The translations under genes and the position numbers were made by a program. The notes under the pieces are model-generated. The model saw only the letters and a program-made list of their open reading frames with translations. It had not been told where the DNA came from and did not search any database. A DNA stretch of 64,000 nt from Amycolatopsis albispora (GTDB lineage: Bacteria > Actinomycetota > Actinomycetes > Mycobacteriales > Pseudonocardiaceae): assembly GCF_003312875.1 (NCBI RefSeq), contig NZ_CP015163.1, positions 5,456,001 through 5,520,000 on the forward strand, read 5' to 3'. Every line of letters starts with the position of its first letter. Position 1 is the stretch's first letter. Below, piece by piece: positions 1 through 64,000 of this stretch.

Positions 1-643
1 AAACCGTCGCTTCGGCACCCAGGGAAGAAGCCAGCGCCAGCGCCGACGGCGACAGATCGACCGCGACCACCCGCGCCCCGGCCGCCACCGCCAGCATCAC
101 CGCCGAAATCCCCGCCCCACCGCAGCCGTGCACCGCGACCCACTGCCCGGCCCGGACCTCGCCCTGCCGCAGCACCGCGCGGAACGCCGTGGCGAACCGG
201 CAGCCGAGCGCGGCCGCGGTGACCGGCCCCAGCTCGTCCGGCAACCGCACCAGGTTCACCGCCGCCCGGTCGATCGCGACGAACTCCGCGAACGAGCCCC
301 AGTTTGTGGCACCCGGCTGGAACTGCCGGTCGCAGATCTGCCCGTGCCCGGCCACGCACTGCTCGCACGTCCCGCAGGCGCAGACGAACGGCACGGTCAC
401 CCGGTCACCGACCGACCAGCCACGCACCCCGCCCCCCAGCGCGCTGATCCGCCCGGCCAGTTCGTGCCCGGCCACGTGCGGCAGCGTGACGCTGGTGTCG
501 TGCCCCTGGAGCGAGTGCCAGTCGCTGCGGCACACGCCGGTCGCCTCGACGGCGATCACCACACCGTCCTCGGACGGCACCGGATCGGGGACCTCGCGCA
601 GCACCGGCCGCACCCCGTACTCGTCAAAAACCACCGCGCGCAT
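1..643 (-). CDS. Zinc-dependent alcohol dehydrogenase, 3' part cut off by window edge
   Basis: Medium-chain zinc alcohol dehydrogenase; 214 codons are present and the C-terminal third lies beyond base 1. The start [10 protein letters not shown] at 643 has a good ribosome site (GAGGAG, 4 nt upstream). Visible motifs are the catalytic-zinc cysteine in [16 protein letters not shown], the four-cysteine structural zinc loop CACGTCEQC...C, and the Rossmann glycine motif GCGGAG. Such enzymes oxidise alcohols or reduce aldehydes with NAD(P) in the cytoplasm; the substrate cannot be told. It is divergent from the permease at 726. Confidence 0.9.
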
Positions 644-725
644 CTCACTCCTCGTTCCGAGTTGACCCGATCCGGTGAAGAGATCAAACTCTGCCCCCAT
701 CGTCGCCGACGGACCAGGGGGCAGC

Positions 726-2105
726 ATGAGCGAGCTGAACCACGCGCTGAGCACCCGCCAGCTGTCGATGATCGCGATCGGCGGCGTGATCGGCGCCGGG
801 TTGTTCGTCGGCAGCGGGAAGGCCATCAAAACCGCCGGTCCCGGCGTGCTCATCGCTTACGTGGTGGCCGGCGCGGTGGTGGTGCTGGTGATGCGCATGC
901 TGGCCGAACTGGCCGTCGCCTCGCCGGACACCGGCTCGTTCGCCACCTATGCCACCCGTGAGCTGGGCTCGTGGGCGGGCGTCACGATCGGCTGGCTGTA
1001 CGCCTACCAGTGGTGCGTGATCATCGGCTTCGAGGCGATCACCGGCGCCGCGATCACCGTCAAGCTGGTGCCCGCGCTGCCGTCCTGGCTGGCCGCGTTG
1101 CTCTTCACCTCGGTGCTGACCGCGGTGAACCTGGTCAGCGTGCGCTCGTTCGGCCGGTTCGAGTTCTGGTTCGCGATGATCAAGGTGTGCGCGATCGCCG
1201 CGTTCATCGCCATCGGCGCCACCGCGATCCTCGGCCTCTTCCCGGACCACCCGGCCCCCGGCCTGGACAACCTGACCGGGCAGGGCGGCTTCCTGCCCAA
1301 CGGCTGGGGCGCGGTGCTGACCGCGATGACCGTGGTGTTCCTGTCCTTCTTCGGCACCGAGATGGTCACCGTCGCCGCGGGTGAGGCACAGCACCCGGAG
1401 GACGCCGTGCGCCGGAGCATGCGCAGCGTGGTGTGGCGGATCCTGGTGTTCTACCTCGGCTCGATCCTGGTGGTGGTCACGCTGCTGCCGTGGAACTCCG
1501 CCGAGGTCACCGCGAGCCCGTACGCCGCCGTGCTCAGCGGGCTCGGCTTCCCGGCGGTGGGCGTGGTGATGGACCTGATCGTGCTGACCGCGGTGCTGTC
1601 CTGCCTGAACTCCGGGGTCTACGCCTCCTCGCGCATGCTCTACTCGATGGCGGGCCGCCGCGAGGCGCCGCCGGTGTTCGGCCGGACGAACCGGCGCGGG
1701 GTGCCGGTCGGCGCGGTGCTCGCTTCGTCGTCGATGGGCTTCGCCACCGTGGTGGCCAACTACTTCCTGCCCACCGAAACGGTGTTCAACTTCCTCATCG
1801 ACTCCTCCGGCGCGGTGGCGTTGATCGTCTACCTGTGGATCACCGCCACCCAGATCCGCGGCAGGCTGCGGGTGCGGCGCGAAGGCGGCGAGGCCGCGCT
1901 GTCGCTGCGGATGTGGGCCTTCCCGGCACTGTCGCTGCTGGTCGTGGTGGTGCTCGCGGCCGTGGTGGTGGCGATGCTGGTCAACTCGTCGAGCCGCACC
2001 TCGATGCTGCTGACCCTGCTGGTCACCGCGTTCGCTGTCGTGGCGGGCGTGGTGCAGCAAGCGAGGCTGAAGGCCGCCGCCGCGGCGGCGGCAGCAGGCG
2101 GGTGA
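726..2105 (+). CDS. APC-family amino acid permease (GabP/AnsP-like)
   Basis: Inner-membrane amino acid transporter of 459 residues with about 12 hydrophobic segments. Residues 19-31, [13 protein letters not shown], are the conserved first-helix substrate-binding motif of the amino acid transporter (AAT) branch of the APC superfamily, which includes GabP, AroP and LysP. An earlier in-frame ATG at 675 exists, but the ATG at 726 follows a GGGGG ribosome site and begins the conserved N-terminus ([12 protein letters not shown]). Substrate specificity is not readable. The 3' end overlaps the opposite-strand HTH gene by 83 bp, and the protein ends in an alanine run. Confidence 0.9.
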
Positions 2106-2361
2106 GCGAGCCGGGCGGCACGTCGAGCACGTCCTCCAGCTCGGTCAGCGCGGCCAGCGACTCCGGCCGTTCCGGGCGGCAGCGGCCCGACTGCCAGTAG
2201 CTCAGCGTGGCGAGGCTGACCGGCACACCGCGGTCGCGCAGCCGGTAGCGGATGCGTTCCAGCCCGAGCCCGCGCGCCCGGATCGCGGCGCGCAGCGCGG
2301 CCGCGAACGGCCCGGTCTCCAGCAACGACCGGACCTCACGGCTTTCGGTTCGCGCGCTCAT
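2023..2361 (-). CDS. Short helix-turn-helix protein, probably truncated
   Basis: 112-residue basic protein. An XRE-like HTH region (RIRYRLRDRGVPVSLATLSY then WQSGRCRPERPESLAALTEL) is followed by a predicted helix, [17 protein letters not shown], and then only a short arginine/proline-rich tail. I chose the ATG at 2361 (GGAG 9 nt upstream) rather than an ATG 30 bp earlier. The stop lies inside the 3' end of the permease. As I remember the family, full-length relatives continue well beyond the LTRLLPP motif, so this looks like a gene whose 3' part was lost when it came to abut the permease. It probably binds DNA; its targets are unknown. Confidence 0.6.
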   Translation of the reverse strand: MSARTESREVRSLLETGPFAAALRAAIRARGLGLERIRYRLRDRGVPVSLATLSYWQSGRCRPERPESLAALTELEDVLDVPPGSLTRLLPPPRRRPSASLAAPRPPRQRTR

Positions 2362-2501
2362 CGCGGCTCCACTCCTGGCCACCCCGGGCAAAGCAGGGTA
2401 AGCCGGGCAGCGGCTTGATCGGTAGGCCCGCCACCGAAGCGCAACAATTCCCGGCGCGGGCAGCGAATCTCCAACCCCGCCGTGTGTCTACTGTGGACTG
2501 A

Positions 2502-3191
2502 TCAGCGGGCGCGCACGGCCACGCTGAGCGCCTGCGCGATCTCCTTGCCGAGCGCGTGCGTGGCGGCGTCCGGCGGGGAACCCACCTTCACCACGATCGG
2601 CCCGCCGAACGGCTGCCGCTCGACGACTTCGATGCGCTGACCGAGGTTGATCGCGTGCTCGGTGAGGTAACGCAGCAGGTCGGGGTCGGTGTCCCAGACG
2701 CGCACGATCTCGCCGACCACGCCCGGCTGCAGTTCGTCCAGGATGGCCGTCTGCAGTTCCTCGATGCTGCCGTCGGCGGCCGGGATCGGGTCGCCGTGCG
2801 GGTCGCGGACCGGGTTGCCGAGCTTCACCGCGATGCGCTCGACCAGGCGGTCCGACACGGCGTGCTCGAGCGCGTCCGCCTCGGCGTGCACCTCGTCCCA
2901 GGTGAAGCCCAGCTCGGAGACCAGGTAGGTCTCGATCAGCCGGTGCCGCCGCAGCACCGCGCGGGCGAGCAGCCTGCCTTCGGCGGTCAGCTCGATGCCG
3001 CGGTAGGGCACGTGCGCGACCAGGCCCTGCTGCGACAGCTTGGTGACCATGCCCGACACCGAGGACGGGCTCACCTCCAGCCGGCCGGCCAGTGAGGTGT
3101 TCGACACCGCCTCGCCGCGCTCCACCAGCCCGTAGATCGCCCGGACGTAGTCCTCGATGGACGACGATCGGCGAGTGGTGTGGTCAGACAT
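2502..3191 (-). CDS. DtxR-family metal-dependent transcriptional regulator
   Basis: 229 residues. An N-terminal winged helix (SIEDYVRAIYGLVERGE, then SVSGMVTKLSQQGLVAHVPY) is followed by a metal-binding and dimerisation domain (HRLIETYLVSELGFTWDEVH, EADALEHAVSDRLVERI) and a C-terminal SH3-like FeoA domain. This is the DtxR/IdeR/MntR architecture, in which Fe(II) or Mn(II) activates repression. Several longer in-frame starts exist upstream; MSDHTT at 3191 is chosen because the family homology begins there, although its ribosome site is weak. Which metal it senses cannot be decided from sequence alone. No obvious iron box was seen nearby. Confidence 0.88.
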   Translation of the reverse strand: MSDHTTRRSSSIEDYVRAIYGLVERGEAVSNTSLAGRLEVSPSSVSGMVTKLSQQGLVAHVPYRGIELTAEGRLLARAVLRRHRLIETYLVSELGFTWDEVHAEADALEHAVSDRLVERIAVKLGNPVRDPHGDPIPAADGSIEELQTAILDELQPGVVGEIVRVWDTDPDLLRYLTEHAINLGQRIEVVERQPFGGPIVVKVGSPPDAATHALGKEIAQALSVAVRAR

Positions 3192-3201
3192 GCCCAACAG
3201 C

Positions 3202-3651
3202 CTACGTGTTCGGGGCAGGCCGCCAGCGGTAGCGGATCCACCCGGGGACCGGCTCGGCGCCGAGCTGGGCGTAGAAGGCTTCGGCCCTGGTGTTCCCGGC
3301 CTGCATGTCCCATTCGACCCGGCCGGGGGTGCGCCGGGCCAGCTCGTCGAGCAGCTCACGGCCGAGGCCGTGCCGCCGGTGCTCCGGCCGGATGAACAGG
3401 TCGTCCAGCCAGATCCCCGGCCGCGCCTCCCAGGTGGAGAAGTTCCACGAGCAGAAGGCGAACCCGGCCACGGCGGCCGAGTCCGGCGGCGTCGCGATCA
3501 GCACCCAGGCCTTCGGCGACGGGCCGAAGAGAAAGCCGCCCATCTCGGCCCGGTCCAGCTTCAGGTCGTCCTTGCCTTCGTAGACCGCGTGCTCCTCGAT
3601 CAGCGCGCAGATCTCCTCGATGTCACCGGCGACCGCGTCGCGTACGGGCAT
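3202..3651 (-). CDS. GNAT-family N-acetyltransferase
   Basis: 149-residue acetyl-CoA-dependent N-acetyltransferase. The GNAT fold is recognisable: MPVRDAVAGDIEEICALIEE at the N-terminus, then WLDDLFIRPEHRRHGLGREL (beta-4 plus the acetyl-CoA pyrophosphate loop, with a Q/RxxGxG-like HRRHGLG), then NTRAEAFYAQLGAEPV. It resembles the diamine/spermidine acetyltransferase subgroup, but the acceptor is not determinable. Its ATG shares one base with the stop of the upstream amidohydrolase (TGATG at 3649-3653), so the two are translationally coupled. Confidence 0.88.
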   Translation of the reverse strand: MPVRDAVAGDIEEICALIEEHAVYEGKDDLKLDRAEMGGFLFGPSPKAWVLIATPPDSAAVAGFAFCSWNFSTWEARPGIWLDDLFIRPEHRRHGLGRELLDELARRTPGRVEWDMQAGNTRAEAFYAQLGAEPVPGWIRYRWRPAPNT

Positions 3652-5237
3652 CAGTCCTCCTCGTAGACGATCTCGCCCGCGACGGCGGTCGCGAGCACCC
3701 TGGCCTCCGGCAGGCTTTCGGCCACCGTCGGATCCGCCGACAACACCACGAAGTCGGCGAGCTTGCCCGGCGACAGCGTGCCGAGTTCGTGTTCCCGGAA
3801 GGCCGCGTAGGCCGAGCCGTAGGTGTACGCGCGCAGGGCCTGTTCCGGGGTCAGCCGCTCCTCCGGCCCGAACAGGTGACCACCCGCCGTCCGCCGTTGC
3901 ACCATGTCGTTGAGGCTGAGCAGCGGCGCGCCGTTCACCACCGGCCGGTCCGAGCTGGCGGGCAGCACGCAGCCCGCGTCGAGCACGCTGCGTAGGCGGT
4001 AGCACCAGCCTTCACGCTCAGGACCGAGCGCCGCGCGCATGCCGTCACCGATCTCGTTGACGAACCGCCCCTGCGGGGACGGGATCAGCCCCAGCCCGGC
4101 GAGCTTCGACACCTCCTGCGGCCGCAGCACCCCGCAGTGCTCAATGCGGTGCCGGTGGTCGGCACGCGGGTGGGCGGCGAGCGCGGCTTCGTAGGCGTCG
4201 AGCACGGCCGTCACCGCACGATCGCCGATCGCGTGCGTGGCGATCTGCCAGCCCGCGCGGTGCGCACGCAGGATCGTCTCGGCCAGCTCGTCCTCGGGCA
4301 CCTGGAAGTAGCCGCGGTTGCCGGGGTCGTTGGCGAAGTCGTCGTGCATCGCGGCGGTCCGGCCGATCAGCGAGCCGTCGGCGAACAGCTTCATCGGCCC
4401 GATCCGCAGCCACTCGTCACCGAGACCGCTCCGAATGCCCAGGTCGATGCCAAAACCGACGTCTTCCAGGTCGTGCAGCACGCTGGAGGCGACCATCACC
4501 GTGGCCCGGACGCCGAGCAGGCCGCGGTCGCGGGCCAGCTGGTAGGCGGCGACCTCGGCGGGTGTCTCGCCGACCAGCCCGCCGCCGACGCCCGCCTCCT
4601 GCACGCTGGTGATGCCCTCCGCCAGGAACCGCTCCGACGCCCGGCCAAGCCCGCGGACCACGGTCTCCAGCGGAGTCGGATAGGTCAGCGGGCGCAGCAG
4701 CAGCTGGGCCTGTTCACGCAGCAGGCCGGTCGGTGAGCCGTGCTCGTCGGTCACCACGTCCCCGCCGACCGGCACGTTCGCCAGGTCCAGCTGGTCCAGC
4801 ACGCGCGAGTTGACCACGGTCATGTGCCCGGAGGTGTGCTTCAACCGGACCAGGTGCTCCGGCGCCGCGCGGTCCAGGCCGTGCCGGGTCGGGTGGCCGC
4901 CGTCGAGCTTGTTCTGGTCGTACCCGCTGCCGATGATCCAGGCACCCGGCGGCAGCTCACGCGCACGTGCGGCGATGGCGTCGTAGACCTCCGCCACGCT
5001 GCGGCACGCGCCGAGCGGCACGTCGTCGAGCCCCATGCCGAACCACGCCATGTGGTTGTGGGCGTCGTGGAAGCCGGGCACCACGAAGGCGCCCCCGAGG
5101 TCGACGCGACGGCGTGCGGACAGCTCGCTCGCGTCCTCCCCGAGCGCCACCACCCGGCCGTGCAGCACCGCGACGGCCTCGGTGCGGATTTCGCCCGTCC
5201 ACACCCTCGCGTTCTCGTACACCGCGTCCACCTGCAT
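3651..5237 (-). CDS. YtcJ-like amidohydrolase
   Basis: 528-residue metal-dependent hydrolase of the amidohydrolase_3 group (YtcJ / N-substituted formamide deformylase-like). Metal ligands are visible as HDAHNHM at residues 58-63. The family signature FADGSLIGRTAAMHDDF lies mid-protein, followed by ATHAIGDRAV, HRIEHC and ASSDRPV, and the C-terminal composite beta domain ends LGTLSPGKLADFVVLSADP. The enzyme probably hydrolyses an amide or formamide; the substrate is unknown. The ATG at 5237 follows AGGGTG. It is coupled to the downstream acetyltransferase, and its promoter region faces the enoyl-CoA hydratase gene. Confidence 0.88.
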   Translation of the reverse strand: MQVDAVYENARVWTGEIRTEAVAVLHGRVVALGEDASELSARRRVDLGGAFVVPGFHDAHNHMAWFGMGLDDVPLGACRSVAEVYDAIAARARELPPGAWIIGSGYDQNKLDGGHPTRHGLDRAAPEHLVRLKHTSGHMTVVNSRVLDQLDLANVPVGGDVVTDEHGSPTGLLREQAQLLLRPLTYPTPLETVVRGLGRASERFLAEGITSVQEAGVGGGLVGETPAEVAAYQLARDRGLLGVRATVMVASSVLHDLEDVGFGIDLGIRSGLGDEWLRIGPMKLFADGSLIGRTAAMHDDFANDPGNRGYFQVPEDELAETILRAHRAGWQIATHAIGDRAVTAVLDAYEAALAAHPRADHRHRIEHCGVLRPQEVSKLAGLGLIPSPQGRFVNEIGDGMRAALGPEREGWCYRLRSVLDAGCVLPASSDRPVVNGAPLLSLNDMVQRRTAGGHLFGPEERLTPEQALRAYTYGSAYAAFREHELGTLSPGKLADFVVLSADPTVAESLPEARVLATAVAGEIVYEED

Positions 5238-5248
5238 GAATTCACCCT

Positions 5249-5264
5249 ATCGATCGATCGATCG
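5249..5264. promoter_or_regulatory. Palindromic ATCG tandem repeat in divergent promoter
   Basis: The 45-bp gap between two divergent genes contains ATCGATCGATCGATCG, four tandem ATCG units whose CGAT...ATCG part is fully palindromic. It sits upstream of a probable leaderless -10 (TAGGCT at 5271-5276, 6 nt before the ATG at 5283). A repressor or activator site shared by both genes is an inference. Confidence 0.4.
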
Positions 5265-5282
5265 GGCGTCTAGGCTGGCGGC

Positions 5283-6029
5283 ATGACCGGCACCGTGGAA
5301 CTCACCGTCGAAAAGGGCGTCGCCGAAATCCGGCTGAACCGGCCGGACCGGCTCAACGCTGTCTCCGCCGAACTCGTCGACGACCTGCTGGCCGCGCTCG
5401 ACGCGGTGGCGGGCTCCGGCGCGCGGGCCGTGGTGCTCGCCGGGCGCGGCCGCGCGTTCTGCGCGGGCCACGACCTCAAGGAAGCCCCCCAGCCGGGTGA
5501 CTCGCGTCCCCGGATCGAGCGACTCCAGGAGGTCACCCGGCGGCTGCGTGGCCTGCCGCAGCCGGTGATCGCCGCGGTGCACGGGTACGCGGTCGGGGCC
5601 GGGGCTGAATTCGCGCTCGGCTGCGACCTGATCCTGGCCTCCCAGGACGCGGTGTTCGCCTTTCCCGAGGTCGGGCTGGGCCTGAGCGTGACCGGCGCGG
5701 CCTCGCGGCTGCTGCCGCTGCTCGTCGGCCCGCTCAAGGCCAGGGAGCTGCTGCTGTTCGGCGAGAAGATCGAGGCGACGGCGGCCAAGGACATGGGCCT
5801 GGTGAACCAGGTCACCGGCAGCGACGACCTGCACGAAACCGCCCGGACCTGGGCGGAGAAGCTGGCCGAGCGCCCGGCGGCCGCGGCAACGCTGGCCAAG
5901 CGCGCCATCGACCACGGCATCGACTCGGCGCTCGAAGCCACGCTGGAACTGGAAGTGGCGCACGCGCTGATCACCGAGACCTCACCCGACTTCGCCAAGT
6001 CGGCCGACGACTTCCGGAACCGCACATGA
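5283..6029 (+). CDS. Enoyl-CoA hydratase/isomerase family protein
   Basis: 248-residue crotonase-fold enzyme. Oxyanion-hole motifs are present: FCAGHDLKE at residues 59-67 and HGYAVGAGAEFALGCDLILA near residue 100. PEVGLGLSVTGAASRLLPLL is the usual third conserved block. The family hydrates 2-enoyl-CoA in beta-oxidation and related degradations. The start is preceded by a TAGGCT hexamer 6 nt upstream, so the mRNA may be leaderless. The stop overlaps the next gene by 4 bp (ATGA), which places it in one operon with the CoA ligase and the TetR gene and suggests a catabolic unit for a carboxylic acid. Confidence 0.92.
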   Translation: MTGTVELTVEKGVAEIRLNRPDRLNAVSAELVDDLLAALDAVAGSGARAVVLAGRGRAFCAGHDLKEAPQPGDSRPRIERLQEVTRRLRGLPQPVIAAVHGYAVGAGAEFALGCDLILASQDAVFAFPEVGLGLSVTGAASRLLPLLVGPLKARELLLFGEKIEATAAKDMGLVNQVTGSDDLHETARTWAEKLAERPAAAATLAKRAIDHGIDSALEATLELEVAHALITETSPDFAKSADDFRNRT

Positions 6030-7564
6030 CCGCGCTCACCGAAGTAGACGACCTGGTCACGCTGGTCACCCGGGCCGCCACGCAGTGGCCGGACAAGGAA
6101 GCCTGGCACTTCGACGCCACCGGCGAACGCCTCACCTTCGCCGACATCGACGCCCGCAGCACGGAATTCGCCGTCGCGCTGGCCGAACTCGGTGTCGGAG
6201 AAGGTGATCGCGTCGCGGTGATGTTGCGCAACCAGCCGGAGTTCCCGCTGCTGTGGCTCGCGCTGGCCAAGCTCGGCGCGAGCCTGGTGCCGGTCAACAC
6301 GAACTACCGCGAGCTCGACGGCAAGCACGTGCTCGCGCATTCCGGTGCCAAGCTCGCGGTGGCCGCCGAGGAGTTCGTGGAACTGCTGACCACCATCGCG
6401 CCGGAAACCTCGGTGCGCCAGGTGCTCACGCCCGCCGAGCTGAGCAAAACGGGACCCGCGCGCGAATTCACCGGTGCGGGTGAGCGCGCGGCCAACGTGC
6501 AGTACACCTCCGGCACCACCGGCGCGCCGAAGGGCTGCGTGCTGCCGCACCGCTACTGGACCACACTGGCGAAGTCGCTGGTGCTGCACGATCCGGAGGT
6601 CTACTCCGGTGACGTGCTGCTCACCGCGCAGCCGTTCCACTACATCGATCCACAGTGGAACGTGGCGCTGGGCCTGGCCGCCGGCGCGAAGCTGGTGGTG
6701 CTCGACCGGTTCCACCCGTCCACGTTCTGGGCGAAGGTGCGTGAGCACCGCGTCACCTGGTTCTACTGCCTCGGCCTGATGCCCACCCTGCTGCTGCGTC
6801 AGCCGGAATCGCCGGAGGACCGCGAACACCACGTGCGTGCCATCTTCGCCTCCGCCATCCCGCGCGAGCTGCACGCCGAGCTGGAAGCACGCTGGGGTGT
6901 GCCGTGGTTCGAGGCCTTCGGCATGACCGAGACCGGCAGCGACATCCGGGTTTCCGCGCACGACCACGACGAGCTGGTCGGCACCGGCTGCATCGGCCGC
7001 CCGAACCCCGCCCGCGAGGTGATGATCGCCGACGAGCACGGCAAGCCGTTGCCGCGCGGGGAAACCGGGGAGCTGCTGATCCGCGGGATCGGCCTTATGC
7101 AGGGCTACCACGATGATCCCGAGGCCACCGCGCACGCGTTCCGCGGTGGCTGGTTCCACACCGGCGACCTGGCCAGCATGGACACCGAAGGCCGCGTGTT
7201 CTACGTCGGCCGGACCAAGGACATGATCCGGCGCAGCGGCGAGAACGTCTCCGCCGACGAGGTGGAGCGCGCGCTGCTGCTGCATCCGGAGGTCCGGCTC
7301 GCCGCGGTCATCGCGGTGCCGGACGAGCTGCGTGGTGAGGAGATCAAGGCCTACGTGGTGCTCAGCGGCGAGCGCGCGGTCGACCCGGAGGAGCTGGCGA
7401 GCTTCTGCGGGGAAAAGCTGGCGTACTTCAAGGTGCCGCGGTTCTGGGTGTACGCCGACGCGCTGCCGCTCACCCCCTCCGAGCGGGTGGCCAAGGGCGA
7501 ACTGCGCAAGGAGGACCCGCTGGCCGGCGTGTACGACAGAACGGAGTCGCGGTGGCTGCCGTGA
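6026..7564 (+). CDS. Acyl-CoA synthetase (AMP-dependent ligase)
   Basis: 512-residue ANL-superfamily ligase that activates a carboxylic acid to its CoA thioester through an acyl-adenylate. The P-loop YTSGTTGAPKGC is at residues 160-171. AFGMTETG (motif A5), GWFHTGDLA (A7) and the C-terminal VAKGELRKE with the catalytic lysine are all present. The organisation resembles crotonobetaine/cyclohexanecarboxylate-type ligases. It overlaps the enoyl-CoA hydratase by ATGA and runs into the TetR start, so it is part of a three- or four-gene operon. The acid substrate is unknown. Confidence 0.92.
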   Translation: MTALTEVDDLVTLVTRAATQWPDKEAWHFDATGERLTFADIDARSTEFAVALAELGVGEGDRVAVMLRNQPEFPLLWLALAKLGASLVPVNTNYRELDGKHVLAHSGAKLAVAAEEFVELLTTIAPETSVRQVLTPAELSKTGPAREFTGAGERAANVQYTSGTTGAPKGCVLPHRYWTTLAKSLVLHDPEVYSGDVLLTAQPFHYIDPQWNVALGLAAGAKLVVLDRFHPSTFWAKVREHRVTWFYCLGLMPTLLLRQPESPEDREHHVRAIFASAIPRELHAELEARWGVPWFEAFGMTETGSDIRVSAHDHDELVGTGCIGRPNPAREVMIADEHGKPLPRGETGELLIRGIGLMQGYHDDPEATAHAFRGGWFHTGDLASMDTEGRVFYVGRTKDMIRRSGENVSADEVERALLLHPEVRLAAVIAVPDELRGEEIKAYVVLSGERAVDPEELASFCGEKLAYFKVPRFWVYADALPLTPSERVAKGELRKEDPLAGVYDRTESRWLP

Positions 7565-8250
7565 CCTCCGCCGACCGGGTCCGCCGAGCCGCCATCCGGT
7601 TGTTCGCCGAGAAGGGCTTCCACGGCACCGGCATCCGCGATCTGGCGCAGGCGGCGAACCTGTCCTCGGCGAGCCTCTACCACTACATGGGGACCAAGGA
7701 GGAACTGCTCGCGGGCATCATGCGCGAATGCCTGGAAAGGCTGCTCGAAGGGGCCGGAAAAGCGACCGAAGGGGTCACCGATCCGCGGGAACGGCTGGGC
7801 AGGCTCGTCGCGCTGCATGTGATGAGTCACGCACTCCGCCCGGACGAGACGCGCGTGGTGGACAACGAACTGCGCGCGCTCTCCCCCGCCGCGCAGGAAC
7901 CGGTGGTGCGCCTGCGTGACGCCTACGAGCAGCTGTGGGCCACCGCGATCGCCGACGGCATCGCCTCCGGGGTGTTCTCCGCCGGTGAGCCGTCCATCAC
8001 CCGGCTGGCGCTGCTGGAGATGTGCAACGGCGTTTCGCGGTGGTACTCACCCCGTGGCCCGCTCACCCTGGAGTCGCTCGCCGCCGAATATGCCGGCCTG
8101 GCGATGCGGGCGCTGATGAGCGCCGGAAAAGGGCCCGATCCGGATCTCCGATATTGCCGTGCGGTGGTCGCGGACGTGTGGAACACGCCAAATCCGCACG
8201 CGGCGCCTTGCTCAGACGGCATTACTGGGGGACGCTCGAAGGGTGACTGA
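7552..8250 (+). CDS. TetR-family regulator of the acyl-CoA operon
   Basis: 232 residues. The N-terminal HTH is typical: RRAAIRLFAEKGFHGTGIRD, then LSSASLYHYMGTKEELLAGI. The C-terminal ligand domain resembles those of KstR2/FadR-type regulators in actinobacterial fatty acid catabolism. The GTG at 7552 has GGAG 5 nt upstream; an alternative GTG at 7561 would overlap the ligase stop as GTGA. It probably represses its own operon in response to an acyl-CoA. The ACTAAGC...GCTTAGT dyad at 10866-10883, upstream of the acyl-CoA dehydrogenase, is a possible target (inference). Confidence 0.9.
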   Translation: MAAVTSADRVRRAAIRLFAEKGFHGTGIRDLAQAANLSSASLYHYMGTKEELLAGIMRECLERLLEGAGKATEGVTDPRERLGRLVALHVMSHALRPDETRVVDNELRALSPAAQEPVVRLRDAYEQLWATAIADGIASGVFSAGEPSITRLALLEMCNGVSRWYSPRGPLTLESLAAEYAGLAMRALMSAGKGPDPDLRYCRAVVADVWNTPNPHAAPCSDGITGGRSKGD

Positions 8251-8566
8251 GCACACGATCCAACTCGAACTGGACGAATCCGGTCTCGCTCCCGGTCTGC
8301 CGACCCCGGAGAACCCCCGCGATCAGGTACAGGATGTGCCGTATCGTCCGGTCGAATTCCGCGATGACGAGCTGCCCGCGGCGCTGGAGCGCTGCGCAGC
8401 CTGGCTCCGCCAGGCACAGGAATGGCTCGGTGAGCCGATCGACGTACTGGCCCTGCACCTGGACTACGACGAGCGGGAAGGCCGGCCGTACTACGACCTC
8501 AAGCTCCTCTGCAACGAGGAAGATCTGGCCGGCGTTCCGCTCGCCGTCCGCGCCCAGTCGAAATAG
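8243..8566 (+). CDS. Small acidic protein of unknown function
   Basis: 107 residues, strongly acidic, with no recognisable domain, signal peptide or membrane segment. The GTG start at 8243 overlaps the end of the TetR gene by 8 bp and follows a GGGG tract. The central stretch (LPAALERCAAWLRQAQEWLG) looks helical, and the end (YYDLKLLCNEEDLAGVPL) looks like a small alpha/beta domain. GC-rich third positions and operon-like overlap support a real gene. The function is unknown to me. Confidence 0.65.
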   Translation: MTEHTIQLELDESGLAPGLPTPENPRDQVQDVPYRPVEFRDDELPAALERCAAWLRQAQEWLGEPIDVLALHLDYDEREGRPYYDLKLLCNEEDLAGVPLAVRAQSK

Positions 8567-8589
8567 CCCTGTGCGGTTCCCGTAGTACG

Positions 8590-9678
8590 TCAGATTCCCG
8601 GCTTCACCAGGACGCGTGCCAGCCGCCCCTCGGCCAGTTCGCCGAGGGCGGCCGGCACGCCGTCCAGGCCGATCTCCTTGCTGACCAGCGCCGGCAGGTC
8701 CAGCCGCCCGGCACGCACGTGCTCGATGTAGGCCGGCAGCTCCCGATCCGGGTCGAGCGAGCCGTTCACGCAGGTCAGGATGCTGCGGGCGAAGTGGTAG
8801 AGCTCCAGTGAGCTGAACTCGACCACCTCGGTCCGGCCGCCGATGCCGACCACGGTGAGCGTGCCGCCCCGCCGGGCGGTCTTCCAGCCCTCCTTGATGG
8901 TCGCGGCGAGCCCCACGCAGTCGAACACGTGGTCCGCGCCACGTCCGCCGGTCAGCGCCTTGACCCGCTTGCGCACCTCCGGCCCGGCGAGCAGCGTTTC
9001 GGTGGCGCCCATCGACGCGGCCAGCGCCAGCTTCTCCTCGACCCGGTCCACCGCGATGATCGGGTCCGCCCCGGCGATCCGCGCGCCTTGTACGGCGGCC
9101 AAGCCGACCCCACCGAGGCCGACCACCACCACCGACTGACCACTGTGGACGTTCGCGGTGGACAGCACCGCGCCCACCCCGGTGGTCACCGCGCAGCCCA
9201 GCAACGCGGCCAGGTCGAGCGGGATGTCCGCGGGCAGGCGGCGGCAGGCGGCCACCGGAACCACGGTGTACTCGGCGAACCCGCCCACGCCGAGGCACGG
9301 GTGGGTCGGGTTGCCGTCGTCGTCCACGCCATGCGAACCGGCCCAGTGCCGCTCGATGTTCTCGCACAGGTACGGCTCGCCCTGCGTGCAGTACCAGCAC
9401 TCGCGGCACGGCGGATTCCACAGCAGCAGCACCGGGTCGCCCTCGGCGAAGCCGTCCACCCCCGGCCCGGTTTTCGCCACCAGCCCCGAGGTCTCGTGCC
9501 CGAGCACCACGGGCTTGTTGTGCACCAGCGTTTCGTTGGCCACCGACAGGTCCGAATGGCACACGCTGGCCGCCGCCACCCGCACCAGCACCTCACCCGG
9601 GCCGGGCTCGCGGAGGGTGATCTGCTCCACGCGCGCCGGTTCCCCCGCCGCGCGCACCACCACCGCTCTGGTTCTCAC
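8590..9678 (-). CDS. Zinc-dependent alcohol dehydrogenase
   Basis: 362-residue class-III-like medium-chain dehydrogenase. It has the catalytic zinc cysteine in SVCHSDLSV, LGHETSG, the structural zinc cysteines CRECWYCTQGEPYLC, and the NAD-binding GLGGVGLAAVQGA. It likely oxidises an alcohol derived from the acyl substrate handled by the neighbouring genes. The GTG start shares GTGA with the stop of the upstream acyl-CoA dehydrogenase, so the two are co-translated. The downstream convergent gap to the 8566 stop is only 23 bp, with no clear hairpin. Confidence 0.92.
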   Translation of the reverse strand: MRTRAVVVRAAGEPARVEQITLREPGPGEVLVRVAAASVCHSDLSVANETLVHNKPVVLGHETSGLVAKTGPGVDGFAEGDPVLLLWNPPCRECWYCTQGEPYLCENIERHWAGSHGVDDDGNPTHPCLGVGGFAEYTVVPVAACRRLPADIPLDLAALLGCAVTTGVGAVLSTANVHSGQSVVVVGLGGVGLAAVQGARIAGADPIIAVDRVEEKLALAASMGATETLLAGPEVRKRVKALTGGRGADHVFDCVGLAATIKEGWKTARRGGTLTVVGIGGRTEVVEFSSLELYHFARSILTCVNGSLDPDRELPAYIEHVRAGRLDLPALVSKEIGLDGVPAALGELAEGRLARVLVKPGI

Positions 9679-10844
9679 CCGAGCACCCCGCCCACCTTGA
9701 CGTGCCCCTTGAGCAGGTTGCGGGCGATGGTCCGCCGCTGGATCTCGTCGGTGCCCTCGTAGATGCGCAGCAGCCGCAGTTCGCGGTACCAGCGCTCGAT
9801 CGGCAGCTCACGGGTGTAGCCCATGCCGCCGTGGATCTGCAGCACGCGGTCGACGATCTCGTTGGCCTTCACCCCGCCGTAGAGCTTCGCGATGGACTGC
9901 GCGTGCCGCGAGTCCAGGCCCTGGTCCACCTGCCACGCCGCGTGCAGCACCAGCCAGCGCAGGGCTTCCAGCTCCACCCCGGAGTCGGCGATCATCCACT
10001 GGATCGCCTGGCGCTCGGCGATCGGCGCGCCGAAGGTCTCGCGGGTGTTCGCGTGGTCGATGGCCATGGTGAGCAGCCGCTCGCACGAGCCGATCGCGCG
10101 GGCGGGCAGCAGGTAGCGGCCGCGGCCGATCCACTGCATGGCGAGCTTGAACCCGCCGCCCAGCTCACCGAGGATCTGGCTTTCCGGCACCCGGACGTCC
10201 TCGAAGACCAGCGCCGCCGGACCCCACTCGCCCATCGTGTCGATGTACTCCGAGCGCCAGCCCATGTCGCGGTCGACCAGGAAGCAGGTGACCCCGCCGT
10301 CGGCGCCCTTCTCCGGGTCGGTGATCGCGAAGACCATGGTGAAGTCGGCTTCGTTGCCGCCGGTGATGAAGGTCTTCTCGCCGTTGATCACCCAGTCAGA
10401 GCCGACCTTGCGCGCGGTGGTGCGAATGGCCTTGGCGTCCGAGCCGGCCCCCGGCTCGGTGATCGCGAAGCAGGACTTCCGCTCACCGGAGATGGTCGGG
10501 AGCAGGTAGCGCTCCTTCTGCTCCTCGTTGGCGTGGAACAGGATGTTGTCCGCCGCACCGCCGAAGCGGAACTGCACGAAGGTGCGCCCCAGTTCGGCCT
10601 CCAGCAGCGCGGTCATCACCGCGGACAGCCCCATGCCGCCGTAGTCCTCCGGCGTCTGCACGCCCCAGAACCCGGACTCCTTGGCCTTGAGCTGCAGTTC
10701 GGTGAGCTCGTCCTCGGTCAGGCCGGGCTGCCCGGCACGCTCGCGGCGCAGCACCTCCTGCTCGCGCGGAACCAGCTCACGCTGGACGAAGGTGCGCACC
10801 CAGTCACGCACTTCGCGTTCTTCGGTACTGAGGGTGAAGTCCAT
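9675..10844 (-). CDS. Acyl-CoA dehydrogenase
   Basis: 389-residue FAD-dependent acyl-CoA dehydrogenase. The family blocks CFAITEPGAGSDAKAIRTTA and INGEKTFITGGNEADF are present, as is the C-terminal QIHGGMGYTRELPIERWYRE leading to the EGTDEIQ region. The start MDFTLST at 10844 (GGGAGG 9 nt upstream) is preferred to an upstream in-frame ATG that would run through the operator. It catalyses alpha,beta-dehydrogenation of an acyl-CoA and would feed the enoyl-CoA hydratase across the cluster. Control by a TetR repressor at the adjacent dyad is likely. Confidence 0.93.
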   Translation of the reverse strand: MDFTLSTEEREVRDWVRTFVQRELVPREQEVLRRERAGQPGLTEDELTELQLKAKESGFWGVQTPEDYGGMGLSAVMTALLEAELGRTFVQFRFGGAADNILFHANEEQKERYLLPTISGERKSCFAITEPGAGSDAKAIRTTARKVGSDWVINGEKTFITGGNEADFTMVFAITDPEKGADGGVTCFLVDRDMGWRSEYIDTMGEWGPAALVFEDVRVPESQILGELGGGFKLAMQWIGRGRYLLPARAIGSCERLLTMAIDHANTRETFGAPIAERQAIQWMIADSGVELEALRWLVLHAAWQVDQGLDSRHAQSIAKLYGGVKANEIVDRVLQIHGGMGYTRELPIERWYRELRLLRIYEGTDEIQRRTIARNLLKGHVKVGGVLG

Positions 10845-10865
10845 CGGCGGGCCTCCCAGCAGATA

Positions 10866-10883
10866 ACTAAGCGCTTGCTTAGT
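10866..10883. promoter_or_regulatory. TetR-type operator upstream of acyl-CoA dehydrogenase
   Basis: Perfect inverted repeat ACTAAGC-GCTT-GCTTAGT (7-bp arms, 4-bp spacer), also containing the inner palindrome AAGCGCTT. It lies 22 bp upstream of the acyl-CoA dehydrogenase start, and its layout is typical of TetR operators controlling fatty acid genes. The most plausible binder in the window is the TetR at 7552-8250 (inference). Confidence 0.6.
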
Positions 10884-10972
10884 CGACGGTAGCACTCGGC
10901 TGTACGAGAACTGGGTGTTGCCGTAGGTTTCCGCCCGGAAAACTGATCACGGGGTCCGCGCAAGGAGAGCCA

Positions 10973-12316
10973 ATGGCGACCGAACCGCCGCAGACACGAC
11001 GTCGCGACCGGACGCACTACCTGTACATCGCGGTGATCGTCGCGGTGCTGCTCGGCATCGTGCTCGGCTTCGCCGCACCGGAGCTGGCGAAGGAGTTCAA
11101 GCCGCTCGGCACCGCGTTCGTCAACCTGATCAAGATGATGATCTCGCCGATCATCTTCTGCACGATCGTGCTCGGCGTCGGCTCGGTGACCAGGGCCGCC
11201 AGCGTGGGCAAGGTCGGCGGGCTGGCCATCGGCTACTTCCTGGTGATGTCCACCGTCGCGCTGGTGATCGGCCTGGTGGTCGGCAACATCCTGCACCCCG
11301 GCGACGGGCTGAACCTGACCGAGTCGATCGCCAAGTCCGGGCAGAGCCAGGTCAAGGAGAGCGAGTCGACCACGGAGTTCCTGGTCGGCATCATCCCGAC
11401 CACGCTGGTGTCGGCGTTCACCGAGGGCGAGGTGCTGCAGACCCTGCTGGTCGCGCTGCTCGCCGGGTTCGCGCTGCAGAAGCTCGGGCCGAAGGGCGAG
11501 CCGATCCGGCGCGGCATCGAGCACATCCAGCGGCTGGTCTTCCGCATCCTGGCGATGATCATGTGGGCGGCGCCGATCGGCGCGTTCGGCGCGATCGCCG
11601 CGGTGGTCGGGGAAACCGGCTGGTCGGCGCTGCGCAGCCTGGCCATCATCATGATCGGCTTCTACCTGACCTGCGCGGTCTTCGTTTTTGTCGTGCTGGC
11701 GCTGATGACCTGGTTCATCGCGAAGGTCAACCTCTTCTCGCTGCTGCGCTACCTCGGCCGCGAGTTCCTGCTGATCCTGTCCACCTCGTCGTCGGAATCG
11801 GCGCTGCCGCGGCTGATCGCGAAGATGGAGCACCTCGGGGTGAGCAAGCCGGTCGTCGGCATCACCGTGCCCACCGGCTACTCGTTCAACCTCGACGGCA
11901 CCGCGATCTACCTGACCATGGCGTCGCTGTTCATCGCCGAGGCGCTCAACGCCCCGCTGTCCATCGGCGAGCAGATCTCGCTGCTGGTGTTCATGATCAT
12001 CGCCTCGAAGGGTGCCGCCGGGGTGACCGGCGCCGGGCTGGCCACGCTGGCCGGCGGGCTGTCCTCCCATCGGCCGGAACTGGTCGACGGGGTCGGTTTC
12101 ATCGTCGGCATCGACCGGTTCATGTCCGAGGCCCGCGCGCTGACCAACTTCGCGGGCAACGCGGTGGCCACCGTGCTGATCGGCACCTGGACCAACCAGA
12201 TCGACCGGGAGCAGGTGCACGAGGTGCTCGCCGGACGGCAACCGTTCGACGAAGCGACGCTGCTCGACGAACATGGTGAGGACAGCAAACCCGTCGCATC
12301 CAAGGAGAGTTCGTGA
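10973..12316 (+). CDS. Dicarboxylate/amino acid:cation symporter (GltP/DctA family)
   Basis: 447-residue DAACS-family membrane transporter coupling uptake of a C4-dicarboxylate, glutamate or aspartate to Na+ or H+. Diagnostic motifs are FVNLIKMMISPIIFCTIVLG, the serine-rich re-entrant loop LILSTSSSESALPRLI, PTGYSFNLDGTAIYLTMA (the conserved NLDG block) and KGAAGVTGAG. AAGGAGAG lies just upstream of the ATG. The next gene starts inside its stop codon (GTGA). Confidence 0.94.
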   Translation: MATEPPQTRRRDRTHYLYIAVIVAVLLGIVLGFAAPELAKEFKPLGTAFVNLIKMMISPIIFCTIVLGVGSVTRAASVGKVGGLAIGYFLVMSTVALVIGLVVGNILHPGDGLNLTESIAKSGQSQVKESESTTEFLVGIIPTTLVSAFTEGEVLQTLLVALLAGFALQKLGPKGEPIRRGIEHIQRLVFRILAMIMWAAPIGAFGAIAAVVGETGWSALRSLAIIMIGFYLTCAVFVFVVLALMTWFIAKVNLFSLLRYLGREFLLILSTSSSESALPRLIAKMEHLGVSKPVVGITVPTGYSFNLDGTAIYLTMASLFIAEALNAPLSIGEQISLLVFMIIASKGAAGVTGAGLATLAGGLSSHRPELVDGVGFIVGIDRFMSEARALTNFAGNAVATVLIGTWTNQIDREQVHEVLAGRQPFDEATLLDEHGEDSKPVASKESS

Positions 12317-12999
12317 TCGACTGCACGGTCTGGTGGGCGGCGCCGCTGCCCGCCACCGCGGACCGGCTGGCGCTGCTGGCCCCCGAAGAGGTCGACCGGT
12401 ACCGGGCGTACCGCAAGGACGAGGACAAGCTGCGCTTCCTGACCGGGCGCGTGCTGGCGAAAACGGTCTCCGGTGAACGGCTGGGCCGCGCGCCCGGCTC
12501 GATCGAGCTGGACGCCACCTGCGAGGACTGCGGCAAGCCGCACGGCCCGCCCCGGGTGCCGGGTGCCGATTTCCGGTTCTCCATCTCGCATTCGGGCGAC
12601 TGGATCGGGCTGGCGATCGCGGACGCGCCACTGGGCCTCGACGTGGAGACGGCCACCCGGCGCGCCGACGACTCGCTCATCGAATACGCGCTGAACGACG
12701 CGGAACGCGCGGCGCTGGAAGGACTTTCGGCGGCCGAGCGGACCGAGGCGTTCTTCACCTACTGGACCCGCAAGGAAGCGCTGATGAAGGCGACCGGGCG
12801 GGGGCTGAAGATCCCGCTGCAGGCGCTGACCCTGTCGCCGTTCGGCGAACCGGCGCGGCTGGTCCACTCCGGCGACGCCGCGCTGACGCCCGAAGGCACG
12901 CGGATGGCGGACCTGAACCCGGGTGAGGGCTACCGGGCCGCCGTCGCCGTTCTCACCACCGACGAGATCAAGGTGACCGAATCGGTCTGGCCTGCCTGA
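12313..12999 (+). CDS. 4'-phosphopantetheinyl transferase (Sfp type)
   Basis: 228-residue enzyme that loads the phosphopantetheine arm of CoA onto acyl, aryl or peptidyl carrier proteins. The core motifs are GLDVETATRR (Mg-binding Asp and Glu) and FFTYWTRKEALMKATGRGL, the WxxKEAxxKxxG signature. FRFSISHSGDWIGLAI is the upstream conserved block. Its length matches Sfp-type enzymes. It starts at a GTG overlapping the symporter stop, with AAGGAGAG upstream. No carrier-protein synthase lies in the window, so its client is elsewhere. The coupling to a dicarboxylate symporter is odd. Confidence 0.92.
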   Translation: MIDCTVWWAAPLPATADRLALLAPEEVDRYRAYRKDEDKLRFLTGRVLAKTVSGERLGRAPGSIELDATCEDCGKPHGPPRVPGADFRFSISHSGDWIGLAIADAPLGLDVETATRRADDSLIEYALNDAERAALEGLSAAERTEAFFTYWTRKEALMKATGRGLKIPLQALTLSPFGEPARLVHSGDAALTPEGTRMADLNPGEGYRAAVAVLTTDEIKVTESVWPA

Positions 13000-13006
13000 A
13001 CCGCGT

Positions 13007-13038
13007 CCCGGCGCTTTCCGGTTCAGGAAAGCGCCGGG
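13007..13038 (+). terminator. Intrinsic-type hairpin after the phosphopantetheinyl transferase
   Basis: Perfect 13-bp inverted repeat: the 5' arm CCCGGCGCTTTCC (13007-13019) pairs with 13026-13038 across the 6-nt loop GGTTCA. It lies directly after the stop at 12999. No U-tract follows, as is common in high-GC actinobacteria, so terminator function is inferred from position and stability. Confidence 0.7.
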
Positions 13039-13081
13039 AAAGCGGCGTGGTGAGGATGACTCCCGAAGGAAGGGAGCACCC

Positions 13082-13507
13082 ATGCGACGGATTCTGGTCA
13101 CGGCCGCGGTACTGACCGCCGGTTTCGGCCTCGCCCCGGCCACGGCGTCGGCCGACGTCTCCGCGGCGGCGGCCACGTGCAACAGCGTCAAGAAGATCTC
13201 GCTCGGCAACAACTACATCCGCCAGCCGGTGAACACCAACGGCGCGGGCCGGAACTGCCAGCTCTCCTACGGCGACTCGGGTTCCGCCGTGACCGCGCTG
13301 CAGCAGGCGCTGAAGCTCTGCAACTACAAGGCGAACATCGCCGCCGACGGCGATTTCGGTGAGCAGACCCTGAAAGCGCTGATCTACGCACAGGAAAAGC
13401 GCGGTGTCGACAACGACGGCATCTACGGCCCGATCACCCGCGGCGTGCTCGGCTGGCCCGCGTACAACGGGAACGGCTTCACCGGCTCCTGCGCCAAGGA
13501 CGTCTGA
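13082..13507 (+). CDS. Secreted peptidoglycan-binding-domain protein
   Basis: 141 residues. A classical Sec signal peptide (MRRILVTAAVLTAGFGLAPA, cut after an ASA-like site near residue 24) is followed by a single PG_binding_1 domain (GDSGSAVTALQQALKLCNY ... ADGDFGEQTLKALIYAQEKR ... DGIYGPITRGVLGWP). Four cysteines in the mature protein suggest disulfides. The domain binds cell-wall peptidoglycan; there is no attached hydrolase, so the protein may be a wall-associated ligand or inhibitor. The ribosome site GGAAGGGAGC precedes the ATG. It converges with the acyltransferase gene, 3 bp away. Confidence 0.88.
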   Translation: MRRILVTAAVLTAGFGLAPATASADVSAAAATCNSVKKISLGNNYIRQPVNTNGAGRNCQLSYGDSGSAVTALQQALKLCNYKANIAADGDFGEQTLKALIYAQEKRGVDNDGIYGPITRGVLGWPAYNGNGFTGSCAKDV

Positions 13508-13510
13508 CGC

Positions 13511-14635
13511 TCAGCCCGCCGGCCGGAAGGTGAGCTCCGGGCTGTACCGGGGTTCACCGTCCGCGGTGTCGCCGAGGTAGAAGTGCGCGGACATGGTCCG
13601 GGCGCCGAGGTCGAAAACCGTGCGCCACAACGTGCGCAGCGGGTAGTCCCCCGCCTTGCCCGCGGTGAACCGCACCTCGTCGAGCGCCTCGCGCAGCAGC
13701 GTCGGTGACATCGGGCCCGACGCCGTGCGCTTGCTCAGCCGGTCGAGTCGTTCGTGGCTGAACATCGTTTCCTCGCCGTCGTTCGACGCATCCGCGGGGC
13801 GGTGGAGGAAGTGGTTCGTCACGCACAACGCGTCACCGTCCGGCTCGACGATGTGCTCGACGCCGCCATGAGCGTGCTCCCAGACGAACGACCGCCCGGA
13901 CGCGTCGGCGATCAGGTAGTGCAGGGGCACACCGAGGTCGTACTGCTTGGCGTCCAGCAGTGCCGACTTGGCCTGCTCGACGTTCTCGCAGGTGTCCAGC
14001 AGGAACCTGGGCAGCTGGGACGGGCTGAGCCCGACCTGCGGTCCGGCGGGCACCGGCGCGCCCGCGTTCTCGGCGTCGGCGATCAGGAGCACCACGGACA
14101 GCCCGTGCTCGTTGATGCCGTCCATGGCGGAGTCCAGCTCGTTCATCGTCACGAAGGTCACCGCGGGCCCGTCGTCGGGCACGGTGGTCACGACGTACGG
14201 CCGCGCGGCCACGGGCGGCTCGTGCTCGGGGGCTTCGGTGCCCGACATCAGCGCGAACATCTGCGCCCAGCCGACGGTGAAGAAGTCGTAGTTGCGGCCG
14301 AGCAGGCCACCGTCCGGCGTCGCACACCAGGTGGCCGAGCAGCCCGAGCCCGTCGGGACCCCGGCGAGGGCGTCCAGGTGGACACTGGTTTCGTCCAGTG
14401 GCACGCCAGCCACCTCGGCGGCACCGACCAGGCGCGCGTGGTGCTGCGGCCAGTTGCGCTCGAACCAGGCCCGCCGCGCCCGCTCGATGGTCGGGTCGGC
14501 GGGCGTCGGCTGCCAGCCGTGGACGTCCCTCGCCTGTTCGGCGAGCGCCCGCCCGATTTCCGCCTGCGTTCCGGACAGCTTCAGGTGCCGCACGGTCATG
14601 AATTCGCCGGTTCCCCCGGCTACGATCTCGCTCAT
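13511..14635 (-). CDS. C45-type acyltransferase/amidase (penicillin acyltransferase-like)
   Basis: 374-residue protein of the Ntn-hydrolase group related to isopenicillin N acyltransferase (family C45). The putative nucleophile Cys lies in PTGSGCSATWC, followed by GGLLGRNYDFFTVG; internal autoproteolysis before that Cys would be expected of the family. The start at 14635 has a TACGGT hexamer 6 nt upstream, suggesting a leaderless mRNA; an alternative ATG at 14599 would give 362 residues. The gene is divergent from a GntR-TetR hybrid regulator, so regulation by that protein is likely. The acyl substrate is unknown. Confidence 0.8.
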   Translation of the reverse strand: MSEIVAGGTGEFMTVRHLKLSGTQAEIGRALAEQARDVHGWQPTPADPTIERARRAWFERNWPQHHARLVGAAEVAGVPLDETSVHLDALAGVPTGSGCSATWCATPDGGLLGRNYDFFTVGWAQMFALMSGTEAPEHEPPVAARPYVVTTVPDDGPAVTFVTMNELDSAMDGINEHGLSVVLLIADAENAGAPVPAGPQVGLSPSQLPRFLLDTCENVEQAKSALLDAKQYDLGVPLHYLIADASGRSFVWEHAHGGVEHIVEPDGDALCVTNHFLHRPADASNDGEETMFSHERLDRLSKRTASGPMSPTLLREALDEVRFTAGKAGDYPLRTLWRTVFDLGARTMSAHFYLGDTADGEPRYSPELTFRPAG

Positions 14636-14725
14636 GAATACACCGTATCTATTCGGGGTTTCCGTCGGCCGTTTTCCGTTGTATTCATAGCTTTCCCTCA
14701 GACTGTGTCCTAGTATCGCGGCGAG

Positions 14726-14737
14726 TGTACTAGTACA
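14726..14737. promoter_or_regulatory. GntR-type operator overlapping the regulator's own -10
   Basis: Perfect palindrome TGTACTAGTACA, of the kind bound by YtrA-like GntR regulators; a second CTAGTAT half-site lies at 14710. The TACAAT at 14734-14739 can serve as a -10 seven bases upstream of the regulator ATG at 14747, so the palindrome overlaps the promoter. Autorepression is inferred. Confidence 0.6.
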
Positions 14738-14746
14738 ATCGCGGCC

Positions 14747-15640
14747 ATGCCGAAGCCAGCCGAGCCGCCGTACCGCCGGATCGTCAGCTCGATCCAGGCC
14801 CGCATCGACAACGGTGAGCTGCGGGCGGGCGACCGGCTGCCGTCGATCCGGCGGATCGCCGACGACTGGGGTGTGGCGGTGGCGACGGCCACCAAGGCGA
14901 TGGCGGTCCTGCGTGATTCGGGTGTGCTGGAAACGAAGGTCGGTTCGGGCACGGTGGTCAGCGCCCGCGCGAGCAGGCCGCGGCGGCGGGAGGGCGCGGT
15001 GGCGCCGGACCGGGGTCAGCTCGTGCGCGCCGCGATCGGCGTCGCCGACGCCGAAGGCCTCGACGCGGTCTCCATGCGACGGCTCGCGACCGAGCTGGGC
15101 GTCGGCCCGATGTCGCTGTACCGGCTGGTGGCCGGCAAGGACGACCTGGTCGCGCAAATGGCCGACACCGTGTTCGGCGACAACGAGTTGCCCGACCCGG
15201 GCCCGGACGGCTGGCGCGCCAAACTCGAGCTGGCCGCGCGGTTGCTGTGGCACCTGGCGCAGCGGCACCCTTGGCTGCCGAGGGTGATCTCGTTCACCCG
15301 GCCGATGTTGCTGCCGAACGCCATGGCGCACACGGAATGGACGCTGCGCGCACTGGACGGCTTGGACCTTTCGCCCGCGGACCGCGCCCGGGAGGCGGTC
15401 ATCCTGCCTTCGCTGGTGATGACCACGGCGCTGTCGCTGGCCGCCGAGATCGAAGCCGAGCAGAGCACCGGCGAAACCTTCGACCTGTGGTGGCTGGCAC
15501 GGGAAGCCCGGACCACCGACCTCCTGCACCGCGGCAACTACCCACGACTGGCAGCCATCCCGCACGAGGTCGTCGCGGACCTGGACGGCCTGTTCGAATA
15601 CGCCCTCACCCGCCACCTCGACGGCCTCGCCGCCCGCTGA
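14747..15640 (+). CDS. GntR-TetR hybrid transcriptional regulator
   Basis: 297 residues with two DNA-binding modules. Residues 1-70 are a GntR winged helix (YRRIVSSIQARIDNGELRAG, LPSIRRIADDWGVAVATATK). From residue 80, a TetR-type HTH (GLDAVSMRRLATELGVGPMS then LYRLVAGKDDLVAQMADTVF) leads into a TetR C-terminal ligand domain. This fusion is a recognised actinobacterial type and probably senses a small molecule. It is divergent from the C45 acyltransferase, with a GntR-like palindrome in the shared promoter. Whether both HTH modules bind DNA is unknown. Confidence 0.87.
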   Translation: MPKPAEPPYRRIVSSIQARIDNGELRAGDRLPSIRRIADDWGVAVATATKAMAVLRDSGVLETKVGSGTVVSARASRPRRREGAVAPDRGQLVRAAIGVADAEGLDAVSMRRLATELGVGPMSLYRLVAGKDDLVAQMADTVFGDNELPDPGPDGWRAKLELAARLLWHLAQRHPWLPRVISFTRPMLLPNAMAHTEWTLRALDGLDLSPADRAREAVILPSLVMTTALSLAAEIEAEQSTGETFDLWWLAREARTTDLLHRGNYPRLAAIPHEVVADLDGLFEYALTRHLDGLAAR

Positions 15641-16060
15641 CCCATGTCACGGCCGCCGCCGGTCGCCGCCGCCACTCGATCACCTGGCTGCGGCCGCCAC
15701 CTGGCTGCGGCCGCGCCCGCCGCCATCGGCCCGCCCTCGCCGCCCGCCGCCCTGCCGCGAGCGCCCGTGCCACCCGCCGAACCCAAGCCGCACCGCCGTG
15801 CCCGCCGTGCCGCGCCGCGGCTTGCCCGCCCTCGCTGCTGCCGGGCCCGCAGCGGTGCCGCCGCGCGGTGCCGGGCCGCCGCGCCATGCCTGGCCGCCGG
15901 GCCGCGCCTGGCCGCCGGGCCATGCCTGGCCGCCGGGCCGCGCCTCGCCGCCCACCGAACCGGTGCCGTGCCGGGCCACGCTGCCGTGCCGGGCTGCGGG
16001 CTGGGCCTCGCCGCTCGCCGGACGGACCCGTGTCCTGCCGCGCCGCCGAGCCGTGCAGCC
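15641..16060. other. Gene-free low-complexity GC-rich stretch
   Basis: About 420 bp rich in GCC/GCCGC-like words, lying between the regulator stop and the palindrome at 16061. Open frames exist in several phases only because stop codons are rare in such sequence; none has a plausible start context or a domain. An 18-bp tandem repeat lies inside it. Confidence 0.7.
15883..15954. repeat. 18-bp tandem repeat, four copies
   Basis: Consecutive units beginning at 15883, 15901, 15919 and 15937 read GCCATGCCTGGCCGCCGG, GCCGCGCCTGGCCGCCGG, the first form again, and a decayed final copy. Units alternate between CATG and CGCG at bases 3-6, which suggests duplication of a 36-bp pair. Confidence 0.8.
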
Positions 16061-16117
16061 GTGCAATGAATGTGGCTTTCATAGCGTCTGGCGTTATGAA
16101 AGCCACATTCATTGCAC
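16061..16117. repeat. Palindromic repeat copy 1 (GAATGTGGCTTTC family)
   Basis: 23-bp perfect arms (16061-16083 and 16095-16117) around an 11-nt loop. The core reads GAATGTGGCTTTC on the left and its complement on the right; the outer bases differ from the other copies (GCAATG instead of a CACG edge). It lies between the convergent ends of the GntR-TetR regulator and isochorismate synthase genes. Confidence 0.9.
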
Positions 16118-16153
16118 CCGACACCCGGCAGCCCCCGACTGGCACGGTCCCCG

Positions 16154-17308
16154 TTATGGGTGACCCAGGCCCATTGCCCGCAGCACCGTTTCGAATTTCG
16201 CGGTGGTTTCGGCGAGTTCGGCTTCCGGGTCCGAGTCGGCGACTATGCCGCCGCCGGCGTAGAGGCGCAGCGTCCGCGCCGCCGCCTCCGCGGAGCGGAT
16301 CGCGACCGCCCATTCCCCGTCGCCGTCGGCGTTGACCCAGCCGACCGCGCCCGCGTAGTAGCCCCGGTCGAACGGCTCCAACTCCCCCACCACGCGCCGC
16401 GCGGTTTCGGTCGGGGTGCCGCAGATCGCCGGCGTCGGGTGCAGCGCGGCGGCCAGGCGCAGCGCGGTGATGTCCCGGTCGGCCAGCGTGCCGGTGACCG
16501 TGGTGCCGAGGTGCCACATCGTCGGCGTGCCAACCACTTCCGTCGGCGCCACGCGCAACTGCGTGCAGAACGGCCGCAGGTTCTCCACCATGTCCTCGAT
16601 CACCACGGCGTGCTCACGACGGTCCTTTCCGGACTCGGCGAGCCGCCGGGCGTTCTCCGCGTCGATGCGCGGGTCGGCCGAGCGCGGCGCGGAACCGGCG
16701 TGCGGGTGCGAAACCACGCGCTCACCGTGCCGTGACAGCAGCAGTTCCGGTGTCGCGCCAAGGAAAGTCGAACCACCCGGAAGGGGGGTGGCGAAGGTGA
16801 AACCGGACGGGTTGCCGCGCACCAGATTGCGCAGGATGGCCTCGGGCCGGAGAGGTTCGTCGAATTCGAGGTCGAGCACCCGCGCCAGTACCACCTTGCG
16901 CAGCCGCTCGTCACGCAGCATTTCCACCGCGCGGGCCACCGCGGCCACATGGGCGGCGGGTTCGGGCACCGGGCGCATCGCGGACGGGACGCCGACGCCC
17001 GCCTGCGGCAGCGAGGCGGCGGCAGGATGGGCGGGCCCACTGGTCCGCACCTCGCGGGGGAACAGCACGTGTCCCGGCGAAGTCGCGTCCGGGCCGGTGT
17101 CGAACGGCAGGATCCCGACCGCCAGCCGGGCCTCCGACAGCCCGTCGGCCACCCGCTCGGCCAGCACCACCGGGTCCGCTTCGGACAGTGCACCGTCCAC
17201 TCCGGAACCCAGCAGGGTGTGCCGGTCGGTGCCGAAGAAGAAGTCACCCGGCGCGTACCCGTCCAGCAGATCCGCGACCCGTGCACCTTCGTGCGCCGTC
17301 GCCGTCAT
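16154..17308 (-). CDS. Isochorismate synthase
   Basis: 384-residue chorismate-utilising enzyme (MenF/EntC/DhbC family) that converts chorismate to isochorismate, the precursor of menaquinone or of catechol siderophores. Family motifs are LRKVVLARVLDLEFDEPL, FLGATPELLLSRHG, HPTPAICGTPTE, FDRGYYAGAVGWVNADGDGE and the C-terminal YAGGGIVADSDPEAE. The start MTATAHEG at 17308 has GGAAG upstream. No men or dhb partner is adjacent, so the pathway is not settled. It is monocistronic, with the palindrome at 16061 downstream. Confidence 0.93.
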   Translation of the reverse strand: MTATAHEGARVADLLDGYAPGDFFFGTDRHTLLGSGVDGALSEADPVVLAERVADGLSEARLAVGILPFDTGPDATSPGHVLFPREVRTSGPAHPAAASLPQAGVGVPSAMRPVPEPAAHVAAVARAVEMLRDERLRKVVLARVLDLEFDEPLRPEAILRNLVRGNPSGFTFATPLPGGSTFLGATPELLLSRHGERVVSHPHAGSAPRSADPRIDAENARRLAESGKDRREHAVVIEDMVENLRPFCTQLRVAPTEVVGTPTMWHLGTTVTGTLADRDITALRLAAALHPTPAICGTPTETARRVVGELEPFDRGYYAGAVGWVNADGDGEWAVAIRSAEAAARTLRLYAGGGIVADSDPEAELAETTAKFETVLRAMGLGHP

Positions 17309-17431
17309 CAGCCCACTTCCTCTCGGCGGGATCTCCGCGTCCACCTCAAGTTTCCGCCCGCCGCCGGAGTTTGTCCGTGGCCGGTCGGCTCGAAGTGAGC
17401 AAGAGCACCGCCGAGCACGCGTGCGGGTAGA

Positions 17432-17455
17432 CCGGTGACGGTCCCCCGTCACCGG
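17432..17455 (-). terminator. Hairpin downstream of mihF
   Basis: Perfect 10-bp inverted repeat CCGGTGACGG / CCGTCACCGG with a 4-nt loop, 29 bp beyond the mihF stop and upstream of the isochorismate synthase gene on the same strand. There is no U-tract; it is inferred to end mihF transcription. Confidence 0.65.
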
Positions 17456-17483
17456 CCCCGCACGCCTGTGAACTGCGCGAAGG

Positions 17484-17795
17484 CTACTTCAGCGCGTCGA
17501 TCAGCGCCTGGCGCTGGACATCACCCAGCCCGGCGGCGCGCCGGTCCTCCGGGATCTTGGCCTGCTCCAGCAGAGCGGCCACCTTCACCGCACCCAGGCC
17601 GGGCACGGCCTTCAGCAGCTGCGTGACCTTGGTCTTGCCAATGGTCTTGTCCTCCTTGGCACGGAGCAGCACCTTGTCGATGCTCTCCTTGCCGGACTTG
17701 ATCGAAGCAAGCAGCTCGGAGCGGGCCTTACGAGCCTCGGCCGCCTTGGCGAGGGCTTCGGCACGCTGCTCCGGCGTCAACGTAGGCAGAGCCAA
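17484..17795 (-). CDS. mihF: Actinobacterial integration host factor (mIHF)
   Basis: 103-residue nucleoid-associated DNA-binding protein. The sequence fits the mIHF/sIHF family: ALPTLTPEQRAEALAKAAEA, a basic helical N-terminus, then IGKTKVTQLLKAVPGLGAVK (helix-two-turn-helix) and RAAGLGDVQRQALIDAL. It starts at TTG (17795) with AAAGGA 9 nt upstream; no ATG or GTG fits the conserved N-terminus. In mycobacteria and streptomycetes mihF lies next to gmk, but no gmk is present here, so this may be a second paralogue or a relocated gene. Confidence 0.9.
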   Translation of the reverse strand: MALPTLTPEQRAEALAKAAEARKARSELLASIKSGKESIDKVLLRAKEDKTIGKTKVTQLLKAVPGLGAVKVAALLEQAKIPEDRRAAGLGDVQRQALIDALK

Positions 17796-18305
17796 CGTAT
17801 TAGTCCTTTCCTTCTCAGGTGTCCGCTGTCGCGGCGGTGGCCGAAAGTCTCGACGCAAGCTTTAGCCATGCGCTGGCCAGGCCACCTCGTACCACCGGCC
17901 CAGTAAACGCCACGAGGCCCACCCTTGTGCAACCGACACGCACTTAGTACCCGTCCTTGGCTGTACGGGCAACCCCACATCCCCCGGCCCCGGCCTGCGG
18001 AAACACCCCCTGGGACTGTCCGGTTGGGAGCGTTCCGGCCACTGGGACCACTCGCCGGGTGATCACCGAGCGAACCGGTAACCGGCTATTCGGAACAGTC
18101 GATTTTGTTGGCACCAAAGAAATGCCGGTAATTCCGCGGACAACTGCGCACACCGCGCACCGGCACCGGCGTCACCCTTCCGAAGGACCGTTCACAACTC
18201 GGACACACCTGGTGCCGAACGGGCGCACAACCCTGCCCGATCGGCCGTCCCCGGATTAGAGTCGGCCCCAACTTGGTCCGCCGGAGCACCGATCGGGAGA
18301 CATCG
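17796..18305. other. 510-bp divergent intergenic region
   Basis: Region between the mihF start and the fatty acyl-CoA ligase start; it must carry both promoters. It contains the palindromes GGTGATCACC near 18057 and CCGGTAACCGG at 18075-18085. I see no convincing coding frame, tRNA or riboswitch. Short open frames here lack start context. Confidence 0.55.
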
Positions 18306-19934
18306 ATGTTGAGCACGATGCAGGACGGGCAACTTTCGCTCGGCAATTTGCTGCGCCACGGCACCACCGTGCACGCCGGGAGCGAAGTCCTCACCTGGAC
18401 CGGTACAGAATCCCGCCGCGAGAACTACGGGGAACTCGGCGCGCACGCCGCGCGGCTGGCGAACGCGCTCCGTGGTCTCGGTGTCACCGGCGACCAGCGC
18501 GTCGGCACCTTCATGTGGAACAACGCCGAGCACCTGGCCGCCTATCTCGCCGTGCCCGCGATGGGCGCGGTGCTGCACACGCTCAACATCCGGCTCTTCC
18601 CCGAGCAGCTGGTCTTCGTGGCCAACCACGCCGAGGACCACGTGGTGATCGTGGACGGCACGCTGGTGCCGCTGTTCGCCAAGCAGCTGCCGCAGATGAC
18701 CACCGTCCGGCACGTGATCGTGGCCAACGGTGACGCCTCGACCCTCGAAGCCCCGGACGGCGTCCAGGTCCATTCGTACCGCGAACTGCTCGCCGGGCAG
18801 CCGAGCGAGTTCGACTGGCCGGAAGTGGACGAGCGCTCCGCCGCCGCGATGTGCTACACCTCGGGCACCACCGGTGACCCGAAGGGCGTGGTCTACTCCC
18901 ACCGCTCGATCTGGCTGCACTCCATGCAGGTGTGCATGTCCGACTCGATGCGGCTGGCCCAGTCCGACTCCGCGCTGGCGATCGTGCCGATGTTCCACGC
19001 GATGTCGTGGGGCCTGCCCTACGCCGCGCTGATGGTCGGCGCCACGCTGGTCATGCCGGACCGCTTCCTCCAGCCAGAGCCGATCGCGCAGCTGCTGGCC
19101 ACCGAGAAGCCCACCTTCGCCGCCGCCGTGCCGACCATCTGGCAGGGCCTGCTGCAGTACCTGGACACCAAGCCGCAGGACATCTCGCACCTGCGTGAGG
19201 TGGTGGTCGGCGGCTCGGCCGCGCCGCCGTCGCTGATGCACGCCTTCGAGGAGCGCTACGGCGTGCCGATCCTGCACGCCTGGGGCATGACCGAGACCTC
19301 GCCGCTGGGCAGCGTGGCGCGCCCGCCGGAGTCGGCCACCGGCGACGAGCGCTGGCGCTACCGCTACACGCAGGGCCGGTTCCCCGCCTCGGTGCGCGCG
19401 CGGCTGATCGGCGACAACGGCGAGGTGCTGCCGTGGGACGACAAGTCGGTGGGCGAGCTGGAGGTGGCCGGGCCGTGGATCGCCGCGTCCTACCACGGTG
19501 GCGCCGAGGTCGACCCGGAGAAGTTCCACGACGGCTGGCTGCGCACCGGTGACGTCGGCCGGATCACCCCGGACGGCTTCCTCACCCTGACCGACCGCGC
19601 GAAGGACGTGATCAAGTCCGGCGGCGAGTGGATCTCCTCGGTGGACCTGGAGAACGCGGTGATGTCGCACCCGGCGGTGGCCGAGGCCGCGGTGATCGGC
19701 GTGCCGGACGAGAAGTGGGACGAGCGGCCGCTGGTGGCCGTGGTGCTGCGCGAAGGGCAGCAGGCCACCGCCGAGGAGCTGCGCGAGTTCCTGGCCGACA
19801 AGGTGGCCAAGTGGCAGCTGCCGGAGAACTGGACCTTCATCGAGGAGGTGCCCAAGACCAGCGTCGGCAAGTTCGACAAGAAGCGGCTGCGGGCCTTCCA
19901 CTCCGAGGGAAAGCTCGACATCTCGCAGCTGTGA
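18306..19934 (+). CDS. Long-chain fatty acid--CoA ligase (FadD-like)
   Basis: 542-residue AMP-forming acyl-CoA synthetase. The P-loop [17 protein letters not shown] lies at residues 183-199, followed by [21 protein letters not shown] and the C-terminal [13 protein letters not shown] with the catalytic lysine. It activates medium- or long-chain fatty acids for beta-oxidation or lipid synthesis. The start at 18306 (GGGAGA 6 nt upstream) is favoured over an in-frame GTG at 18273. It is probably monocistronic. Confidence 0.93.
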
Positions 19935-19980
19935 CGACTTAAGTACTGCGCCAAACGTGACAAGTATTCGCGTTTGCCTT

Positions 19981-20045
19981 CCCCAGGGTTCATCCGGTGG
20001 TTAACGTCGTGCGCCAGCGTGCACGTGACCACCGGATCCCTGGGG
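19981..20045 (+). promoter_or_regulatory. Stable leader hairpin covering the ribosome site
   Basis: The 5' arm CCCCAGGG + ATCCGGTGGT (19981-20001, with a 3-nt bulge) pairs with ACCACCGGAT + CCCTGGGG (20028-20045), giving an 18-bp stem over a 26-nt loop. The last GGGG of the 3' arm is part of the GGGGAG ribosome site of the phosphoesterase gene (ATG at 20056). The structure would hide that site. It could instead terminate the upstream ligase transcript. Confidence 0.5.
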
Positions 20046-20055
20046 AGTTGAGCGC

Positions 20056-21780
20056 ATGACCGGACTGAGCAGGCGTGGATTCGTCACGGCGGCGGGTGCC
20101 ACCGGCGCGGGGCTGCTGCTGAGCACCCCGACGGCCGCCGCCATCGACCGCGCGATGGGCTACAGCGCGGCGCGGGCGGTGAGCACGGCGGGCACCACGC
20201 TCGAAGCCGTCGCCACGCCGGTCACGCCCGGTCCGGCCTACAGCAGGCTCACCGCGGGCCCCGGCTGGCCGCTCGTGGTGCGTGAGGACATCGCCGCGGC
20301 GAAGCCCGGCCGCGACGACCGCCGGGCCGCCATGGCCTCGTTCGTGCAGTTCACCGACATGCACATCACCGACGTCCAGAGCCCGGCCCGGTTCGAGTAC
20401 CTGCACCAGTTCGTCGGCTCGGCGCACCGGCCGCAGGAGGCGCTCGGCCCGTCGGCCACCGCGTCGCTGCTGCGGCGGGTCAACGGACTGCCCGGCGGCC
20501 CGTTCACCGGCCGGAAGTTCGACTTCATGATGACCACCGGGGACAACACCGACAACCACGAGCAGATCGAGCTGAAGTGGTTCCTGGACATCCTCAACGG
20601 CGGGCGCGTCAGGCCGAACACCGGTGATCCCGATCGCTACGAGGGCGTGCAGGACTCCGGCGCGCCGCTGTACTGGAATCCGGGCAAACCGCTGGATGAC
20701 CCGTACACGCAGAAGGGTTTCCCGCAGCTGCCCGGCCTGCTGGACGCGGCCATCGCCGAGTTCGAGTCGCCCGGCCTGGACATCCCGTGGTTGTGCACCT
20801 TCGGCAACCACGACAACACCCCGGTCGGCACGCTGCCGGCCAACCTGCCCGGCATCGACCACTGGTACACCGGCAAGTACAAGCTCATCGGCAAGGACGA
20901 GAGCGAGGCGAAGCAGCTCGCGGCGTCGTTGAACACGGGTGGCGCGCCGGTGACGCAGCTGTTCGGCGGCAACGGCACGGTCCGCGAGGTCACCCCGGAC
21001 GAGCGCCGCCGCACCTTCTCCACCGCCGAGTTCGTGCAGGCCCACCTGGACGCCGCGAACACCGGCCCCGGCCCGGAAGGCCACGGCTTCACCGGCAACA
21101 ACGCCGACGGCCGCGACGTCTACTACACCTTCCGGATCGCGCCCGGCATCACCGGGATCAGCCTGGACACCACCACGCTGGCCGGGCTCGCCGACGGCTC
21201 GATCGGGCTGGGCCAGTACCTCTGGGTGGAGAAGACGCTGCAGCGCGGCAGTTCGACGTACTACGACTTCTGGGGCAACAAGGTCACCCAGCAGGTCACC
21301 GACGAGCTCTTTGTGCTGTTCAGCCACCACACCAGCGACACGATGGGCAACGTCCTGCCCGACGCGCGCCACCCGCTGGAGCCGCGGCTCAACGGCGACA
21401 CCTTCGTCGGCCTGCTCAACCGCTTCCCCAACGTGCTGGCCTGGGTCAACGGCCACACCCATCTCAACGGCATCGTCGCGCACGCCGGCAAAACCCCGGC
21501 GCAGAGCTTCTGGGAGATCAACACCGCGTCGCACATCGACTTCCCGCAGCAGGCGCGGATCATCGAGGTGGCCGACAACGGCGACGGCACGCTCTCGCTG
21601 TTCACCACCCTGGTCGAGGCCGACGCACCCTACGCGGCGGACTACGGCGACACCTCGGCGCAAGCGCTTGCGTCGCTGTACCGCGAGCTGTCCTACAACG
21701 ACCTGCACGCCGACCCGATCCGGCTGGGCCAGCCCCGCGACCGCAACACCGAGCTGCTGGTGATCAACCCGCTGGCGTGA
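20056..21780 (+). CDS. Tat-exported metallophosphoesterase (TIGR03767-like)
   Basis: 574 residues. The N-terminus has a twin-arginine signal (LSRRGFVTAAGATGAG, residues 4-19), so the protein folds in the cytoplasm with its metals and is then exported. The calcineurin-like dimetal site is visible as FVQFTDMHITD (Asp101, His103), TTGDNTDN, FGNHDN and GHTHLNG. Large inserts between motifs match the exported actinobacterial PPA1498/TIGR03767-type subfamily. It probably hydrolyses phosphomono- or diesters outside the membrane. Its leader carries a hairpin that may mask the ribosome site. Confidence 0.88.
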   Translation: MTGLSRRGFVTAAGATGAGLLLSTPTAAAIDRAMGYSAARAVSTAGTTLEAVATPVTPGPAYSRLTAGPGWPLVVREDIAAAKPGRDDRRAAMASFVQFTDMHITDVQSPARFEYLHQFVGSAHRPQEALGPSATASLLRRVNGLPGGPFTGRKFDFMMTTGDNTDNHEQIELKWFLDILNGGRVRPNTGDPDRYEGVQDSGAPLYWNPGKPLDDPYTQKGFPQLPGLLDAAIAEFESPGLDIPWLCTFGNHDNTPVGTLPANLPGIDHWYTGKYKLIGKDESEAKQLAASLNTGGAPVTQLFGGNGTVREVTPDERRRTFSTAEFVQAHLDAANTGPGPEGHGFTGNNADGRDVYYTFRIAPGITGISLDTTTLAGLADGSIGLGQYLWVEKTLQRGSSTYYDFWGNKVTQQVTDELFVLFSHHTSDTMGNVLPDARHPLEPRLNGDTFVGLLNRFPNVLAWVNGHTHLNGIVAHAGKTPAQSFWEINTASHIDFPQQARIIEVADNGDGTLSLFTTLVEADAPYAADYGDTSAQALASLYRELSYNDLHADPIRLGQPRDRNTELLVINPLA

Positions 21781-21825
21781 GCCGCCCGCACAACAGGCCC
21801 CCCACCCCTCGCGCAAGCCCCGTGC

Positions 21826-21882
21826 ATGTCACGAATGTGGCTTTCGAGACGCAGAACGTCTCGAAAGCCACATTCGTGACAT
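21826..21882. repeat. Palindromic repeat copy 2
   Basis: 26-bp perfect arms (21826-21851, 21857-21882) and a 5-nt loop, CAGAA. Each arm runs ATGTCACGAATGTGGCTTTC then GAGACG. It lies 45 bp after the phosphoesterase stop and before the thioesterase, which is on the same strand. Confidence 0.93.
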
Positions 21883-21942
21883 CGCCGCGCCCGGGTCGAA
21901 GAGCCGTGATCAAGGCGGCCCGCTCCCGCTAACGTGAGCTGG

Positions 21943-22326
21943 GTGACCGACTTTGCGAAGCTGATCCCGTTCGCCGAGCGCCTCGGCATCGACATCACCG
22001 AGGCCTCGGCGGAGGTGGTGCGCGGCCGCGTCGATTGGGCGGCGGACCTCACCACCACCGGCGGTTCACTGCACGGCGGCCTGCTGATGTCGCTGGCCGA
22101 CACCACCGGCGCGGTCTGCGCCTTCCTCAACCTGCCCGAGGGCGCGCAGGGCACTACCACGATCGAGTCGAAGACCAACTTCCTGCGCGGGGTCCGCGAA
22201 GGCCACGTGGTGGGGGCGTCGACCCCACTGCACACCGGACGCCGCGTGATCGTCGTGGAGACCGAACTCCGCGACGCCGCGGAGAAGCTGATCGCCAAGG
22301 TCACGCAGACGCAGGCGGTGTTATGA
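21943..22326 (+). CDS. PaaI-family thioesterase (hotdog fold)
   Basis: 127-residue hotdog-fold acyl-CoA thioesterase. The diagnostic stretch is TTGGSLHGGLLMSLADTTGA (HGG plus the helix carrying the catalytic Asp/Glu), then TTIESKTNFLRGVREGHVV. It hydrolyses aryl- or acyl-CoA esters. The GTG at 21943 is preferred because TAACGT lies 7 nt upstream, which suits a leaderless start; the GTG at 21934 is possible. No operon partner is evident. Confidence 0.88.
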   Translation: MTDFAKLIPFAERLGIDITEASAEVVRGRVDWAADLTTTGGSLHGGLLMSLADTTGAVCAFLNLPEGAQGTTTIESKTNFLRGVREGHVVGASTPLHTGRRVIVVETELRDAAEKLIAKVTQTQAVL

Positions 22327-22418
22327 ACCTGCCGCCTGCCAGCGGTTTACAGCGGCTGACCCAGCGGTAAAAATCTCTGACACCCGGGGCGTCCGGTACT
22401 GGAGGGTGGAGAGAAAGC

Positions 22419-23672
22419 ATGCGTGGACGGTTGGTGCTGTCGTTGCTCTCGGTCGGCCTGCTGGCCGTGACCGCCGCCCCGGCGAGCGCCGCGCCGCCGG
22501 TGCACGACGAGGCGATCGACTACCACGAATGGGCCTCGACCAGGGACTTCCGCGCCGGTCAGCTGGAGGGCGTGTCGATCGGCCACGACGGGCTCCGGCT
22601 GAGCCGACCGATCGGCACGATCGAGCGCACCGAGCCGGCGCTGGGCACCACGCGCACCTACGAGTACGCCCGCTGGACCTCGCCGGACTACCGGCACGGC
22701 TTCGACGCCACCGAGCTGATCGCGTCGTGGAACGCGCTCACCCCGGCGAAGACCTGGCTGCAGATCGAGGCCAAGGGCACCACGGCCACCGGCGAGAGCA
22801 CCGCCTGGTACGTGCTGGGCCAGTGGGCGTCCGGCGACCAGGACATCCACCGGACCACCGTGGAGGGCCAGTCCGACGCGCACGCCTCGGTCAGCGTGGA
22901 CACGCTGGTCACCAACGACGGGGTCACGCTCAGTTCCTATCAGCTGCGCGCCACGCTCTACCGTGAAGCGGGCAGCGCGGCCACGCCGCAGGTCAGCGCG
23001 CTCGGCGCGATGGCGTCGAACGTGCCGGACCGGTTCGAGGTGGCCAAAACCGAGCCCGGCGTGGCGACCGGCATCGAGCTGGACGTGCCGCGGCACGCGC
23101 AGAACCTGCACAAGGGCAAGTACCCGGAGTTCGGCGGTGGCGGGCAGAGCTGGTGCAGCCCGACCTCGACCGCGATGGTCACCGAGTTCTGGGGCAAGCG
23201 CCCGAGCGACGAGGACATGTCGTGGCTGCCCCCGGACTACGTCGACCCGACGGTGGCCCACGGCGCGCGCTTCACCTACGACTACTCGTACGAGGGCACC
23301 GGGAACTGGCCGTTCAACACCGCGTACGCCGCTTCGCTGGGGCTCAAGGGCCACATCACCCGGTTGCACTCGCTGAACGAGCTGGAGACCTACATCGCCA
23401 AGGGCATCCCGGTGATCACCTCGCAGTCGTTCCTGGCCGAGGAGCTCGACGGCGCCGGGTACGGCACGGCCGGGCACATCTTCGTGGTGGTCGGGTTCAC
23501 CGACGAGGGTGACGTGATCGTCAACGACCCGGCGACGAACAGCAACGACACCGTGCGCAACGTGTACAAACGCGACCAGTTCGAGAAGATCTGGCAGCGC
23601 ACCAAGCGGTACACCGCCAGCGGCAGCGTCGCCTCCGGGCCGGGCGGGGTCGTCTACCTGATCACCCCGTAA
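22419..23672 (+). CDS. Secreted C39-like cysteine peptidase family protein
   Basis: 417 residues. A Sec signal peptide (residues 1-25, ending PASAAP) is followed by an N-terminal domain of about 200 residues and a C-terminal papain-like C39-type domain. The catalytic Cys246 lies in [14 protein letters not shown], His353 in [12 protein letters not shown], and Asp370 in VNDPATNSN. Such exported proteins may be peptidases or amidases acting on the cell wall or extracellular peptides; the target is not known. GGAGGGTGGAGAG precedes the ATG. Confidence 0.87.
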
Positions 23673-23749
23673 TTCATTCAGCTGTCGCGATAGGCGCATT
23701 CCGCGTGGCAGAGTGCGGGTGGTTGACCCGACGCGGAAGGTGGTCGCGC

Positions 23750-24844
23750 ATGCCGTACGAAGTCCAGGGCGTGGTCTCGCGGGAGAAGGGCGCGCCGGTC
23801 TCGCTGGAGACCGTGCTGGTGCCCGATCCGGGGCCGGGTGAGGCGGTGGTCTCGGTGCAGGCCTGCGGGGTCTGCCACACCGACCTGCACTACCGCGAGG
23901 GCGGGATCAACGACGAGTTCCCGTTCCTGCTGGGCCACGAGGCCGCCGGCGTGGTCGAGCAGGTCGGCGCCGGCGTGACCGACCTGGAGCCGGGCGACTT
24001 CGTCATCCTGAACTGGCGCGCGGTCTGCGGCACCTGCCGCGCCTGCAAGCGCGGACGGCCGTGGTACTGCTTCTCCACGTTCAACGCCGCCCAGCCGATG
24101 ACGCTGGCCGACGGCACCGCGCTGAGCCCGGCGCTGGGCATCGGCGCCTTCCTCGAGAAGACGCTCGTCCACAGTGGACAGTGCACGAAGGTCAGCCCGG
24201 AGGCCGAGCCCGCGGTGGCCGGGCTGCTCGGCTGCGGGGTGATGGCCGGGATCGGCGCGGCGATCAACACCGGCGCGGTGGGCCGCGGCGATTCGGTCGC
24301 GGTGATCGGCTGCGGTGGCGTCGGCGCGGCGGCGGTGGCCGGGTCCCGGCTGGCCGGGGCGGACCGGATCATCGCGGTGGACACCGACGAGCGCAAGCTC
24401 ACCTGGGCGAAGGACTTCGGTGCCACGCACACGTTCGACGCCGCTGGCAAGAGCGAGGACGAGGTCGTCGAGGCCGTCCGGGAACTGACCGGGGGCTTCG
24501 GCGCGGACGTGGTGATCGACGCGGTCGGCCGCCCGGAGACCTGGCGCGAGGCGTTCTACGCGCGTGACCTGGCGGGCACCGTGGTGCTGGTCGGCGTGCC
24601 GACGCCGGAGATGAAGCTGGAGATGCCGCTGATCGACTTCTTCTCACGCGGCGGCTCGCTCAAGTCCTCCTGGTACGGCGACTGCCTGCCGTCGCGGGAC
24701 TTCCCGATGCTGGTGGAGCTGTACCGGCAGGGCAGGCTGCCGCTGGACAAGTTCGTCACCGAGAAGATCCCGCTCGACGGCGTGGAGCAGGCGTTCGCCC
24801 GGATGCACGCCGGTGACGTGCTGCGCAGCGTGGTGACCTTCTGA
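23750..24844 (+). CDS. mscR: S-(hydroxymethyl)mycothiol dehydrogenase
   Basis: 364-residue zinc dehydrogenase that oxidises the formaldehyde-mycothiol adduct (and can act as a nitrosomycothiol reductase). The sequence closely follows the MscR/AdhE2 type: [60 protein letters not shown] and [15 protein letters not shown]. The start at 23750 (GGAAGG 10 nt upstream) is preferred to an upstream in-frame start. It implies a mycothiol-producing actinobacterium. The expected MBL-fold partner gene does not follow; a different small enzyme does. Confidence 0.93.
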
Positions 24845-25458
24845 GAAAGCTGTTCGACGACGCGGAGTACCCGGCCGAGCCCTATCCGGGGGCCCGGCCG
24901 GGGTGCTCCTTCGTGCATTTCGACGGCGCCGGCTACGAGGTGCCGGACCCGCCCGATCTCGAAGGCCGCCTCCCGGTGCTGGCCTACGGTTCGAACGCCT
25001 GCCCGTCGAAGATCACCTGGTTGCGGGAGACGCTGGGGCTCACCGGCGCGGTGACCGTGCTGCACGCGAAGTGCACCGGGCTCGCCGCGGTGTGGGCGTC
25101 GGGCAGGCGCGTGGTGGACGACCAGCGCCCAGCCACCCTGGCCGCGATGCCGGGCGTGGTCGAGGAACACGCCGTCTGGCTGGCCACGCCGGAGCAGTTG
25201 CGCGTGCTCGACGTGTGCGAAGGACGCGGACACCGCTATCATCTCGCGCGGGTACACACGGGCGAGGTAACCCTCGCGAACGGTGCCGTGCTGCCGGACG
25301 TGCTCGCCTACGTAGGGGCGTCCGCGATCCGCCTGCCGCTGCTGGTCGGCGGGAACCCGGTGCGGGTCGCCGACGTGCCGCAGGCGCAGGCCGGGGCCCT
25401 GATCGGCGAGACCGCCACCACGCACGGCCTCTCCGTGACGGTCATCGAAACGGAATAA
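24841..25458 (+). CDS. Protein of unknown function, YGSN-type (possible gamma-glutamylcyclotransferase fold)
   Basis: 205 residues if read from a CTG at 24841 that overlaps the mscR stop (CTGA); the first conventional start is GTG at 24913. The extra 24 residues ([16 protein letters not shown]...) look coding and conserved in style, so the non-standard start is plausible. The block [13 protein letters not shown] resembles the YGSN substrate loop of gamma-glutamylcyclotransferase-like enzymes, and [14 protein letters not shown] follows. An enzyme of that fold is inferred; substrate and role are unknown. It is coupled to mscR. Confidence 0.65.
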
Positions 25459-25463
25459 ACATC

Positions 25464-25477
25464 CGAATCGCGATTCG
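25464..25477. promoter_or_regulatory. 14-bp palindrome upstream of the PRC-barrel gene
   Basis: CGAATCGCGATTCG is a perfect palindrome; related GTGAATCGC and GTGATTC words follow within 35 bp. It lies in the 163-bp gap before the PRC-barrel gene and may be a repressor site, but no binder can be named. Confidence 0.4.
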
Positions 25478-25621
25478 ACCCTATTTTGTGAATCGCACCG
25501 TTGTGATTCTACCGGGCCGCCTCACTCGTTTGTGTCGGCCGGTTGCAGGCCCGGTGGGGCGGGATGATCGTGAAAGGCAGATCCGTTTCGAAATCGCCTG
25601 GAACGAAAGGAAGCGGTAGCC

Positions 25622-26566
25622 ATGACCGGCACGATGCGCCCGCAGGACCTGATCGACTCGCCCGTGGTCGACCCGGCCGGAAGCAAGATCGGCAAGGTGG
25701 GCACGGTCTACCTGTCCGACGACACCCACCAGCCGGAATGGGTGACGGTGAAAACCGGGCTGTTCGGCCATCGCGAGAGCTTCGTCCCGCTCAGCGGCGC
25801 GGACCTGGCCAGCGACGGCCTGCACGTGCGGGTCGACAAGGAGCAGGTGACCGACGCCCCGCAGATCGACGCCGACGGGCATCTGTCCCCTGAGGACAGT
25901 GGGGAACTGTACCGCTACTACGGGTTGCCGATGCAGCGCGACCGCGCGGGCCAGGACCACGCCGACAAGCAACAGCAGCGCGGTGACCTCCGCGGGGAGC
26001 AGGCCGCGATGGGCGCGGCGGGTACGGCCGGCATGGCGGGCACCGCGGGTATGGCCGGGAAGCACGACCGGTCCCGCGGCGGCAACGAAACCGCCATGTC
26101 CGGCCAGCAGGCCGGAATGTCCGGCAAGGCGGGCATGGCGCCGGACAAGCACACCGCCACCGGCGGCAAGCACGAGCAGAAGGACGCCAAGCACCGCGGT
26201 GGCGAGGAGATCATCCGGTCCGAGGAGCGGTTCAACGTCGGCACCGAAGAGGTCGAGACCGGGCACGTGCGGCTGCGCAAGTACGTGGTCACCGAGGAGC
26301 AGCAGGTTTCCGTGCCGGTGAGCCACGAAGAGGTGCGGATCGAGCGCGAGCCGATCACCGACGGCCAGCCGGGTCAGGCGAAGATCGGCGAGGCCGAGCA
26401 GGACGTGGTGCTGCACGCCGAGAAACCCGTGGTGCACAAGGAAGCCGTGCCGGTGGAGCGGGTGCGGCTGGGCACCGAGAAGGTGACCGAGACCGAAACC
26501 GTGACCGGTGAGCTCCGCAAGGAGCAGATCGAAATCGACGACGACACCAAGCGCGACCGCCGCTGA
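25622..26566 (+). CDS. PRC-barrel and DUF2382 (YsnF/AvaK) domain stress-type protein
   Basis: 314 residues. Residues 1-100 form a PRC-barrel (DLIDSPVVDPAGSKIGKVG, VTVKTGLFGHRESFVPLSGA). Residues 115-185 are a low-complexity linker rich in Gly, Ala, Met and Lys with GTAGMAG repeats. Residues 190-305 are DUF2382 (EEIIRSEERFNVGTEEVETG, VRLRKYVVTEEQQVSVPV). The family is induced by general stress and is often duplicated in actinobacteria; no biochemical activity is known to me. AAAGGAAG precedes the start. The palindrome copy 3 follows its stop. Confidence 0.87.
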   Translation: MTGTMRPQDLIDSPVVDPAGSKIGKVGTVYLSDDTHQPEWVTVKTGLFGHRESFVPLSGADLASDGLHVRVDKEQVTDAPQIDADGHLSPEDSGELYRYYGLPMQRDRAGQDHADKQQQRGDLRGEQAAMGAAGTAGMAGTAGMAGKHDRSRGGNETAMSGQQAGMSGKAGMAPDKHTATGGKHEQKDAKHRGGEEIIRSEERFNVGTEEVETGHVRLRKYVVTEEQQVSVPVSHEEVRIEREPITDGQPGQAKIGEAEQDVVLHAEKPVVHKEAVPVERVRLGTEKVTETETVTGELRKEQIEIDDDTKRDRR

Positions 26567-26577
26567 CCCACCGCCGT

Positions 26578-26636
26578 CGGACACGAATGTGGCTTTCGTG
26601 GCAAGTCACGCGCCCCGAAAGCCACATTCGTGTCCG
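26578..26636. repeat. Palindromic repeat copy 3
   Basis: 21-bp arms (26578-26598, 26616-26636) and a longer, 17-nt loop. The left arm includes GGACACGAATGTGGCTTTCG. It fills the gap between the convergent PRC-barrel and flavoprotein genes, ending 2 bp before the latter's stop. Confidence 0.93.
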
Positions 26637-26638
26637 GG

Positions 26639-28261
26639 TCAGGGCAGCAGCTTGCCCGGGTTCATGATGCCGGTCGGATCCACCGCCGCCTTCGCGGCGG
26701 CGAGCACCGACAACCCGATTTCCCCGATTTCGGCGCTCAGGTACGGCGCGTGGTCCATGCCGACGGCGTGGTGGTGCGAGATCGTGCCCAATCCGGCGAT
26801 CGCCTCACACGCCGCCTTTTTCGCCCGCAGCCACTGCCCTTCGGGATCCTCGTCGGAACGCGCGGCGAGCACGGTGAAATAGAGCGAAGCGCCCGTTTCG
26901 TAGGCATGCGAAATGTGGCACATCACCACCGAGGAATCGAATGCCCCGCGCAGCGCCGAACGCACCGCGTCCCGCAGTTCGTCCAAAGAGGACCAGTGCG
27001 CCGCGGTTTCCAGCGTTTCCACGCACACCCCGAGGTCGAGCAGCGCGTCCCGCTGGCGCGGCCCGTTGAACCGGCCCTTGCGCCACGACTCCCCCGCCGC
27101 CGCACCGAGCGAAATGCCGCCCGCCGCCCGGACCAGGCGCACGGTTTCCGCACGCCGCAACGCGAGTTCCCTGGTGGACTGCGTCTCCCAGCCGAGGATC
27201 AGCAGGCAGGGCGAGGAAATCCCGCGTGCCTTCAGGTATCGCCGCACCAGCGCGGTCTTCCAGCCGCCGCTGAGGGAAAGCGACACCTCGGTCTCGTCCT
27301 CGTCGGACAACCGGGTCACGTCGGCCAGCGCACCCGACTGCGCCAACTGCCGTACCAGCGCGGCCGCCGATGCCCAGCCATCCAGCACAAAGCCCTGGTA
27401 GCGGCGGACCTTCGGCACCGGCCGCACCCGCACGCCGACCTCGGTCAGCACGCCGAGCGCGCCCTCGCTGCCCACCGCCAGCTGCCGCAGGTCCGGCCCG
27501 GCCGCCGAAGCCGGGGCGACGCCGAGGCGCCACTCACCGCTCGGGGTGGCCAGGCGCACACCGGTGACCATGTCCTCGAACCGCCCGTACCCGCTCGACG
27601 CCTGCCCGGCGGACCGCGTGGCGGCAAAACCGCCGATGGTGGCCCGCTCATGGGACTGCGGGATGTGACCGAGCGTGAACCCGTGCTCCGCCAGCAGTTC
27701 CTCGGCCCGCGGCCCGCGCACTCCGGCCTGCAGCACGGCGATCCGCGACACCGGGTCGACCGACACCAGCCGGTCCAGCCGCACCAGGTCGAGCACGATC
27801 ACCGCGGCCTTGTCACCGCGTACCGCCCGCACCCCGCCGACCACCGAGGTGCCGCCACCGAACGGCACCACCGCGACGTCGAACCGCACGCAGACGTCGA
27901 GCACCCGCTGCACCTCGTCCGGGTCCGCGGGCAGCACGACGGCGTCCGGCACCGGCAGTTCGCCGGGGTGACGCCGGTGCAGCAGGTCCAGATAGGACAG
28001 GCCGCCGGAAACGCCCAGTCGGTCCGCACGCTCCGTTTGCACGTGCGCCGGGCCGACGACCTCGATCAACGCCGCGCGCGCGTCCGCTGCCAGCGAAGAT
28101 CCCGGCACGGACAGTCCGGAGGACGGAACGACCGGTGCGGGGGAACCCGGATTCCCGATACGCTCGGTGAGCCAGCGCATCGCCTTTGCCGGGAGGTGTG
28201 CCGCGTCCGGGCCTTCGGGCGTCCACGCACCCCGCAGGCGGTGGTCAACTAGTTCACTCAC
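26639..28261 (-). CDS. FAD-binding oxidase, alkylglycerone-phosphate synthase-like
   Basis: 540-residue flavoprotein of the vanillyl-alcohol-oxidase fold. The FAD-binding domain shows VPFGGGTSVVGGV and HIPQSHERATIGGFAATRSA. The C-terminal domain ends CHISHAYETGASLYFTVLA and HHHAVGMDHAPYL, then DPTGIMNPGKL. HHH and the layout resemble alkyl-DHAP synthases. It starts at GTG 28261, 16 bp from the divergent TetR. With TetR and GlpD it matches, as I remember it, the Rv2251-Rv2250c-Rv2249c arrangement of M. tuberculosis, suggesting a role in glycerophosphate or ether-lipid metabolism (inference). Confidence 0.85.
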   Translation of the reverse strand: MSELVDHRLRGAWTPEGPDAAHLPAKAMRWLTERIGNPGSPAPVVPSSGLSVPGSSLAADARAALIEVVGPAHVQTERADRLGVSGGLSYLDLLHRRHPGELPVPDAVVLPADPDEVQRVLDVCVRFDVAVVPFGGGTSVVGGVRAVRGDKAAVIVLDLVRLDRLVSVDPVSRIAVLQAGVRGPRAEELLAEHGFTLGHIPQSHERATIGGFAATRSAGQASSGYGRFEDMVTGVRLATPSGEWRLGVAPASAAGPDLRQLAVGSEGALGVLTEVGVRVRPVPKVRRYQGFVLDGWASAAALVRQLAQSGALADVTRLSDEDETEVSLSLSGGWKTALVRRYLKARGISSPCLLILGWETQSTRELALRRAETVRLVRAAGGISLGAAAGESWRKGRFNGPRQRDALLDLGVCVETLETAAHWSSLDELRDAVRSALRGAFDSSVVMCHISHAYETGASLYFTVLAARSDEDPEGQWLRAKKAACEAIAGLGTISHHHAVGMDHAPYLSAEIGEIGLSVLAAAKAAVDPTGIMNPGKLLP

Positions 28262-28277
28262 CGGTATAGTGTGACAT
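28262..28277. promoter_or_regulatory. Overlapping divergent promoters
   Basis: Only 16 bp separate two divergent start codons. TATAGT at 28265-28270 is a near-consensus -10 seven bases before the TetR ATG (leaderless). On the other strand ACTATACC lies just ahead of the flavoprotein GTG. The two promoters must physically compete, and TetR binding here would control both. Confidence 0.6.
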
Positions 28278-28922
28278 ATGCCTGTCGAACGTAACATCAG
28301 TGCAGCTCGCGGTGCCTCGGCACTGGCCGACACCCGCACCCGGCAGGCCGCCACCCGGGTTTCCGACGACGTGCTGCTCGACGCCGCGCGCGAATGCGTG
28401 CTCGCCGCCGGTGTGCGCCGCACCACGCTCGCCGAGATCGCCCGCACCGCCAAGGTCAGCCGGATGACGCTGTACCGGCGGTTCCCCGACGTCCGCAGCG
28501 TGCTCGCCGCCTTGATGACCCGCGAATTCGGCGCGCTGCTCCAGGGCGCGAGCGCACGCGGCGCCACCGCGGAGACCGCGCGCGGCAGGCTGGTCGAAAG
28601 CGCGGTCGAGGCGGTGCGCGCGCTGGCCGCCGACCCGCTGATGCGCACCGTGCTCGACCTCGACGCGGAGCTGATGCTGCCCTACATCGTCGAGCGGCTC
28701 GGCGGCACGCAGCGCCTCGCCGAGCAGGTGATCACCGCGTTGCTGGCGGCGGGCTGGTCCGACGGCACCATCCGCCGCGGCGAAACCGTCGCGCAGGTGC
28801 GCACGGTGCTGCTGGTGGTCCAGTCCTTCGTGCTCTCGCTGCGGCCCGCGACGGCCGATGTGGACGAGGAAGCGCTGCTCGGCGAGTTCCGGCACCTGCT
28901 CGACGCGGCGCTGCGCCCGTGA
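28278..28922 (+). CDS. TetR-family regulator of the glpD/flavoprotein locus
   Basis: 214 residues. The HTH region is VLLDAARECVLAAGVRRTTL, then VSRMTLYRRFPDVRSVLAAL. The C-terminal domain is helical with no recognisable ligand motif. The mRNA is probably leaderless (TATAGT 7 nt upstream of the ATG). Its stop overlaps the glpD GTG (GTGA), so it is co-transcribed with glpD and likely controls both glpD and the divergent flavoprotein gene. Confidence 0.9.
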   Translation: MPVERNISAARGASALADTRTRQAATRVSDDVLLDAARECVLAAGVRRTTLAEIARTAKVSRMTLYRRFPDVRSVLAALMTREFGALLQGASARGATAETARGRLVESAVEAVRALAADPLMRTVLDLDAELMLPYIVERLGGTQRLAEQVITALLAAGWSDGTIRRGETVAQVRTVLLVVQSFVLSLRPATADVDEEALLGEFRHLLDAALRP

Positions 28923-30454
28923 CCCCGGCCTCACTCAACGCCGCGCGGCGCGAGGCGGACCTGGCGCGCGTGGCCGGCGGCGAACGGTTCGACCTCGCGG
29001 TGGTCGGCGGCGGGGTGACCGGCGCGGGCATCGCGCTGGACGCGGCCGCGCGCGGGCTGTCGGTGGTCCTGCTCGAAGCGGACGACCTGGCGTTCGGCAC
29101 GTCGCGCTGGTCGAGCAAGCTGGTCCACGGCGGGCTGCGCTACCTGGCCAAGGGCGATTTCGCGCTGGCGCACGAGAGCGCGGTCGAACGCGGCATCATG
29201 ATGACCGTCACCGCGCCGCACCTGACGCGTACGCTGCCGCAGCTCTTTCCGTTGCACACCACGACTTCGCGCGCACAGCAGGGCGTGATCGCGGCCGGGC
29301 TCCAGGCAGGCGACGTGCTCCGGCGCGTCACGCGCACGCCGGGCCGTGTGCTGCCGCGTCCTCGCACGATCACCCGGCACGAAGCGCTCGCGCTGGCCCC
29401 CGGGCTGCGCCGCAACGGCCTGCGTGGCGCGCTGCTGTCGTTCGACGGCGCACTCACCGACGACGCGCGCCTGGTGGTGGCGCTGGCGCGCACCGCCGCG
29501 TCGCACGGCGCGCGGATCCTGACCAGGGTGCGCGCGACGAAGCTGCTGGCCGACCGGGTGCAGGCGACCGACGAGCTGAGCGGGCAGACGCTGGAGGTCC
29601 AGGCGCGGCAGGTGATCAACGCGACCGGGGTGTGGGCCGGGGAGCTGGTCGACTCGGTGCGGTTGCGGCCTTCGCGGGGTTCGCACCTGATCCTGCGCGG
29701 CGCGGCGGCGGGCACGAGCGTCAGCTCGGTGATGATCGGCGTGCCCGGGGAGACCAACCGGTTTGTCTTCCTGCTGCCGCAGCCGGACGGCAATGTCTAC
29801 TTGGGACTGACCGACGAGCCGGTCGACGGCCCGGTCCCCGCCGTGCCAACGGTTCCCGAGTCCGATGTGGACTTCCTGCTGGAGGTGGCCTCGTCAGCAC
29901 TGGCCCGGCGCCTGACCACCGACGACGTGATCGGCCGGTTCGCCGGGCTGCGGCCGTTGGTTTCGGGTGGCGGGCGGAGCGCGGACCTCTCGCGCAAGCA
30001 CGCCGTGCTGCGCTCGCCGGACGGCGTGCTCACCGTGGTCGGCGGCAAGCTGACCACCTATCGCCGCATGGCCGCCGACGCGGTAGACGCGGCGGGGCTG
30101 CCCGCGGGCCCGTCCACCACGGACAAGCTGCCCCTGGTCGGCGCGGCGCCGCGGGCTCGTTTGTCCACTGTGGATGCCCCGAGGCGGCTGATCCTGAAGT
30201 ACGGCACGGAAGCGCCACGGATCGCGGCCATCGGCGAACTGGACCCGGCACTTGCGGAGCCGGTGTTCGACGGCAGCGAGATCACCGGCGCCGAGGTGGT
30301 CTGGGCCGTCCGCCACGAAGGCGCCCTCGACGTCGATGACGTCCTGGAGCGGCGGACCCGCCTGGGCCTGGTCCCAGCGGACGCCGCGGCAGCCCGGGAA
30401 CGCGTCGCCGATTTGGTGGACCGCTCCCTACGAGGCCTGCCCACCCCCACCTAA
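28919..30454 (+). CDS. glpD: Glycerol-3-phosphate dehydrogenase (FAD, aerobic type)
   Basis: 511-residue membrane-associated flavoenzyme that oxidises sn-glycerol-3-phosphate to dihydroxyacetone phosphate and passes electrons to the quinone pool. The N-terminal FAD motif is DLAVVGGGVTGAGIALDAAA, followed by the family signature FGTSRWSSKLVHGGLRYLAK. GGKLTTYRRMAADA and a C-terminal helical domain follow. The GTG start overlaps the TetR stop by 4 bp. The enzyme's product is the substrate class of alkylglycerone-phosphate synthase, which fits the divergent flavoprotein. Confidence 0.93.
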   Translation: MTPASLNAARREADLARVAGGERFDLAVVGGGVTGAGIALDAAARGLSVVLLEADDLAFGTSRWSSKLVHGGLRYLAKGDFALAHESAVERGIMMTVTAPHLTRTLPQLFPLHTTTSRAQQGVIAAGLQAGDVLRRVTRTPGRVLPRPRTITRHEALALAPGLRRNGLRGALLSFDGALTDDARLVVALARTAASHGARILTRVRATKLLADRVQATDELSGQTLEVQARQVINATGVWAGELVDSVRLRPSRGSHLILRGAAAGTSVSSVMIGVPGETNRFVFLLPQPDGNVYLGLTDEPVDGPVPAVPTVPESDVDFLLEVASSALARRLTTDDVIGRFAGLRPLVSGGGRSADLSRKHAVLRSPDGVLTVVGGKLTTYRRMAADAVDAAGLPAGPSTTDKLPLVGAAPRARLSTVDAPRRLILKYGTEAPRIAAIGELDPALAEPVFDGSEITGAEVVWAVRHEGALDVDDVLERRTRLGLVPADAAAARERVADLVDRSLRGLPTPT

Positions 30455-30780
30455 CCCACCCGCCCTCCCCCACCTGACCCACCCCGGCCCGCGCGAACCG
30501 GGCACGCTCCCCGCCTCGAAAGTCACCTTCGAGACACGGCTCGCCCCGCCCCACGGGCCAGCCGCGCCACCGCCGAGCCCGACCCGCCACGCCACCGCCG
30601 AACCCGGCTCGCCTCGCCGCCGCTGAGCCCGGCCGCCGCGCTGCCGCCGAGTCCGAACCCGGCCCGCCACGCCATCACCGAGTCCGCGCCCCACGGGCCA
30701 CCGCCGAGTCCGCGCCCCACGGGCCCAGCCGAACCGGGCACCACTCCCGCACCGCCGAGGCCTCCGCCACCTGCCCAGCG
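30455..30780. other. Gene-free GC-rich stretch with short direct repeats
   Basis: About 325 bp of CCG/GCC-rich sequence after glpD. A 22-bp direct repeat with a period of 26 (30678-30699 and 30704-30725, containing AGTCCGCGCCCCACGGGCC) and looser copies of CCGCCGAGCCCG are present. Composition and position mirror the stretch at 15641-16060: both run up to a member of the palindrome family. No gene is supported. Confidence 0.7.
30515..30533. repeat. Decayed single arm of the palindrome family
   Basis: CTCGAAAGTCACCTTCGAG matches one arm core (CGAAAGCCACATTCG) with two substitutions and is self-complementary at its ends. It lies about 250 bp from the complete copy 4. It is best read as a relic or a seed of the repeat. 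Confidence 0.5.
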
Positions 30781-30835
30781 GGACACGAATGTGGCTTTCG
30801 GGGCGGATTTCGCCCCCAAAGCCACATTCGTGTCC
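30781..30835. repeat. Palindromic repeat copy 4
   Basis: 25-bp arms (30781-30805, 30811-30835) with one mismatch and the 5-nt loop GATTT. The arm begins GGACACGAATGTGGCTTTCG and continues GGGCG. It lies between glpD and the XRE gene, both on the + strand. Confidence 0.92.
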
Positions 30836-30935
30836 TCCACCCCAACTCCCCCACCTCCGCCAATCGCCCTCCGTAGTCAGCCAGAATCGTTGGGCAAGCT
30901 TGACGCGTCGTTGGGTTTTTGCAACAGTACGTTTC

Positions 30936-31205
30936 ATGAGCCCGGTCAGACGTGGCAAAGAGCTGCCGATACACAACCGGCTCCAGGTGTTGCGGGCCGA
31001 GCGCGGGATGAGCCGCGCGCAGCTCGCGGAGGCGGTGGAAGTGAATCCGCAGACCATCGGCGCGCTGGAGCGCGGCGACCACTACCCCAGCCTCGACCTG
31101 GCCTTCCGGATCTGCGACGTGTTCGGCCTCCCGGTCGAGGCGGTGTTCAACCGGCAGCCGTTCACGCCACTGTCCACACAGGTCTATTCAAGGGGGAATC
31201 CGTGA
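30936..31205 (+). CDS. XRE-family HTH regulator (YozG-like)
   Basis: 89 residues, almost entirely a Cro/CI HTH (NRLQVLRAERGMSRAQLAEA, then VNPQTIGALERGDHYPSLDL and AFRICDVFGLPVEAVFNRQP). Such small regulators commonly head operons with a membrane protein and an ABC exporter, as here. The ATG at 30936 lacks a clear ribosome site. TTGACG at 30899-30904 may be a -35 for a short-leader or leaderless transcript. The stop overlaps the next gene (GTGA). Confidence 0.9.
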   Translation: MSPVRRGKELPIHNRLQVLRAERGMSRAQLAEAVEVNPQTIGALERGDHYPSLDLAFRICDVFGLPVEAVFNRQPFTPLSTQVYSRGNP

Positions 31206-31762
31206 ACTCACTACGCGAGCGCTTGACCGCGTCGTGGGAGAAGCAGCTGGAAGTCCAGGCACGCAAGGAAAGCGAGCGCGCGCGGATGCTACCCGGGTGG
31301 CGCACCCGCGCGCACCGCAGGCGCTTCACCGTGGTCATGCTGGCTGGCAACCTGGTCATCATCGGCGCCGCGGCGATCGTGCATCGCGAAAACTGGGTGC
31401 TGTTCGCCGGGCTGTGGTTCGGCGGGATGGCGGTGTGGATGACCGGGTTCATCCTGCTGCGCATCCTCACCGGCCGGATGAGCACCGCCTTCTCCGCGCT
31501 GCTCGACGAGCGGGAGCGCGAGTGGCGCCACCGCGTCAACTACGTCGGCTACCAGGCGATGTTCTTCGTCATCATGATCGCCTTCGCCTACCTGATGGTG
31601 ATCAACGACACCGCCAACGCGGCCTACCGGGGCGCGATGATGCTGGCCGCGCTGATGATCCTCGGCTCGTCCGTGCCCACCCTCGTCCTCGGCTGGAGCC
31701 TGCCCGACGACGACCCGGAAGACTTCATCGAACCGGCTACCGGAGAGGAATCCGATGCCTGA
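31202..31762 (+). CDS. Four-helix membrane protein of the XRE/ABC operon
   Basis: 186 residues. A basic cytoplasmic N-terminus (about 45 residues) is followed by four hydrophobic segments near residues 46-66, 70-93, 118-138 and 145-165, and then an acidic tail (DDDPEDFIEPATGEESD). The GTG start overlaps the XRE stop, with an AGGGGG ribosome site, and the 3' end overlaps the ABC ATPase start by 8 bp. It is a recurrent unnamed partner of XRE-controlled NatAB-type exporters. Its function is unknown, possibly sensing or assembly. Confidence 0.82.
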   Translation: MNSLRERLTASWEKQLEVQARKESERARMLPGWRTRAHRRRFTVVMLAGNLVIIGAAAIVHRENWVLFAGLWFGGMAVWMTGFILLRILTGRMSTAFSALLDEREREWRHRVNYVGYQAMFFVIMIAFAYLMVINDTANAAYRGAMMLAALMILGSSVPTLVLGWSLPDDDPEDFIEPATGEESDA

Positions 31763-32672
31763 AAACCGGCTGGAGATCGACGGCGTCTCCAAGCGATTCG
31801 GCGACCTTGTCGCCCTCGACCAGGTCAGCTTCGACGTCCGCGGCGAGCTGTTCGGCTTTGTCGGCAGCAACGGCGCCGGCAAGACCACCACCATGCGCAT
31901 CGTGCTCGGCGTGCTGGCCGCCGACAGCGGGCAGGTGCGCTTCGGCGGCGCCCCGGTCGACCACCGCACCCGCACCCGCATCGGCTACATGCCGGAGGAA
32001 CGCGGCCTGTACCCGAAGATGAAGGTGCTCGACCAGCTGGTCTACCTGGCCAAGCTGCACGGCATGAGCACCGACCAGGCGCACACCAGCGCCGAGCACT
32101 GGATCAACCGCCTCGGCCTCAAGCAGCGCCGCACCGAGGAGGTCGAGAAGCTCAGCCTCGGCAACCAGCAGCGCGTGCAACTCGCCGCCGCCCTGGTGCA
32201 CGACCCGTCGGTGCTGGTGCTGGACGAGCCGTTCTCCGGGCTGGACCCGCTCGCCGTGGACGTGATGAGCGAGGTCCTGCGCGAAAAAGCGGCCGCCGGC
32301 GTGCCGGTGGTCTTCTCCAGCCACCAGCTCGACCTGGTGGAGCGGCTGTGCGACCGCGTCGGCATCATCCGCGGCGGCCGCATGGTGGCCACCGGCTCGG
32401 TCGGCCAGCTGACCGCCGACGCGGCCGTGCGCCTGCGCATCACCGCGCCCCAGGCGCAACCGGGCTGGGCGGCCACGCTGCCCGGCGCCCGCGTGCTCAC
32501 CGAGGACGGCGCCACCACCGAACTCGAACTCGAAGCCGGCGCCGACGACCAGGCCGTGCTCAGCGCCGCGCTCGCCACCGGACCGGTCACCGAGTTCAGC
32601 CGCCGCGTGCCGTCGCTGACCGAGCTGTTCCGCAACGTCGTCACCGAGGAGACCGAGGAGAAGGCCCGATGA
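31755..32672 (+). CDS. ABC transporter ATP-binding protein (NatA-like)
   Basis: 305-residue ATPase. Walker A is GSNGAGKTTTMRIVLG, the signature is LSLGNQQRVQLAAALV, and Walker B is VLVLDEPFSGLDPLAVDVM. The H-loop SSHQ and a C-terminal regulatory domain, as in the NatA/DRA subfamily, are present. It pairs with the downstream NatB-like permease (ATGA overlap) to form an exporter, perhaps of sodium or a toxic compound. It overlaps the upstream membrane protein gene. Confidence 0.93.
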   Translation: MPENRLEIDGVSKRFGDLVALDQVSFDVRGELFGFVGSNGAGKTTTMRIVLGVLAADSGQVRFGGAPVDHRTRTRIGYMPEERGLYPKMKVLDQLVYLAKLHGMSTDQAHTSAEHWINRLGLKQRRTEEVEKLSLGNQQRVQLAAALVHDPSVLVLDEPFSGLDPLAVDVMSEVLREKAAAGVPVVFSSHQLDLVERLCDRVGIIRGGRMVATGSVGQLTADAAVRLRITAPQAQPGWAATLPGARVLTEDGATTELELEAGADDQAVLSAALATGPVTEFSRRVPSLTELFRNVVTEETEEKAR

Positions 32673-33868
32673 ACCCCAACCACTCGGCGAGCGGCTTCAC
32701 CGCGGTCCGGCTGGTCGCGCAGCGCGAGCTGAACACCCGGCTGCGAACCAGGTCCTTCGTCATCGGCACCGTGCTGATCCTGGCCTTCCTCGGCGGTTAC
32801 GTGCTGCTGCAGGCCTCGTTGTTCAGCGGCGCGGACAAGCAGACGGTCGGCCTGGCCGGGCAGACCGGGAGCATCGCGGAAACCCTGAAGCAGCAGGGAA
32901 AGCAGCTCGGCGAGGAGATCGAGACGGTCACCGTCACCAATCCCGACGAGGCCCGCGCCCAGATCGAGAACGACGACCTCGACGCGCTGCTCACCGGCAG
33001 CCCCGGCGACCTCCAGGTCCTGGTGAAAACCGAGCTGGACCCGCAGCTGGGCGCCATGCTGAACCAGATCGCGCAGAACGAGGTGCTGGTCGGCGAGCTG
33101 GCGCAGGCCGGCGCCGATCCCGACCAGGTGCTGGCCACCGTGCAGAGCAAGACGGTCAAGGTGGACCAGCTCGAGCAGCCCGACCCGGAACGCGGCCAGC
33201 GCCTGGCCATCGGGCTGGCCATGGTCGTGCTGCTCTACATGAGCATCACCACCTACGGCACGATGGTCGCGCAGGGCGTGGTCGAGGAGAAGTCCAGCCG
33301 AGTGGTGGAGATCCTGCTGTCCACCGTGCGCCCGTGGCAGCTGCTGCTCGGCAAGGTGATCGGCCTCGGCCTGGTCGGCCTGGTGCAGTTGCTCATCCTG
33401 GCCGGGGCCGCGCTGGCGATGACCACGGTGTCCGGGGTGATCACGCTGTCCGGCGTGGCCACCGGCACGATTCTGTGGGGCCTGCTCTGGTACCTGCTCG
33501 GCTTTTTCCTCTACGCCACCATCTTCGCCGCGGCCGGCGCGCTGGTTTCACGGCAGGAGGACATGCAGTCGACGATGATGCCGGTGACCATGGTGCTGCT
33601 GATCGGCTTCCTGGTCGGCTTCAACGTGCTCATCCAGAACCCGGAAAGCGGGCTGGCCGCCGGGCTGTCGCTGGTGCCGCTGCTCTCGCCGGTGCTGATG
33701 CCGGGCCGGATCGCGGCCGGGGTGGTCAGCGGCTGGGAGGTCGCGCTGGCGCTGGTGCTCACCGTCGCCGCGGTGGCCCTGTTCACCTGGCTGGGCGGCA
33801 AGATCTACCGCAACGCCGTGCTCCGCACCGGCAGCCGGGTCAAGCTGGCCGACGCGCTCAAGGGCTGA
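32669..33868 (+). CDS. ABC-2 type permease (NatB-like)
   Basis: 399 residues. One N-terminal membrane helix (SFVIGTVLILAFLGGYVLLQ) is followed by a large extracytoplasmic domain (about residues 50-170) and five or more C-terminal helices including MSITTYGTMVAQGVVEEKSS and VVEILLSTVRPWQLLLGKVI, the conserved ABC-2 motif of NatB. It is the membrane half of the exporter encoded with the preceding ATPase. Its 3' end overlaps the convergent photolyase gene by 11 bp. Confidence 0.92.
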   Translation: MNPNHSASGFTAVRLVAQRELNTRLRTRSFVIGTVLILAFLGGYVLLQASLFSGADKQTVGLAGQTGSIAETLKQQGKQLGEEIETVTVTNPDEARAQIENDDLDALLTGSPGDLQVLVKTELDPQLGAMLNQIAQNEVLVGELAQAGADPDQVLATVQSKTVKVDQLEQPDPERGQRLAIGLAMVVLLYMSITTYGTMVAQGVVEEKSSRVVEILLSTVRPWQLLLGKVIGLGLVGLVQLLILAGAALAMTTVSGVITLSGVATGTILWGLLWYLLGFFLYATIFAAAGALVSRQEDMQSTMMPVTMVLLIGFLVGFNVLIQNPESGLAAGLSLVPLLSPVLMPGRIAAGVVSGWEVALALVLTVAAVALFTWLGGKIYRNAVLRTGSRVKLADALKG

Positions 33869-35216
33869 GTTCGCCGTAGCGTTCCAGTGCCACCCGGCGT
33901 TCGTGGGCGTGCTCGACCACGGGCGCCGGGTAGCCGTCCGGCGGGCCCGCTTTCCACGGCTGGTGCACGGTTTTGCCGGACAGACCGGCCAGTTCGGGCA
34001 CATACCGCCGGACGTAGTCGCCCTGCGGGTCGAACTTCTCGCCCTGGGTGGTCGGGTTGAAGATCCGGAAGTAGGGCGCGGCGTCGGTGCCGCTGCCCGC
34101 CACCCACTGCCAGTTGAGCTGGTTCGAGGCGAGGTCGCCGTCGACCAGGTGCCGCATGAAGTGGCGCGCACCCCACCACCACGGCAGGTGCAGGTCCTTG
34201 ACCAGGAAGCTGGCCACGATCATCCGCACCCGGTTGTGCATCCAGCCCTCCGCGAGCAGCTGCCGCATCCCGGCGTCCACTACGGGATAGCCGGTGCGGC
34301 CCTGGCACCAGGCCTCGAACGCCGAGCGCGCGGCGGGGCCGGTCTCCAGCTTCATCGCGTCGAACTTGGTGTTGTAGTTGCGGCGCGCGGTTTCCGGCCG
34401 GTGCCAGAGCACGTCCGCGTGGAATTCGCGCCACGCCAGTTCGGCGCGGAACGCCTCGTCCTCGTCGCCCAGTTCGGCGAGCAGCGTGCGCGGGTGCACG
34501 CAGCCCCAGCGCAGGTAGGGCGACAACCGGCTGGAGGCGTCGAGGTCCGGCCGGTCGCGCCGGTTGTCGTAGTCGGGCAGCGCCTCGTCGCGAAAGTGAT
34601 CCCATGCCGCCAGCGCGGCCCGCTCCCCCGGCTCGGGCAGTGTCATGGAACCCAGGTCGGGTGCGTCCGGGATGTCCACGCCGGACAGGCCGTCCGGGTC
34701 GATCCAGTCCACTGTGGACGCCGAGGTGTCGGCCGGGGACGGCCAGCCGTGCCGCAGCCAGGCGCGGAAGAACGGGGTGAACACGCGATACGGCTCGCCG
34801 TCCGGTTTTGTCACGCGGCCGGGGGTGATGGCGTACGACGATCCCGTCTCCACCCAGTCGACGCCGCGGCGCCCCAGCTCCGCGGCGACCTCCTGGTCGC
34901 GCCGCCTGCCGTAGGGCGCGGTGTCGGCGTGGACGTGCACGCTGCCCGCGCCGATCGCCTCGGCCACCTCGGGCACCGCCCGGACCGGATCGCCGTGAAC
35001 CACCAGCAGGCGCCCGGAAAGCTGCTCGTCGAGCGCACGCAGGCAGCCGGACAAGAACGCCGTTCTAGGCGCGCCGGAGGGTTTCAGCAGGGCGTCGTCG
35101 AGCACGTAGAGCGCGAGCACGCGGCTCGCCGACTTCGCCGCGGTGAGCAGCGCCGCGTGGTCACCCAGCCGCAGATCCCGGCGGAACCACAGGATCGCCG
35201 GTGCGTTCTCGGCCAT
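33858..35216 (-). CDS. phr: Deoxyribodipyrimidine photolyase
   Basis: 452-residue light-dependent DNA repair enzyme that splits UV-induced cyclobutane pyrimidine dimers with FADH. The N-terminal antenna domain begins AILWFRRDLRLGDHAALLTA. The C-terminal FAD domain carries TGYPVVDAGMRQLLAEGWMH, NRVRMIVASFLVKDLHLPWW and WQWVAGSGTDAAPYFRIFNP, all class I signatures. The upstream gap contains a nested inverted repeat (35231-35265) and the structured element A. It is probably transcribed alone. Confidence 0.94.
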   Translation of the reverse strand: MAENAPAILWFRRDLRLGDHAALLTAAKSASRVLALYVLDDALLKPSGAPRTAFLSGCLRALDEQLSGRLLVVHGDPVRAVPEVAEAIGAGSVHVHADTAPYGRRRDQEVAAELGRRGVDWVETGSSYAITPGRVTKPDGEPYRVFTPFFRAWLRHGWPSPADTSASTVDWIDPDGLSGVDIPDAPDLGSMTLPEPGERAALAAWDHFRDEALPDYDNRRDRPDLDASSRLSPYLRWGCVHPRTLLAELGDEDEAFRAELAWREFHADVLWHRPETARRNYNTKFDAMKLETGPAARSAFEAWCQGRTGYPVVDAGMRQLLAEGWMHNRVRMIVASFLVKDLHLPWWWGARHFMRHLVDGDLASNQLNWQWVAGSGTDAAPYFRIFNPTTQGEKFDPQGDYVRRYVPELAGLSGKTVHQPWKAGPPDGYPAPVVEHAHERRVALERYGELSP

Positions 35217-35230
35217 GCCCGGAAACGATA

Positions 35231-35265
35231 TTGCCCCCGAACGCGGTTCGCACGCTCAGGGGCAA
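35231..35265. promoter_or_regulatory. Nested inverted repeat upstream of phr
   Basis: Outer arms TTGCCCC (35231-35237) and GGGGCAA (35259-35265) enclose an inner hairpin, CGAAC-GCG-GTTCG (35238-35250). It lies 14 bp upstream of the phr start, so it may be a leader structure or an operator. It is not part of element A, because element B has no equivalent. Confidence 0.4.
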
Positions 35266-35280
35266 CACCAAGAACACTCC

Positions 35281-35393
35281 GCGAGATCGCGCCGGCCACT
35301 GGAGTGGGCCGCGACAGGCCGCCCAGCGGCATGGCGTGGTCCGCTCCAGTGGCCGGCTCAAAAGCGATCTCGCCGCCGCGCCGGAGGCGCGGC
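35281..35393 (+). repeat. Structured repeat element, copy A (beside gltA)
   Basis: Read on the + strand: helix P1 of 10 bp (35281-35290 with 35364-35373) encloses helix P2 of 23 bp including three G-U pairs (35291-35313 with 35335-35357). P2 is capped by a small hairpin, GCCGC-CCA-GCGGC (35318-35330). One base after P1 comes an 8-bp hairpin, P4 (35375-35382 with 35386-35393, loop GGA). Copy B at 56920-57032 has the same lengths and junctions. The element ends 4 bp from the gltA stop, antisense to gltA. Function unknown. Confidence 0.75.
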
Positions 35394-35397
35394 AGAA

Positions 35398-36711
<1,314 letters not shown>

Positions 36712-36928
36712 GAAAGTCCCTCTCACTGTTCACACGGGCCGGCGGCGCCTGCAGGTCGCACAGTTGCCTCATGTCACGCGCGAGGCGGCCGTTGGCCTCG
36801 CTGCACACCGCCCCGCTGGGGTATGAATTCTCCTCTACGCTAGTCGAGAGGTGCCCCCTCGCGCAGCCACTGTGTTATCCGTGACGAACGGTTTGCGACG
36901 AGATTCACACGCCCGGTGAGACTTCCCG

Positions 36929-37861
36929 CTATCCGGGCGCGTCCAGTTCCGCCTGGGTGGGGGGTTCGGCTCCGCTGCGCGAGACGGTGACGGCCGCCGC
37001 GCGGGCGGCGTAGGTCAGTGCCTCGGCCCAGGACGCGGCGTCCAGCTGGGCAGGCTCGCGCACCTCCCGCTTGGCCAGCCAGGCCAGCAGCGCGCCCTGC
37101 ACGGTGTCGCCGGCGCCAATGGTATCGACCAATCGCGCCGGTGCGGACGGGACGTGGGCCAGGTCGCCGCCGCGCGTGTGCGCGGACAGCCCCTTCGCGC
37201 CGTGGGTGAGCACCACCGCGCCGGCGCCCGCGTCGAGCCAGGACCGCGCGGCCGCGGCCGCGTCGGCGCCGCCCGCGAGCCACTCGGCGTCCTCCGCCGA
37301 AAGTTTCAGCAGGCGCACGTGCGGCAGCCAGGAGGCGAACCGCGCGCGGTAGGCGTCCGGGTCGGCGATCAGGTCGGCCCGGATGTTCGGGTCGAGCGCG
37401 GTGAGCAGGCCGCGCTCCGATTCCCGCCGCAGCAAGGATTCATACGCCGACGCGCCCGGCTCCAGCACCATGCCGAGGGTGCCGAGCGAGAGCACGGTCG
37501 CCGCCGCGGGCAGCGGGCCGGGATCGGTGAACAACCGGTCCGCGGTGCCCTCGGTGTAGAAGGTGTAGTGCGCCGAGCCGGTCTCGTCGAGCGCCACCAC
37601 GGCGAGCGTGGTCGGTTCGTCACCGCGCTGCACCAGCGAGGTGTCCACTTGGGAGGCGTGCAGCCGGTCGATCAGCGCGGCGCCGAACCGGTCGGTGGAC
37701 ACCCGCGACAGGAACGCGGCGGGCACGCCCAGCCGCGCCGCGGCGAGCGCCACGTTGTACGGGCCACCTCCCAGCCGGGGCAGCAGCGGCCGCAGGCCAC
37801 CGTCCAGAGTGGACTCACCGGGCACCAGGTCGACCAGCGCTTCACCACCGACAACGATCAC
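36929..37861 (-). CDS. PfkB-family sugar kinase (fructokinase-like)
   Basis: 310-residue ribokinase-fold kinase. N-terminal VIVVGGEALVDLVPGE is followed by LPRLGGGPYNVALAAARLG (the sugar-binding GG motif), and the C-terminal anion hole and catalytic base lie in DTIGAGDTVQGALLAWLA. It most likely phosphorylates fructose or a related sugar with ATP. The GTG at 37861 is chosen because TAGCAT lies 7 nt upstream (leaderless); a longer ATG start at 37891 would add ten residues. It lies upstream of gltA on the same strand, 217 bp apart. Confidence 0.88.
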   Translation of the reverse strand: MIVVGGEALVDLVPGESTLDGGLRPLLPRLGGGPYNVALAAARLGVPAAFLSRVSTDRFGAALIDRLHASQVDTSLVQRGDEPTTLAVVALDETGSAHYTFYTEGTADRLFTDPGPLPAAATVLSLGTLGMVLEPGASAYESLLRRESERGLLTALDPNIRADLIADPDAYRARFASWLPHVRLLKLSAEDAEWLAGGADAAAAARSWLDAGAGAVVLTHGAKGLSAHTRGGDLAHVPSAPARLVDTIGAGDTVQGALLAWLAKREVREPAQLDAASWAEALTYAARAAAVTVSRSGAEPPTQAELDAPG

Positions 37862-37871
37862 GCGGCAGATG

Positions 37872-38474
37872 CTACCCCGCGGCAAGTCCACCGAGCAGCA
37901 GCTCGGACAGCGCGGTGAAGGCCTCGGCGTCGGAGACCTGGACCCGCGAGGCGATCACGCCGGTCTGGATGCCCTCGATGATCAACCCGGCCATCTCGGC
38001 GATCAGAGTGGCCTGGACGGTGCGGAAAACCCCGTCGCGAACGCCCTTGTTGATGAAGCCGCGGATGCGCTCGGCCGCCGCCCGGCTGTTCAGCTCGTAG
38101 GCCGCGCGCGCCGGGGCGAACTCGGCGATGTCGCGCATGAACGCCGGCGAGGCGCGCTTGAGGTGCTCGGCGGCGCCGTCGAGATAGGTGCCGATGAGCT
38201 CCCTGGCGTCGGTGAGGTCGGCGATGCTCGCCTCGATCCGCTCGGCCGCGCCGCGGAAGAAGCGGCCGACGACCTTCACCGCGAGCTGCTCCTTGCTCGG
38301 CGCCAGTGCGTACAGCGTCGACTTGGAGCAGCGCATCCGCGTGGCCAGGTCGTCGAGGGTGAACTCGGCGAAGCCCTCGGCCAGGAAGAGCTCCTCCAGG
38401 TCGGCGAGCAGGGCGCGCTGCCGCGCGGTCGGCTGCCTGCGGGGTGCCCGTGCTCGGGCATCGACATCAGCCAT
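37872..38474 (-). CDS. TetR-family regulator divergent from acyl-CoA dehydrogenase
   Basis: 200 residues. The HTH region is DLEELFLAEGFAEFTLDDLA, then MRCSKSTLYALAPSKEQLAV. The C-terminal domain resembles the TetR_C_33-like group by length only. The gene is divergent from the acyl-CoA dehydrogenase at 38550, and the 75-bp gap carries a clear double operator, so autorepression and control of the dehydrogenase are likely. The N-terminus is basic and Ala/Arg-rich. Confidence 0.9.
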   Translation of the reverse strand: MADVDARARAPRRQPTARQRALLADLEELFLAEGFAEFTLDDLATRMRCSKSTLYALAPSKEQLAVKVVGRFFRGAAERIEASIADLTDARELIGTYLDGAAEHLKRASPAFMRDIAEFAPARAAYELNSRAAAERIRGFINKGVRDGVFRTVQATLIAEMAGLIIEGIQTGVIASRVQVSDAEAFTALSELLLGGLAAG

Positions 38475-38480
38475 GCCGAT

Positions 38481-38524
38481 ACAGTACTCTGAGCTGTCCC
38501 TCAGTACTGTTTTCAGTACTCTGA
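38481..38524. promoter_or_regulatory. Multiple CAGTACT operator sites
   Basis: Inverted repeat ACAGTACT (38481-38488) / AGTACTGT (38503-38510), plus an 11-bp direct repeat CAGTACTCTGA (38482-38492 and 38514-38524). Three half-sites in 44 bp between divergent genes are the expected layout for binding of the neighbouring TetR repressor. Confidence 0.7.
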
Positions 38525-38549
38525 TCTTTTCTCATCGTGGAGGACAGTA

Positions 38550-39698
38550 ATGCCAGCGGAGCGCCTGCTGCCGACGACGGAGGCCGAGGACCTGGTCGCG
38601 CTCGCCCGCGAGATCGCCCGCGACGAGCTGGCGCCGCTGGCCGGTGAGTACGAGGAGGCGGCCCGGTTCCCGCGCGAGCAGTTCGCGCTGCTGGGCAAGT
38701 CGGGCCTGCTGGGGCTGCCGTACTCGGAGCGCTGGGGTGGCGGCGAGGTGCCGTACGAGGTCTACCTGCAGCTGCTGGAGGAGATCGCGAGCGCGTGGAT
38801 GTCGGTGGGCGTCGGGCTGTCGGTGCACACGATGTCCTGCTTCGCGCTGGCGCACCACGGCACCGACGCGCAGCGTGACCGTTGGCTGCCGGAAATGCTC
38901 GAAGGTGGCTTGCTCGGCGCATACGCCCTTTCGGAGCTACAGGCGGGCTCGGACGCGGCCGCGCTCTCCACCCGCGCCCGGCTGGACGGCTCGGAGTACG
39001 TGGTCAACGGGACCAAGGCCTGGATCACGCACGGTGGCGAAGCGGACTTCTACACCACGATGGTGCGAACTTCGGACGAACCGGGCAGCGCGGGCATCTC
39101 GTGCCTGCTGGTCGACGGGTCCACGCCGGGCCTGTCCGCATCGGCTCCCGAGCGGAAGATGGGACTGAACGGCTCGACCACCGCGCAGATGCGGTTCGAG
39201 GACGCGCGCGTGGACGCTTCGCGGCTGATCGGGCCGGAGGGGCACGGGCTGAAGATCGCGCTCGCGTCGCTCAGCTCGGGACGGCTGGGGATCGCGGCTT
39301 GCGCGGTCGGCCTCGCGCAGGCGGCGCTGGACGAGGCGGTGGCGTACGCGAAGGGGCGCACGCAGTTCGGGCGGTCGATCATCGAGTTCCAGGGCGTGGA
39401 GTTCCTGCTGGCCGACATGGCCGCCGCGGTGGAATCCTCGCGGGCCATGTACCTGGACGCGGCGCGCCGTCGGGACCGGGGCCTGCCGTTCCAGCGGCAG
39501 GCGTCGATCGCGAAGCTGGTCGCCACGGATGCCGCGATGAAGGTGACCACCGACGCCGTCCAGGTGCTCGGCGGCGCCGGGTACACGCGGGACTTCCCGG
39601 TGGAGCGGTACATGCGGGAGGCGAAGGTGCCGCAGATCTTCGAAGGCACCAACCAGATCCAGCGCGTGGTGATCGCCCGAGAACTGCGAAAGGCCTGA
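38550..39698 (+). CDS. Acyl-CoA dehydrogenase
   Basis: 382-residue FAD enzyme. Blocks [57 protein letters not shown] and [20 protein letters not shown] are typical, followed by [19 protein letters not shown]. The expected catalytic Glu region (FEGTNQIQ) is intact. GGAGG lies 7 nt upstream of the ATG. Control by the divergent TetR through the CAGTACT sites is likely. It may act on short or branched acyl-CoAs; specificity is not readable. Confidence 0.93.
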
Positions 39699-39786
39699 CG
39701 GCGACTACTCTGAGCACCGCGCGACAACCAAGGCGACAACTGGCATATGCCACCCGCTATCCTGTGGTGCGACGTGAGGAGATGCC

Positions 39787-40386
39787 GTGACAGCACTGCC
39801 GGAGCCCATTCCGCAGCCGCTTGAGGTGGATCATCTGCTGACGGTTGCGGAGTACGCCGCGCTCGGCGAGACCGAGCACGGCTACACGGAGCTTCAGGAA
39901 GGCCGCCTGGTGATGTCGCCCAGCCCCAGACCTGCCCACAACCACGCTTGCGGAGAGCTGTACGTCCAATTGAGAAGCCAGCTCTCCGAGGAGTGGCGCG
40001 CGCTCCAGGACATCGACATCGATCTGGAGTTGGCCGGGCCGGACGAGCCCGGGTTCTCGCGGCGCCCCGATCTGATCGTCGCCGGGCTCGACGGGATCCG
40101 GCGGGCGGAGGAAAGCGGCCGGCTGATCTCCGCCAAGGACGTGCTGATCGTGGTCGAGATCGTGTCGCCGGGGTCGCGGCGTACGGACACCGTGATCAAG
40201 CACGGCGAGTACGCCGACGCGGGCATTCCGCACTACTGGATCGTCGACCTCACCGAGCCGGTTTCGCTCACGGCCTGCCACCTCGCCGAGGGCTTCGGCT
40301 ACCAGAACGCGCCGGAGGTGTCCGGCAGGACCACCCTGCCGGAACCCTTCCCGCTCGAGATCGACCTCGGTCAGCTTTCCCGGTAG
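39787..40386 (+). CDS. Uma2-family (DUF820) putative endonuclease
   Basis: 199-residue protein of the Uma2 family, a PD-(D/E)XK-like fold. HGYTELQEGRLVMSPSPRPA begins the domain. The nuclease-like core is RRPDLIVAGLDGIRRAEE, DVLIVVEIVSPGSRRTDTVI and KHGEYADAGIPHYWIVDL (the D...EI...K pattern is intact). The family is very expanded in cyanobacteria and actinobacteria, and its biological role is unsettled. It starts at GTG with GAGGAG upstream. The 3' end overlaps the convergent amidohydrolase by 16 bp. Confidence 0.87.
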   Translation: MTALPEPIPQPLEVDHLLTVAEYAALGETEHGYTELQEGRLVMSPSPRPAHNHACGELYVQLRSQLSEEWRALQDIDIDLELAGPDEPGFSRRPDLIVAGLDGIRRAEESGRLISAKDVLIVVEIVSPGSRRTDTVIKHGEYADAGIPHYWIVDLTEPVSLTACHLAEGFGYQNAPEVSGRTTLPEPFPLEIDLGQLSR

Positions 40387-41585
40387 CGGCGCGGGGCGAC
40401 CACGCCTTCACCGCTCGCCTCGTCGAAGTGGTAGACCTGCCGCCCCCGGACGAACACGCGCATGGCCCGGTTCATCACGTCCAGCGGGTCACCCGACCAG
40501 ATCACCACGTCGGCGTCCAGGCCCGGCGTCAGCGAGCCGACCCGGTCGTCGAGACCCAGCATTTCCGCCGGGTTCACGGTCAGCGAGCGCAGCGCGGTCT
40601 CCGGGTCCAGCCCGTCCTTGACCGCCAGCGCCGCCTGGTAGACCAGGAAGTTGATCGGGATCACCGGGTGGTCGGTGGTGATCGCGATCTTCACCCCGGC
40701 CCGCGCCAGGATGCCCGCCGAGCGCAGCGTCCGGTTCCGCAGCTCCACCTTGCTCCGCGTGGTGAACAGCGGCCCCAGGATCACCGGCACCTCCCGCTCG
40801 GCGAGCAGGTCGGCGATCAGGTGCCCCTCGGTGCCGTGGTTGATCACCAGCCGGTAGCCGAACTCGTCGGCCAGCCGGATCGCGGTCACCATGTCGTCGG
40901 CCCGGTGCACGTGCTGGTCCCAGTACAGCTCCCCGTCGAGGACCTTCGCCAGCACCTCCTTGGTCAGGTCGGTCTCGAACGGCTTGCCCTCGGCACGCGC
41001 GTGCTCGCGCTGCGCCGCGTAGTTCCGCGCCTTCGTGAACGCCTCGCGCAGCACCGCGGCCACGCCGAGCCTGGTCGAGGGCGTCTGACTTTTATCCCCG
41101 TACACGCGTTTCGGGTTCTCGCCCAGTGCGCTCTTCACGCTGACGCGCTCGGCGAAAACCATGTCGAGCGCGGTCCGGCCCCAGGTCTTCACGCCGACGG
41201 TCTGCCCGCCGATCGGGTTGCCCGAACCCGGCTTGATCACCGCGCTGGTCACCCCACCGGCCAGTGCGTCGTCGAAGCCGGTTTCGGTCGGGTCGATGCC
41301 GTCCAGCGCGCGGAAGCGGGCGCCGTTCGGGTCGGTCATCTCGTTGACGTCATTGCCCGACCAGCCCTCGCCCTCCTCGTGCACGCCGAGGTGCGCGTGC
41401 GCGTCGATGAACCCGGGCAGCACCCAGCTCCCGGACGCGTCGATCAGCTCGGCGTCCTCCGGAACGTCCACATCGGCCTCGGCGCCGACGGCGGCGATCT
41501 TCCCGCCTTCGATCAGGACCGTGCCACCGTCGATCGGGTCACCGTCGACGGGCACCACATAGCCACCAACAATCGCGCTCACCAT
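40371..41585 (-). CDS. Amidohydrolase (imidazolonepropionase-like)
   Basis: 404-residue metal-dependent hydrolase. The first metal motif is PGFIDAHAHLG; later ligands appear in WDQHVHRADD, INHGTEGHL and ITTDHPVIP. The C-terminal LTPGLDADVVIWSGDPLDVM closes the composite beta domain. It resembles actinobacterial amidohydrolases often annotated near imidazolonepropionase; the substrate is unknown. TAGCGT 7 nt upstream of the ATG at 41585 suggests a leaderless mRNA. Its 3' end overlaps the Uma2 gene. Confidence 0.88.
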   Translation of the reverse strand: MVSAIVGGYVVPVDGDPIDGGTVLIEGGKIAAVGAEADVDVPEDAELIDASGSWVLPGFIDAHAHLGVHEEGEGWSGNDVNEMTDPNGARFRALDGIDPTETGFDDALAGGVTSAVIKPGSGNPIGGQTVGVKTWGRTALDMVFAERVSVKSALGENPKRVYGDKSQTPSTRLGVAAVLREAFTKARNYAAQREHARAEGKPFETDLTKEVLAKVLDGELYWDQHVHRADDMVTAIRLADEFGYRLVINHGTEGHLIADLLAEREVPVILGPLFTTRSKVELRNRTLRSAGILARAGVKIAITTDHPVIPINFLVYQAALAVKDGLDPETALRSLTVNPAEMLGLDDRVGSLTPGLDADVVIWSGDPLDVMNRAMRVFVRGRQVYHFDEASGEGVVAPRRYRES

Positions 41586-41610
41586 GGCCGACACGCTAAA
41601 CCAAGTCCGT

Positions 41611-42516
41611 TCAGGACACGCGGATCCCCCAGCTCCCCGTCCAGGATTCGCCAGGGGACAGCTCGATCAGGTCGGTACCGGAGTTCAGCGCGTCCGCCGG
41701 GCAGGTCATCGGCTCGATCGCGACCCCGCGGCCGCGCCCGACCAGTTCCGCGGGCGTGAACACCTGCACCCACTTGAAGTCCGGGCCCGCCCAGATGTCG
41801 AGCTGCCGGTCCTCGTGGCTGAGCCGGAAGTGGTGGTTGCCGTCGGCTTCGGTGGTCAGGCCGCCGAACGCGGTGTCCAGGTCCACACCGCCGAGAATGA
41901 CACCTTCGCGGAAGTCGTACTCGGTGCCTTCGACGTCCTGCTCCTCTTTGTACGGCAGCTGCGCGTCGGCGTCGTACGGCCGCACGCGGGTGGCGGGCAG
42001 GGTCAGCGTCAGGTCGTCGGTCGGCGTGTCGCCGATCCGGAAGTACGGGTGCGTGCCGAGGCCGACGCCGATCGCCGACTCGCCCTCGTTGCGGATCTCG
42101 TGGGTCACGGTCAGCTCGCGCGGCGCGACCTCGTAGGTGGTCGTCGCGCGCAGCGGCACCGGCCAGCCCGGCTGCTCCGGCACGTCCACCGCCATCGTGA
42201 TCGACGATTCGGCGTGCTCGAGCAGCTCCCACTCCTCGCGCCGGGTCAGCCCGTGGATCGCGTTGCCCCGCTTCTCCTCGGTGACCTCGAGCTGCTGCTT
42301 CTCCCCCTGGTAGACCCACTGCCCGGCCTTGGTGCGGTTGGGCCACGGCAGCAGCACCTGCCCCGCGCCCTTCGGCGGCTTCTCGTCCTCGCCGAAGGTT
42401 TCCAGGAACGGCACCCCGCCGACCTCGAAGGCACGCAGGCCGGCGCCGATCTCGGTGACGACCGCGCGGGCCCCGCCGCGGGTGATCTCGAACTGTGCTC
42501 CTGTGGGATTGGCCAT
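41611..42516 (-). CDS. Aldose 1-epimerase family protein
   Basis: 301-residue beta-sandwich mutarotase that interconverts alpha and beta anomers of hexoses. Motifs are VLLPWPNRTKAGQWVYQG, GNAIHGLTR, VGLGTHPYFRIG (catalytic His) and the C-terminal AIEPMTCPADALNSG. This is the GalM-like subgroup common in actinobacteria. TAGATT 8 nt upstream of the ATG suggests leaderless transcription. It is immediately upstream (26 bp) of the amidohydrolase on the same strand; a shared transcript is possible. Confidence 0.92.
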   Translation of the reverse strand: MANPTGAQFEITRGGARAVVTEIGAGLRAFEVGGVPFLETFGEDEKPPKGAGQVLLPWPNRTKAGQWVYQGEKQQLEVTEEKRGNAIHGLTRREEWELLEHAESSITMAVDVPEQPGWPVPLRATTTYEVAPRELTVTHEIRNEGESAIGVGLGTHPYFRIGDTPTDDLTLTLPATRVRPYDADAQLPYKEEQDVEGTEYDFREGVILGGVDLDTAFGGLTTEADGNHHFRLSHEDRQLDIWAGPDFKWVQVFTPAELVGRGRGVAIEPMTCPADALNSGTDLIELSPGESWTGSWGIRVS

Positions 42517-42571
42517 GGCGCACCAATCTACCGGCTGGACAATCGGGCGCGGGTGCGCGAGCTTGGTCCGC

Positions 42572-43396
42572 GTGAAGGTGCATCACTTGAACTGCGGCAC
42601 GTTCCGGCCCACCGGCGGCAGGCTGGTCGACGGCCAGGGCGGGGCGGCCCACCGCGCGCGCCTGGTCTGCCACTGCCTGCTGATCGAAACCGGGAACGGG
42701 CTGGTGCTGGTCGACACCGGGCTCGGCCTGCAGGCGCTGGAGCAGCCGGGACCGTGGATGGGGCCGTCGCGCTGGCTGCTCAGCGCGACACCGCGCCGCG
42801 AGGAAACGGCCGCGCAGCAGATCACCGACCTGGGGTACGCCCTCGGCGACGTGCGCGACATCGTGCTCACTCACCTCGACTTCGACCACGCGGGCGGGCT
42901 GGCCGACTTCCCGCACGCCACCGTGCACGTCTACGAGCGCGAGCACCGGGCGCTGACCGCGCCGGCCAACGCCACCGAGCGGCTGCGGTACCGGCACGCG
43001 CAGTTCGAGCACGGCCCGAAGTGGCGGACCTACGCCGAGCCGGGCGAGGACTGGTTCGGCTTCCGCGCGGTGCGGGAGCTGCCCGGACTGCCGCCGGAGA
43101 TCCTGCTGGTGCCGCTGGCCGGGCACACCATGGGGCACGCCGGGGTCGCGGTGGACACCGGGAACGGCTGGCTGCTGCACGCGGGCGACGCGTACTTCTT
43201 CCACGGCCAGCTGAACCCCGGGCAGCCGCACTGCCCGCCGGTGCTCACCGCGTTCCAGACCTTCACCCAGACCAACCGGCGGGCCCGGCTGGAGAACCTG
43301 GGCAGGCTGCGGGACCTGGCGATCGGCCACCGCGACGAGGTGACCGTCTTCTGCGCGCACGACCCGCTGGAACTGCGCCAGGCCCAGCGCCCCTGA
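42572..43396 (+). CDS. MBL-fold metallo-hydrolase
   Basis: 274-residue metallo-beta-lactamase-fold enzyme. The dimetal motif TLTHLDFDHAGG appears here as IVLTHLDFDHAGGLADF; further ligands are GHTMGHAGV and HAGDAYF, with the C-terminal FCAHDP. The layout resembles N-acyl homoserine lactonase-like and quorum-quenching hydrolases, but the substrate is not certain. It starts at GTG 42572 with no clear ribosome site. The stop is followed at once by palindrome copy 5. Confidence 0.88.
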   Translation: MKVHHLNCGTFRPTGGRLVDGQGGAAHRARLVCHCLLIETGNGLVLVDTGLGLQALEQPGPWMGPSRWLLSATPRREETAAQQITDLGYALGDVRDIVLTHLDFDHAGGLADFPHATVHVYEREHRALTAPANATERLRYRHAQFEHGPKWRTYAEPGEDWFGFRAVRELPGLPPEILLVPLAGHTMGHAGVAVDTGNGWLLHAGDAYFFHGQLNPGQPHCPPVLTAFQTFTQTNRRARLENLGRLRDLAIGHRDEVTVFCAHDPLELRQAQRP

Positions 43397-43451
43397 TGTC
43401 ACGAATGTGGCTTTCGAGACGAAAAACGTCTCGAAAGCCACATTCGTGACA
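43397..43451. repeat. Palindromic repeat copy 5
   Basis: 25-bp perfect arms (43397-43421, 43427-43451) with an AAAAA loop. It begins on the base after the MBL gene's TGA and ends one base before the convergent permease's stop, so the repeat is the whole intergenic space. Confidence 0.95.
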
Positions 43452-43452
43452 C

Positions 43453-44841
43453 TCAGCCGACCGGGGGTTCCAGTGGTTGCCGGTCGGCTTCGGAGTGGGT
43501 GGCGCGCATGATCAGCCAGTTGATGCCCCACAGCACCAGGCCGACCGCGAGCAGGATCGCGGCCACCGTGTAGTCCCGCGCCGGCCGTCCCGACAGCGGG
43601 GTGACCAGGTACACGCAGAAGATCGCGGCCAGCACCGGGATCACCGTCGGTGCCCTGAAGTGCTTGTGCGCCGCCTTTTCCTTGCGCAGCACCAACACCG
43701 CCACGTTGACGATGGCGAAAACCACCAGCAGCAGCAACGCCGTGGTACCACCCAGCACGCCGATGTCCACAAAGGACACGAGGCCGATGGCGATCAGGCT
43801 GGTGAACACGATGGCCACCCACGGGCTCCGGCGGAACGGGTGCACCGTGCCCAGCTGCTTCGGGATGATCCGCTGGTTCGCCATGCCGTAGAGCAGGCGG
43901 CTGGCCATCAGCATGTTGATCAGCGCCGAGTTGATCACCGCGAACAACCCGATCGCGGAGAAGACCTCACGCGGGAAGCCGGGCGCGCCGACGTCGAGCA
44001 CCTTCAGCAGGGCGCTGCTCTTGGCCGCCTCCAGGTCGTCCGCCGGGACCAGCAGCGAAGAGGTCACCGAGACCAGGATGTAGATGGTCGCGGCGATGAC
44101 CATGCCCCACAGCATCGCCTTCGGGAAGATCCGGATCGGGTCCTTGCACTCCTCGGCCATGTTCACCGAGTCCTCGAAGCCGACCATCGCGAAGAACGCC
44201 AGCGAGGTGGCCGAGGTGATGGCCACCAGCATGGTCTGGTTCTCGGTGTCGAACTGGGTCAGCCGCGAGGCGTCGCCGTTGCCGTTGAGCACCGCCCACA
44301 CACCGACCCCGATGATGATCAGCAGCCCGCCGATCTCGATGCAGGTCAGCACCACGTTGGTCTTCACCGATTCGGCGACGCCCCGGAAGTTGATCAGCGC
44401 CAGGCCGATCACGAAGAGGATCGCCACCAGTGGCATCGGCGCGGTGATGAACTCCGCGAGATAGGTGTCACCGAAGGCCTTCGCCGCCGACGATGCCGAG
44501 GTGATCCCCGAGCACATCACCGCGAAGGCCACCATGAAGGTGAGGAACCTGATCTTGAACGCCTTGTGCGTGTACAGCGCCGCTCCGGCCGCCTGCGGGT
44601 ACTTGCCCACCAGTTCCAGGTAGCTGAACGCGGTCATGAACGCGACCACGAACGCGAGCAGGAACGGCAGCCACAGCGCCCCGCCGACCCGGCCGGCCAC
44701 CTGCCCGGTGAGCGCGTAGACGCCGGTTCCGATGATGTCCCCGACCACGAAGAACAGCAGCAGCTTGGAGCCCATCACCCGCTTGAGGCTCGGCTGACCG
44801 GCCGGACCGGTCTCGGGCTCGGTTGTCGTCGTGTCCGCCAT
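43453..44841 (-). CDS. APC-family amino acid permease
   Basis: 462 residues with about 12 membrane segments. KLLLFFVVGDIIGTGVYALT is the conserved first-helix glycine motif (GDIIGTGVY), and FFAMVGFEDSVNMAEECKDP is the helix-6 block found in cationic or broad-specificity APC transporters. The start MADTTTTEPETG at 44841 has no strong ribosome site. The acidic N-terminus is cytoplasmic. It may import an amino acid or amine; the substrate is not readable. Confidence 0.9.
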   Translation of the reverse strand: MADTTTTEPETGPAGQPSLKRVMGSKLLLFFVVGDIIGTGVYALTGQVAGRVGGALWLPFLLAFVVAFMTAFSYLELVGKYPQAAGAALYTHKAFKIRFLTFMVAFAVMCSGITSASSAAKAFGDTYLAEFITAPMPLVAILFVIGLALINFRGVAESVKTNVVLTCIEIGGLLIIIGVGVWAVLNGNGDASRLTQFDTENQTMLVAITSATSLAFFAMVGFEDSVNMAEECKDPIRIFPKAMLWGMVIAATIYILVSVTSSLLVPADDLEAAKSSALLKVLDVGAPGFPREVFSAIGLFAVINSALINMLMASRLLYGMANQRIIPKQLGTVHPFRRSPWVAIVFTSLIAIGLVSFVDIGVLGGTTALLLLVVFAIVNVAVLVLRKEKAAHKHFRAPTVIPVLAAIFCVYLVTPLSGRPARDYTVAAILLAVGLVLWGINWLIMRATHSEADRQPLEPPVG

Positions 44842-44900
44842 GCGGCAAGAGTGTGCCGCATCACTTCCGTGACCGACAGTCCGGCTTGATCTGTTCTTCG

Positions 44901-46190
44901 TCACGTCTTGGCGACGGGGGCCCGGTAACGCCAGAAAGCGGGCAGCAGCATTACCGCGACCACCAGTAGGGCGATCACCAGCAATCCGCCGCCGCTGGTC
45001 GCGACGGCCGTGCCGACCCCGGCCGCGGCCCAGCCGTGCGACAGGTCGGCGATGCGCGGCCCGCCCGCGACGACCACGGTCAGCGCGCCCTGCATCCGGC
45101 CGCGCATCTCGTCGGTGGAGGCGGCCTGGAGAATGGCCATCCGGTAGATCGCGCTGACCATGTCGGCCGCGCCGGCCAGCGCCAGGAAGACGATCGCCAG
45201 CCACAGCGAGTCGGCCAGGCCGAAGGCGAACACGCACAGCCCCCAGGCGGCGATGGAGACCACCACCGCCACGCCGTGCCTGCTGATCCTGGTCAGCCAG
45301 CCGGACATCAGCCCGATCAGCATCGCGCCGAGCGGGATCGCGGTGTACAGCCAGCCGAGCGCGAGGCCGCCGCCCGGCGGGTCGCCGAAGGTCCGCTCGG
45401 CCATCTCGGGGAACAACGCGCGCGGCATGCCGGCCACCATCGCGATCACGTCCACCACGAACGAGGCCAGCAGCACCTTCTGGGTGGCCATGTAGCGGAA
45501 CCCGTCGAGCACGTCACGCAGGCCGGCGCGGCGGACCTGGCCGGACAGCGGCAGCATCGCGGGCAGCTTCCACACCGCCCACAGCGTCAGCGCCAGCGCC
45601 ACCGTGTCGAACAGGTACAAAGTGGACAGACCGACCACCGGCAGCAGCGCACCGGCGGCCAGCGGGCCGAACACCGCGCCGAACTGGCTCATCGTGCTCT
45701 GCAGCGCGATCGCCGGCGGCAGCAGCTCCTCGGGCACCAGCCGTGCGACCACCGCGCTGCGCGTGGGCATGTTGATCGCGAAGAAGGCCTGGTTCACGCC
45801 GAGCAGCACGAGCACCACCCAGACCGAGTTCACCGCGAAGAACGCTTGCGCCCACAGCAGGGCGGCGGTGACCGCGATGCCGGTGTTGGTGACCATCAGC
45901 AGCTTGCGGCGGTCCACAGTGTCCGCGATGGCGCCGCCCCACAGGCCGAACACCAGCAGCGGCACCAGCGCGACGGCCCCGGTCAGGCCGACGTAACCGG
46001 ACGAACCGGTCAGGTCGAACACCTGCTTGGGCACCGCGACCGCGGTCAGCTGGCTGCCGATGGCGGTGACCACGGTGGTCAGCCAGAGCCGCCGGAAGGC
46101 CGGGATCCGCAACGGACGCGTGTCCATCACGATCGAGCCGAGTACCTTGCGGGCGCCCTTCGGTTTCCTGGTTCCCGCGTCAGTGCTCAC
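44901..46190 (-). CDS. MFS exporter (EntS-like)
   Basis: 429-residue 12-helix major facilitator, closest in layout to the EntS/enterobactin-exporter-like actinobacterial family. FRRLWLTTVVTAIGSQLTAV opens helix 1, GGAIADTVDRRKLLMVTN is the MFS motif A, and NMPTRSAVVARLVPEELLP is the family block. It begins at GTG 46190 with TAAGCT 6 nt upstream (leaderless). An 8-bp dyad overlaps that -10, so a repressor likely controls it. The exported compound is unknown. Confidence 0.9.
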   Translation of the reverse strand: MSTDAGTRKPKGARKVLGSIVMDTRPLRIPAFRRLWLTTVVTAIGSQLTAVAVPKQVFDLTGSSGYVGLTGAVALVPLLVFGLWGGAIADTVDRRKLLMVTNTGIAVTAALLWAQAFFAVNSVWVVLVLLGVNQAFFAINMPTRSAVVARLVPEELLPPAIALQSTMSQFGAVFGPLAAGALLPVVGLSTLYLFDTVALALTLWAVWKLPAMLPLSGQVRRAGLRDVLDGFRYMATQKVLLASFVVDVIAMVAGMPRALFPEMAERTFGDPPGGGLALGWLYTAIPLGAMLIGLMSGWLTRISRHGVAVVVSIAAWGLCVFAFGLADSLWLAIVFLALAGAADMVSAIYRMAILQAASTDEMRGRMQGALTVVVAGGPRIADLSHGWAAAGVGTAVATSGGGLLVIALLVVAVMLLPAFWRYRAPVAKT

Positions 46191-46196
46191 CGAAGA

Positions 46197-46215
46197 AGCT
46201 TAGCCGGGCTAAGCT
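46197..46215. promoter_or_regulatory. Operator over the MFS promoter
   Basis: Perfect inverted repeat AGCTTAGC-CGG-GCTAAGCT. It overlaps the putative -10 (TAAGCT on the - strand) of the MFS gene, starting 7 bp upstream of its GTG. A repressor site is inferred; no regulator gene adjoins it. Confidence 0.6.
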
Positions 46216-46236
46216 GTTGCGGTCGCGTGATTTTCG

Positions 46237-46926
46237 CTACGGGGCGACGCGCTCGATCTTCCAGCCGTCGTCGGTGCGGACGTACCGCAGCCGGTCGTGC
46301 AGGCGGTCGCGCTGGCCCTGCCAGAACTCGACCACGTCCGGGCGAATGCGCCAGCCACCCCAGTGCGGCGGGAAGGGCACCTGCTCCACGTCGGCGAACC
46401 GGCGCTCGATCGCGTGCAGCGCGTTGTCCAGCGCGCGGCGGCCGTCGACCACCCGCGACTGCGGGCTGGCCCACGCCCCCAGCTGGGAGCCGCGCGGGCG
46501 GGAGGCCCAGTACTCGGCGGTCTCGGTGATGTCCACCTTCTCCACCTCGCCGCGGACGTGCACCTGGCGGTGCAGCGGGTACCAGGGGAAGGTCGCCGAG
46601 GCGTACCGGGTGACGGTCAGGTCGTGGCTCTTGTTCGAGGTGTAGTTCGTGTAGAACACCACGCCGCGCTGGTCGAGGCCCTTGCAGAGCACGGTCCGGC
46701 TGGACGGGCGGCCGTCACCGTCGGCGGTGGCGAGCACCATCGCGTTGGCCTCCGCGACCCCGGCGGAGATCGCCTGGTCGAGCCAGGACTGCAGCTGCTC
46801 GGTCCAGGTCGGGGCGAGGCTCTCCTCGTCCAGCGACTCGCCTTCGTAGGCCACCCGCATGCCGGGCAGCCGGATGGCCACGTCACCCACGTCAGCCGCA
46901 CCGTTCGCGTTGTCGAGCTCCGGCAT
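46237..46926 (-). CDS. pdxH: Pyridoxamine 5'-phosphate oxidase
   Basis: 229-residue FMN enzyme converting pyridoxine or pyridoxamine 5'-phosphate to pyridoxal 5'-phosphate. Motifs are PSSRTVLCKGLDQRGVVFYT, NYTSNKSHDL, ASATFPWYPLHRQVHVRG and EYWASRPRGSQLGAWASPQS, then the substrate-binding C-terminus WGGWRIRPDVVEFWQGQRDR. The ATG at 46926 has GGAGG 9 nt upstream; an in-frame TTG three codons earlier is too close to that site. Apparently monocistronic. Confidence 0.95.
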   Translation of the reverse strand: MPELDNANGAADVGDVAIRLPGMRVAYEGESLDEESLAPTWTEQLQSWLDQAISAGVAEANAMVLATADGDGRPSSRTVLCKGLDQRGVVFYTNYTSNKSHDLTVTRYASATFPWYPLHRQVHVRGEVEKVDITETAEYWASRPRGSQLGAWASPQSRVVDGRRALDNALHAIERRFADVEQVPFPPHWGGWRIRPDVVEFWQGQRDRLHDRLRYVRTDDGWKIERVAP

Positions 46927-47123
46927 GTTCGTCAACCTCCGTGCCCTGTAGGGCCGTCACTGGTCCACCCGACGGTAGGGCTTGTAAAGCGGTGGCGAAA
47001 CCCACAGAACGGTGACTCCTGCCACCCCGTTGTCCCCCACTCGTAACGCACCGCTTACCTCGCGCCACACGGGCGCAAAACCGCGTACCTACCTTCGGGC
47101 TGCTTCCCGGACTGGAGGTACCC

Positions 47124-48791
47124 ATGACGGAGACCGTTCCAACTAGGAAAACCACCCCGCCGAAGCGGCGCTACGCCAAGCTCGCGGCGAACGAAAACCG
47201 CGAGGACTACTCACTCCGCTTCGCCGCCCACTCGTTCCGCCGCTGGCGCCCGGCCGTGGTGGCGACCACCGCGCTCGGCGGCATCGCCTACCTGGCCGAC
47301 TTCGCCATCGGGGCCAGCATCGTGTTCAGCTACGGCTTCACCTCGGGGGTGCTGGCGATCCTGGCCGCCGCGCTGGTCATCTTCGTCACCGGCACGCCGA
47401 TCGCGGCGGCCTGCGCGAAGTACGGCGTGGACATGGACCTGCTCACCCGCGGTGCCGGGTTCGGCTACTTCGGCTCGACGCTGACCTCGCTGGTCTACGC
47501 GAGCTTCACGGTGATCTTCTTCGCGCTCGAGGGGTCGATCATGGCGCAGGCCTTCGACCTGGCGCTGGGCGTGCCACTGCCGGTCGGCTACCTGCTGTCC
47601 ACGCTGATCGTGCTGCCGTTCGCGCTGTACGGCATGGGTGCGCTGGCGAAGATGCAGACCTGGACGCAGCCGCTGTGGATCGTCGGCTTGGTGCTGCCGT
47701 TCGTGGTGGTGGCGGTGCGGGAGCCGGGCAGGCTGGCGGAATTCGCCTCGTTCGGCGGCACCGAAGGCGCCGGCTCGCAGTTCTCGGCGATCGGGTTCGG
47801 CTTCGGCATGGGGGTGGCGCTGTCGTTGATCGGGCAGATCGGCGAACAGGCGGACTACCTGCGGTTCATGCCGGAGAAGACGGCGGAGAACAAGCGCTCG
47901 TGGTGGGCGGCGGTGCTGGCGGCGGGCCCCGGCTGGGTGATCCTCGGCGCGGCAAAGCAGATCGGCGGCGCGCTGTTGGCGTTTCTCGCACTGGGCGCGG
48001 TCGGCGAGGCACACGCACTGGAACCCATCGCGCCGTACCTGGAAGCGGTCAAACCCGCACTGGGCCCCGTTGCGCTGACTTTCGCCGCACTCTTCGTCGT
48101 CGTCTCGCAAATCAAAATCAACGCGACGAACGCCTACTCGGGTTCACTGTCTTTCGCGAACTTCTTCTCGCGTGTGCTGCACCGGCATCCGGGGCGGGTC
48201 TGGTATGTGTTGGTGAACTGCGGGATCGCGCTGGCGCTGATGGAATTCGGTGCGTTCGCTCTGCTGAACAAGATCCTGGGCTTCTACTCGAACGTGGCGA
48301 TCGCTTGGATCGGCGCGGTGTGCGCGGACCTGCTGATCGTCAAGCCGCTGGGGTGGTCGCCGCGGTACGTCGAGTTCAAGCGGGCTTACCTGCACAAGGT
48401 CAACCCGGTCGGCTTCGGCTCGATGGTCTTTGCTTCGGCCGTGTCGATCACCGCGTATTTCGGGGCTTTCGGGGAGTTCCTGGCAGCGTTCAGCCCGTTG
48501 CTGGCGCTGGTGATCGCGGTGGTCTGCGTGCCGCTGCTGGCCTGGCTGACCGGTGGCCGGTACTACCTGGCGCGCCCGAACACCGTCCAGACCGGCGAGC
48601 TGCGGGCCACGCACAACTGCACGGTTTGCGGTGACGCCTACGAACTGCCGGACATCGCGGACTGCTCACGCCAACAGGGTGCGATCTGCTCACTCTGCTG
48701 CACCCTGGACGCCACCTGCCACGACGAGTGCCAGAAGCCAGGCGCGTCACCCACCTCCCTCCCCATGCCCACCTTCCACCCACCCACCTAG
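47124..48791 (+). CDS. NCS1-family purine/cytosine permease with C-terminal Cys-rich tail
   Basis: 555 residues. Residues 30-490 form a 12-helix nucleobase:cation symporter (IGASIVFSYGFTSG, DLLTRGAGFGYFGSTLTSLV). After the last helix, residues 499-536 hold eight cysteines in the pattern C-x2-C-x11-C-x7-C-x2-CC-x5-C-x3-C with a His at 533: a likely zinc- or metal-binding knuckle in the cytoplasm. The family normally ends without this. The tail is in frame with no sign of fusion error. It could sense redox or metal status, or dock a kinase. Substrate unknown. Confidence 0.87.
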   Translation: MTETVPTRKTTPPKRRYAKLAANENREDYSLRFAAHSFRRWRPAVVATTALGGIAYLADFAIGASIVFSYGFTSGVLAILAAALVIFVTGTPIAAACAKYGVDMDLLTRGAGFGYFGSTLTSLVYASFTVIFFALEGSIMAQAFDLALGVPLPVGYLLSTLIVLPFALYGMGALAKMQTWTQPLWIVGLVLPFVVVAVREPGRLAEFASFGGTEGAGSQFSAIGFGFGMGVALSLIGQIGEQADYLRFMPEKTAENKRSWWAAVLAAGPGWVILGAAKQIGGALLAFLALGAVGEAHALEPIAPYLEAVKPALGPVALTFAALFVVVSQIKINATNAYSGSLSFANFFSRVLHRHPGRVWYVLVNCGIALALMEFGAFALLNKILGFYSNVAIAWIGAVCADLLIVKPLGWSPRYVEFKRAYLHKVNPVGFGSMVFASAVSITAYFGAFGEFLAAFSPLLALVIAVVCVPLLAWLTGGRYYLARPNTVQTGELRATHNCTVCGDAYELPDIADCSRQQGAICSLCCTLDATCHDECQKPGASPTSLPMPTFHPPT

Positions 48792-48811
48792 CCGCCCGGG
48801 GCGCACCCCCA

Positions 48812-48866
48812 TGTCACGAAAGCCACATTCGAGACGCCAAACGTCTCGAAAGCCACATTCGTGACA
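48812..48866. repeat. Palindromic repeat copy 6, with one core inverted
   Basis: Outer arms (TGTCACGAA / TTCGTGACA) and inner arms (TTCGAGACG / CGTCTCGAA) still pair, but the 7 bases between them on the left (48821-48827) read AGCCACA, the same as on the right, instead of TGTGGCT. The left arm core is therefore flipped, leaving two direct copies of CGAAAGCCACATTCG. It lies after the NCS1 permease, which converges with the lipase. Confidence 0.92.
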
Positions 48867-48895
48867 CTGCCCAAGCCCCGCCCCCCTGGAAAATC

Positions 48896-49000
48896 AACGT
48901 GCCCAGCCGACCATCCAAACCAAACGTGCCCAGCCCCCATCCAAACTCAACGCGCCCAGCCAACCATTCAAACTCAACGTGCCCAGCCGCCATCCAAACC
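48896..49000. repeat. About 26-bp tandem repeat, four copies
   Basis: Units at 48896-48921, 48923-48948, 48949-48975 and 48976-49000 share AACGTGCCCAGCC followed by a CATCCAAAC core, each 25-27 bp long with scattered changes. It is less GC-rich than the surroundings and is non-coding. Confidence 0.8.
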
Positions 49001-49069
49001 GTAAGCCGGGAAAGGGAGCCGACGACCACCCACACTCCCCCTTCCCCGCCCCGGTCCACAGCCAAGAAC

Positions 49070-49129
49070 ACGGCGAAGACCCGCTTGTCAAGGTACTCTT
49101 CCCAGCCTTGACAAGCGGGTCTTCGCCGT
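49070..49129. terminator. 24-bp perfect inverted repeat, probable bidirectional terminator
   Basis: Arms 49070-49093 and 49106-49129 are exactly complementary over 24 bp (each includes GAAGACCCGCTTGTC or its complement) with a 12-nt loop. It lies between the convergent NCS1 permease and lipase genes, so a two-way terminator is the simplest reading. There is no U-tract, and a small mobile palindrome is an alternative. Confidence 0.6.
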
Positions 49130-49163
49130 CGTCACAATGAAACACCGGGGTGGCCCACCCGCA

Positions 49164-50354
49164 TCAACAAGAAGACCCAGCCACATTCCCCGCGAACCGG
49201 GACCCCAGCCATTCCATCGCCACCGGCCCACCCACCGCAACACCCCCGATATGCTCCACCAACGGAAACGCCCGCCACTGCACCTTTACCCCCGCCCCGC
49301 AATAGCGCGACAACAAATCCTTCCCCACGCGGAACGGAATCAGCTCGTCCAAAGTCCCGTGGTACAGGAAAACCGGCGCGGTCGGCGCACGCTCGCCCGC
49401 CCGGTTCTCCGCCAGCCGCACCTGCCAGCGCGGGTCGCCCAGCGGGTCCTCGACGGTGACAAAATCAGCCAACCGCCCGAACGGCGCCGCCGCGCCCAAT
49501 TCGATCGTGCAGGCGTCCTGGATCCGCGCAACCACCGACCGGCCCCGATCATTCAGGATCGACTCGAACGGCACGTCCGAATAAGCCGTCGCCAGGCCCG
49601 TCGCGGCCCCTAGCACCAAGCCGAACGCCGGGCCACCATCGTTGAACTTCGCGACCTCGTTCAGATCGGCGGGCACCCCGCCCGCCGCCACCCCGGCCAC
49701 CTTCAACTCCGGCGCGTACGACGGGTGCAGCTCACCGGCGAACGCCGCCGCCTGCCCGCCCTGCGAATACCCGAACACCCCGACCGGCGCATCCGGCGAC
49801 AAGCCCGCCTCACCGACCGTGAACGCCGCCCGCGCCGCGTCCAACATCGCGCGCCCCTCGGACTGACCCGTGGCGTACGTGTGCGTGCCAGGCGTGCCGA
49901 GGCCTTCGTAGTCGGTCAGCACGACCGCCCACCCCTTGCCCAGGGCCTGCCCGATCAGCGCGACCTCGTTCTCCGTGCCGGTGCGCAGCTTGTACGACGG
50001 CGCACACGAATCCCCGATGCCGTGCGTGCCCACCGCGTAGGTGAGCAGCGGCCGCGGCCCGTTCGCCCACGGCACCGGCGGCACGAGCAGTGTGCCGGAC
50101 ACCGCGTTCGCCTCACCGGTCGCCGAGGTCGAGCGGTACAGCAGCTGCCACGCCTTCACCGGCGCCGGGAACGGGCCGACCTTCACGTCCACGGCACGCT
50201 GCCGCAGCACGTCACCGGGCGAGCCGGTGAGCTGGTCGGGCGGGGTGTAGAAGGGGTCCTGCGACGGCACCGGCGGACTGGCCGCCTGCGCGGGAAGGGC
50301 ACCAGCGGTCAAAGTCACCAGCGCGACGGTCAGGGCGGCCAAGGCTCGGCGCAT
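49164..50354 (-). CDS. Secreted lipase/esterase (LIP family)
   Basis: 396-residue exported alpha/beta hydrolase. The signal peptide is MRRALAALTVALVTLTAGAL with cleavage after PAQA. The nucleophile elbow is VGVFGYSQGGQAAA (GxSxG); the acid is likely in YHGTLDELIPF and the His in PLVEHIGGVAVG. GDSCAPS and the terminal region contain paired cysteines. The family includes secreted triacylglycerol lipases of actinobacteria and fungi. GGAGGTG precedes the ATG. It is divergent from the TetR at 50522, which may regulate it. Confidence 0.92.
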   Translation of the reverse strand: MRRALAALTVALVTLTAGALPAQAASPPVPSQDPFYTPPDQLTGSPGDVLRQRAVDVKVGPFPAPVKAWQLLYRSTSATGEANAVSGTLLVPPVPWANGPRPLLTYAVGTHGIGDSCAPSYKLRTGTENEVALIGQALGKGWAVVLTDYEGLGTPGTHTYATGQSEGRAMLDAARAAFTVGEAGLSPDAPVGVFGYSQGGQAAAFAGELHPSYAPELKVAGVAAGGVPADLNEVAKFNDGGPAFGLVLGAATGLATAYSDVPFESILNDRGRSVVARIQDACTIELGAAAPFGRLADFVTVEDPLGDPRWQVRLAENRAGERAPTAPVFLYHGTLDELIPFRVGKDLLSRYCGAGVKVQWRAFPLVEHIGGVAVGGPVAMEWLGSRFAGNVAGSSC

Positions 50355-50471
50355 GGATTTCACCTCCGTGCCGCGAAGCGGCTCCGTTGAGGGTGGTGGT
50401 GGGCTGACGGGTGGGACTCCGAGGGACTCCGAGATTCGAAAACCAGGATTTTCGCAATGTAGGGCACCCGC

Positions 50472-50477
50472 TATAAT
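50472..50477 (+). promoter_or_regulatory. Consensus -10 TATAAT
   Basis: A perfect TATAAT, rare in this GC-rich DNA, lies 45 bp upstream of the TetR GTG at 50522 with a weak -35 (TTTTCG) 17 bp before it. It should drive the TetR gene. A GGGACTCCGA direct repeat (50412-50433) and two palindrome-like GATTCG/CGATTA words lie between it and the lipase start, and may be the regulator's site. Confidence 0.55.
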
Positions 50478-50521
50478 TTGGCAATCGCGATTACCGGAAT
50501 TCACCGGTTGGAGGGGGTCGA

Positions 50522-51139
50522 GTGGTTCGGACCTACGGCGGCGTCGCGCCCGAGCAGCGCCGCGCCGAGCGGCGGGAGAAGCTGCTCACGGCCGCACTGG
50601 AACGGTTCACCGCGGACGGCTACGCGCAGACCAAGATCGCCAGGCTGTGCGCCGAGGCCGGGGTGTCCACCCGCAACTTCTACGAGGAGTTCAGCAGCAA
50701 GGAGCAGGTCCTGCTGACCCTGCACGCACGCATCAACGAGGCCGCCTACCAGCGCGTGAGCGCCAAGCTCGACGAACTCGGCGAGCTGGACGCGGTCACC
50801 AGGATCTCCGCCGCGCTGGACGTCTTCGTCGCCACGGTGACCTCCGATCCGCGTCTGCCGCGCCTCAACTACGTGGAGGCCGTCGGGGTGAGCCCCGAAC
50901 TCGAACGCCAGCACCAGGACTGGGTCACCCGCTGGGCCGAGTTCATCGCGGCCGAGGCCGAGCGCGCGGCCCGCCACGGGCTCGCGCCCGCCCGCGACTA
51001 CCGGCTGACTTCGATCGCGCTGGTCGGCGCGGCCACCGGCCTGCTGCGCGAGTGGCAGGCCCACGAACCACCACTGCCGGTCGAGGACATCGCGGCGGAG
51101 CTCAAGGGCGTCATGCTCGCCGCGATCACGCGCCAGTGA
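50522..51139 (+). CDS. TetR-family regulator
   Basis: 205 residues. The HTH region is LLTAALERFTADGYAQTKIA, then GVSTRNFYEEFSSKEQVLLT. The C-terminal domain is helical (VTSDPRLPRLNYVEAVGVSP, ERQHQDWVTRWAEFIAAEAE), typical of TetR proteins responding to hydrophobic ligands. It starts at GTG with a GGAGGGGG ribosome site. It is divergent from the secreted lipase, its most likely target, and converges with the end of the urease operon (14-bp overlap). Confidence 0.88.
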   Translation: MVRTYGGVAPEQRRAERREKLLTAALERFTADGYAQTKIARLCAEAGVSTRNFYEEFSSKEQVLLTLHARINEAAYQRVSAKLDELGELDAVTRISAALDVFVATVTSDPRLPRLNYVEAVGVSPELERQHQDWVTRWAEFIAAEAERAARHGLAPARDYRLTSIALVGAATGLLREWQAHEPPLPVEDIAAELKGVMLAAITRQ

Positions 51140-51836
51140 GCATGCGCTCGGCGTCCACGGTGCTGTCGGCGAGCGCGGTCACCTGCGCGCCGCCCCCGGC
51201 CAGCGGGCTGACCGACCACCACTCACCACCGCCCGGCTCCACCGGTTTTCCTTCCAGCAGCAGGATTTCCGTGGCCAGTACCCGTCGTCCGGCCAGGTAG
51301 GCGAGGCTGGCGCCCAGCGCGGGATCACCGATGTCGAGCGTCTGCCGCAGCACCGCACGGCCAGCACGCACCACGTGCTGCGTGCTGGTCAGCCGCCCGG
51401 GCGCCTCGCCTTCACGCCCGAGCACCAGCACCTCACGCGCGCGGAACTCGGCGTCCCCGGCCAGCGAGACCCGCAGTTCGGCGACGTGCCGCGCGCCCGC
51501 CGTCACCACGGTCGGCTCCGGCAGGTACACGAACCGCCCGCCAGCCTCGACCTCAACCTCCACAATGGACGAACTCGCCTCGCCAAGCGGACCCGGCAGC
51601 GCGAGCGTCGCCGCCACCCCGGACAGGGTCAGGCGCGCCCCGGCCCCGACCCGCACCTCCAGCCGCAGCTCGTCCCCACCGAGCGGCGAGGTCGCCGAAT
51701 TGACCAGGTGCACCAAGGCGTCCGGGGCACGCCGCCGTCGCGGGAAGAGGGTGAGCGGCGCCATCGACCGCAGCTCCCGCAGCACCGTGCGCCCGGTGGT
51801 GTCCCGTTCGGCGACCAGCCGCGCGGTGGCCTTCAC
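51126..51836 (-). CDS. ureD: Urease accessory protein UreD (UreH)
   Basis: 236-residue chaperone that binds apo-urease and forms the UreDFG nickel-insertion complex. [20 protein letters not shown] and [20 protein letters not shown] are the recognisable UreD blocks, and it is the last gene of the urease operon. Its GTG overlaps the ureG stop by 4 bp. At about 236 residues it is slightly shorter than the enterobacterial UreD (about 270). Confidence 0.9.
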
Positions 51837-52543
51837 CCCGCACGGGCCGGGACCAGCGACCGCACCCAGTCGGCCACCGCCGGCGCGTCCGGAGTGTCCA
51901 CAAGGGACTGCGTGATCACCGGCAGCTCACCGCGCATCCGGTGCGCGTCGGCGGTCATCACCGCCATGTCCGCGCCGACCAGGTGCGCGATGTCGATCTT
52001 GTTGATCACCAGCAGGTCCGCCGTGGTGACGCCGGGACCGCCCTTGCGCGGCACCTTGTCACCCCCGGCGACGTCGACCACAAACACCTGGCTGTCGGCC
52101 AGCCCGCGGCTGAACACCGCGGTCAGGTTGTCCCCACCGCTTTCGATGATGATCAGGTCGAGCCCGGGGAAACGCTCCTCCAGCCGTTCGGCGGCGTCGA
52201 GGTTCGCGGTGATGTCGTCGCGGATCGCGGTGTGCGGGCAGGCGCCGGTCTGCACGGCCTCGATCCGCGCCGGGTCGAGCACCCCGGCCCGGCGCAGGAA
52301 GTCGGCGTCCTCGGTGGTGTAGATGTCGTTGGTCACCACCGCCAGGTTCAGCTCGTCGCCGAGCGCCCGGCACAACGCGGCGACCAGCGCGGTCTTGCCG
52401 CTGCCGACCGGGCCGCCGATGCCGATCCGGTACGGCCGCCCGTCCATCGACGCGGCCGGGAACTGGTCCGGTTCGGTGGCGGTGGGATCGAAGTTGACCG
52501 GGTGCACGTGGCCGTGCCCGTGGCCATGACCTTCAGCTGGCAA
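51833..52543 (-). CDS. ureG: Urease accessory GTPase UreG
   Basis: 236-residue SIMIBI GTPase that delivers nickel to urease. It has a His-rich N-terminus ([11 protein letters not shown], residues 5-15) that can hold Ni, the P-loop [18 protein letters not shown], the nickel site ACPHT, and [20 protein letters not shown]. The start is a TTG at 52543 that lies inside the ureF end (11-bp overlap) with GAGGTG upstream. Full-length and apparently functional. Confidence 0.94.
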
Positions 52544-53198
52544 AGAGACGCACCTCTTCCTTGTGTCCGCGCCAATGCGCTTCGGCGAGCAGGTCCAGCG
52601 CCGGCGCGCCCGGCGCCGGGAGTTCGGCGGGGTGCTCCCCCGCGACCGAGGCCGCCGCTTCGGCGACCGCGTGGAGTTCCCCGGACAGCCTGGCCACCAC
52701 GGCGTTCACCACGAAGGGGTCGAGCCCGAGCAGGCGGACCGCCGCGCTCGCCGGTCCGCTGACCGCGAGATAGGCGACCGCCAGCGCGGCGTCGAGCGGG
52801 GTGCCGCCGGCGATCCCGGTCAGCGCGCCGACCGCGATCGGGTGGTGCGGGCGCGGGGTGACGCGCAGGAGTTCGTCCAGCACCGGCGACGGCCAGGCGA
52901 CCTTGCCCGCGCGCACCGTGCCACGACCCTGCGCGCGCGAGGATTCCCGTTGTGCGGAGGACGGAGTGCGGGCGTCCAGTTCGGTGTCCAGCAGCGCCCA
53001 GTCCGACTGGCGGCACGCCGCCGCGGCGAACGAGGCGGCCAGCGCGCCCGCGGTGTGCAACCGTCCACTGAGGAACGAAGGCAGGTCGCGCTCGGTGCGG
53101 ACCAGTTTGCGCACCACGGTTTCCTCCAGTCCGCCGGAGTGCACGTGACCACCGCCGGGGAAGCGGGAGTCGGCCATGATCAGCGCGGAAACGTCCAT
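52533..53198 (-). CDS. ureF: Urease accessory protein UreF
   Basis: 221-residue chaperone that couples UreD and UreG and gates nickel transfer. [18 protein letters not shown] is the conserved N-terminal block (the family motif GxxxHSxGLE). It starts at the base shared with the ureC stop (TGATG) and overlaps ureG by 11 bp, so translation is tightly coupled. Its length fits the family. Confidence 0.9.
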
Positions 53199-54916
53199 CA
53201 GAACAGGAAGTACCGTTGTGCCATGGGCAGTTCGGTGACCGGCTGGGGCTCGATCAGGTCACCGTCCACGTAGACCGCGAAGCTGTCCGGCTCCACCCGG
53301 ATGTCCGGCAACGCGTCGTTGAGCACCATGTCCGCCTTGCCACGACGACGGGTGTTCGCCACCGGCACCACCCCGCTGGTCAGCCGCAGCCGCTCCGCGA
53401 TCCCGGCGTCGATCGCTTCTCCCGCCACAAAAGTCAGGCTGGTTTCGGCGGCGACCACCGGTGACGCACCGAACATCGGCCGGGCCAGCACCGGCTGCGG
53501 GGTCGGGATGGACGCGTTGGCGTCACCCATCGCCGCCCAGGCCGCGAACCCGCCCTTGAGCACCACGTGCGGCCGCACGCCGAAGAACTTCGGCTCCCAC
53601 AGCACCAGGTCGGCGAGCTTGCCGACCTCCACCGAACCGATCTCGGCTTCCATGCCGTGCGCGATCGCCGGATTGATCGTGTACTTGGCGACATAACGAC
53701 GCGCACGCAGGTTGTCCGCCGCGCCGTCGCCCGGCAGCGCACCGCGGCGCCGCTTCATCACGTGCGCGGTCTGCCAGGTCCGGATGACCACCTCGCCGAT
53801 CCGGCCCATCGCCTGGGAATCCGAGCTCATCATGGAAATCGCGCCCAGGTCGTGCAGCACGTCCTCGGCGGCGATGGTGGTCGGCCGGATGCGGCTCTCG
53901 GCGAAGGCGAGGTCCTCGGGCACCGACGGGTTGAGGTGGTGGCAGACCACCAGCATGTCGAGGTGCTCGTCGAGGGTGTTGGCGGTGTGCGGGCGGGTCG
54001 GGTTGGTCGACGACGGCAGGATGTTCGGCAGCCCGGCCACCTGGATGATGTCCGGCGCGTGCCCGCCGCCGGCGCCCTCGGTGTGGTACGCGTTGATCGA
54101 CCGCCCGCCAATGGCGTCCACAGTGGACTCCAGGAACCCGGCCTCGTTCAGCGTGTCGGTGTGGATCGCCACCTGGACCCCGGATTCGTCCGCCACGGTC
54201 AGGCAGGCGTCGATGGCGGCCGGGGTGCTGCCCCAGTCCTCGTGCAGCTTGAACCCGCCCGCCCCGGCGGCGAGCTGCTCACGCAGCGCCTCGGTGCGCA
54301 CGGTGTTCCCCTTGCCCAGCAGCAGAACGTTGATCGGCAACTGGTCCATCGCCCGCAGCATGCGCCCGAGGTTCCAGGCGCCGGGCGTGACCGTGGTGGC
54401 CTTGCTGCCCTCCGCCGGGCCGGTGCCGCCGCCGACCAGCGTGGTCAGCCCGGCGGCCAGCGCGGTGTCCACCAGCTGCGGGCAGATGAAGTGCACGTGG
54501 CAGTCGATGCCACCGGCGGTCAGGATCTTCCCGTTGCCCGCCAGCACTTCCGTGGCCGGGCCGATGACCAGCGCCGGGTCCACGCCGTCCATGGTGTCGG
54601 GGTTCCCGGCCTTGCCGATGCCGACGATCCGGCCGTCGCGCACCCCGACGTCGGCCTTGACCACACCCCAGTGGTCGAGCACCACCACGCCGGTGATCAC
54701 CAGGTCGGGCGCGCCCTCGGCGCGGGTGGCCATGCCCTGGCCCATCGACTCGCGGATCACCTTGCCGCCGCCGAAGAGCACCTCGTCACCGGAGGCCGCG
54801 CCCATGCTGCGGTCCTCGGTGACCTCGATCAGCAGGTCGGTGTCGGCCAGCCGGATGCGGTCGCCGACGGTCGGCCCGAACAGCTCGGCGTAGCGCTCGC
54901 GGTCGATCTGGGGCAC
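53198..54916 (-). CDS. ureC: Urease catalytic subunit alpha
   Basis: 572-residue catalytic subunit hydrolysing urea to ammonia and carbamate at a dinickel centre. The N-terminus [20 protein letters not shown] is followed by the first metal His pair in [12 protein letters not shown], the carbamylated Lys in [33 protein letters not shown] and the flap His region [15 protein letters not shown]. All key residues appear intact. The GTG at 54916 has AAGGA upstream and lies 2 bp after ureB. Confidence 0.96.
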
Positions 54917-54918
54917 GG

Positions 54919-55212
54919 TCAGTCCTTCCTGCGAAGTCCGGGCACCACACCACGACCGGCGATCGGTACCAGCGTGACCTCGCGTTCCACCCCCGGTTCG
55001 AAGCGCACCGAGGTGCCCGCCGGGATGTCGAGACGACGGCCGGCCGCCTGCTCTTTGTCGAAGTCGAGTGCCGGGTTGACCTCGGCGAAGTGGTAGTGCG
55101 AACCGACCTGCACCGGCCGGTCGCCGGTGTTGCGCACCCGCAGCGTCACCCGATCGCGCCCGGGGTTCAGCTCGACCGGCTGGTCGCCGGTGATGATCTC
55201 TCCTGGCCGCAT
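54919..55212 (-). CDS. ureB: Urease beta subunit
   Basis: 97-residue small structural subunit of urease. [20 protein letters not shown] and [20 protein letters not shown] are the family signatures, followed by [18 protein letters not shown]. It sits in the ureABC order typical of bacteria with separate gamma and beta chains. Two bases separate its stop from the ureC GTG. Confidence 0.95.
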
Positions 55213-55224
55213 GCGCCGCGCTCC

Positions 55225-55527
55225 TTAGACGATCGGATCGTGCACGGTGACGAGCTTGGTGCCGTCCGGAAAAGTGGCTTCGACCTGCACCGAGTCGACC
55301 ATTTCCGCAATGCCGGGCTGCACCTGTTCCCGGCTGAGCACGGTCCGTCCGCTGGCCACCAGCTCGCTGACCGTCCGGCCGTCCCGGGCGCCTTCGAGCA
55401 CGTGGTCGGTGATCAGCGCGACGGCCTCCGGGTAGTTCAGCTTCACCCCGCGCTCCAGCCGCCGTCGTGCCACGTCCGCGGCCACGTGGACCAGCAGCTT
55501 GTCCCGTTCCTGCGGCGAGAGGTGCAT
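55225..55527 (-). CDS. ureA: Urease gamma subunit
   Basis: 100-residue small subunit. [40 protein letters not shown] and [20 protein letters not shown] are diagnostic. It is the first gene of ureABCFGD. TAAACC lies 7 nt before the ATG, so the operon may start with a leaderless message. No nickel transporter or urea channel gene accompanies the operon. Confidence 0.95.
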
Positions 55528-55771
55528 GGCTAGAGGTTTATCACCGGTCCCCCGGCCGTGCGCGTTCTGGAAACACAGGATTTACGCGGCCGACACCCGA
55601 TGGTCTGAATCGTTCTCGTAATCGTGACCGAAACCACGACTTCTTTCGATTGATCCGAGACCGTGACAGGAGGATGGTTTGTCCATCGCGCGCTGGGGCG
55701 CAAGTGCCGTCCCCTGACGCGCCACGCACGCCAAATCATTCGGGGAACGCGCATCGAAAGGTTCCACTCAA

Positions 55772-56920
55772 GTGACGACAGCGCCGGTATCACCAGCACC
55801 CGCACCTGCGGACGAAACGGACGACGGCTTCCGCCCGGGGCTGGAAGGCGTGGTCGCCTTCCGGACCGAAATCGCCGAACCGGATCGTGACGGCGGCGCC
55901 CTGCGCTACCGCGGGGTGGACATCGAGGACCTGGCCGGCAAGGTCACCTTCGGCGACGTCTGGGGCCTGCTGGTCGACGGCCGCTTCGGCCAGGGCCTGC
56001 CGCCCGCGGAGGCCTTCCCGATCCCGGTGCACACCGGCGACGTCCGCGTCGACGTGCAGGCCGCGCTGGCCATGCTCGCGCCGATCTGGGGTTACCAGCC
56101 GCTGCTGGACATCACCGACGAAGAGGCCCGTGACCAGCTGGCCCGCGCCTCGGTGATGGCCCTGTCCTACGTCGCGCAGTCCGCGCGCGGGATCGGGCAG
56201 CCCGCGGTGCCGCAGTCGCGCGTCGACGAGGCTGCCACGATCACCGAGCGGTTCATGGTCCGCTGGCGCGGCGAGCCGGATCCCGCGCACGTCAAGGCCG
56301 TGGACGCGTACTGGGTTTCGGCCGCCGAGCACGGGCTGAACGCCTCCACCTTCACCGCCCGCGTGATCGCGTCGACCGGCGCGGACGTGGCGGCGGCGAT
56401 GTCGGGCGCGATCGGCGCGATGTCCGGGCCGCTGCACGGTGGCGCGCCCGCGCGCGTGCTGCCGATGATCGCCGAGGCCGAGCGCACCGGCGACGCGCGT
56501 GCCGTGGTCAAGGGCATTCTCGACCGCAAGGAGCGGCTGATGGGCTTCGGGCACCGGGTCTACCGGGCCGAGGACCCGCGGGCCCGCGTGCTGCGCCGGA
56601 CCTGCCAGGAGCTGGGCGCCGAGCGGTATGAGGTGGCCGCCGCGCTGGAGCAGGCCGCGCTGACCGAGCTGCGTGAACGCCGCCCCGACCGCGCGATCGA
56701 GACGAACGTGGAGTTCTGGGCCGCGGTCATTCTCGACTTCGCGCAGGTCCCGCTGCACATGATGCCCGCGATGTTCAGCTCGGCGCGCACCGCCGGCTGG
56801 GCCGCGCACATCCTGGAGCAGAAGAAGACCGGCCGCCTGGTGCGCCCGTCGGCCAAGTACGTCGGCCCCGGCCCGCGTCAGCCGGAAGAGGTCGAAGGCT
56901 GGGCCTCGCTGAACCGGTAG
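55772..56920 (+). CDS. citA: Second citrate synthase (CitA type)
   Basis: 382-residue citrate or 2-methylcitrate synthase-like enzyme without the N-terminal extension of GltA. Motifs are LEGVVAFRTEIAEPDRDGGA, GALRYRGVDIEDLA, AIGAMSGPLHGGAPARVLPM, LMGFGHRVYRAEDPRARVL and FWAAVILDFAQVPLHMMPAM. It resembles the actinobacterial CitA paralogue. It begins at GTG with AAAGG 10 nt upstream. The final G of its stop codon is the first base of structured element B. An NADH- or propionate-linked role cannot be resolved from sequence. Confidence 0.92.
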   Translation: MTTAPVSPAPAPADETDDGFRPGLEGVVAFRTEIAEPDRDGGALRYRGVDIEDLAGKVTFGDVWGLLVDGRFGQGLPPAEAFPIPVHTGDVRVDVQAALAMLAPIWGYQPLLDITDEEARDQLARASVMALSYVAQSARGIGQPAVPQSRVDEAATITERFMVRWRGEPDPAHVKAVDAYWVSAAEHGLNASTFTARVIASTGADVAAAMSGAIGAMSGPLHGGAPARVLPMIAEAERTGDARAVVKGILDRKERLMGFGHRVYRAEDPRARVLRRTCQELGAERYEVAAALEQAALTELRERRPDRAIETNVEFWAAVILDFAQVPLHMMPAMFSSARTAGWAAHILEQKKTGRLVRPSAKYVGPGPRQPEEVEGWASLNR

Positions 56921-57032
56921 GGAGGTCGCGCCGGTCAACGGAGGGAGGCGCGACGGGCCGCCCAGCGGCACGGCGTGTCTTCCTCCGTTGACCGGCTCAA
57001 CGGCGACCTCCCCGCCTCGCCGGAGGCGAGGC
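56920..57032 (+). repeat. Structured repeat element, copy B (beside citA)
   Basis: Same architecture as copy A: P1 of 10 bp (56920-56929 with 57003-57012), P2 of 23 bp with G-U pairs (56930-56952 with 56974-56996), cap hairpin GCCGC-CCA-GCGGC (56957-56969), a 6-nt 3' junction, one spacer base, and P4 of 8 bp (57014-57021 with 57025-57032, loop GGA). Helix differences from copy A are paired compensating changes. It overlaps the citA stop by one base and the 3' end of the TetR gene. Function unknown. Confidence 0.75.
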
Positions 57033-57638
57033 AAAAGACACAGTAGCCGGGTCGTGAGTGGCGGTCACGGTCAGCATCGCGACGAGCTGGTCCACCAGCC
57101 AGGTGTCCAGCTCGTCGCGCGGCAGCGCGCCCTCCTGCAGCCAGCTCAGCAGGGTGCCTTCGACCACCGCCGTCCAGCAGCGCAGGGTGACCAGCAGCAG
57201 CGGTGACGGCTCGGCCACCCCCAGCTCGGCGAGGATCAGCTCGACCGCGCGGTTGCGGACCTGGTCCACCAGCGCCTCGGTTTCCGAGGTGGCGATCACG
57301 GATCCGCTGCGCAGCAGGGCGATGTAACCGGCGCGGTACTCATCGGCCACCGCGATCAGGCCGCGCACCACCGCGCGCAACCGGTCCAGCGGCTCGCCTT
57401 CCGCGTCCACCGCGAGCCGGTCGATCAGGCCGTCGGTGACCGTGCGCAGCGCGGCCACCTGGAGTTCGCGGATGCTGGAGAAGTAGCGGTAGAACAGCGG
57501 ACGCGAGACGTCGGCGCGCGCCGCGATGTCGTCCACCGAGACGCGTTCGGGCGGGCTGGTGCTGAACAGGTCGAGCGCCGCGGCGATCAGGTCGTCGCGA
57601 CGCGCTTCGCGCGACATGCGCCGGGGTTTGCGGGTCAC
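56997..57638 (-). CDS. TetR-family regulator coupled to the EphD-like gene
   Basis: 213 residues. The HTH region is DDLIAAALDLFSTSPPERVS, then ADVSRPLFYRYFSSIRELQV. The C-terminal domain contains EALVDQVRNRAVELILAELG. It starts at GTG 57638, overlapping the stop of the upstream fusion enzyme gene (GTGA). The last 11 or so residues (ASPPARRGGRR) are encoded by structured element B, so the natural C-terminus seems to have been replaced by element sequence. It likely binds the GACA-CTC-TGTC site at 59360. Confidence 0.88.
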   Translation of the reverse strand: MTRKPRRMSREARRDDLIAAALDLFSTSPPERVSVDDIAARADVSRPLFYRYFSSIRELQVAALRTVTDGLIDRLAVDAEGEPLDRLRAVVRGLIAVADEYRAGYIALLRSGSVIATSETEALVDQVRNRAVELILAELGVAEPSPLLLVTLRCWTAVVEGTLLSWLQEGALPRDELDTWLVDQLVAMLTVTATHDPATVSFASPPARRGGRR

Positions 57639-59347
57639 CTCGGGGTGAGGTCCAGCCGGGCCGCGGCCCGCAGCACGCCCGGGGTCAGCCTGGACAGCGC
57701 GAGCGCCGCCTTCGCCTCCGGTGTGGACGGTGCGACCGCCGCGTTCTTCTCCACGGCGCGCAGGATATCGCGCGCCACCTTCTCCGGGCCGAAGCTCCGC
57801 TTCGCGTACAGGCTGCTGCTCTTGCGCTGCCGTCGGCGCTGCTCGACCTCGTCCACGCCGACGAACCGGGTCCGGTCGGTGATGCCGGTGTTGACGATGC
57901 CGGGGCAGATGGCGGTCACCGCGATCCGTTCCGGCGCCAGTTCCGCGCGCAGGCATTCGCTCAGCATCAGCACGGCGGCCTTCGAGGTGGAATACGCGGG
58001 CAGGATCTTCGACGGCACGTACGCCGCCATCGACGCCAGGTTCACGATGTGGCCGCCCTCGCCGCGTTCCACCAGCTGTTCGGCGAAGGCGCGGCAGCCG
58101 TGGATCACGCCCCACAGGTTCACGTCGAGCACGCGTTCCCAGTCGTCCACGCCGGTGTCGAGGAACGGGCCGGACATGCCGATGCCCGCGTTGTTCACCA
58201 CGATGTCCGGCACGCCGTGCTCGGCACGCACGGCCTTCGCGAAGGCGTGCACCGCTTCCCCGTCTGCGGAGTCCACTGTGTACTCGTGCCCGCGGACCAG
58301 TTTCGCGGTCTCCGCGGCGGCCTTGGCGTTGACGTCGGTGACCACCACCTCGGCACCTTCACCGGCGAAGGCCAGCGCGGTGGCGCGGCCGATCCCGCTG
58401 CCCGCGCCGGTCACCACCACCAGCTGGTGCGCGAACCGGCCGCGTCCGTCGGTGCGCACCCGCGCCCGCGCGAGCGACCGCGGTTCCGGCGCGCCTTCGA
58501 CGTGCTCGATGAGTTCGGTGGCCGCACGGGCGATCAGCTTCGGCTTCGACCGCACCACCCAGTGGGAGCCGGTGATCCGCCGGACCCGCAGGTCCGGCAC
58601 CCAGCGCTCGATCTCGGTCTGCAGCGGGGTGCTGACAAAGCCGTCACCGGTCGGGGCGAGCACCTGCACCGGCATGCTCGCCGGCCGCGGCGCCGGGCGG
58701 CCGAGGCGCGACAGCATGTTCGCGCGGTAGAGCTGGAGCCCGTGGACGCCGTCGGACACCGCGGGCGCGGTCTCGGCCGGTTCCATCCTGGCGATCAGCT
58801 TGCGCATCAACCCGGTGCGCCACAACAACTCCGGCAGCACCGGAAGCTGGAAGGCGGTGATGTACTGCGAATGCAACAGCTGGTTGAGGGCGTTGCGCAG
58901 GCGCCTGGGCGTGGGGCGGGTCAGCTGCGCGCGGAACCAGGCGCCCGCGTGGTCGAGGCTGGGGCCGGAGATCGAGGTGAACGAGGCGATCCGGCCGGGT
59001 GCCCAGTCGCCGGTCACCGCGTGCCAGGCCTGGATGGAGCCCCAGTCGTGGGCGAGCAGGTGCACCGGGGCGTCCGGGCTGACCTCGTCGGCGACCGCGG
59101 CGAGGTCGGCGGCGAGCTGGTCGAGGCGGTAGGCGCGGCGGGCCTTCGGCTTGTCCGAGTCACCCGCGCCACGGACGTCGTAGACCACCACGCGGTAGAG
59201 CCCGCGCAGCTCGGCGGCGACCGGGTCCCACAGCGAGCTGTTGTCCGGATAGCCGTGCACCGCCAGCACCACCGGGGCATCCGCGGGACCGGACTCCCGC
59301 ACCGAGAGCCGCACGCCGTCGCTGGCCGTCACCCACTTGTGAGACAT
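57635..59347 (-). CDS. ephD: EphD-like fusion: alpha/beta hydrolase plus short-chain dehydrogenase
   Basis: 570 residues with two enzymes in one chain. Residues 1-290 form an epoxide-hydrolase-type alpha/beta hydrolase (LAVHGYPDNSSLWDPV, DVRGAGDSDKP, and nucleophile Asp in LLAHDWGSIQAWH). Residues 305-570 form an SDR (VVTGAGSGIGRATALAFAGE, NNAGIG, and YSTSK catalytic Tyr/Lys). This matches mycobacterial EphD (Rv2214c), linked there to mycolic acid or epoxy-lipid metabolism. Its role in a presumably mycolate-free relative is open. Likely leaderless (TAACAT 6 nt upstream). Confidence 0.9.
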   Translation of the reverse strand: MSHKWVTASDGVRLSVRESGPADAPVVLAVHGYPDNSSLWDPVAAELRGLYRVVVYDVRGAGDSDKPKARRAYRLDQLAADLAAVADEVSPDAPVHLLAHDWGSIQAWHAVTGDWAPGRIASFTSISGPSLDHAGAWFRAQLTRPTPRRLRNALNQLLHSQYITAFQLPVLPELLWRTGLMRKLIARMEPAETAPAVSDGVHGLQLYRANMLSRLGRPAPRPASMPVQVLAPTGDGFVSTPLQTEIERWVPDLRVRRITGSHWVVRSKPKLIARAATELIEHVEGAPEPRSLARARVRTDGRGRFAHQLVVVTGAGSGIGRATALAFAGEGAEVVVTDVNAKAAAETAKLVRGHEYTVDSADGEAVHAFAKAVRAEHGVPDIVVNNAGIGMSGPFLDTGVDDWERVLDVNLWGVIHGCRAFAEQLVERGEGGHIVNLASMAAYVPSKILPAYSTSKAAVLMLSECLRAELAPERIAVTAICPGIVNTGITDRTRFVGVDEVEQRRRQRKSSSLYAKRSFGPEKVARDILRAVEKNAAVAPSTPEAKAALALSRLTPGVLRAAARLDLTPR

Positions 59348-59359
59348 CTCGTCATGTTA

Positions 59360-59370
59360 GACAGAGTGTC
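59360..59370. promoter_or_regulatory. Dyad in the EphD-like promoter
   Basis: GACA-GAG-TGTC (its complement reads GACA-CTC-TGTC), a short perfect inverted repeat just upstream of the -10 TAACAT. Flanking TTA suggests a longer TetR site. The coupled TetR (56997-57638) is the expected binder. Confidence 0.5.
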
Positions 59371-59376
59371 AGCAAG

Positions 59377-60891
59377 TCAGCCATCCCTCTTGCGGAGGAG
59401 GCTGATGCCGGTCCAGACGGTGTCAACGAGGAAGATCAGGCACCAGATGCGGCCCGCGTTGAGCAGCCAGTGGCCGCTGTCGTTGAGGATGAAGTGGAGA
59501 TCGTCGCTGCCCAGGGCGGCGACGGGCCAGCTGTACCCGGCGATGGCCAGCACGACCTGCGCGATGGTGAAGATGGCGGCGTGAATGGCCCAGTTGCGCC
59601 AGCCCGCACCCCGCTTCGGTGGCGCCTCGGGTTTTTCGGGTTCATCCACCTCGCTGGACACGAATGTGGCTTTCGGGGCGTTTTCCGCCCCGAAAGCCAC
59701 ATTCGGGTCATCCGGAACGTCGTTCCGGAGCCGGTCAGCTTCCACCGGGCGGTCGAGCACACCCACCTTCGCCACCGCGCCCGGTACCAGCAAAGACGTG
59801 ACCAGCAGCAGGCCCGCCGCCCCCAGGCAGGCCATCCACCAGCCGTCGCCCGCGGAGTAGAGCAGGCCGGCGGTGAACGTGCCGATCGTCGCGCCGAGCA
59901 GGGTGGCGCCCTCGTAGATCCCCATGCCGCGCCCCAGGCTGACCCCGGCCGCCTCGGCGACGATGGCCTGCTCGACCGGCACCGCCGCGGCGAACGCGAC
60001 CGCCGACAACACCCACAGCACCGCGATCACCGGCGGGTTCGGCGCGAACGACAACGCGGCGGCGAACAACGCGCTGCTCACCATCGCCAGCGACAGCACC
60101 ATCCGCCGCCCGAGCCGCCGCACCACGCGGTGCAGGTGGTCCGGCAGCAGGCTGTAGACGATGAACCCGGGCAGGAACACGGCCGCGATCTCGCCGAGTT
60201 CCAGCTGGTGCCCGCGCTGCAGGTGCATCAGCAGCAGCAACGCGACGCCCGCCTCGGCGAGCGCGGTGACCACGACGAGCCCGAGCATCGGCCACATCCG
60301 GCCGCCCAGTTCGCGGAACTTCGGCGCGTCATCCGGTACCGGTGTCCCCCGTGGCGAGGCCACCAGCACCACCGCCGCGACCAGGCAGGCGACCGCGCCG
60401 AGCGCAAAAACCCCGCGGTAGTCGATGCGCGCGACAAGCGTCATCGCCGCGACGAAGGCGATCCAGGTACCCGTGCCTTCCGCGGCGAAGAGCTTGCTGA
60501 ACGCGCCGTCGTCGTCACGGAGCCCTTCACCGGCCCGCGCCCGCAACGCGACCCAGAACAACGCGCCACCGGCACCGCCGAGCACCGCCGCCACGTAGGC
60601 GTACGCCATCACCGGCGTCACCGCGTACACCACAAAGGACAGTCCATAGAGGACAGCGCCGACCGCGGCCAGCCTGCCGCGGTCGAACCGGTCGGCCAGC
60701 GCGCCGGCCACCGGCCGCACGGCGAACGAAACGAGCGTCTCCAGCGCGGTCAGCGCGCCGACCTCGGCCGCCGACGCGGCCAGGTGACTGCCCGCCCACA
60801 GCGGCAGGAAGAAGTCCAGCACCTCGGCCGGGCCCTTGGTCAGCCCGGCCGCCAGGCGGGTGCGCTCGGCGGATTTCGCCACGGAAGTCAT
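59377..60891 (-). CDS. MFS transporter with C-terminal membrane extension interrupted by a palindromic element
   Basis: 504 residues. Residues 1-385 are an MFS core of about 12 helices (PVAGALADRFDRGRLAAVGA is motif A). Residues 396-413 (about DDPNVAFGAENAPKATFV) are encoded by palindromic repeat copy 7, which is in frame. Residues 420-504 add two more hydrophobic segments (WAIHAAIFTIAQVVLAIAGY and the region around LNAGRIWCLIFLVDTVWTGI). The C-terminal part could be a once-separate small membrane gene joined by the repeat. The start at 60891 has GGGACGGG upstream. It probably exports a drug-like compound under the divergent TetR. Confidence 0.82.
   Translation of the reverse strand: MTSVAKSAERTRLAAGLTKGPAEVLDFFLPLWAGSHLAASAAEVGALTALETLVSFAVRPVAGALADRFDRGRLAAVGAVLYGLSFVVYAVTPVMAYAYVAAVLGGAGGALFWVALRARAGEGLRDDDGAFSKLFAAEGTGTWIAFVAAMTLVARIDYRGVFALGAVACLVAAVVLVASPRGTPVPDDAPKFRELGGRMWPMLGLVVVTALAEAGVALLLLMHLQRGHQLELGEIAAVFLPGFIVYSLLPDHLHRVVRRLGRRMVLSLAMVSSALFAAALSFAPNPPVIAVLWVLSAVAFAAAVPVEQAIVAEAAGVSLGRGMGIYEGATLLGATIGTFTAGLLYSAGDGWWMACLGAAGLLLVTSLLVPGAVAKVGVLDRPVEADRLRNDVPDDPNVAFGAENAPKATFVSSEVDEPEKPEAPPKRGAGWRNWAIHAAIFTIAQVVLAIAGYSWPVAALGSDDLHFILNDSGHWLLNAGRIWCLIFLVDTVWTGISLLRKRDG
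59656..59710. repeat. Palindromic repeat copy 7, inside a coding region
   Basis: Arms 59661-59680 and 59686-59705 pair perfectly over 20 bp around the loop TTTTC; the outermost bases of the right side have diverged (CGGGTCA instead of CGTGTCC). On the coding strand it is read through in frame as PNVAFGAENAPKATFVSS. It is the same sequence family as the intergenic copies. Confidence 0.93.
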
Positions 60892-60906
60892 TACCCGTCC
60901 CCCTGT

Positions 60907-60930
60907 TTGAGAATACGACTGTATCCTAAA
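60907..60930. promoter_or_regulatory. TetR-type operator between TetR and MFS genes
   Basis: Imperfect dyad TTGAGAATAC-GACT-GTATCCTAAA in the 64-bp gap of the divergent pair; eight of ten arm positions pair. It is placed to control both genes. Confidence 0.55.
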
Positions 60931-60955
60931 CCCGGCGTCCAGGTACGGTGGCGGC

Positions 60956-61555
60956 GTGCCCAAGGTGGTCGATCGAGCCGAGCGCAAGCGTGAGATAGCC
61001 GCCGCGCTGCTCACCCTCGTCGCGCGCGAGGGCATCGAGGCGGTGAGCATCCGCACGGTCGCCGCCGAGGCGGGCATCTCGGCCGGTGCGGTGCAGAAGT
61101 ACTTCGCCACCAAGGAAGAACTGCTGCGCGAGGCCTTCGACCTGACCGGGCTGGCGCTGGTCGAGCGGTGGCGCGAGCTCGACACCACCGGCTCCATTCT
61201 CGACGTGCTGCGGCGGCACATCCACGCCGCGCTCCCGCTCGACGAGCCGAGCCGGTCGGAGTTGCTGGTGGTGCTGGTGTTCACCGCGCAGGCGGTGACC
61301 CGGCCGGAATGGGTGGACAAGCTCCGCGAGGACTACGCCTGGACGGTGGACGTGACCACCCAGTTCATCCGGTACGGCCAGGACAACGGCGAATTCCGCG
61401 CGGAACTGCCCGCCGAGCGCCTCGCCGAGGTGGTGATCGCGCTGACCGAGGGCATCGCCAGCCGCATGCTGCACGCCGAGCCCGGCGGCGAGGTGCACAC
61501 CGGCCTGCTCAGCTCGCTCGACCTGGCCCTGCGGGAGCTGCTCATCCCCCGCTGA
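60956..61555 (+). CDS. TetR-family regulator
   Basis: 199 residues. The HTH region is EIAAALLTLVAREGIEAVSI, then AGISAGAVQKYFATKEELLR. The C-terminal domain shows EWVDKLREDYAWTVDVTTQF and AEVVIALTEGIASRMLHAEP, resembling BetI/TetR_C_6-type ligand domains. It starts at GTG. It is divergent from the MFS gene across an operator, so it likely controls that exporter; it may also influence the ABC genes 87 bp downstream. Confidence 0.9.
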   Translation: MPKVVDRAERKREIAAALLTLVAREGIEAVSIRTVAAEAGISAGAVQKYFATKEELLREAFDLTGLALVERWRELDTTGSILDVLRRHIHAALPLDEPSRSELLVVLVFTAQAVTRPEWVDKLREDYAWTVDVTTQFIRYGQDNGEFRAELPAERLAEVVIALTEGIASRMLHAEPGGEVHTGLLSSLDLALRELLIPR

Positions 61556-61641
61556 CCCGGCCGTGTCCATCGATCGGCCGACAGCCGCGTTCCATCCGCC
61601 GGCCGTTCCGCCCGGCCCCGGGGTCGGCGAGGCTGAACGGC

Positions 61642-62481
61642 ATGGAAGTAGCGGTGAGAGTGCGCGGGCTGCGCAAGGAGTACCCCGGCCACACGGCCGT
61701 CGACGGCATCGATCTCGACATCCACCGGGGCGAGGTCTTCGCCCTGCTCGGCCCGAACGGCGCCGGGAAGACCACCACGGTGGAGATCCTGGAGGGCCAC
61801 CGCCGCCGCAGCGCCGGTGAGGCCAGCGTGCTCGGCGTCGATCCGGGCCGCGGTGGCCGCGCCTGGCGCGCGAAGCTCGGCATGGTGCTGCAGACCGCGA
61901 CCGACGCGGCCGAGCTGACCGTGGCCGAATCCGTCCGGCACTACGCGCGGTACTACCCGCGCCCGCGCGACCCCGAAGAGGTGATCAAGCAGGTCGGGCT
62001 GACCGAGAAGGCCAACACACGGGTGAAGTCGCTCTCCGGCGGGCAGCGGCGGCGGCTGGACGTGGCACTCGGCATCGTCGGCCGTCCCGAGCTGCTGTTC
62101 CTCGACGAGCCGACCACCGGCTTCGATCCCGAGGCCCGCCGCCGGTTCTGGGAGCTGATCCGGCTGCTCGCCCTCGACGGCACCACGATCCTGCTCACCA
62201 CCCACTACCTCGACGAAGCCGAAGCGCTGGCGGACCGCGTGTCGGTGATCGCGAACGGCACCATCGTCGCCGAGGGCAGCCCGGCCACGCTCGGCGGTCG
62301 CGCCGGCGCCGAAGCCACCGTGCGCTGGGAGGACGCCACCGGACCGCAGGAACGCCGCACGGCGACACCGACCGCGCTGGTGCGCGAGCTCTCCGCTGGG
62401 GGCGGGGAACTCGCCGGGCTCACCGTCACCCGGCCGACCCTGGAAGACACCTATCTCGAGCTGATCGGACCGCACTCATGA
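61642..62481 (+). CDS. ABC transporter ATP-binding protein
   Basis: 279-residue ATPase. Walker A is GPNGAGKTTTVEILEGHRRR, the signature is KSLSGGQRRRLDVALGIVG, and Walker B is LLFLDEPTTGFDPEARRRFW, with TTHYLDEAEALADR as switch region. The C-terminal extension is short, as in DrrA/YhfQ-like antibiotic exporters. The ATG at 61642 is the first start matching the domain. It overlaps the permease gene by ATGA. The 86-bp leader starts just after the TetR stop, so a shared transcript is possible. Confidence 0.92.
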   Translation: MEVAVRVRGLRKEYPGHTAVDGIDLDIHRGEVFALLGPNGAGKTTTVEILEGHRRRSAGEASVLGVDPGRGGRAWRAKLGMVLQTATDAAELTVAESVRHYARYYPRPRDPEEVIKQVGLTEKANTRVKSLSGGQRRRLDVALGIVGRPELLFLDEPTTGFDPEARRRFWELIRLLALDGTTILLTTHYLDEAEALADRVSVIANGTIVAEGSPATLGGRAGAEATVRWEDATGPQERRTATPTALVRELSAGGGELAGLTVTRPTLEDTYLELIGPHS

Positions 62482-63293
62482 CCACCACCAGCGCGGCCCT
62501 GCCCGGCACCCTGTCGCTCGGCCTGGCCAGGGGTGCCGCCGAGCTGCGGCAGTTCTTCCGGCAGAAGGAATTTGTCGTCTTCACCTTCTCCCTGCCCGCC
62601 TTCCTGCTGATCCTGCTCGGCTCGATCTTCGGTGAGACGCTGCCGGGCTCGGCGGTGACCTCCAGCCAGGTGTTCGCCGCCAGCATGGTCGGCGCCGGGA
62701 TCATCTCCACCTCGTTCGTCACCATGGGCACCGGCGTCGCGCTCGACCGCGAGGACGGCACGCTGAAACGGCTGCGCGGCACGCCGATGCCGGTGACCAG
62801 CTACTTCATCGGCAAGCTGATCCTGGTCGCGGTGGCCAGCGTGGCCGAGGTGATCGTGATGCTGGCGGTCGGCGTGCTGATGTTCGACGTCCGGCTGCCG
62901 TCCGACCCGCTGGACTGGGTGACCTTCGCCTGGGTGTTCGGGCTCGGCGTGATCGGCTGCGGCATGCTCGGCATCGCGCTCAGCGCGGCGGCCAAGGGCG
63001 TCAACGGCGCGTCGGCGGCCACCCAGATCGTGTTCCTCGGGCTGCAGTTCACCTCCGGCGTGTTCGTGATGATCTCCGAGCTGCCGTCCGTGATGACCAC
63101 GGTGTCCTCGCTGTTCCCGGTGAAGTGGATCTGCCAGGGCATACGCTCGGTGTTCCTCCCGGACGAGATGGCGGCGTACGAAATGGCGGGGCGATGGGAA
63201 CTCGGGCTGACCGCGGGCGTGCTGGGCGCGTGGTGCGTGGCGGGGCTGGTGCTGTGCCTGCTGACCTTCCGCTGGAGCAACCGGTCGAACTGA
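62478..63293 (+). CDS. ABC-2 type permease
   Basis: 271 residues with six membrane segments. It is an ABC-2 membrane protein (EFVVFTFSLPAFLLILLGSI, TMGTGVALDREDGTLKRLRG, TPMPVTSYFIGKLILVAVAS and SGVFVMISELPSVMTTVSSL). With the preceding ATPase it forms a drug or lantibiotic-type exporter. Its stop overlaps the beginning of the kinase gene (CTGA). Substrate unknown. Confidence 0.92.
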   Translation: MTTTSAALPGTLSLGLARGAAELRQFFRQKEFVVFTFSLPAFLLILLGSIFGETLPGSAVTSSQVFAASMVGAGIISTSFVTMGTGVALDREDGTLKRLRGTPMPVTSYFIGKLILVAVASVAEVIVMLAVGVLMFDVRLPSDPLDWVTFAWVFGLGVIGCGMLGIALSAAAKGVNGASAATQIVFLGLQFTSGVFVMISELPSVMTTVSSLFPVKWICQGIRSVFLPDEMAAYEMAGRWELGLTAGVLGAWCVAGLVLCLLTFRWSNRSN

Positions 63294-64000
63294 AGTTGCT
63301 GCGCTACTGGGAGCTGTTCTACCTGTTCGCGCTGCTCGCCGGGCTGGTCGCGCTGCAGTTGCAGGACGGCCCGTCACCCGGCGCCCGCGCGGGTGCCTCG
63401 GTGCTGCTGGTGGCCGGGTTCGCCTGGTACTGGTGGTTCGGCCACCGGCCGCTGGTGCGGTACGAGGGCGAGGTGCCCGCGAAGGTGGGCGCGCTGGCGG
63501 TGGCCGGCGTGCTCGCCTGCTTCTTCGGCTCGCTGCTGCTGGTGCCGGGCGCCGCCTGGGTCACGCCGTCGGTGATCTCGCAGGTGTTCTGGCTGCTGCC
63601 GCTGCGCGCGGCGGTGGTGGCGGTGGTGCTGATCAGCTTCGTGCCGGGCCTGGTCTCGCTCAGCGACGGCGGTGACCTCTCCGAGCAGCTCGCCACCACC
63701 ATCCCGGCCGGGGTGATCTTCTGCTCGCTGGCGCTGATGCTCGGGTTGTTCATCCACCGCATCGCGCAGCAGAAGGAGGAGCAGGCGGTCCTGATCGAAC
63801 GGCTGGCGGCCAGCCGGTCCGAGGTGGCCAGGCTGTCGCACGAGGCGGGCACGGCGGCCGAGCGCGAGCGGCTGGCCAGGGAGATCCACGACACGCTGGC
63901 GCAGGGCTTCACCAGCATCGTGGCGCTGGTGCAGGCGATCGAGTCCGAACTGGACACCGATCCGGCGGCGGCGCGGCGGCACCTGGAGCTGACCGCGCGG
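63290..64000 (+). CDS. Sensor histidine kinase (HisKA_3 type), 3' end beyond window
   Basis: At least 237 residues. An N-terminal membrane region of five or so helices (residues 5-160) is followed by a coiled stretch and the phosphoacceptor block ERERLAREIHDTLAQGFTSI (His near residue 204), typical of NarL-type two-component kinases such as LiaS/DesK. The likely start is a CTG at 63290 overlapping the permease stop; TTG 63296 or GTG 63254 are alternatives. The ATPase domain and the expected response regulator lie past base 64000. It likely senses envelope stress or a compound exported by the ABC pair. Confidence 0.85.
   Translation, partial: MKLLRYWELFYLFALLAGLVALQLQDGPSPGARAGASVLLVAGFAWYWWFGHRPLVRYEGEVPAKVGALAVAGVLACFFGSLLLVPGAAWVTPSVISQVFWLLPLRAAVVAVVLISFVPGLVSLSDGGDLSEQLATTIPAGVIFCSLALMLGLFIHRIAQQKEEQAVLIERLAASRSEVARLSHEAGTAAERERLAREIHDTLAQGFTSIVALVQAIESELDTDPAAARRHLELTAR

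What the first reader, a model, noticed from the sequence alone, without database searches (positions are those of the whole stretch)
35281..35393. Two copies of a nested-hairpin element with compensating base changes (copies A and B)
Element A (35281-35393) and element B (56920-57032) have the same plan: P1 10 bp, P2 23 bp, a cap hairpin GCCGC-CCA-GCGGC, a 6-nt 3' junction, one base, and P4 8 bp with a GGA loop, all with identical lengths. The loop core is nearly invariant (two transitions), but the helices differ at nine paired positions, each change matched by its partner. Two are in P1, three in the perfect part of P2, three in its extension, and one in P4. Single-sided changes occur only as G-C/G-U swaps. 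The G-U pairs form only if the + strand is the RNA, which hints at the functional strand. Conserved structure with variable sequence is the hallmark of a selected RNA or of a structured mobile element.
Basis: partly seen in the sequence, partly recalled or inferred. Interest (0 to 1): 0.88.

Follow-up and report, generated by a model that had tools for sequence, protein, structure and literature searches.

The report
Widespread mobile nested-hairpin element in actinobacteria
The two nested hairpins belong to an apparently undescribed family of small, structured, probably mobile DNA elements scattered between genes in many actinobacteria, whose stems differ almost completely from copy to copy yet stay paired around a constant internal loop.

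Summary
In detail: A and B fold identically and differ by ten two-sided pair changes. They are two of 28 full copies in this 9.1-Mb genome. Copies lie in 12 of 60 genomes searched (own included, one genus), in seven named genera found by a loop pattern, and in 39 of 120 genomes of another family. No Rfam family matches. The unit is about 140 bp: GACCACAA-like start / P1 / P2 / purine internal loop (CUGGACUGAG / GAGGGAAG) / P3 / P1' / P4 hairpin with C-GNA-G triloop / AAAAACACAG-like end. In 35 sequences 40 of 42 pairs change on both sides while the loop is nearly invariant; in A and B it is replaced by perfect stem. G·T outnumbers A·C mispairs 125 to 42, so the + strand is the folding strand. 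One young copy has clean empty sites in seven other species. Among very close copies half of the changed pairs changed on both sides, far above independence, so part of the 'compensation' is probably copied arm to arm or by conversion. Best reading: a non-autonomous mobile element recognised through its folded + strand. No mobilising gene was found (no Y1 transposase in 40 of 40 genus genomes). RNA versus single-stranded DNA is undecided.

The parts
35272..35404 (+). Element A with its presumed terminal sequences (5' GAACACTC, 3' AGAATTATCGA)
   Evidence: Family profiles around P1 and P4; bases; exact ends not proven
35281..35290 (+). A, P1 5' arm (pairs with 35364-35373)
35291..35313 (+). A, P2 5' arm (pairs with 35335-35357); 35299-35307 CTGGAGTGG lies where loop-type copies have the internal-loop strand CTGGACTGAG, here fully paired
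   Evidence: equivalence read by eye
35314..35334 (+). A, apical cap hairpin (GCCGC CCA GCGGC) with the co-varying A35316-T35332 pair
35358..35363 (+). A, 6-nt 3' junction (TCAAAA) between P2 and P1
35375..35393 (+). A, P4 hairpin with C-GGA-G triloop
56920..57043 (+). Element B with 3' tail AAAAGACACAG; its first base is the last base of the TAG stop codon (56918-56920) of the upstream reading frame
   Evidence: reading frame (L044)
57014..57032 (+). B, P4 hairpin with C-GGA-G triloop
35398..36726 (-). Citrate synthase gene; P4 of A ends 4 bases beyond its stop codon
   Evidence: ORF; the citrate synthase family is among the neighbours matched
33858..35216 (-). DNA photolyase gene on the other side of A

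Best explanation
A and B are copies of a roughly 140-bp non-autonomous mobile element. Its + strand, single-stranded at some step (ssDNA or RNA), folds into a long P1/P2/P3 hairpin plus a short P4 hairpin. An unknown trans-acting enzyme probably recognises that fold through the near-constant purine internal loop, the C-GNA-G hairpin P4 and the partly conserved ends, and puts copies into intergenic DNA, where they are seen mostly beside gene 3' ends. After insertion the helices drift, but they stay paired because arms are rewritten from each other (template switching) or whole hairpins are converted. In this genome most copies, A and B included, have lost the internal loop this way and are probably inactive relics. 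Shown: the fold, the family, partly conserved ends, + strand asymmetry, one clean insertion, remnants left by hairpin deletion in a relative. Inferred: the enzyme, its recognition of the loop, the single-stranded step, the arm-copying mechanism and the inactivity of A and B.
For: 28 full copies in the genome. Patchy spread: 12 of 60 genomes, own included, all in one of 23 genera; 7 of 296 class genomes, own included; 39 of 120 genomes and 27 of 68 genera of family f31. Partly conserved ends: ACACAG within one mismatch 5-6 bases after P4 in 59 of 96 copies (17 of 3168 control positions); ACCACA within one mismatch at -7 in 25 of 96, next best position 5. At the G026_L103 site seven other species have two convergent, overlapping reading frames with no insert, where G026 has about 170 extra bases; G360 shares the insert. 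Young near-identical copies in G026. Arms compared without wobble bias in 95 of 96 copies: G·T 125 vs A·C 42, G·A 143 vs C·T 8. A7: 40 of 42 pairs with two-sided changes, score 0.51 vs 0.13 shuffled and at most 0.07 slid. Loop positions 0.89-1.0 conserved. P4 loop C-GNA-G in 89 of 96 and 30 of 35; 0 of 10 triloop hairpins elsewhere in the window. Tandem genes: sense 24, antisense 23 in Amycolatopsis. 113 neighbour proteins show no recurrent partner.
Against: No mobilising gene identified: no Y1 transposase match in 40 genomes, reverse transcriptases present but heterogeneous, Y2 search uninformative because no control rang. The clean empty site is one locus, and the insert is about 30 bases longer than the element, with no recognised target duplication. 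A G026 subfamily shares more flank than the 140 bp, so the ends are not settled; the 5' end is only weakly conserved. Outside Amycolatopsis tandem copies lean to sense, 14 vs 4 and 9 vs 5, which would suit an RNA. The GNA-triloop argument for DNA is recalled and is not in the energy tables used. Internal-loop conservation is partly ascertained (searched for it); loop-less copies exist in f31 too (L314).
Confidence: 0.5

Rival explanations
1. A cis-acting structured RNA: the + strand is transcribed at gene ends, and the internal loop binds a protein that sets mRNA 3' ends or stability; dispersal is a by-product.
For: G·T is tolerated far more than A·C. Tandem copies outside Amycolatopsis lean to sense, 14 vs 4 of 30 and 9 vs 5 of 24 (my tally). 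In Amycolatopsis the divergent arrangement is the rarest clear one: 8 of 96.
Against: No sense bias in Amycolatopsis, 24 vs 23. A is antisense to both its neighbours. No marked conservation from -30 to -9 upstream. No T-run after P4. The closest relative shows only two, P2-less, matches.
Confidence: 0.2
2. An RNA-mediated (SINE-like) retroelement copied by a host reverse transcriptase.
For: The fold strand is fixed. All 12 carrier genomes have an RT match, against 16 of 24 non-carriers among the 36 genomes in both calls (my tally). Tandem 3' halves occur in several genera.
Against: The RTs differ in length and score and none is evidently shared by all high-copy carriers. The P1'-P4 pattern showed no solo 5'-truncated copies beyond a tandem half and internally deleted forms. 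No promoter-like conservation.
Confidence: 0.12
3. No recognised function: passive palindromes whose arms are kept complementary only by replication template switching and gene conversion, so the covariation is mutational.
For: In 22 disjoint close pairs there are 50 two-sided and 50 one-sided changes, against 5.4 two-sided expected under independence. A paired 1-bp indel between orthologous copies. L061 has a 3' arm that is the exact complement of the loop's 5' strand; L062 and G024_L072 keep the loop's 3' strand with a largely complementary 5' arm. G004 has remnants with P2 deleted.
Against: Arm copying would erase the internal loop, yet it occurs in seven genera and at 0.89-1.0 per position in 35 sequences (partly ascertained). 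G·T over A·C asymmetry is not expected of a strand-blind process. Partly conserved ends and GNA loops.
Confidence: 0.18

Closest known systems
REP elements with RAYT (Y1) transposases, and IS200/IS605-derived MITEs (recalled)
   Same: Short intergenic imperfect hairpins, one strand being the recognised one, many copies, gene 3' ends favoured
   Different: No Y1 transposase match in 40 of 40 genus genomes; larger two-hairpin plan; conserved purine internal loop
BOX (Streptococcus) and bcr1 (Bacillus cereus group) structured intergenic repeats (recalled)
   Same: Dispersed units of 100-160 bp with conserved folded structure, compensatory changes and mobile-element behaviour
   Different: Different phylum and plan; here the helices differ almost completely between genera while the internal loop and a GNA hairpin stay
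DDE-type MITEs (recalled)
   Same: Small, non-autonomous insertions
   Different: Ends, as far as defined (GACCACAA-like / AACACAG-like), are not inverted repeats; no target duplication recognised
Template-switch generated hairpins / quasipalindrome correction (recalled; the paper could not be opened)
   Same: Explains two-sided changes and paired indels in very close copies
   Different: Does not explain the conserved internal loop, the ends or the strand asymmetry

Membership tests
IS200/IS605 or REP/RAYT | Y1 (PF01797) transposase in the genome | tested here: not met
   No match in 40 of 40 genus genomes; controls rang in 5 of 14
IS200/IS605 or REP/RAYT | Hairpin with a 4-nt guide/cleavage sequence at its foot | tested here: inconclusive
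   Partly conserved ends exist; pairing with a guide was not shown
DDE MITE | Terminal inverted repeats | tested here: inconclusive
   Consensus ends are not inverted repeats, but the exact ends are not proven
DDE MITE | Target-site duplication | tested here: inconclusive
   One clean empty site, no duplication recognised
IS91/Helitron-like | Y2 transposase | tested here: inconclusive
   0 of 40, but no control rang
Any Rfam family | Covariance-model match at gathering score | tested here: not met
   No family at gathering score in the window; element-bearing loci of several genera gave no element match at gathering score
Intrinsic terminator | Hairpin followed by a T-run on the same strand | tested here: not met
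   P4 is followed by an A-rich tail, consensus CAAAAACACAG
BOX/bcr1-like structured repeat | Dispersed intergenic copies with conserved fold and compensatory change | tested here: met
BOX/bcr1-like structured repeat | Sequence homology to BOX or bcr1 | not tested
   No BOX or bcr1 sequence was fetched
Retroelement | Dependence on a reverse transcriptase | not testable with these tools
   RT matches in 30 of 40 genomes, heterogeneous

The most novel reading that the evidence does not exclude
A mobile-element family spanning several orders of Actinomycetes that is defined by a folded core (two tandem G·A motifs in an internal loop plus a C-GNA-G mini-hairpin) and not by the sequence of its helices, is mobilised as single-stranded DNA or RNA by an enzyme type not yet linked to such elements, and keeps its helices paired by copying one arm from the other, so that textbook covariation arises largely by mutation.
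Probability: 0.35. Interest if true: 0.87.

Novelty: new variant of a known kind. Interest (0 to 1): 0.7.

Why it matters
If mobile and fold-recognised, this is a lineage-wide element family with no known enzyme, outside the Y1 system used by REP elements. It also gives a natural test case for a practical problem: covariation is the standard evidence for functional RNA, yet here two-sided changes appear between nearly identical copies, so templated mutation can mimic it. The strand asymmetry of G·T versus A·C mispairs is a simple control that may separate the two and could be used elsewhere.

Tried and rejected
Rfam at gathering and relaxed thresholds: on the elements only sub-threshold microRNA-precursor scores; other matches lie elsewhere in the loci. 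Reverse transcriptase as mobiliser: 30 of 40 genomes, no single kind evident in all high-copy genomes. Y2 transposase: no hits, but uninformative. Partner gene next to copies: 113 neighbour proteins scanned (of 120 picked, seven left out), 156 families, none in more than 5 members, no transposase among the 25 listed. One query or pattern each against plasmids, phages and viral contigs: no match. Recent gain in this genome as the reason G004 lacks the copies: rejected because G004 keeps P2-less or P4-only remnants at three of the loci that I could read. Replication-strand bias: by eye from the positions, taking the contig start as origin (unverified), no consistent bias; G026 alone looks biased. 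Arm-origin statistics for perfect copies: classes were 22 loop-type, 49 perfect with 5'-like arm, 2 from the 3' arm, 23 unassigned of 96, and the excess was modest (mean 5' match 5.98 vs 5.23 shuffled; 3' match 4.31 vs 4.52), so the claim rests on a few clean examples. The first close-pair count (45 two-sided, 24 one-sided) conditioned on both copies pairing and was replaced by the unconditioned one.

Rows dropped before counts: 96 of 152 model matches were kept (reverse-strand shadows, P2-less mini forms and partial matches left out); 95 of 96; 23 of 32 loop-pattern matches in A5. For A7 I gave 35 loci and got 35 rows from 34 of them; among the f31 loci I left out L308, L314 and L325, and L314 is a copy whose loop has become perfect stem, so the loop conservation is a little flattered. 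Seven A7 rows also stand in the model's own alignment, and A7 is fitted to the model's structure.

Full report
Observation. A and B are real, lie at the stated coordinates, and fold identically (48 pairs) with energies that none of 200 shuffles reached, as RNA and as DNA. They differ by ten two-sided changes, two G-C/G-T swaps and two changes at unpaired bases. P4 of A ends 4 bases beyond the citrate synthase stop codon, with a photolyase gene on the other side; A is antisense to both. The first base of B is the last base of an upstream stop codon.

The family in this genome. The loop core of A and B occurs 13 times with the full plan (one search lists 15 matches within 3 mismatches; the last two, L014 and L015, do not fold as the element). 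A pattern for P1' and P4 found further copies with other loops. A covariance model from 22 copies finds 28 full copies (E 2.4e-9 or better) plus reverse-strand shadows and P2-less mini forms. No Rfam family matches at gathering score.

Relatives. The same model finds copies in 12 of 60 genomes (own included), all in one of 23 genera, and in high number only in some: G028 31 matches, G026 20, G034 9, G024 8, G012 7. I compiled 96 copies. Their ends are partly conserved: ACACAG within one mismatch 5-6 bases after P4 in 59 of 96 (control 17 of 3168 positions), and ACCACA within one mismatch seven bases before the model start in 25 of 96 (next best position 5). From -30 to -9 no marked conservation is seen across all copies, but a G026 subfamily shares longer flanks on both sides, so the unit of about 140 bp is approximate. 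P4 closes with C-GNA-G in 89 of 96 copies; 0 of 10 triloop hairpins elsewhere in the window do.

A second, probably ancestral, form. In some copies (22 of 96 by the rule; a string match lists 26) P2 and P3 are separated by an internal loop, 5' CTGGACTGAGCG / 3' CGGGAGGGAAG, which can form two tandem G·A pairs split by C-G and U·G. In the window's genome only L064 and L066 keep it, and L062 its 3' strand. A scan of GTDB species genomes for that loop gave 28 stretches in Amycolatopsis, Actinokineospora, Nocardia, Rhizocola, Allorhizocola, Phytohabitans and Rhizohabitans, that is in Pseudonocardiales, Micromonosporales and Streptosporangiales (for three of the genera; the placement of the others, with Nocardia in a fourth order, is recalled). 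Outer helices there are often different, yet the plan P1-P2-loop-P3-P1'-P4 is kept in most, by eye. Of 32 matches I aligned 23: 29 of 42 pairs change on both sides and none of 500 shuffles reached any of the five measures. A model from these hits 7 of 296 genomes of the class, own included, at E 1e-5, and 39 of 120 genomes, 27 of 68 genera, of family f31 at E 1e-4. In 35 sequences from 34 loci, 40 of 42 pairs change on both sides, 309 cells two-sided, covariation score 0.51 against 0.13 shuffled and 0.04-0.07 for slid structures. Loop positions and the G and A of P4's GNA stay at 0.89-1.0. Conservation of the loop is in part ascertained, because it was searched for and because I left out L314, a loop-less f31 copy; the covariation of the helices is not, but that alignment was fitted to the model.

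Which strand folds. Comparing arms with a scoring that does not favour wobble, 95 of 96 copies give G·T 125 against A·C 42 and G·A 143 against C·T 8. In the window's genome, where few copies keep the loop, G·T is 67 against 17. A process blind to strand would give equal numbers, so the + strand fold is constrained.

How the compensation arises. In 22 disjoint pairs of similar copies (at most 16 differences), counting every position paired in either copy, 50 positions changed on both sides (46 still paired) and 50 on one side; independence predicts 5.4 and 139. G026_L100 and L103 differ at three pairs, all two-sided, and nowhere else. At one orthologous site G026 and G360 differ by a one-base-pair indel present in both arms and by a paired C-G/T-A change in P2. 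L061 carries the loop's 5' strand with an exactly complementary 3' arm; L062 and G024_L072 carry the loop's 3' strand with a largely complementary 5' arm. At another shared site G012 has a P2 block nearly identical to one that G026 carries elsewhere, which looks like conversion. I infer that arms or whole hairpins are rewritten in single events, on top of selection that keeps the internal loop.

Gain and loss. At the G026 copy L103, seven other species (G010, G001, G028, G029, G383, G386, G009) have two convergent reading frames that overlap at their ends and no insert; G026 has 176 bases between the left stop and the shared right flank, against about 5. G360 shares the insertion. The insert is about 170 bp, longer than the element, with no recognised target duplication. 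In the other direction, the nearest relative of the window's genome (G004, 97% identical over a 503-base citrate synthase query) has no full copy at the 12 of 14 orthologous sites that I could read and only two, P2-less, matches in the whole genome. Those two keep P1 and P4 with P2 neatly missing, and a third site keeps P4 and tail. The copies of this genome are therefore older than that split and can be lost by hairpin deletion.

Context. With a crude reading-frame caller, Amycolatopsis copies sit mostly beside gene 3' ends: 24 convergent, 24 tandem sense, 23 tandem antisense, 8 divergent, 17 unclear of 96. Elsewhere tandem copies lean to sense: 14 to 4 of 30 (my tally) and 9 to 5 of 24. Neighbour proteins share no partner family (113 of 120 scanned). 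No Y1 transposase matches in 40 of 40 genus genomes, with controls ringing in 5 of 14; reverse transcriptases are common but mixed; the Y2 search is uninformative. No hit on plasmids, phages or viral contigs (one query or pattern each).

Interpretation. Patchy multi-copy spread, partly conserved ends, a clean insertion and random orientation to transcription in the window's genus point to a non-autonomous mobile element. The fixed + strand fold, the near-constant internal loop and the GNA hairpin point to recognition of a folded single strand. I lean to single-stranded DNA, because C-GNA-G loops are, from recall, exceptionally stable in DNA and not in RNA, but the energy tables used do not contain this, and the sense lean outside Amycolatopsis leaves RNA open. 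A and B, with perfect stems in place of the internal loop, are probably relics. The closest known kinds are REP/RAYT, BOX and bcr1 repeats (all recalled). I do not file it in any of them.

Verdict. Observation confirmed, interpretation partly supported and extended: an apparently undescribed, lineage-wide structured mobile family. Whether it is in print could not be checked, since every literature call timed out.

Noticed in passing
35231-35265 and orthologous sites L138-L150: Beyond the citrate synthase gene several other Amycolatopsis species carry an unrelated near-perfect hairpin (ATGAA.GG...) whose stem sequence differs greatly between species while staying paired; the window's genome has a GC-rich hairpin TTGCCCC...GGGGCAA there. 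Possibly the same arm-rewriting process.
   Followed up: no
L048/L023, L070, L072, L093, L225, L232, L242, L317, L319: Part or all of the 3' half (P1' arm, P4 and tail) is repeated in tandem beside many copies, in several genera.
   Followed up: partly
L228 (G275) downstream of the element: Tandem 3' halves run into a reading frame and would be translated as a threefold N-terminal repeat (MSDEGRRRSPAPEPRRAASQSAQR...) of a small protein, after a gene that looks like enolase (names by look, no family search).
   Followed up: no
G026 copies, positions: In G026 copies between 1.1 and 5.1 Mb are mostly + and those between 5.9 and 8.2 Mb all -, which may be a replication-strand bias; not seen by eye in G000, G028 or G034.
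   Followed up: no
L134:3260-3392: TPP riboswitch match just below the gathering score (52.2 vs 54.3) next to an element copy.
   Followed up: no
28963-29059: tRNA-Arg (GCG) gene in the window.
   Followed up: no
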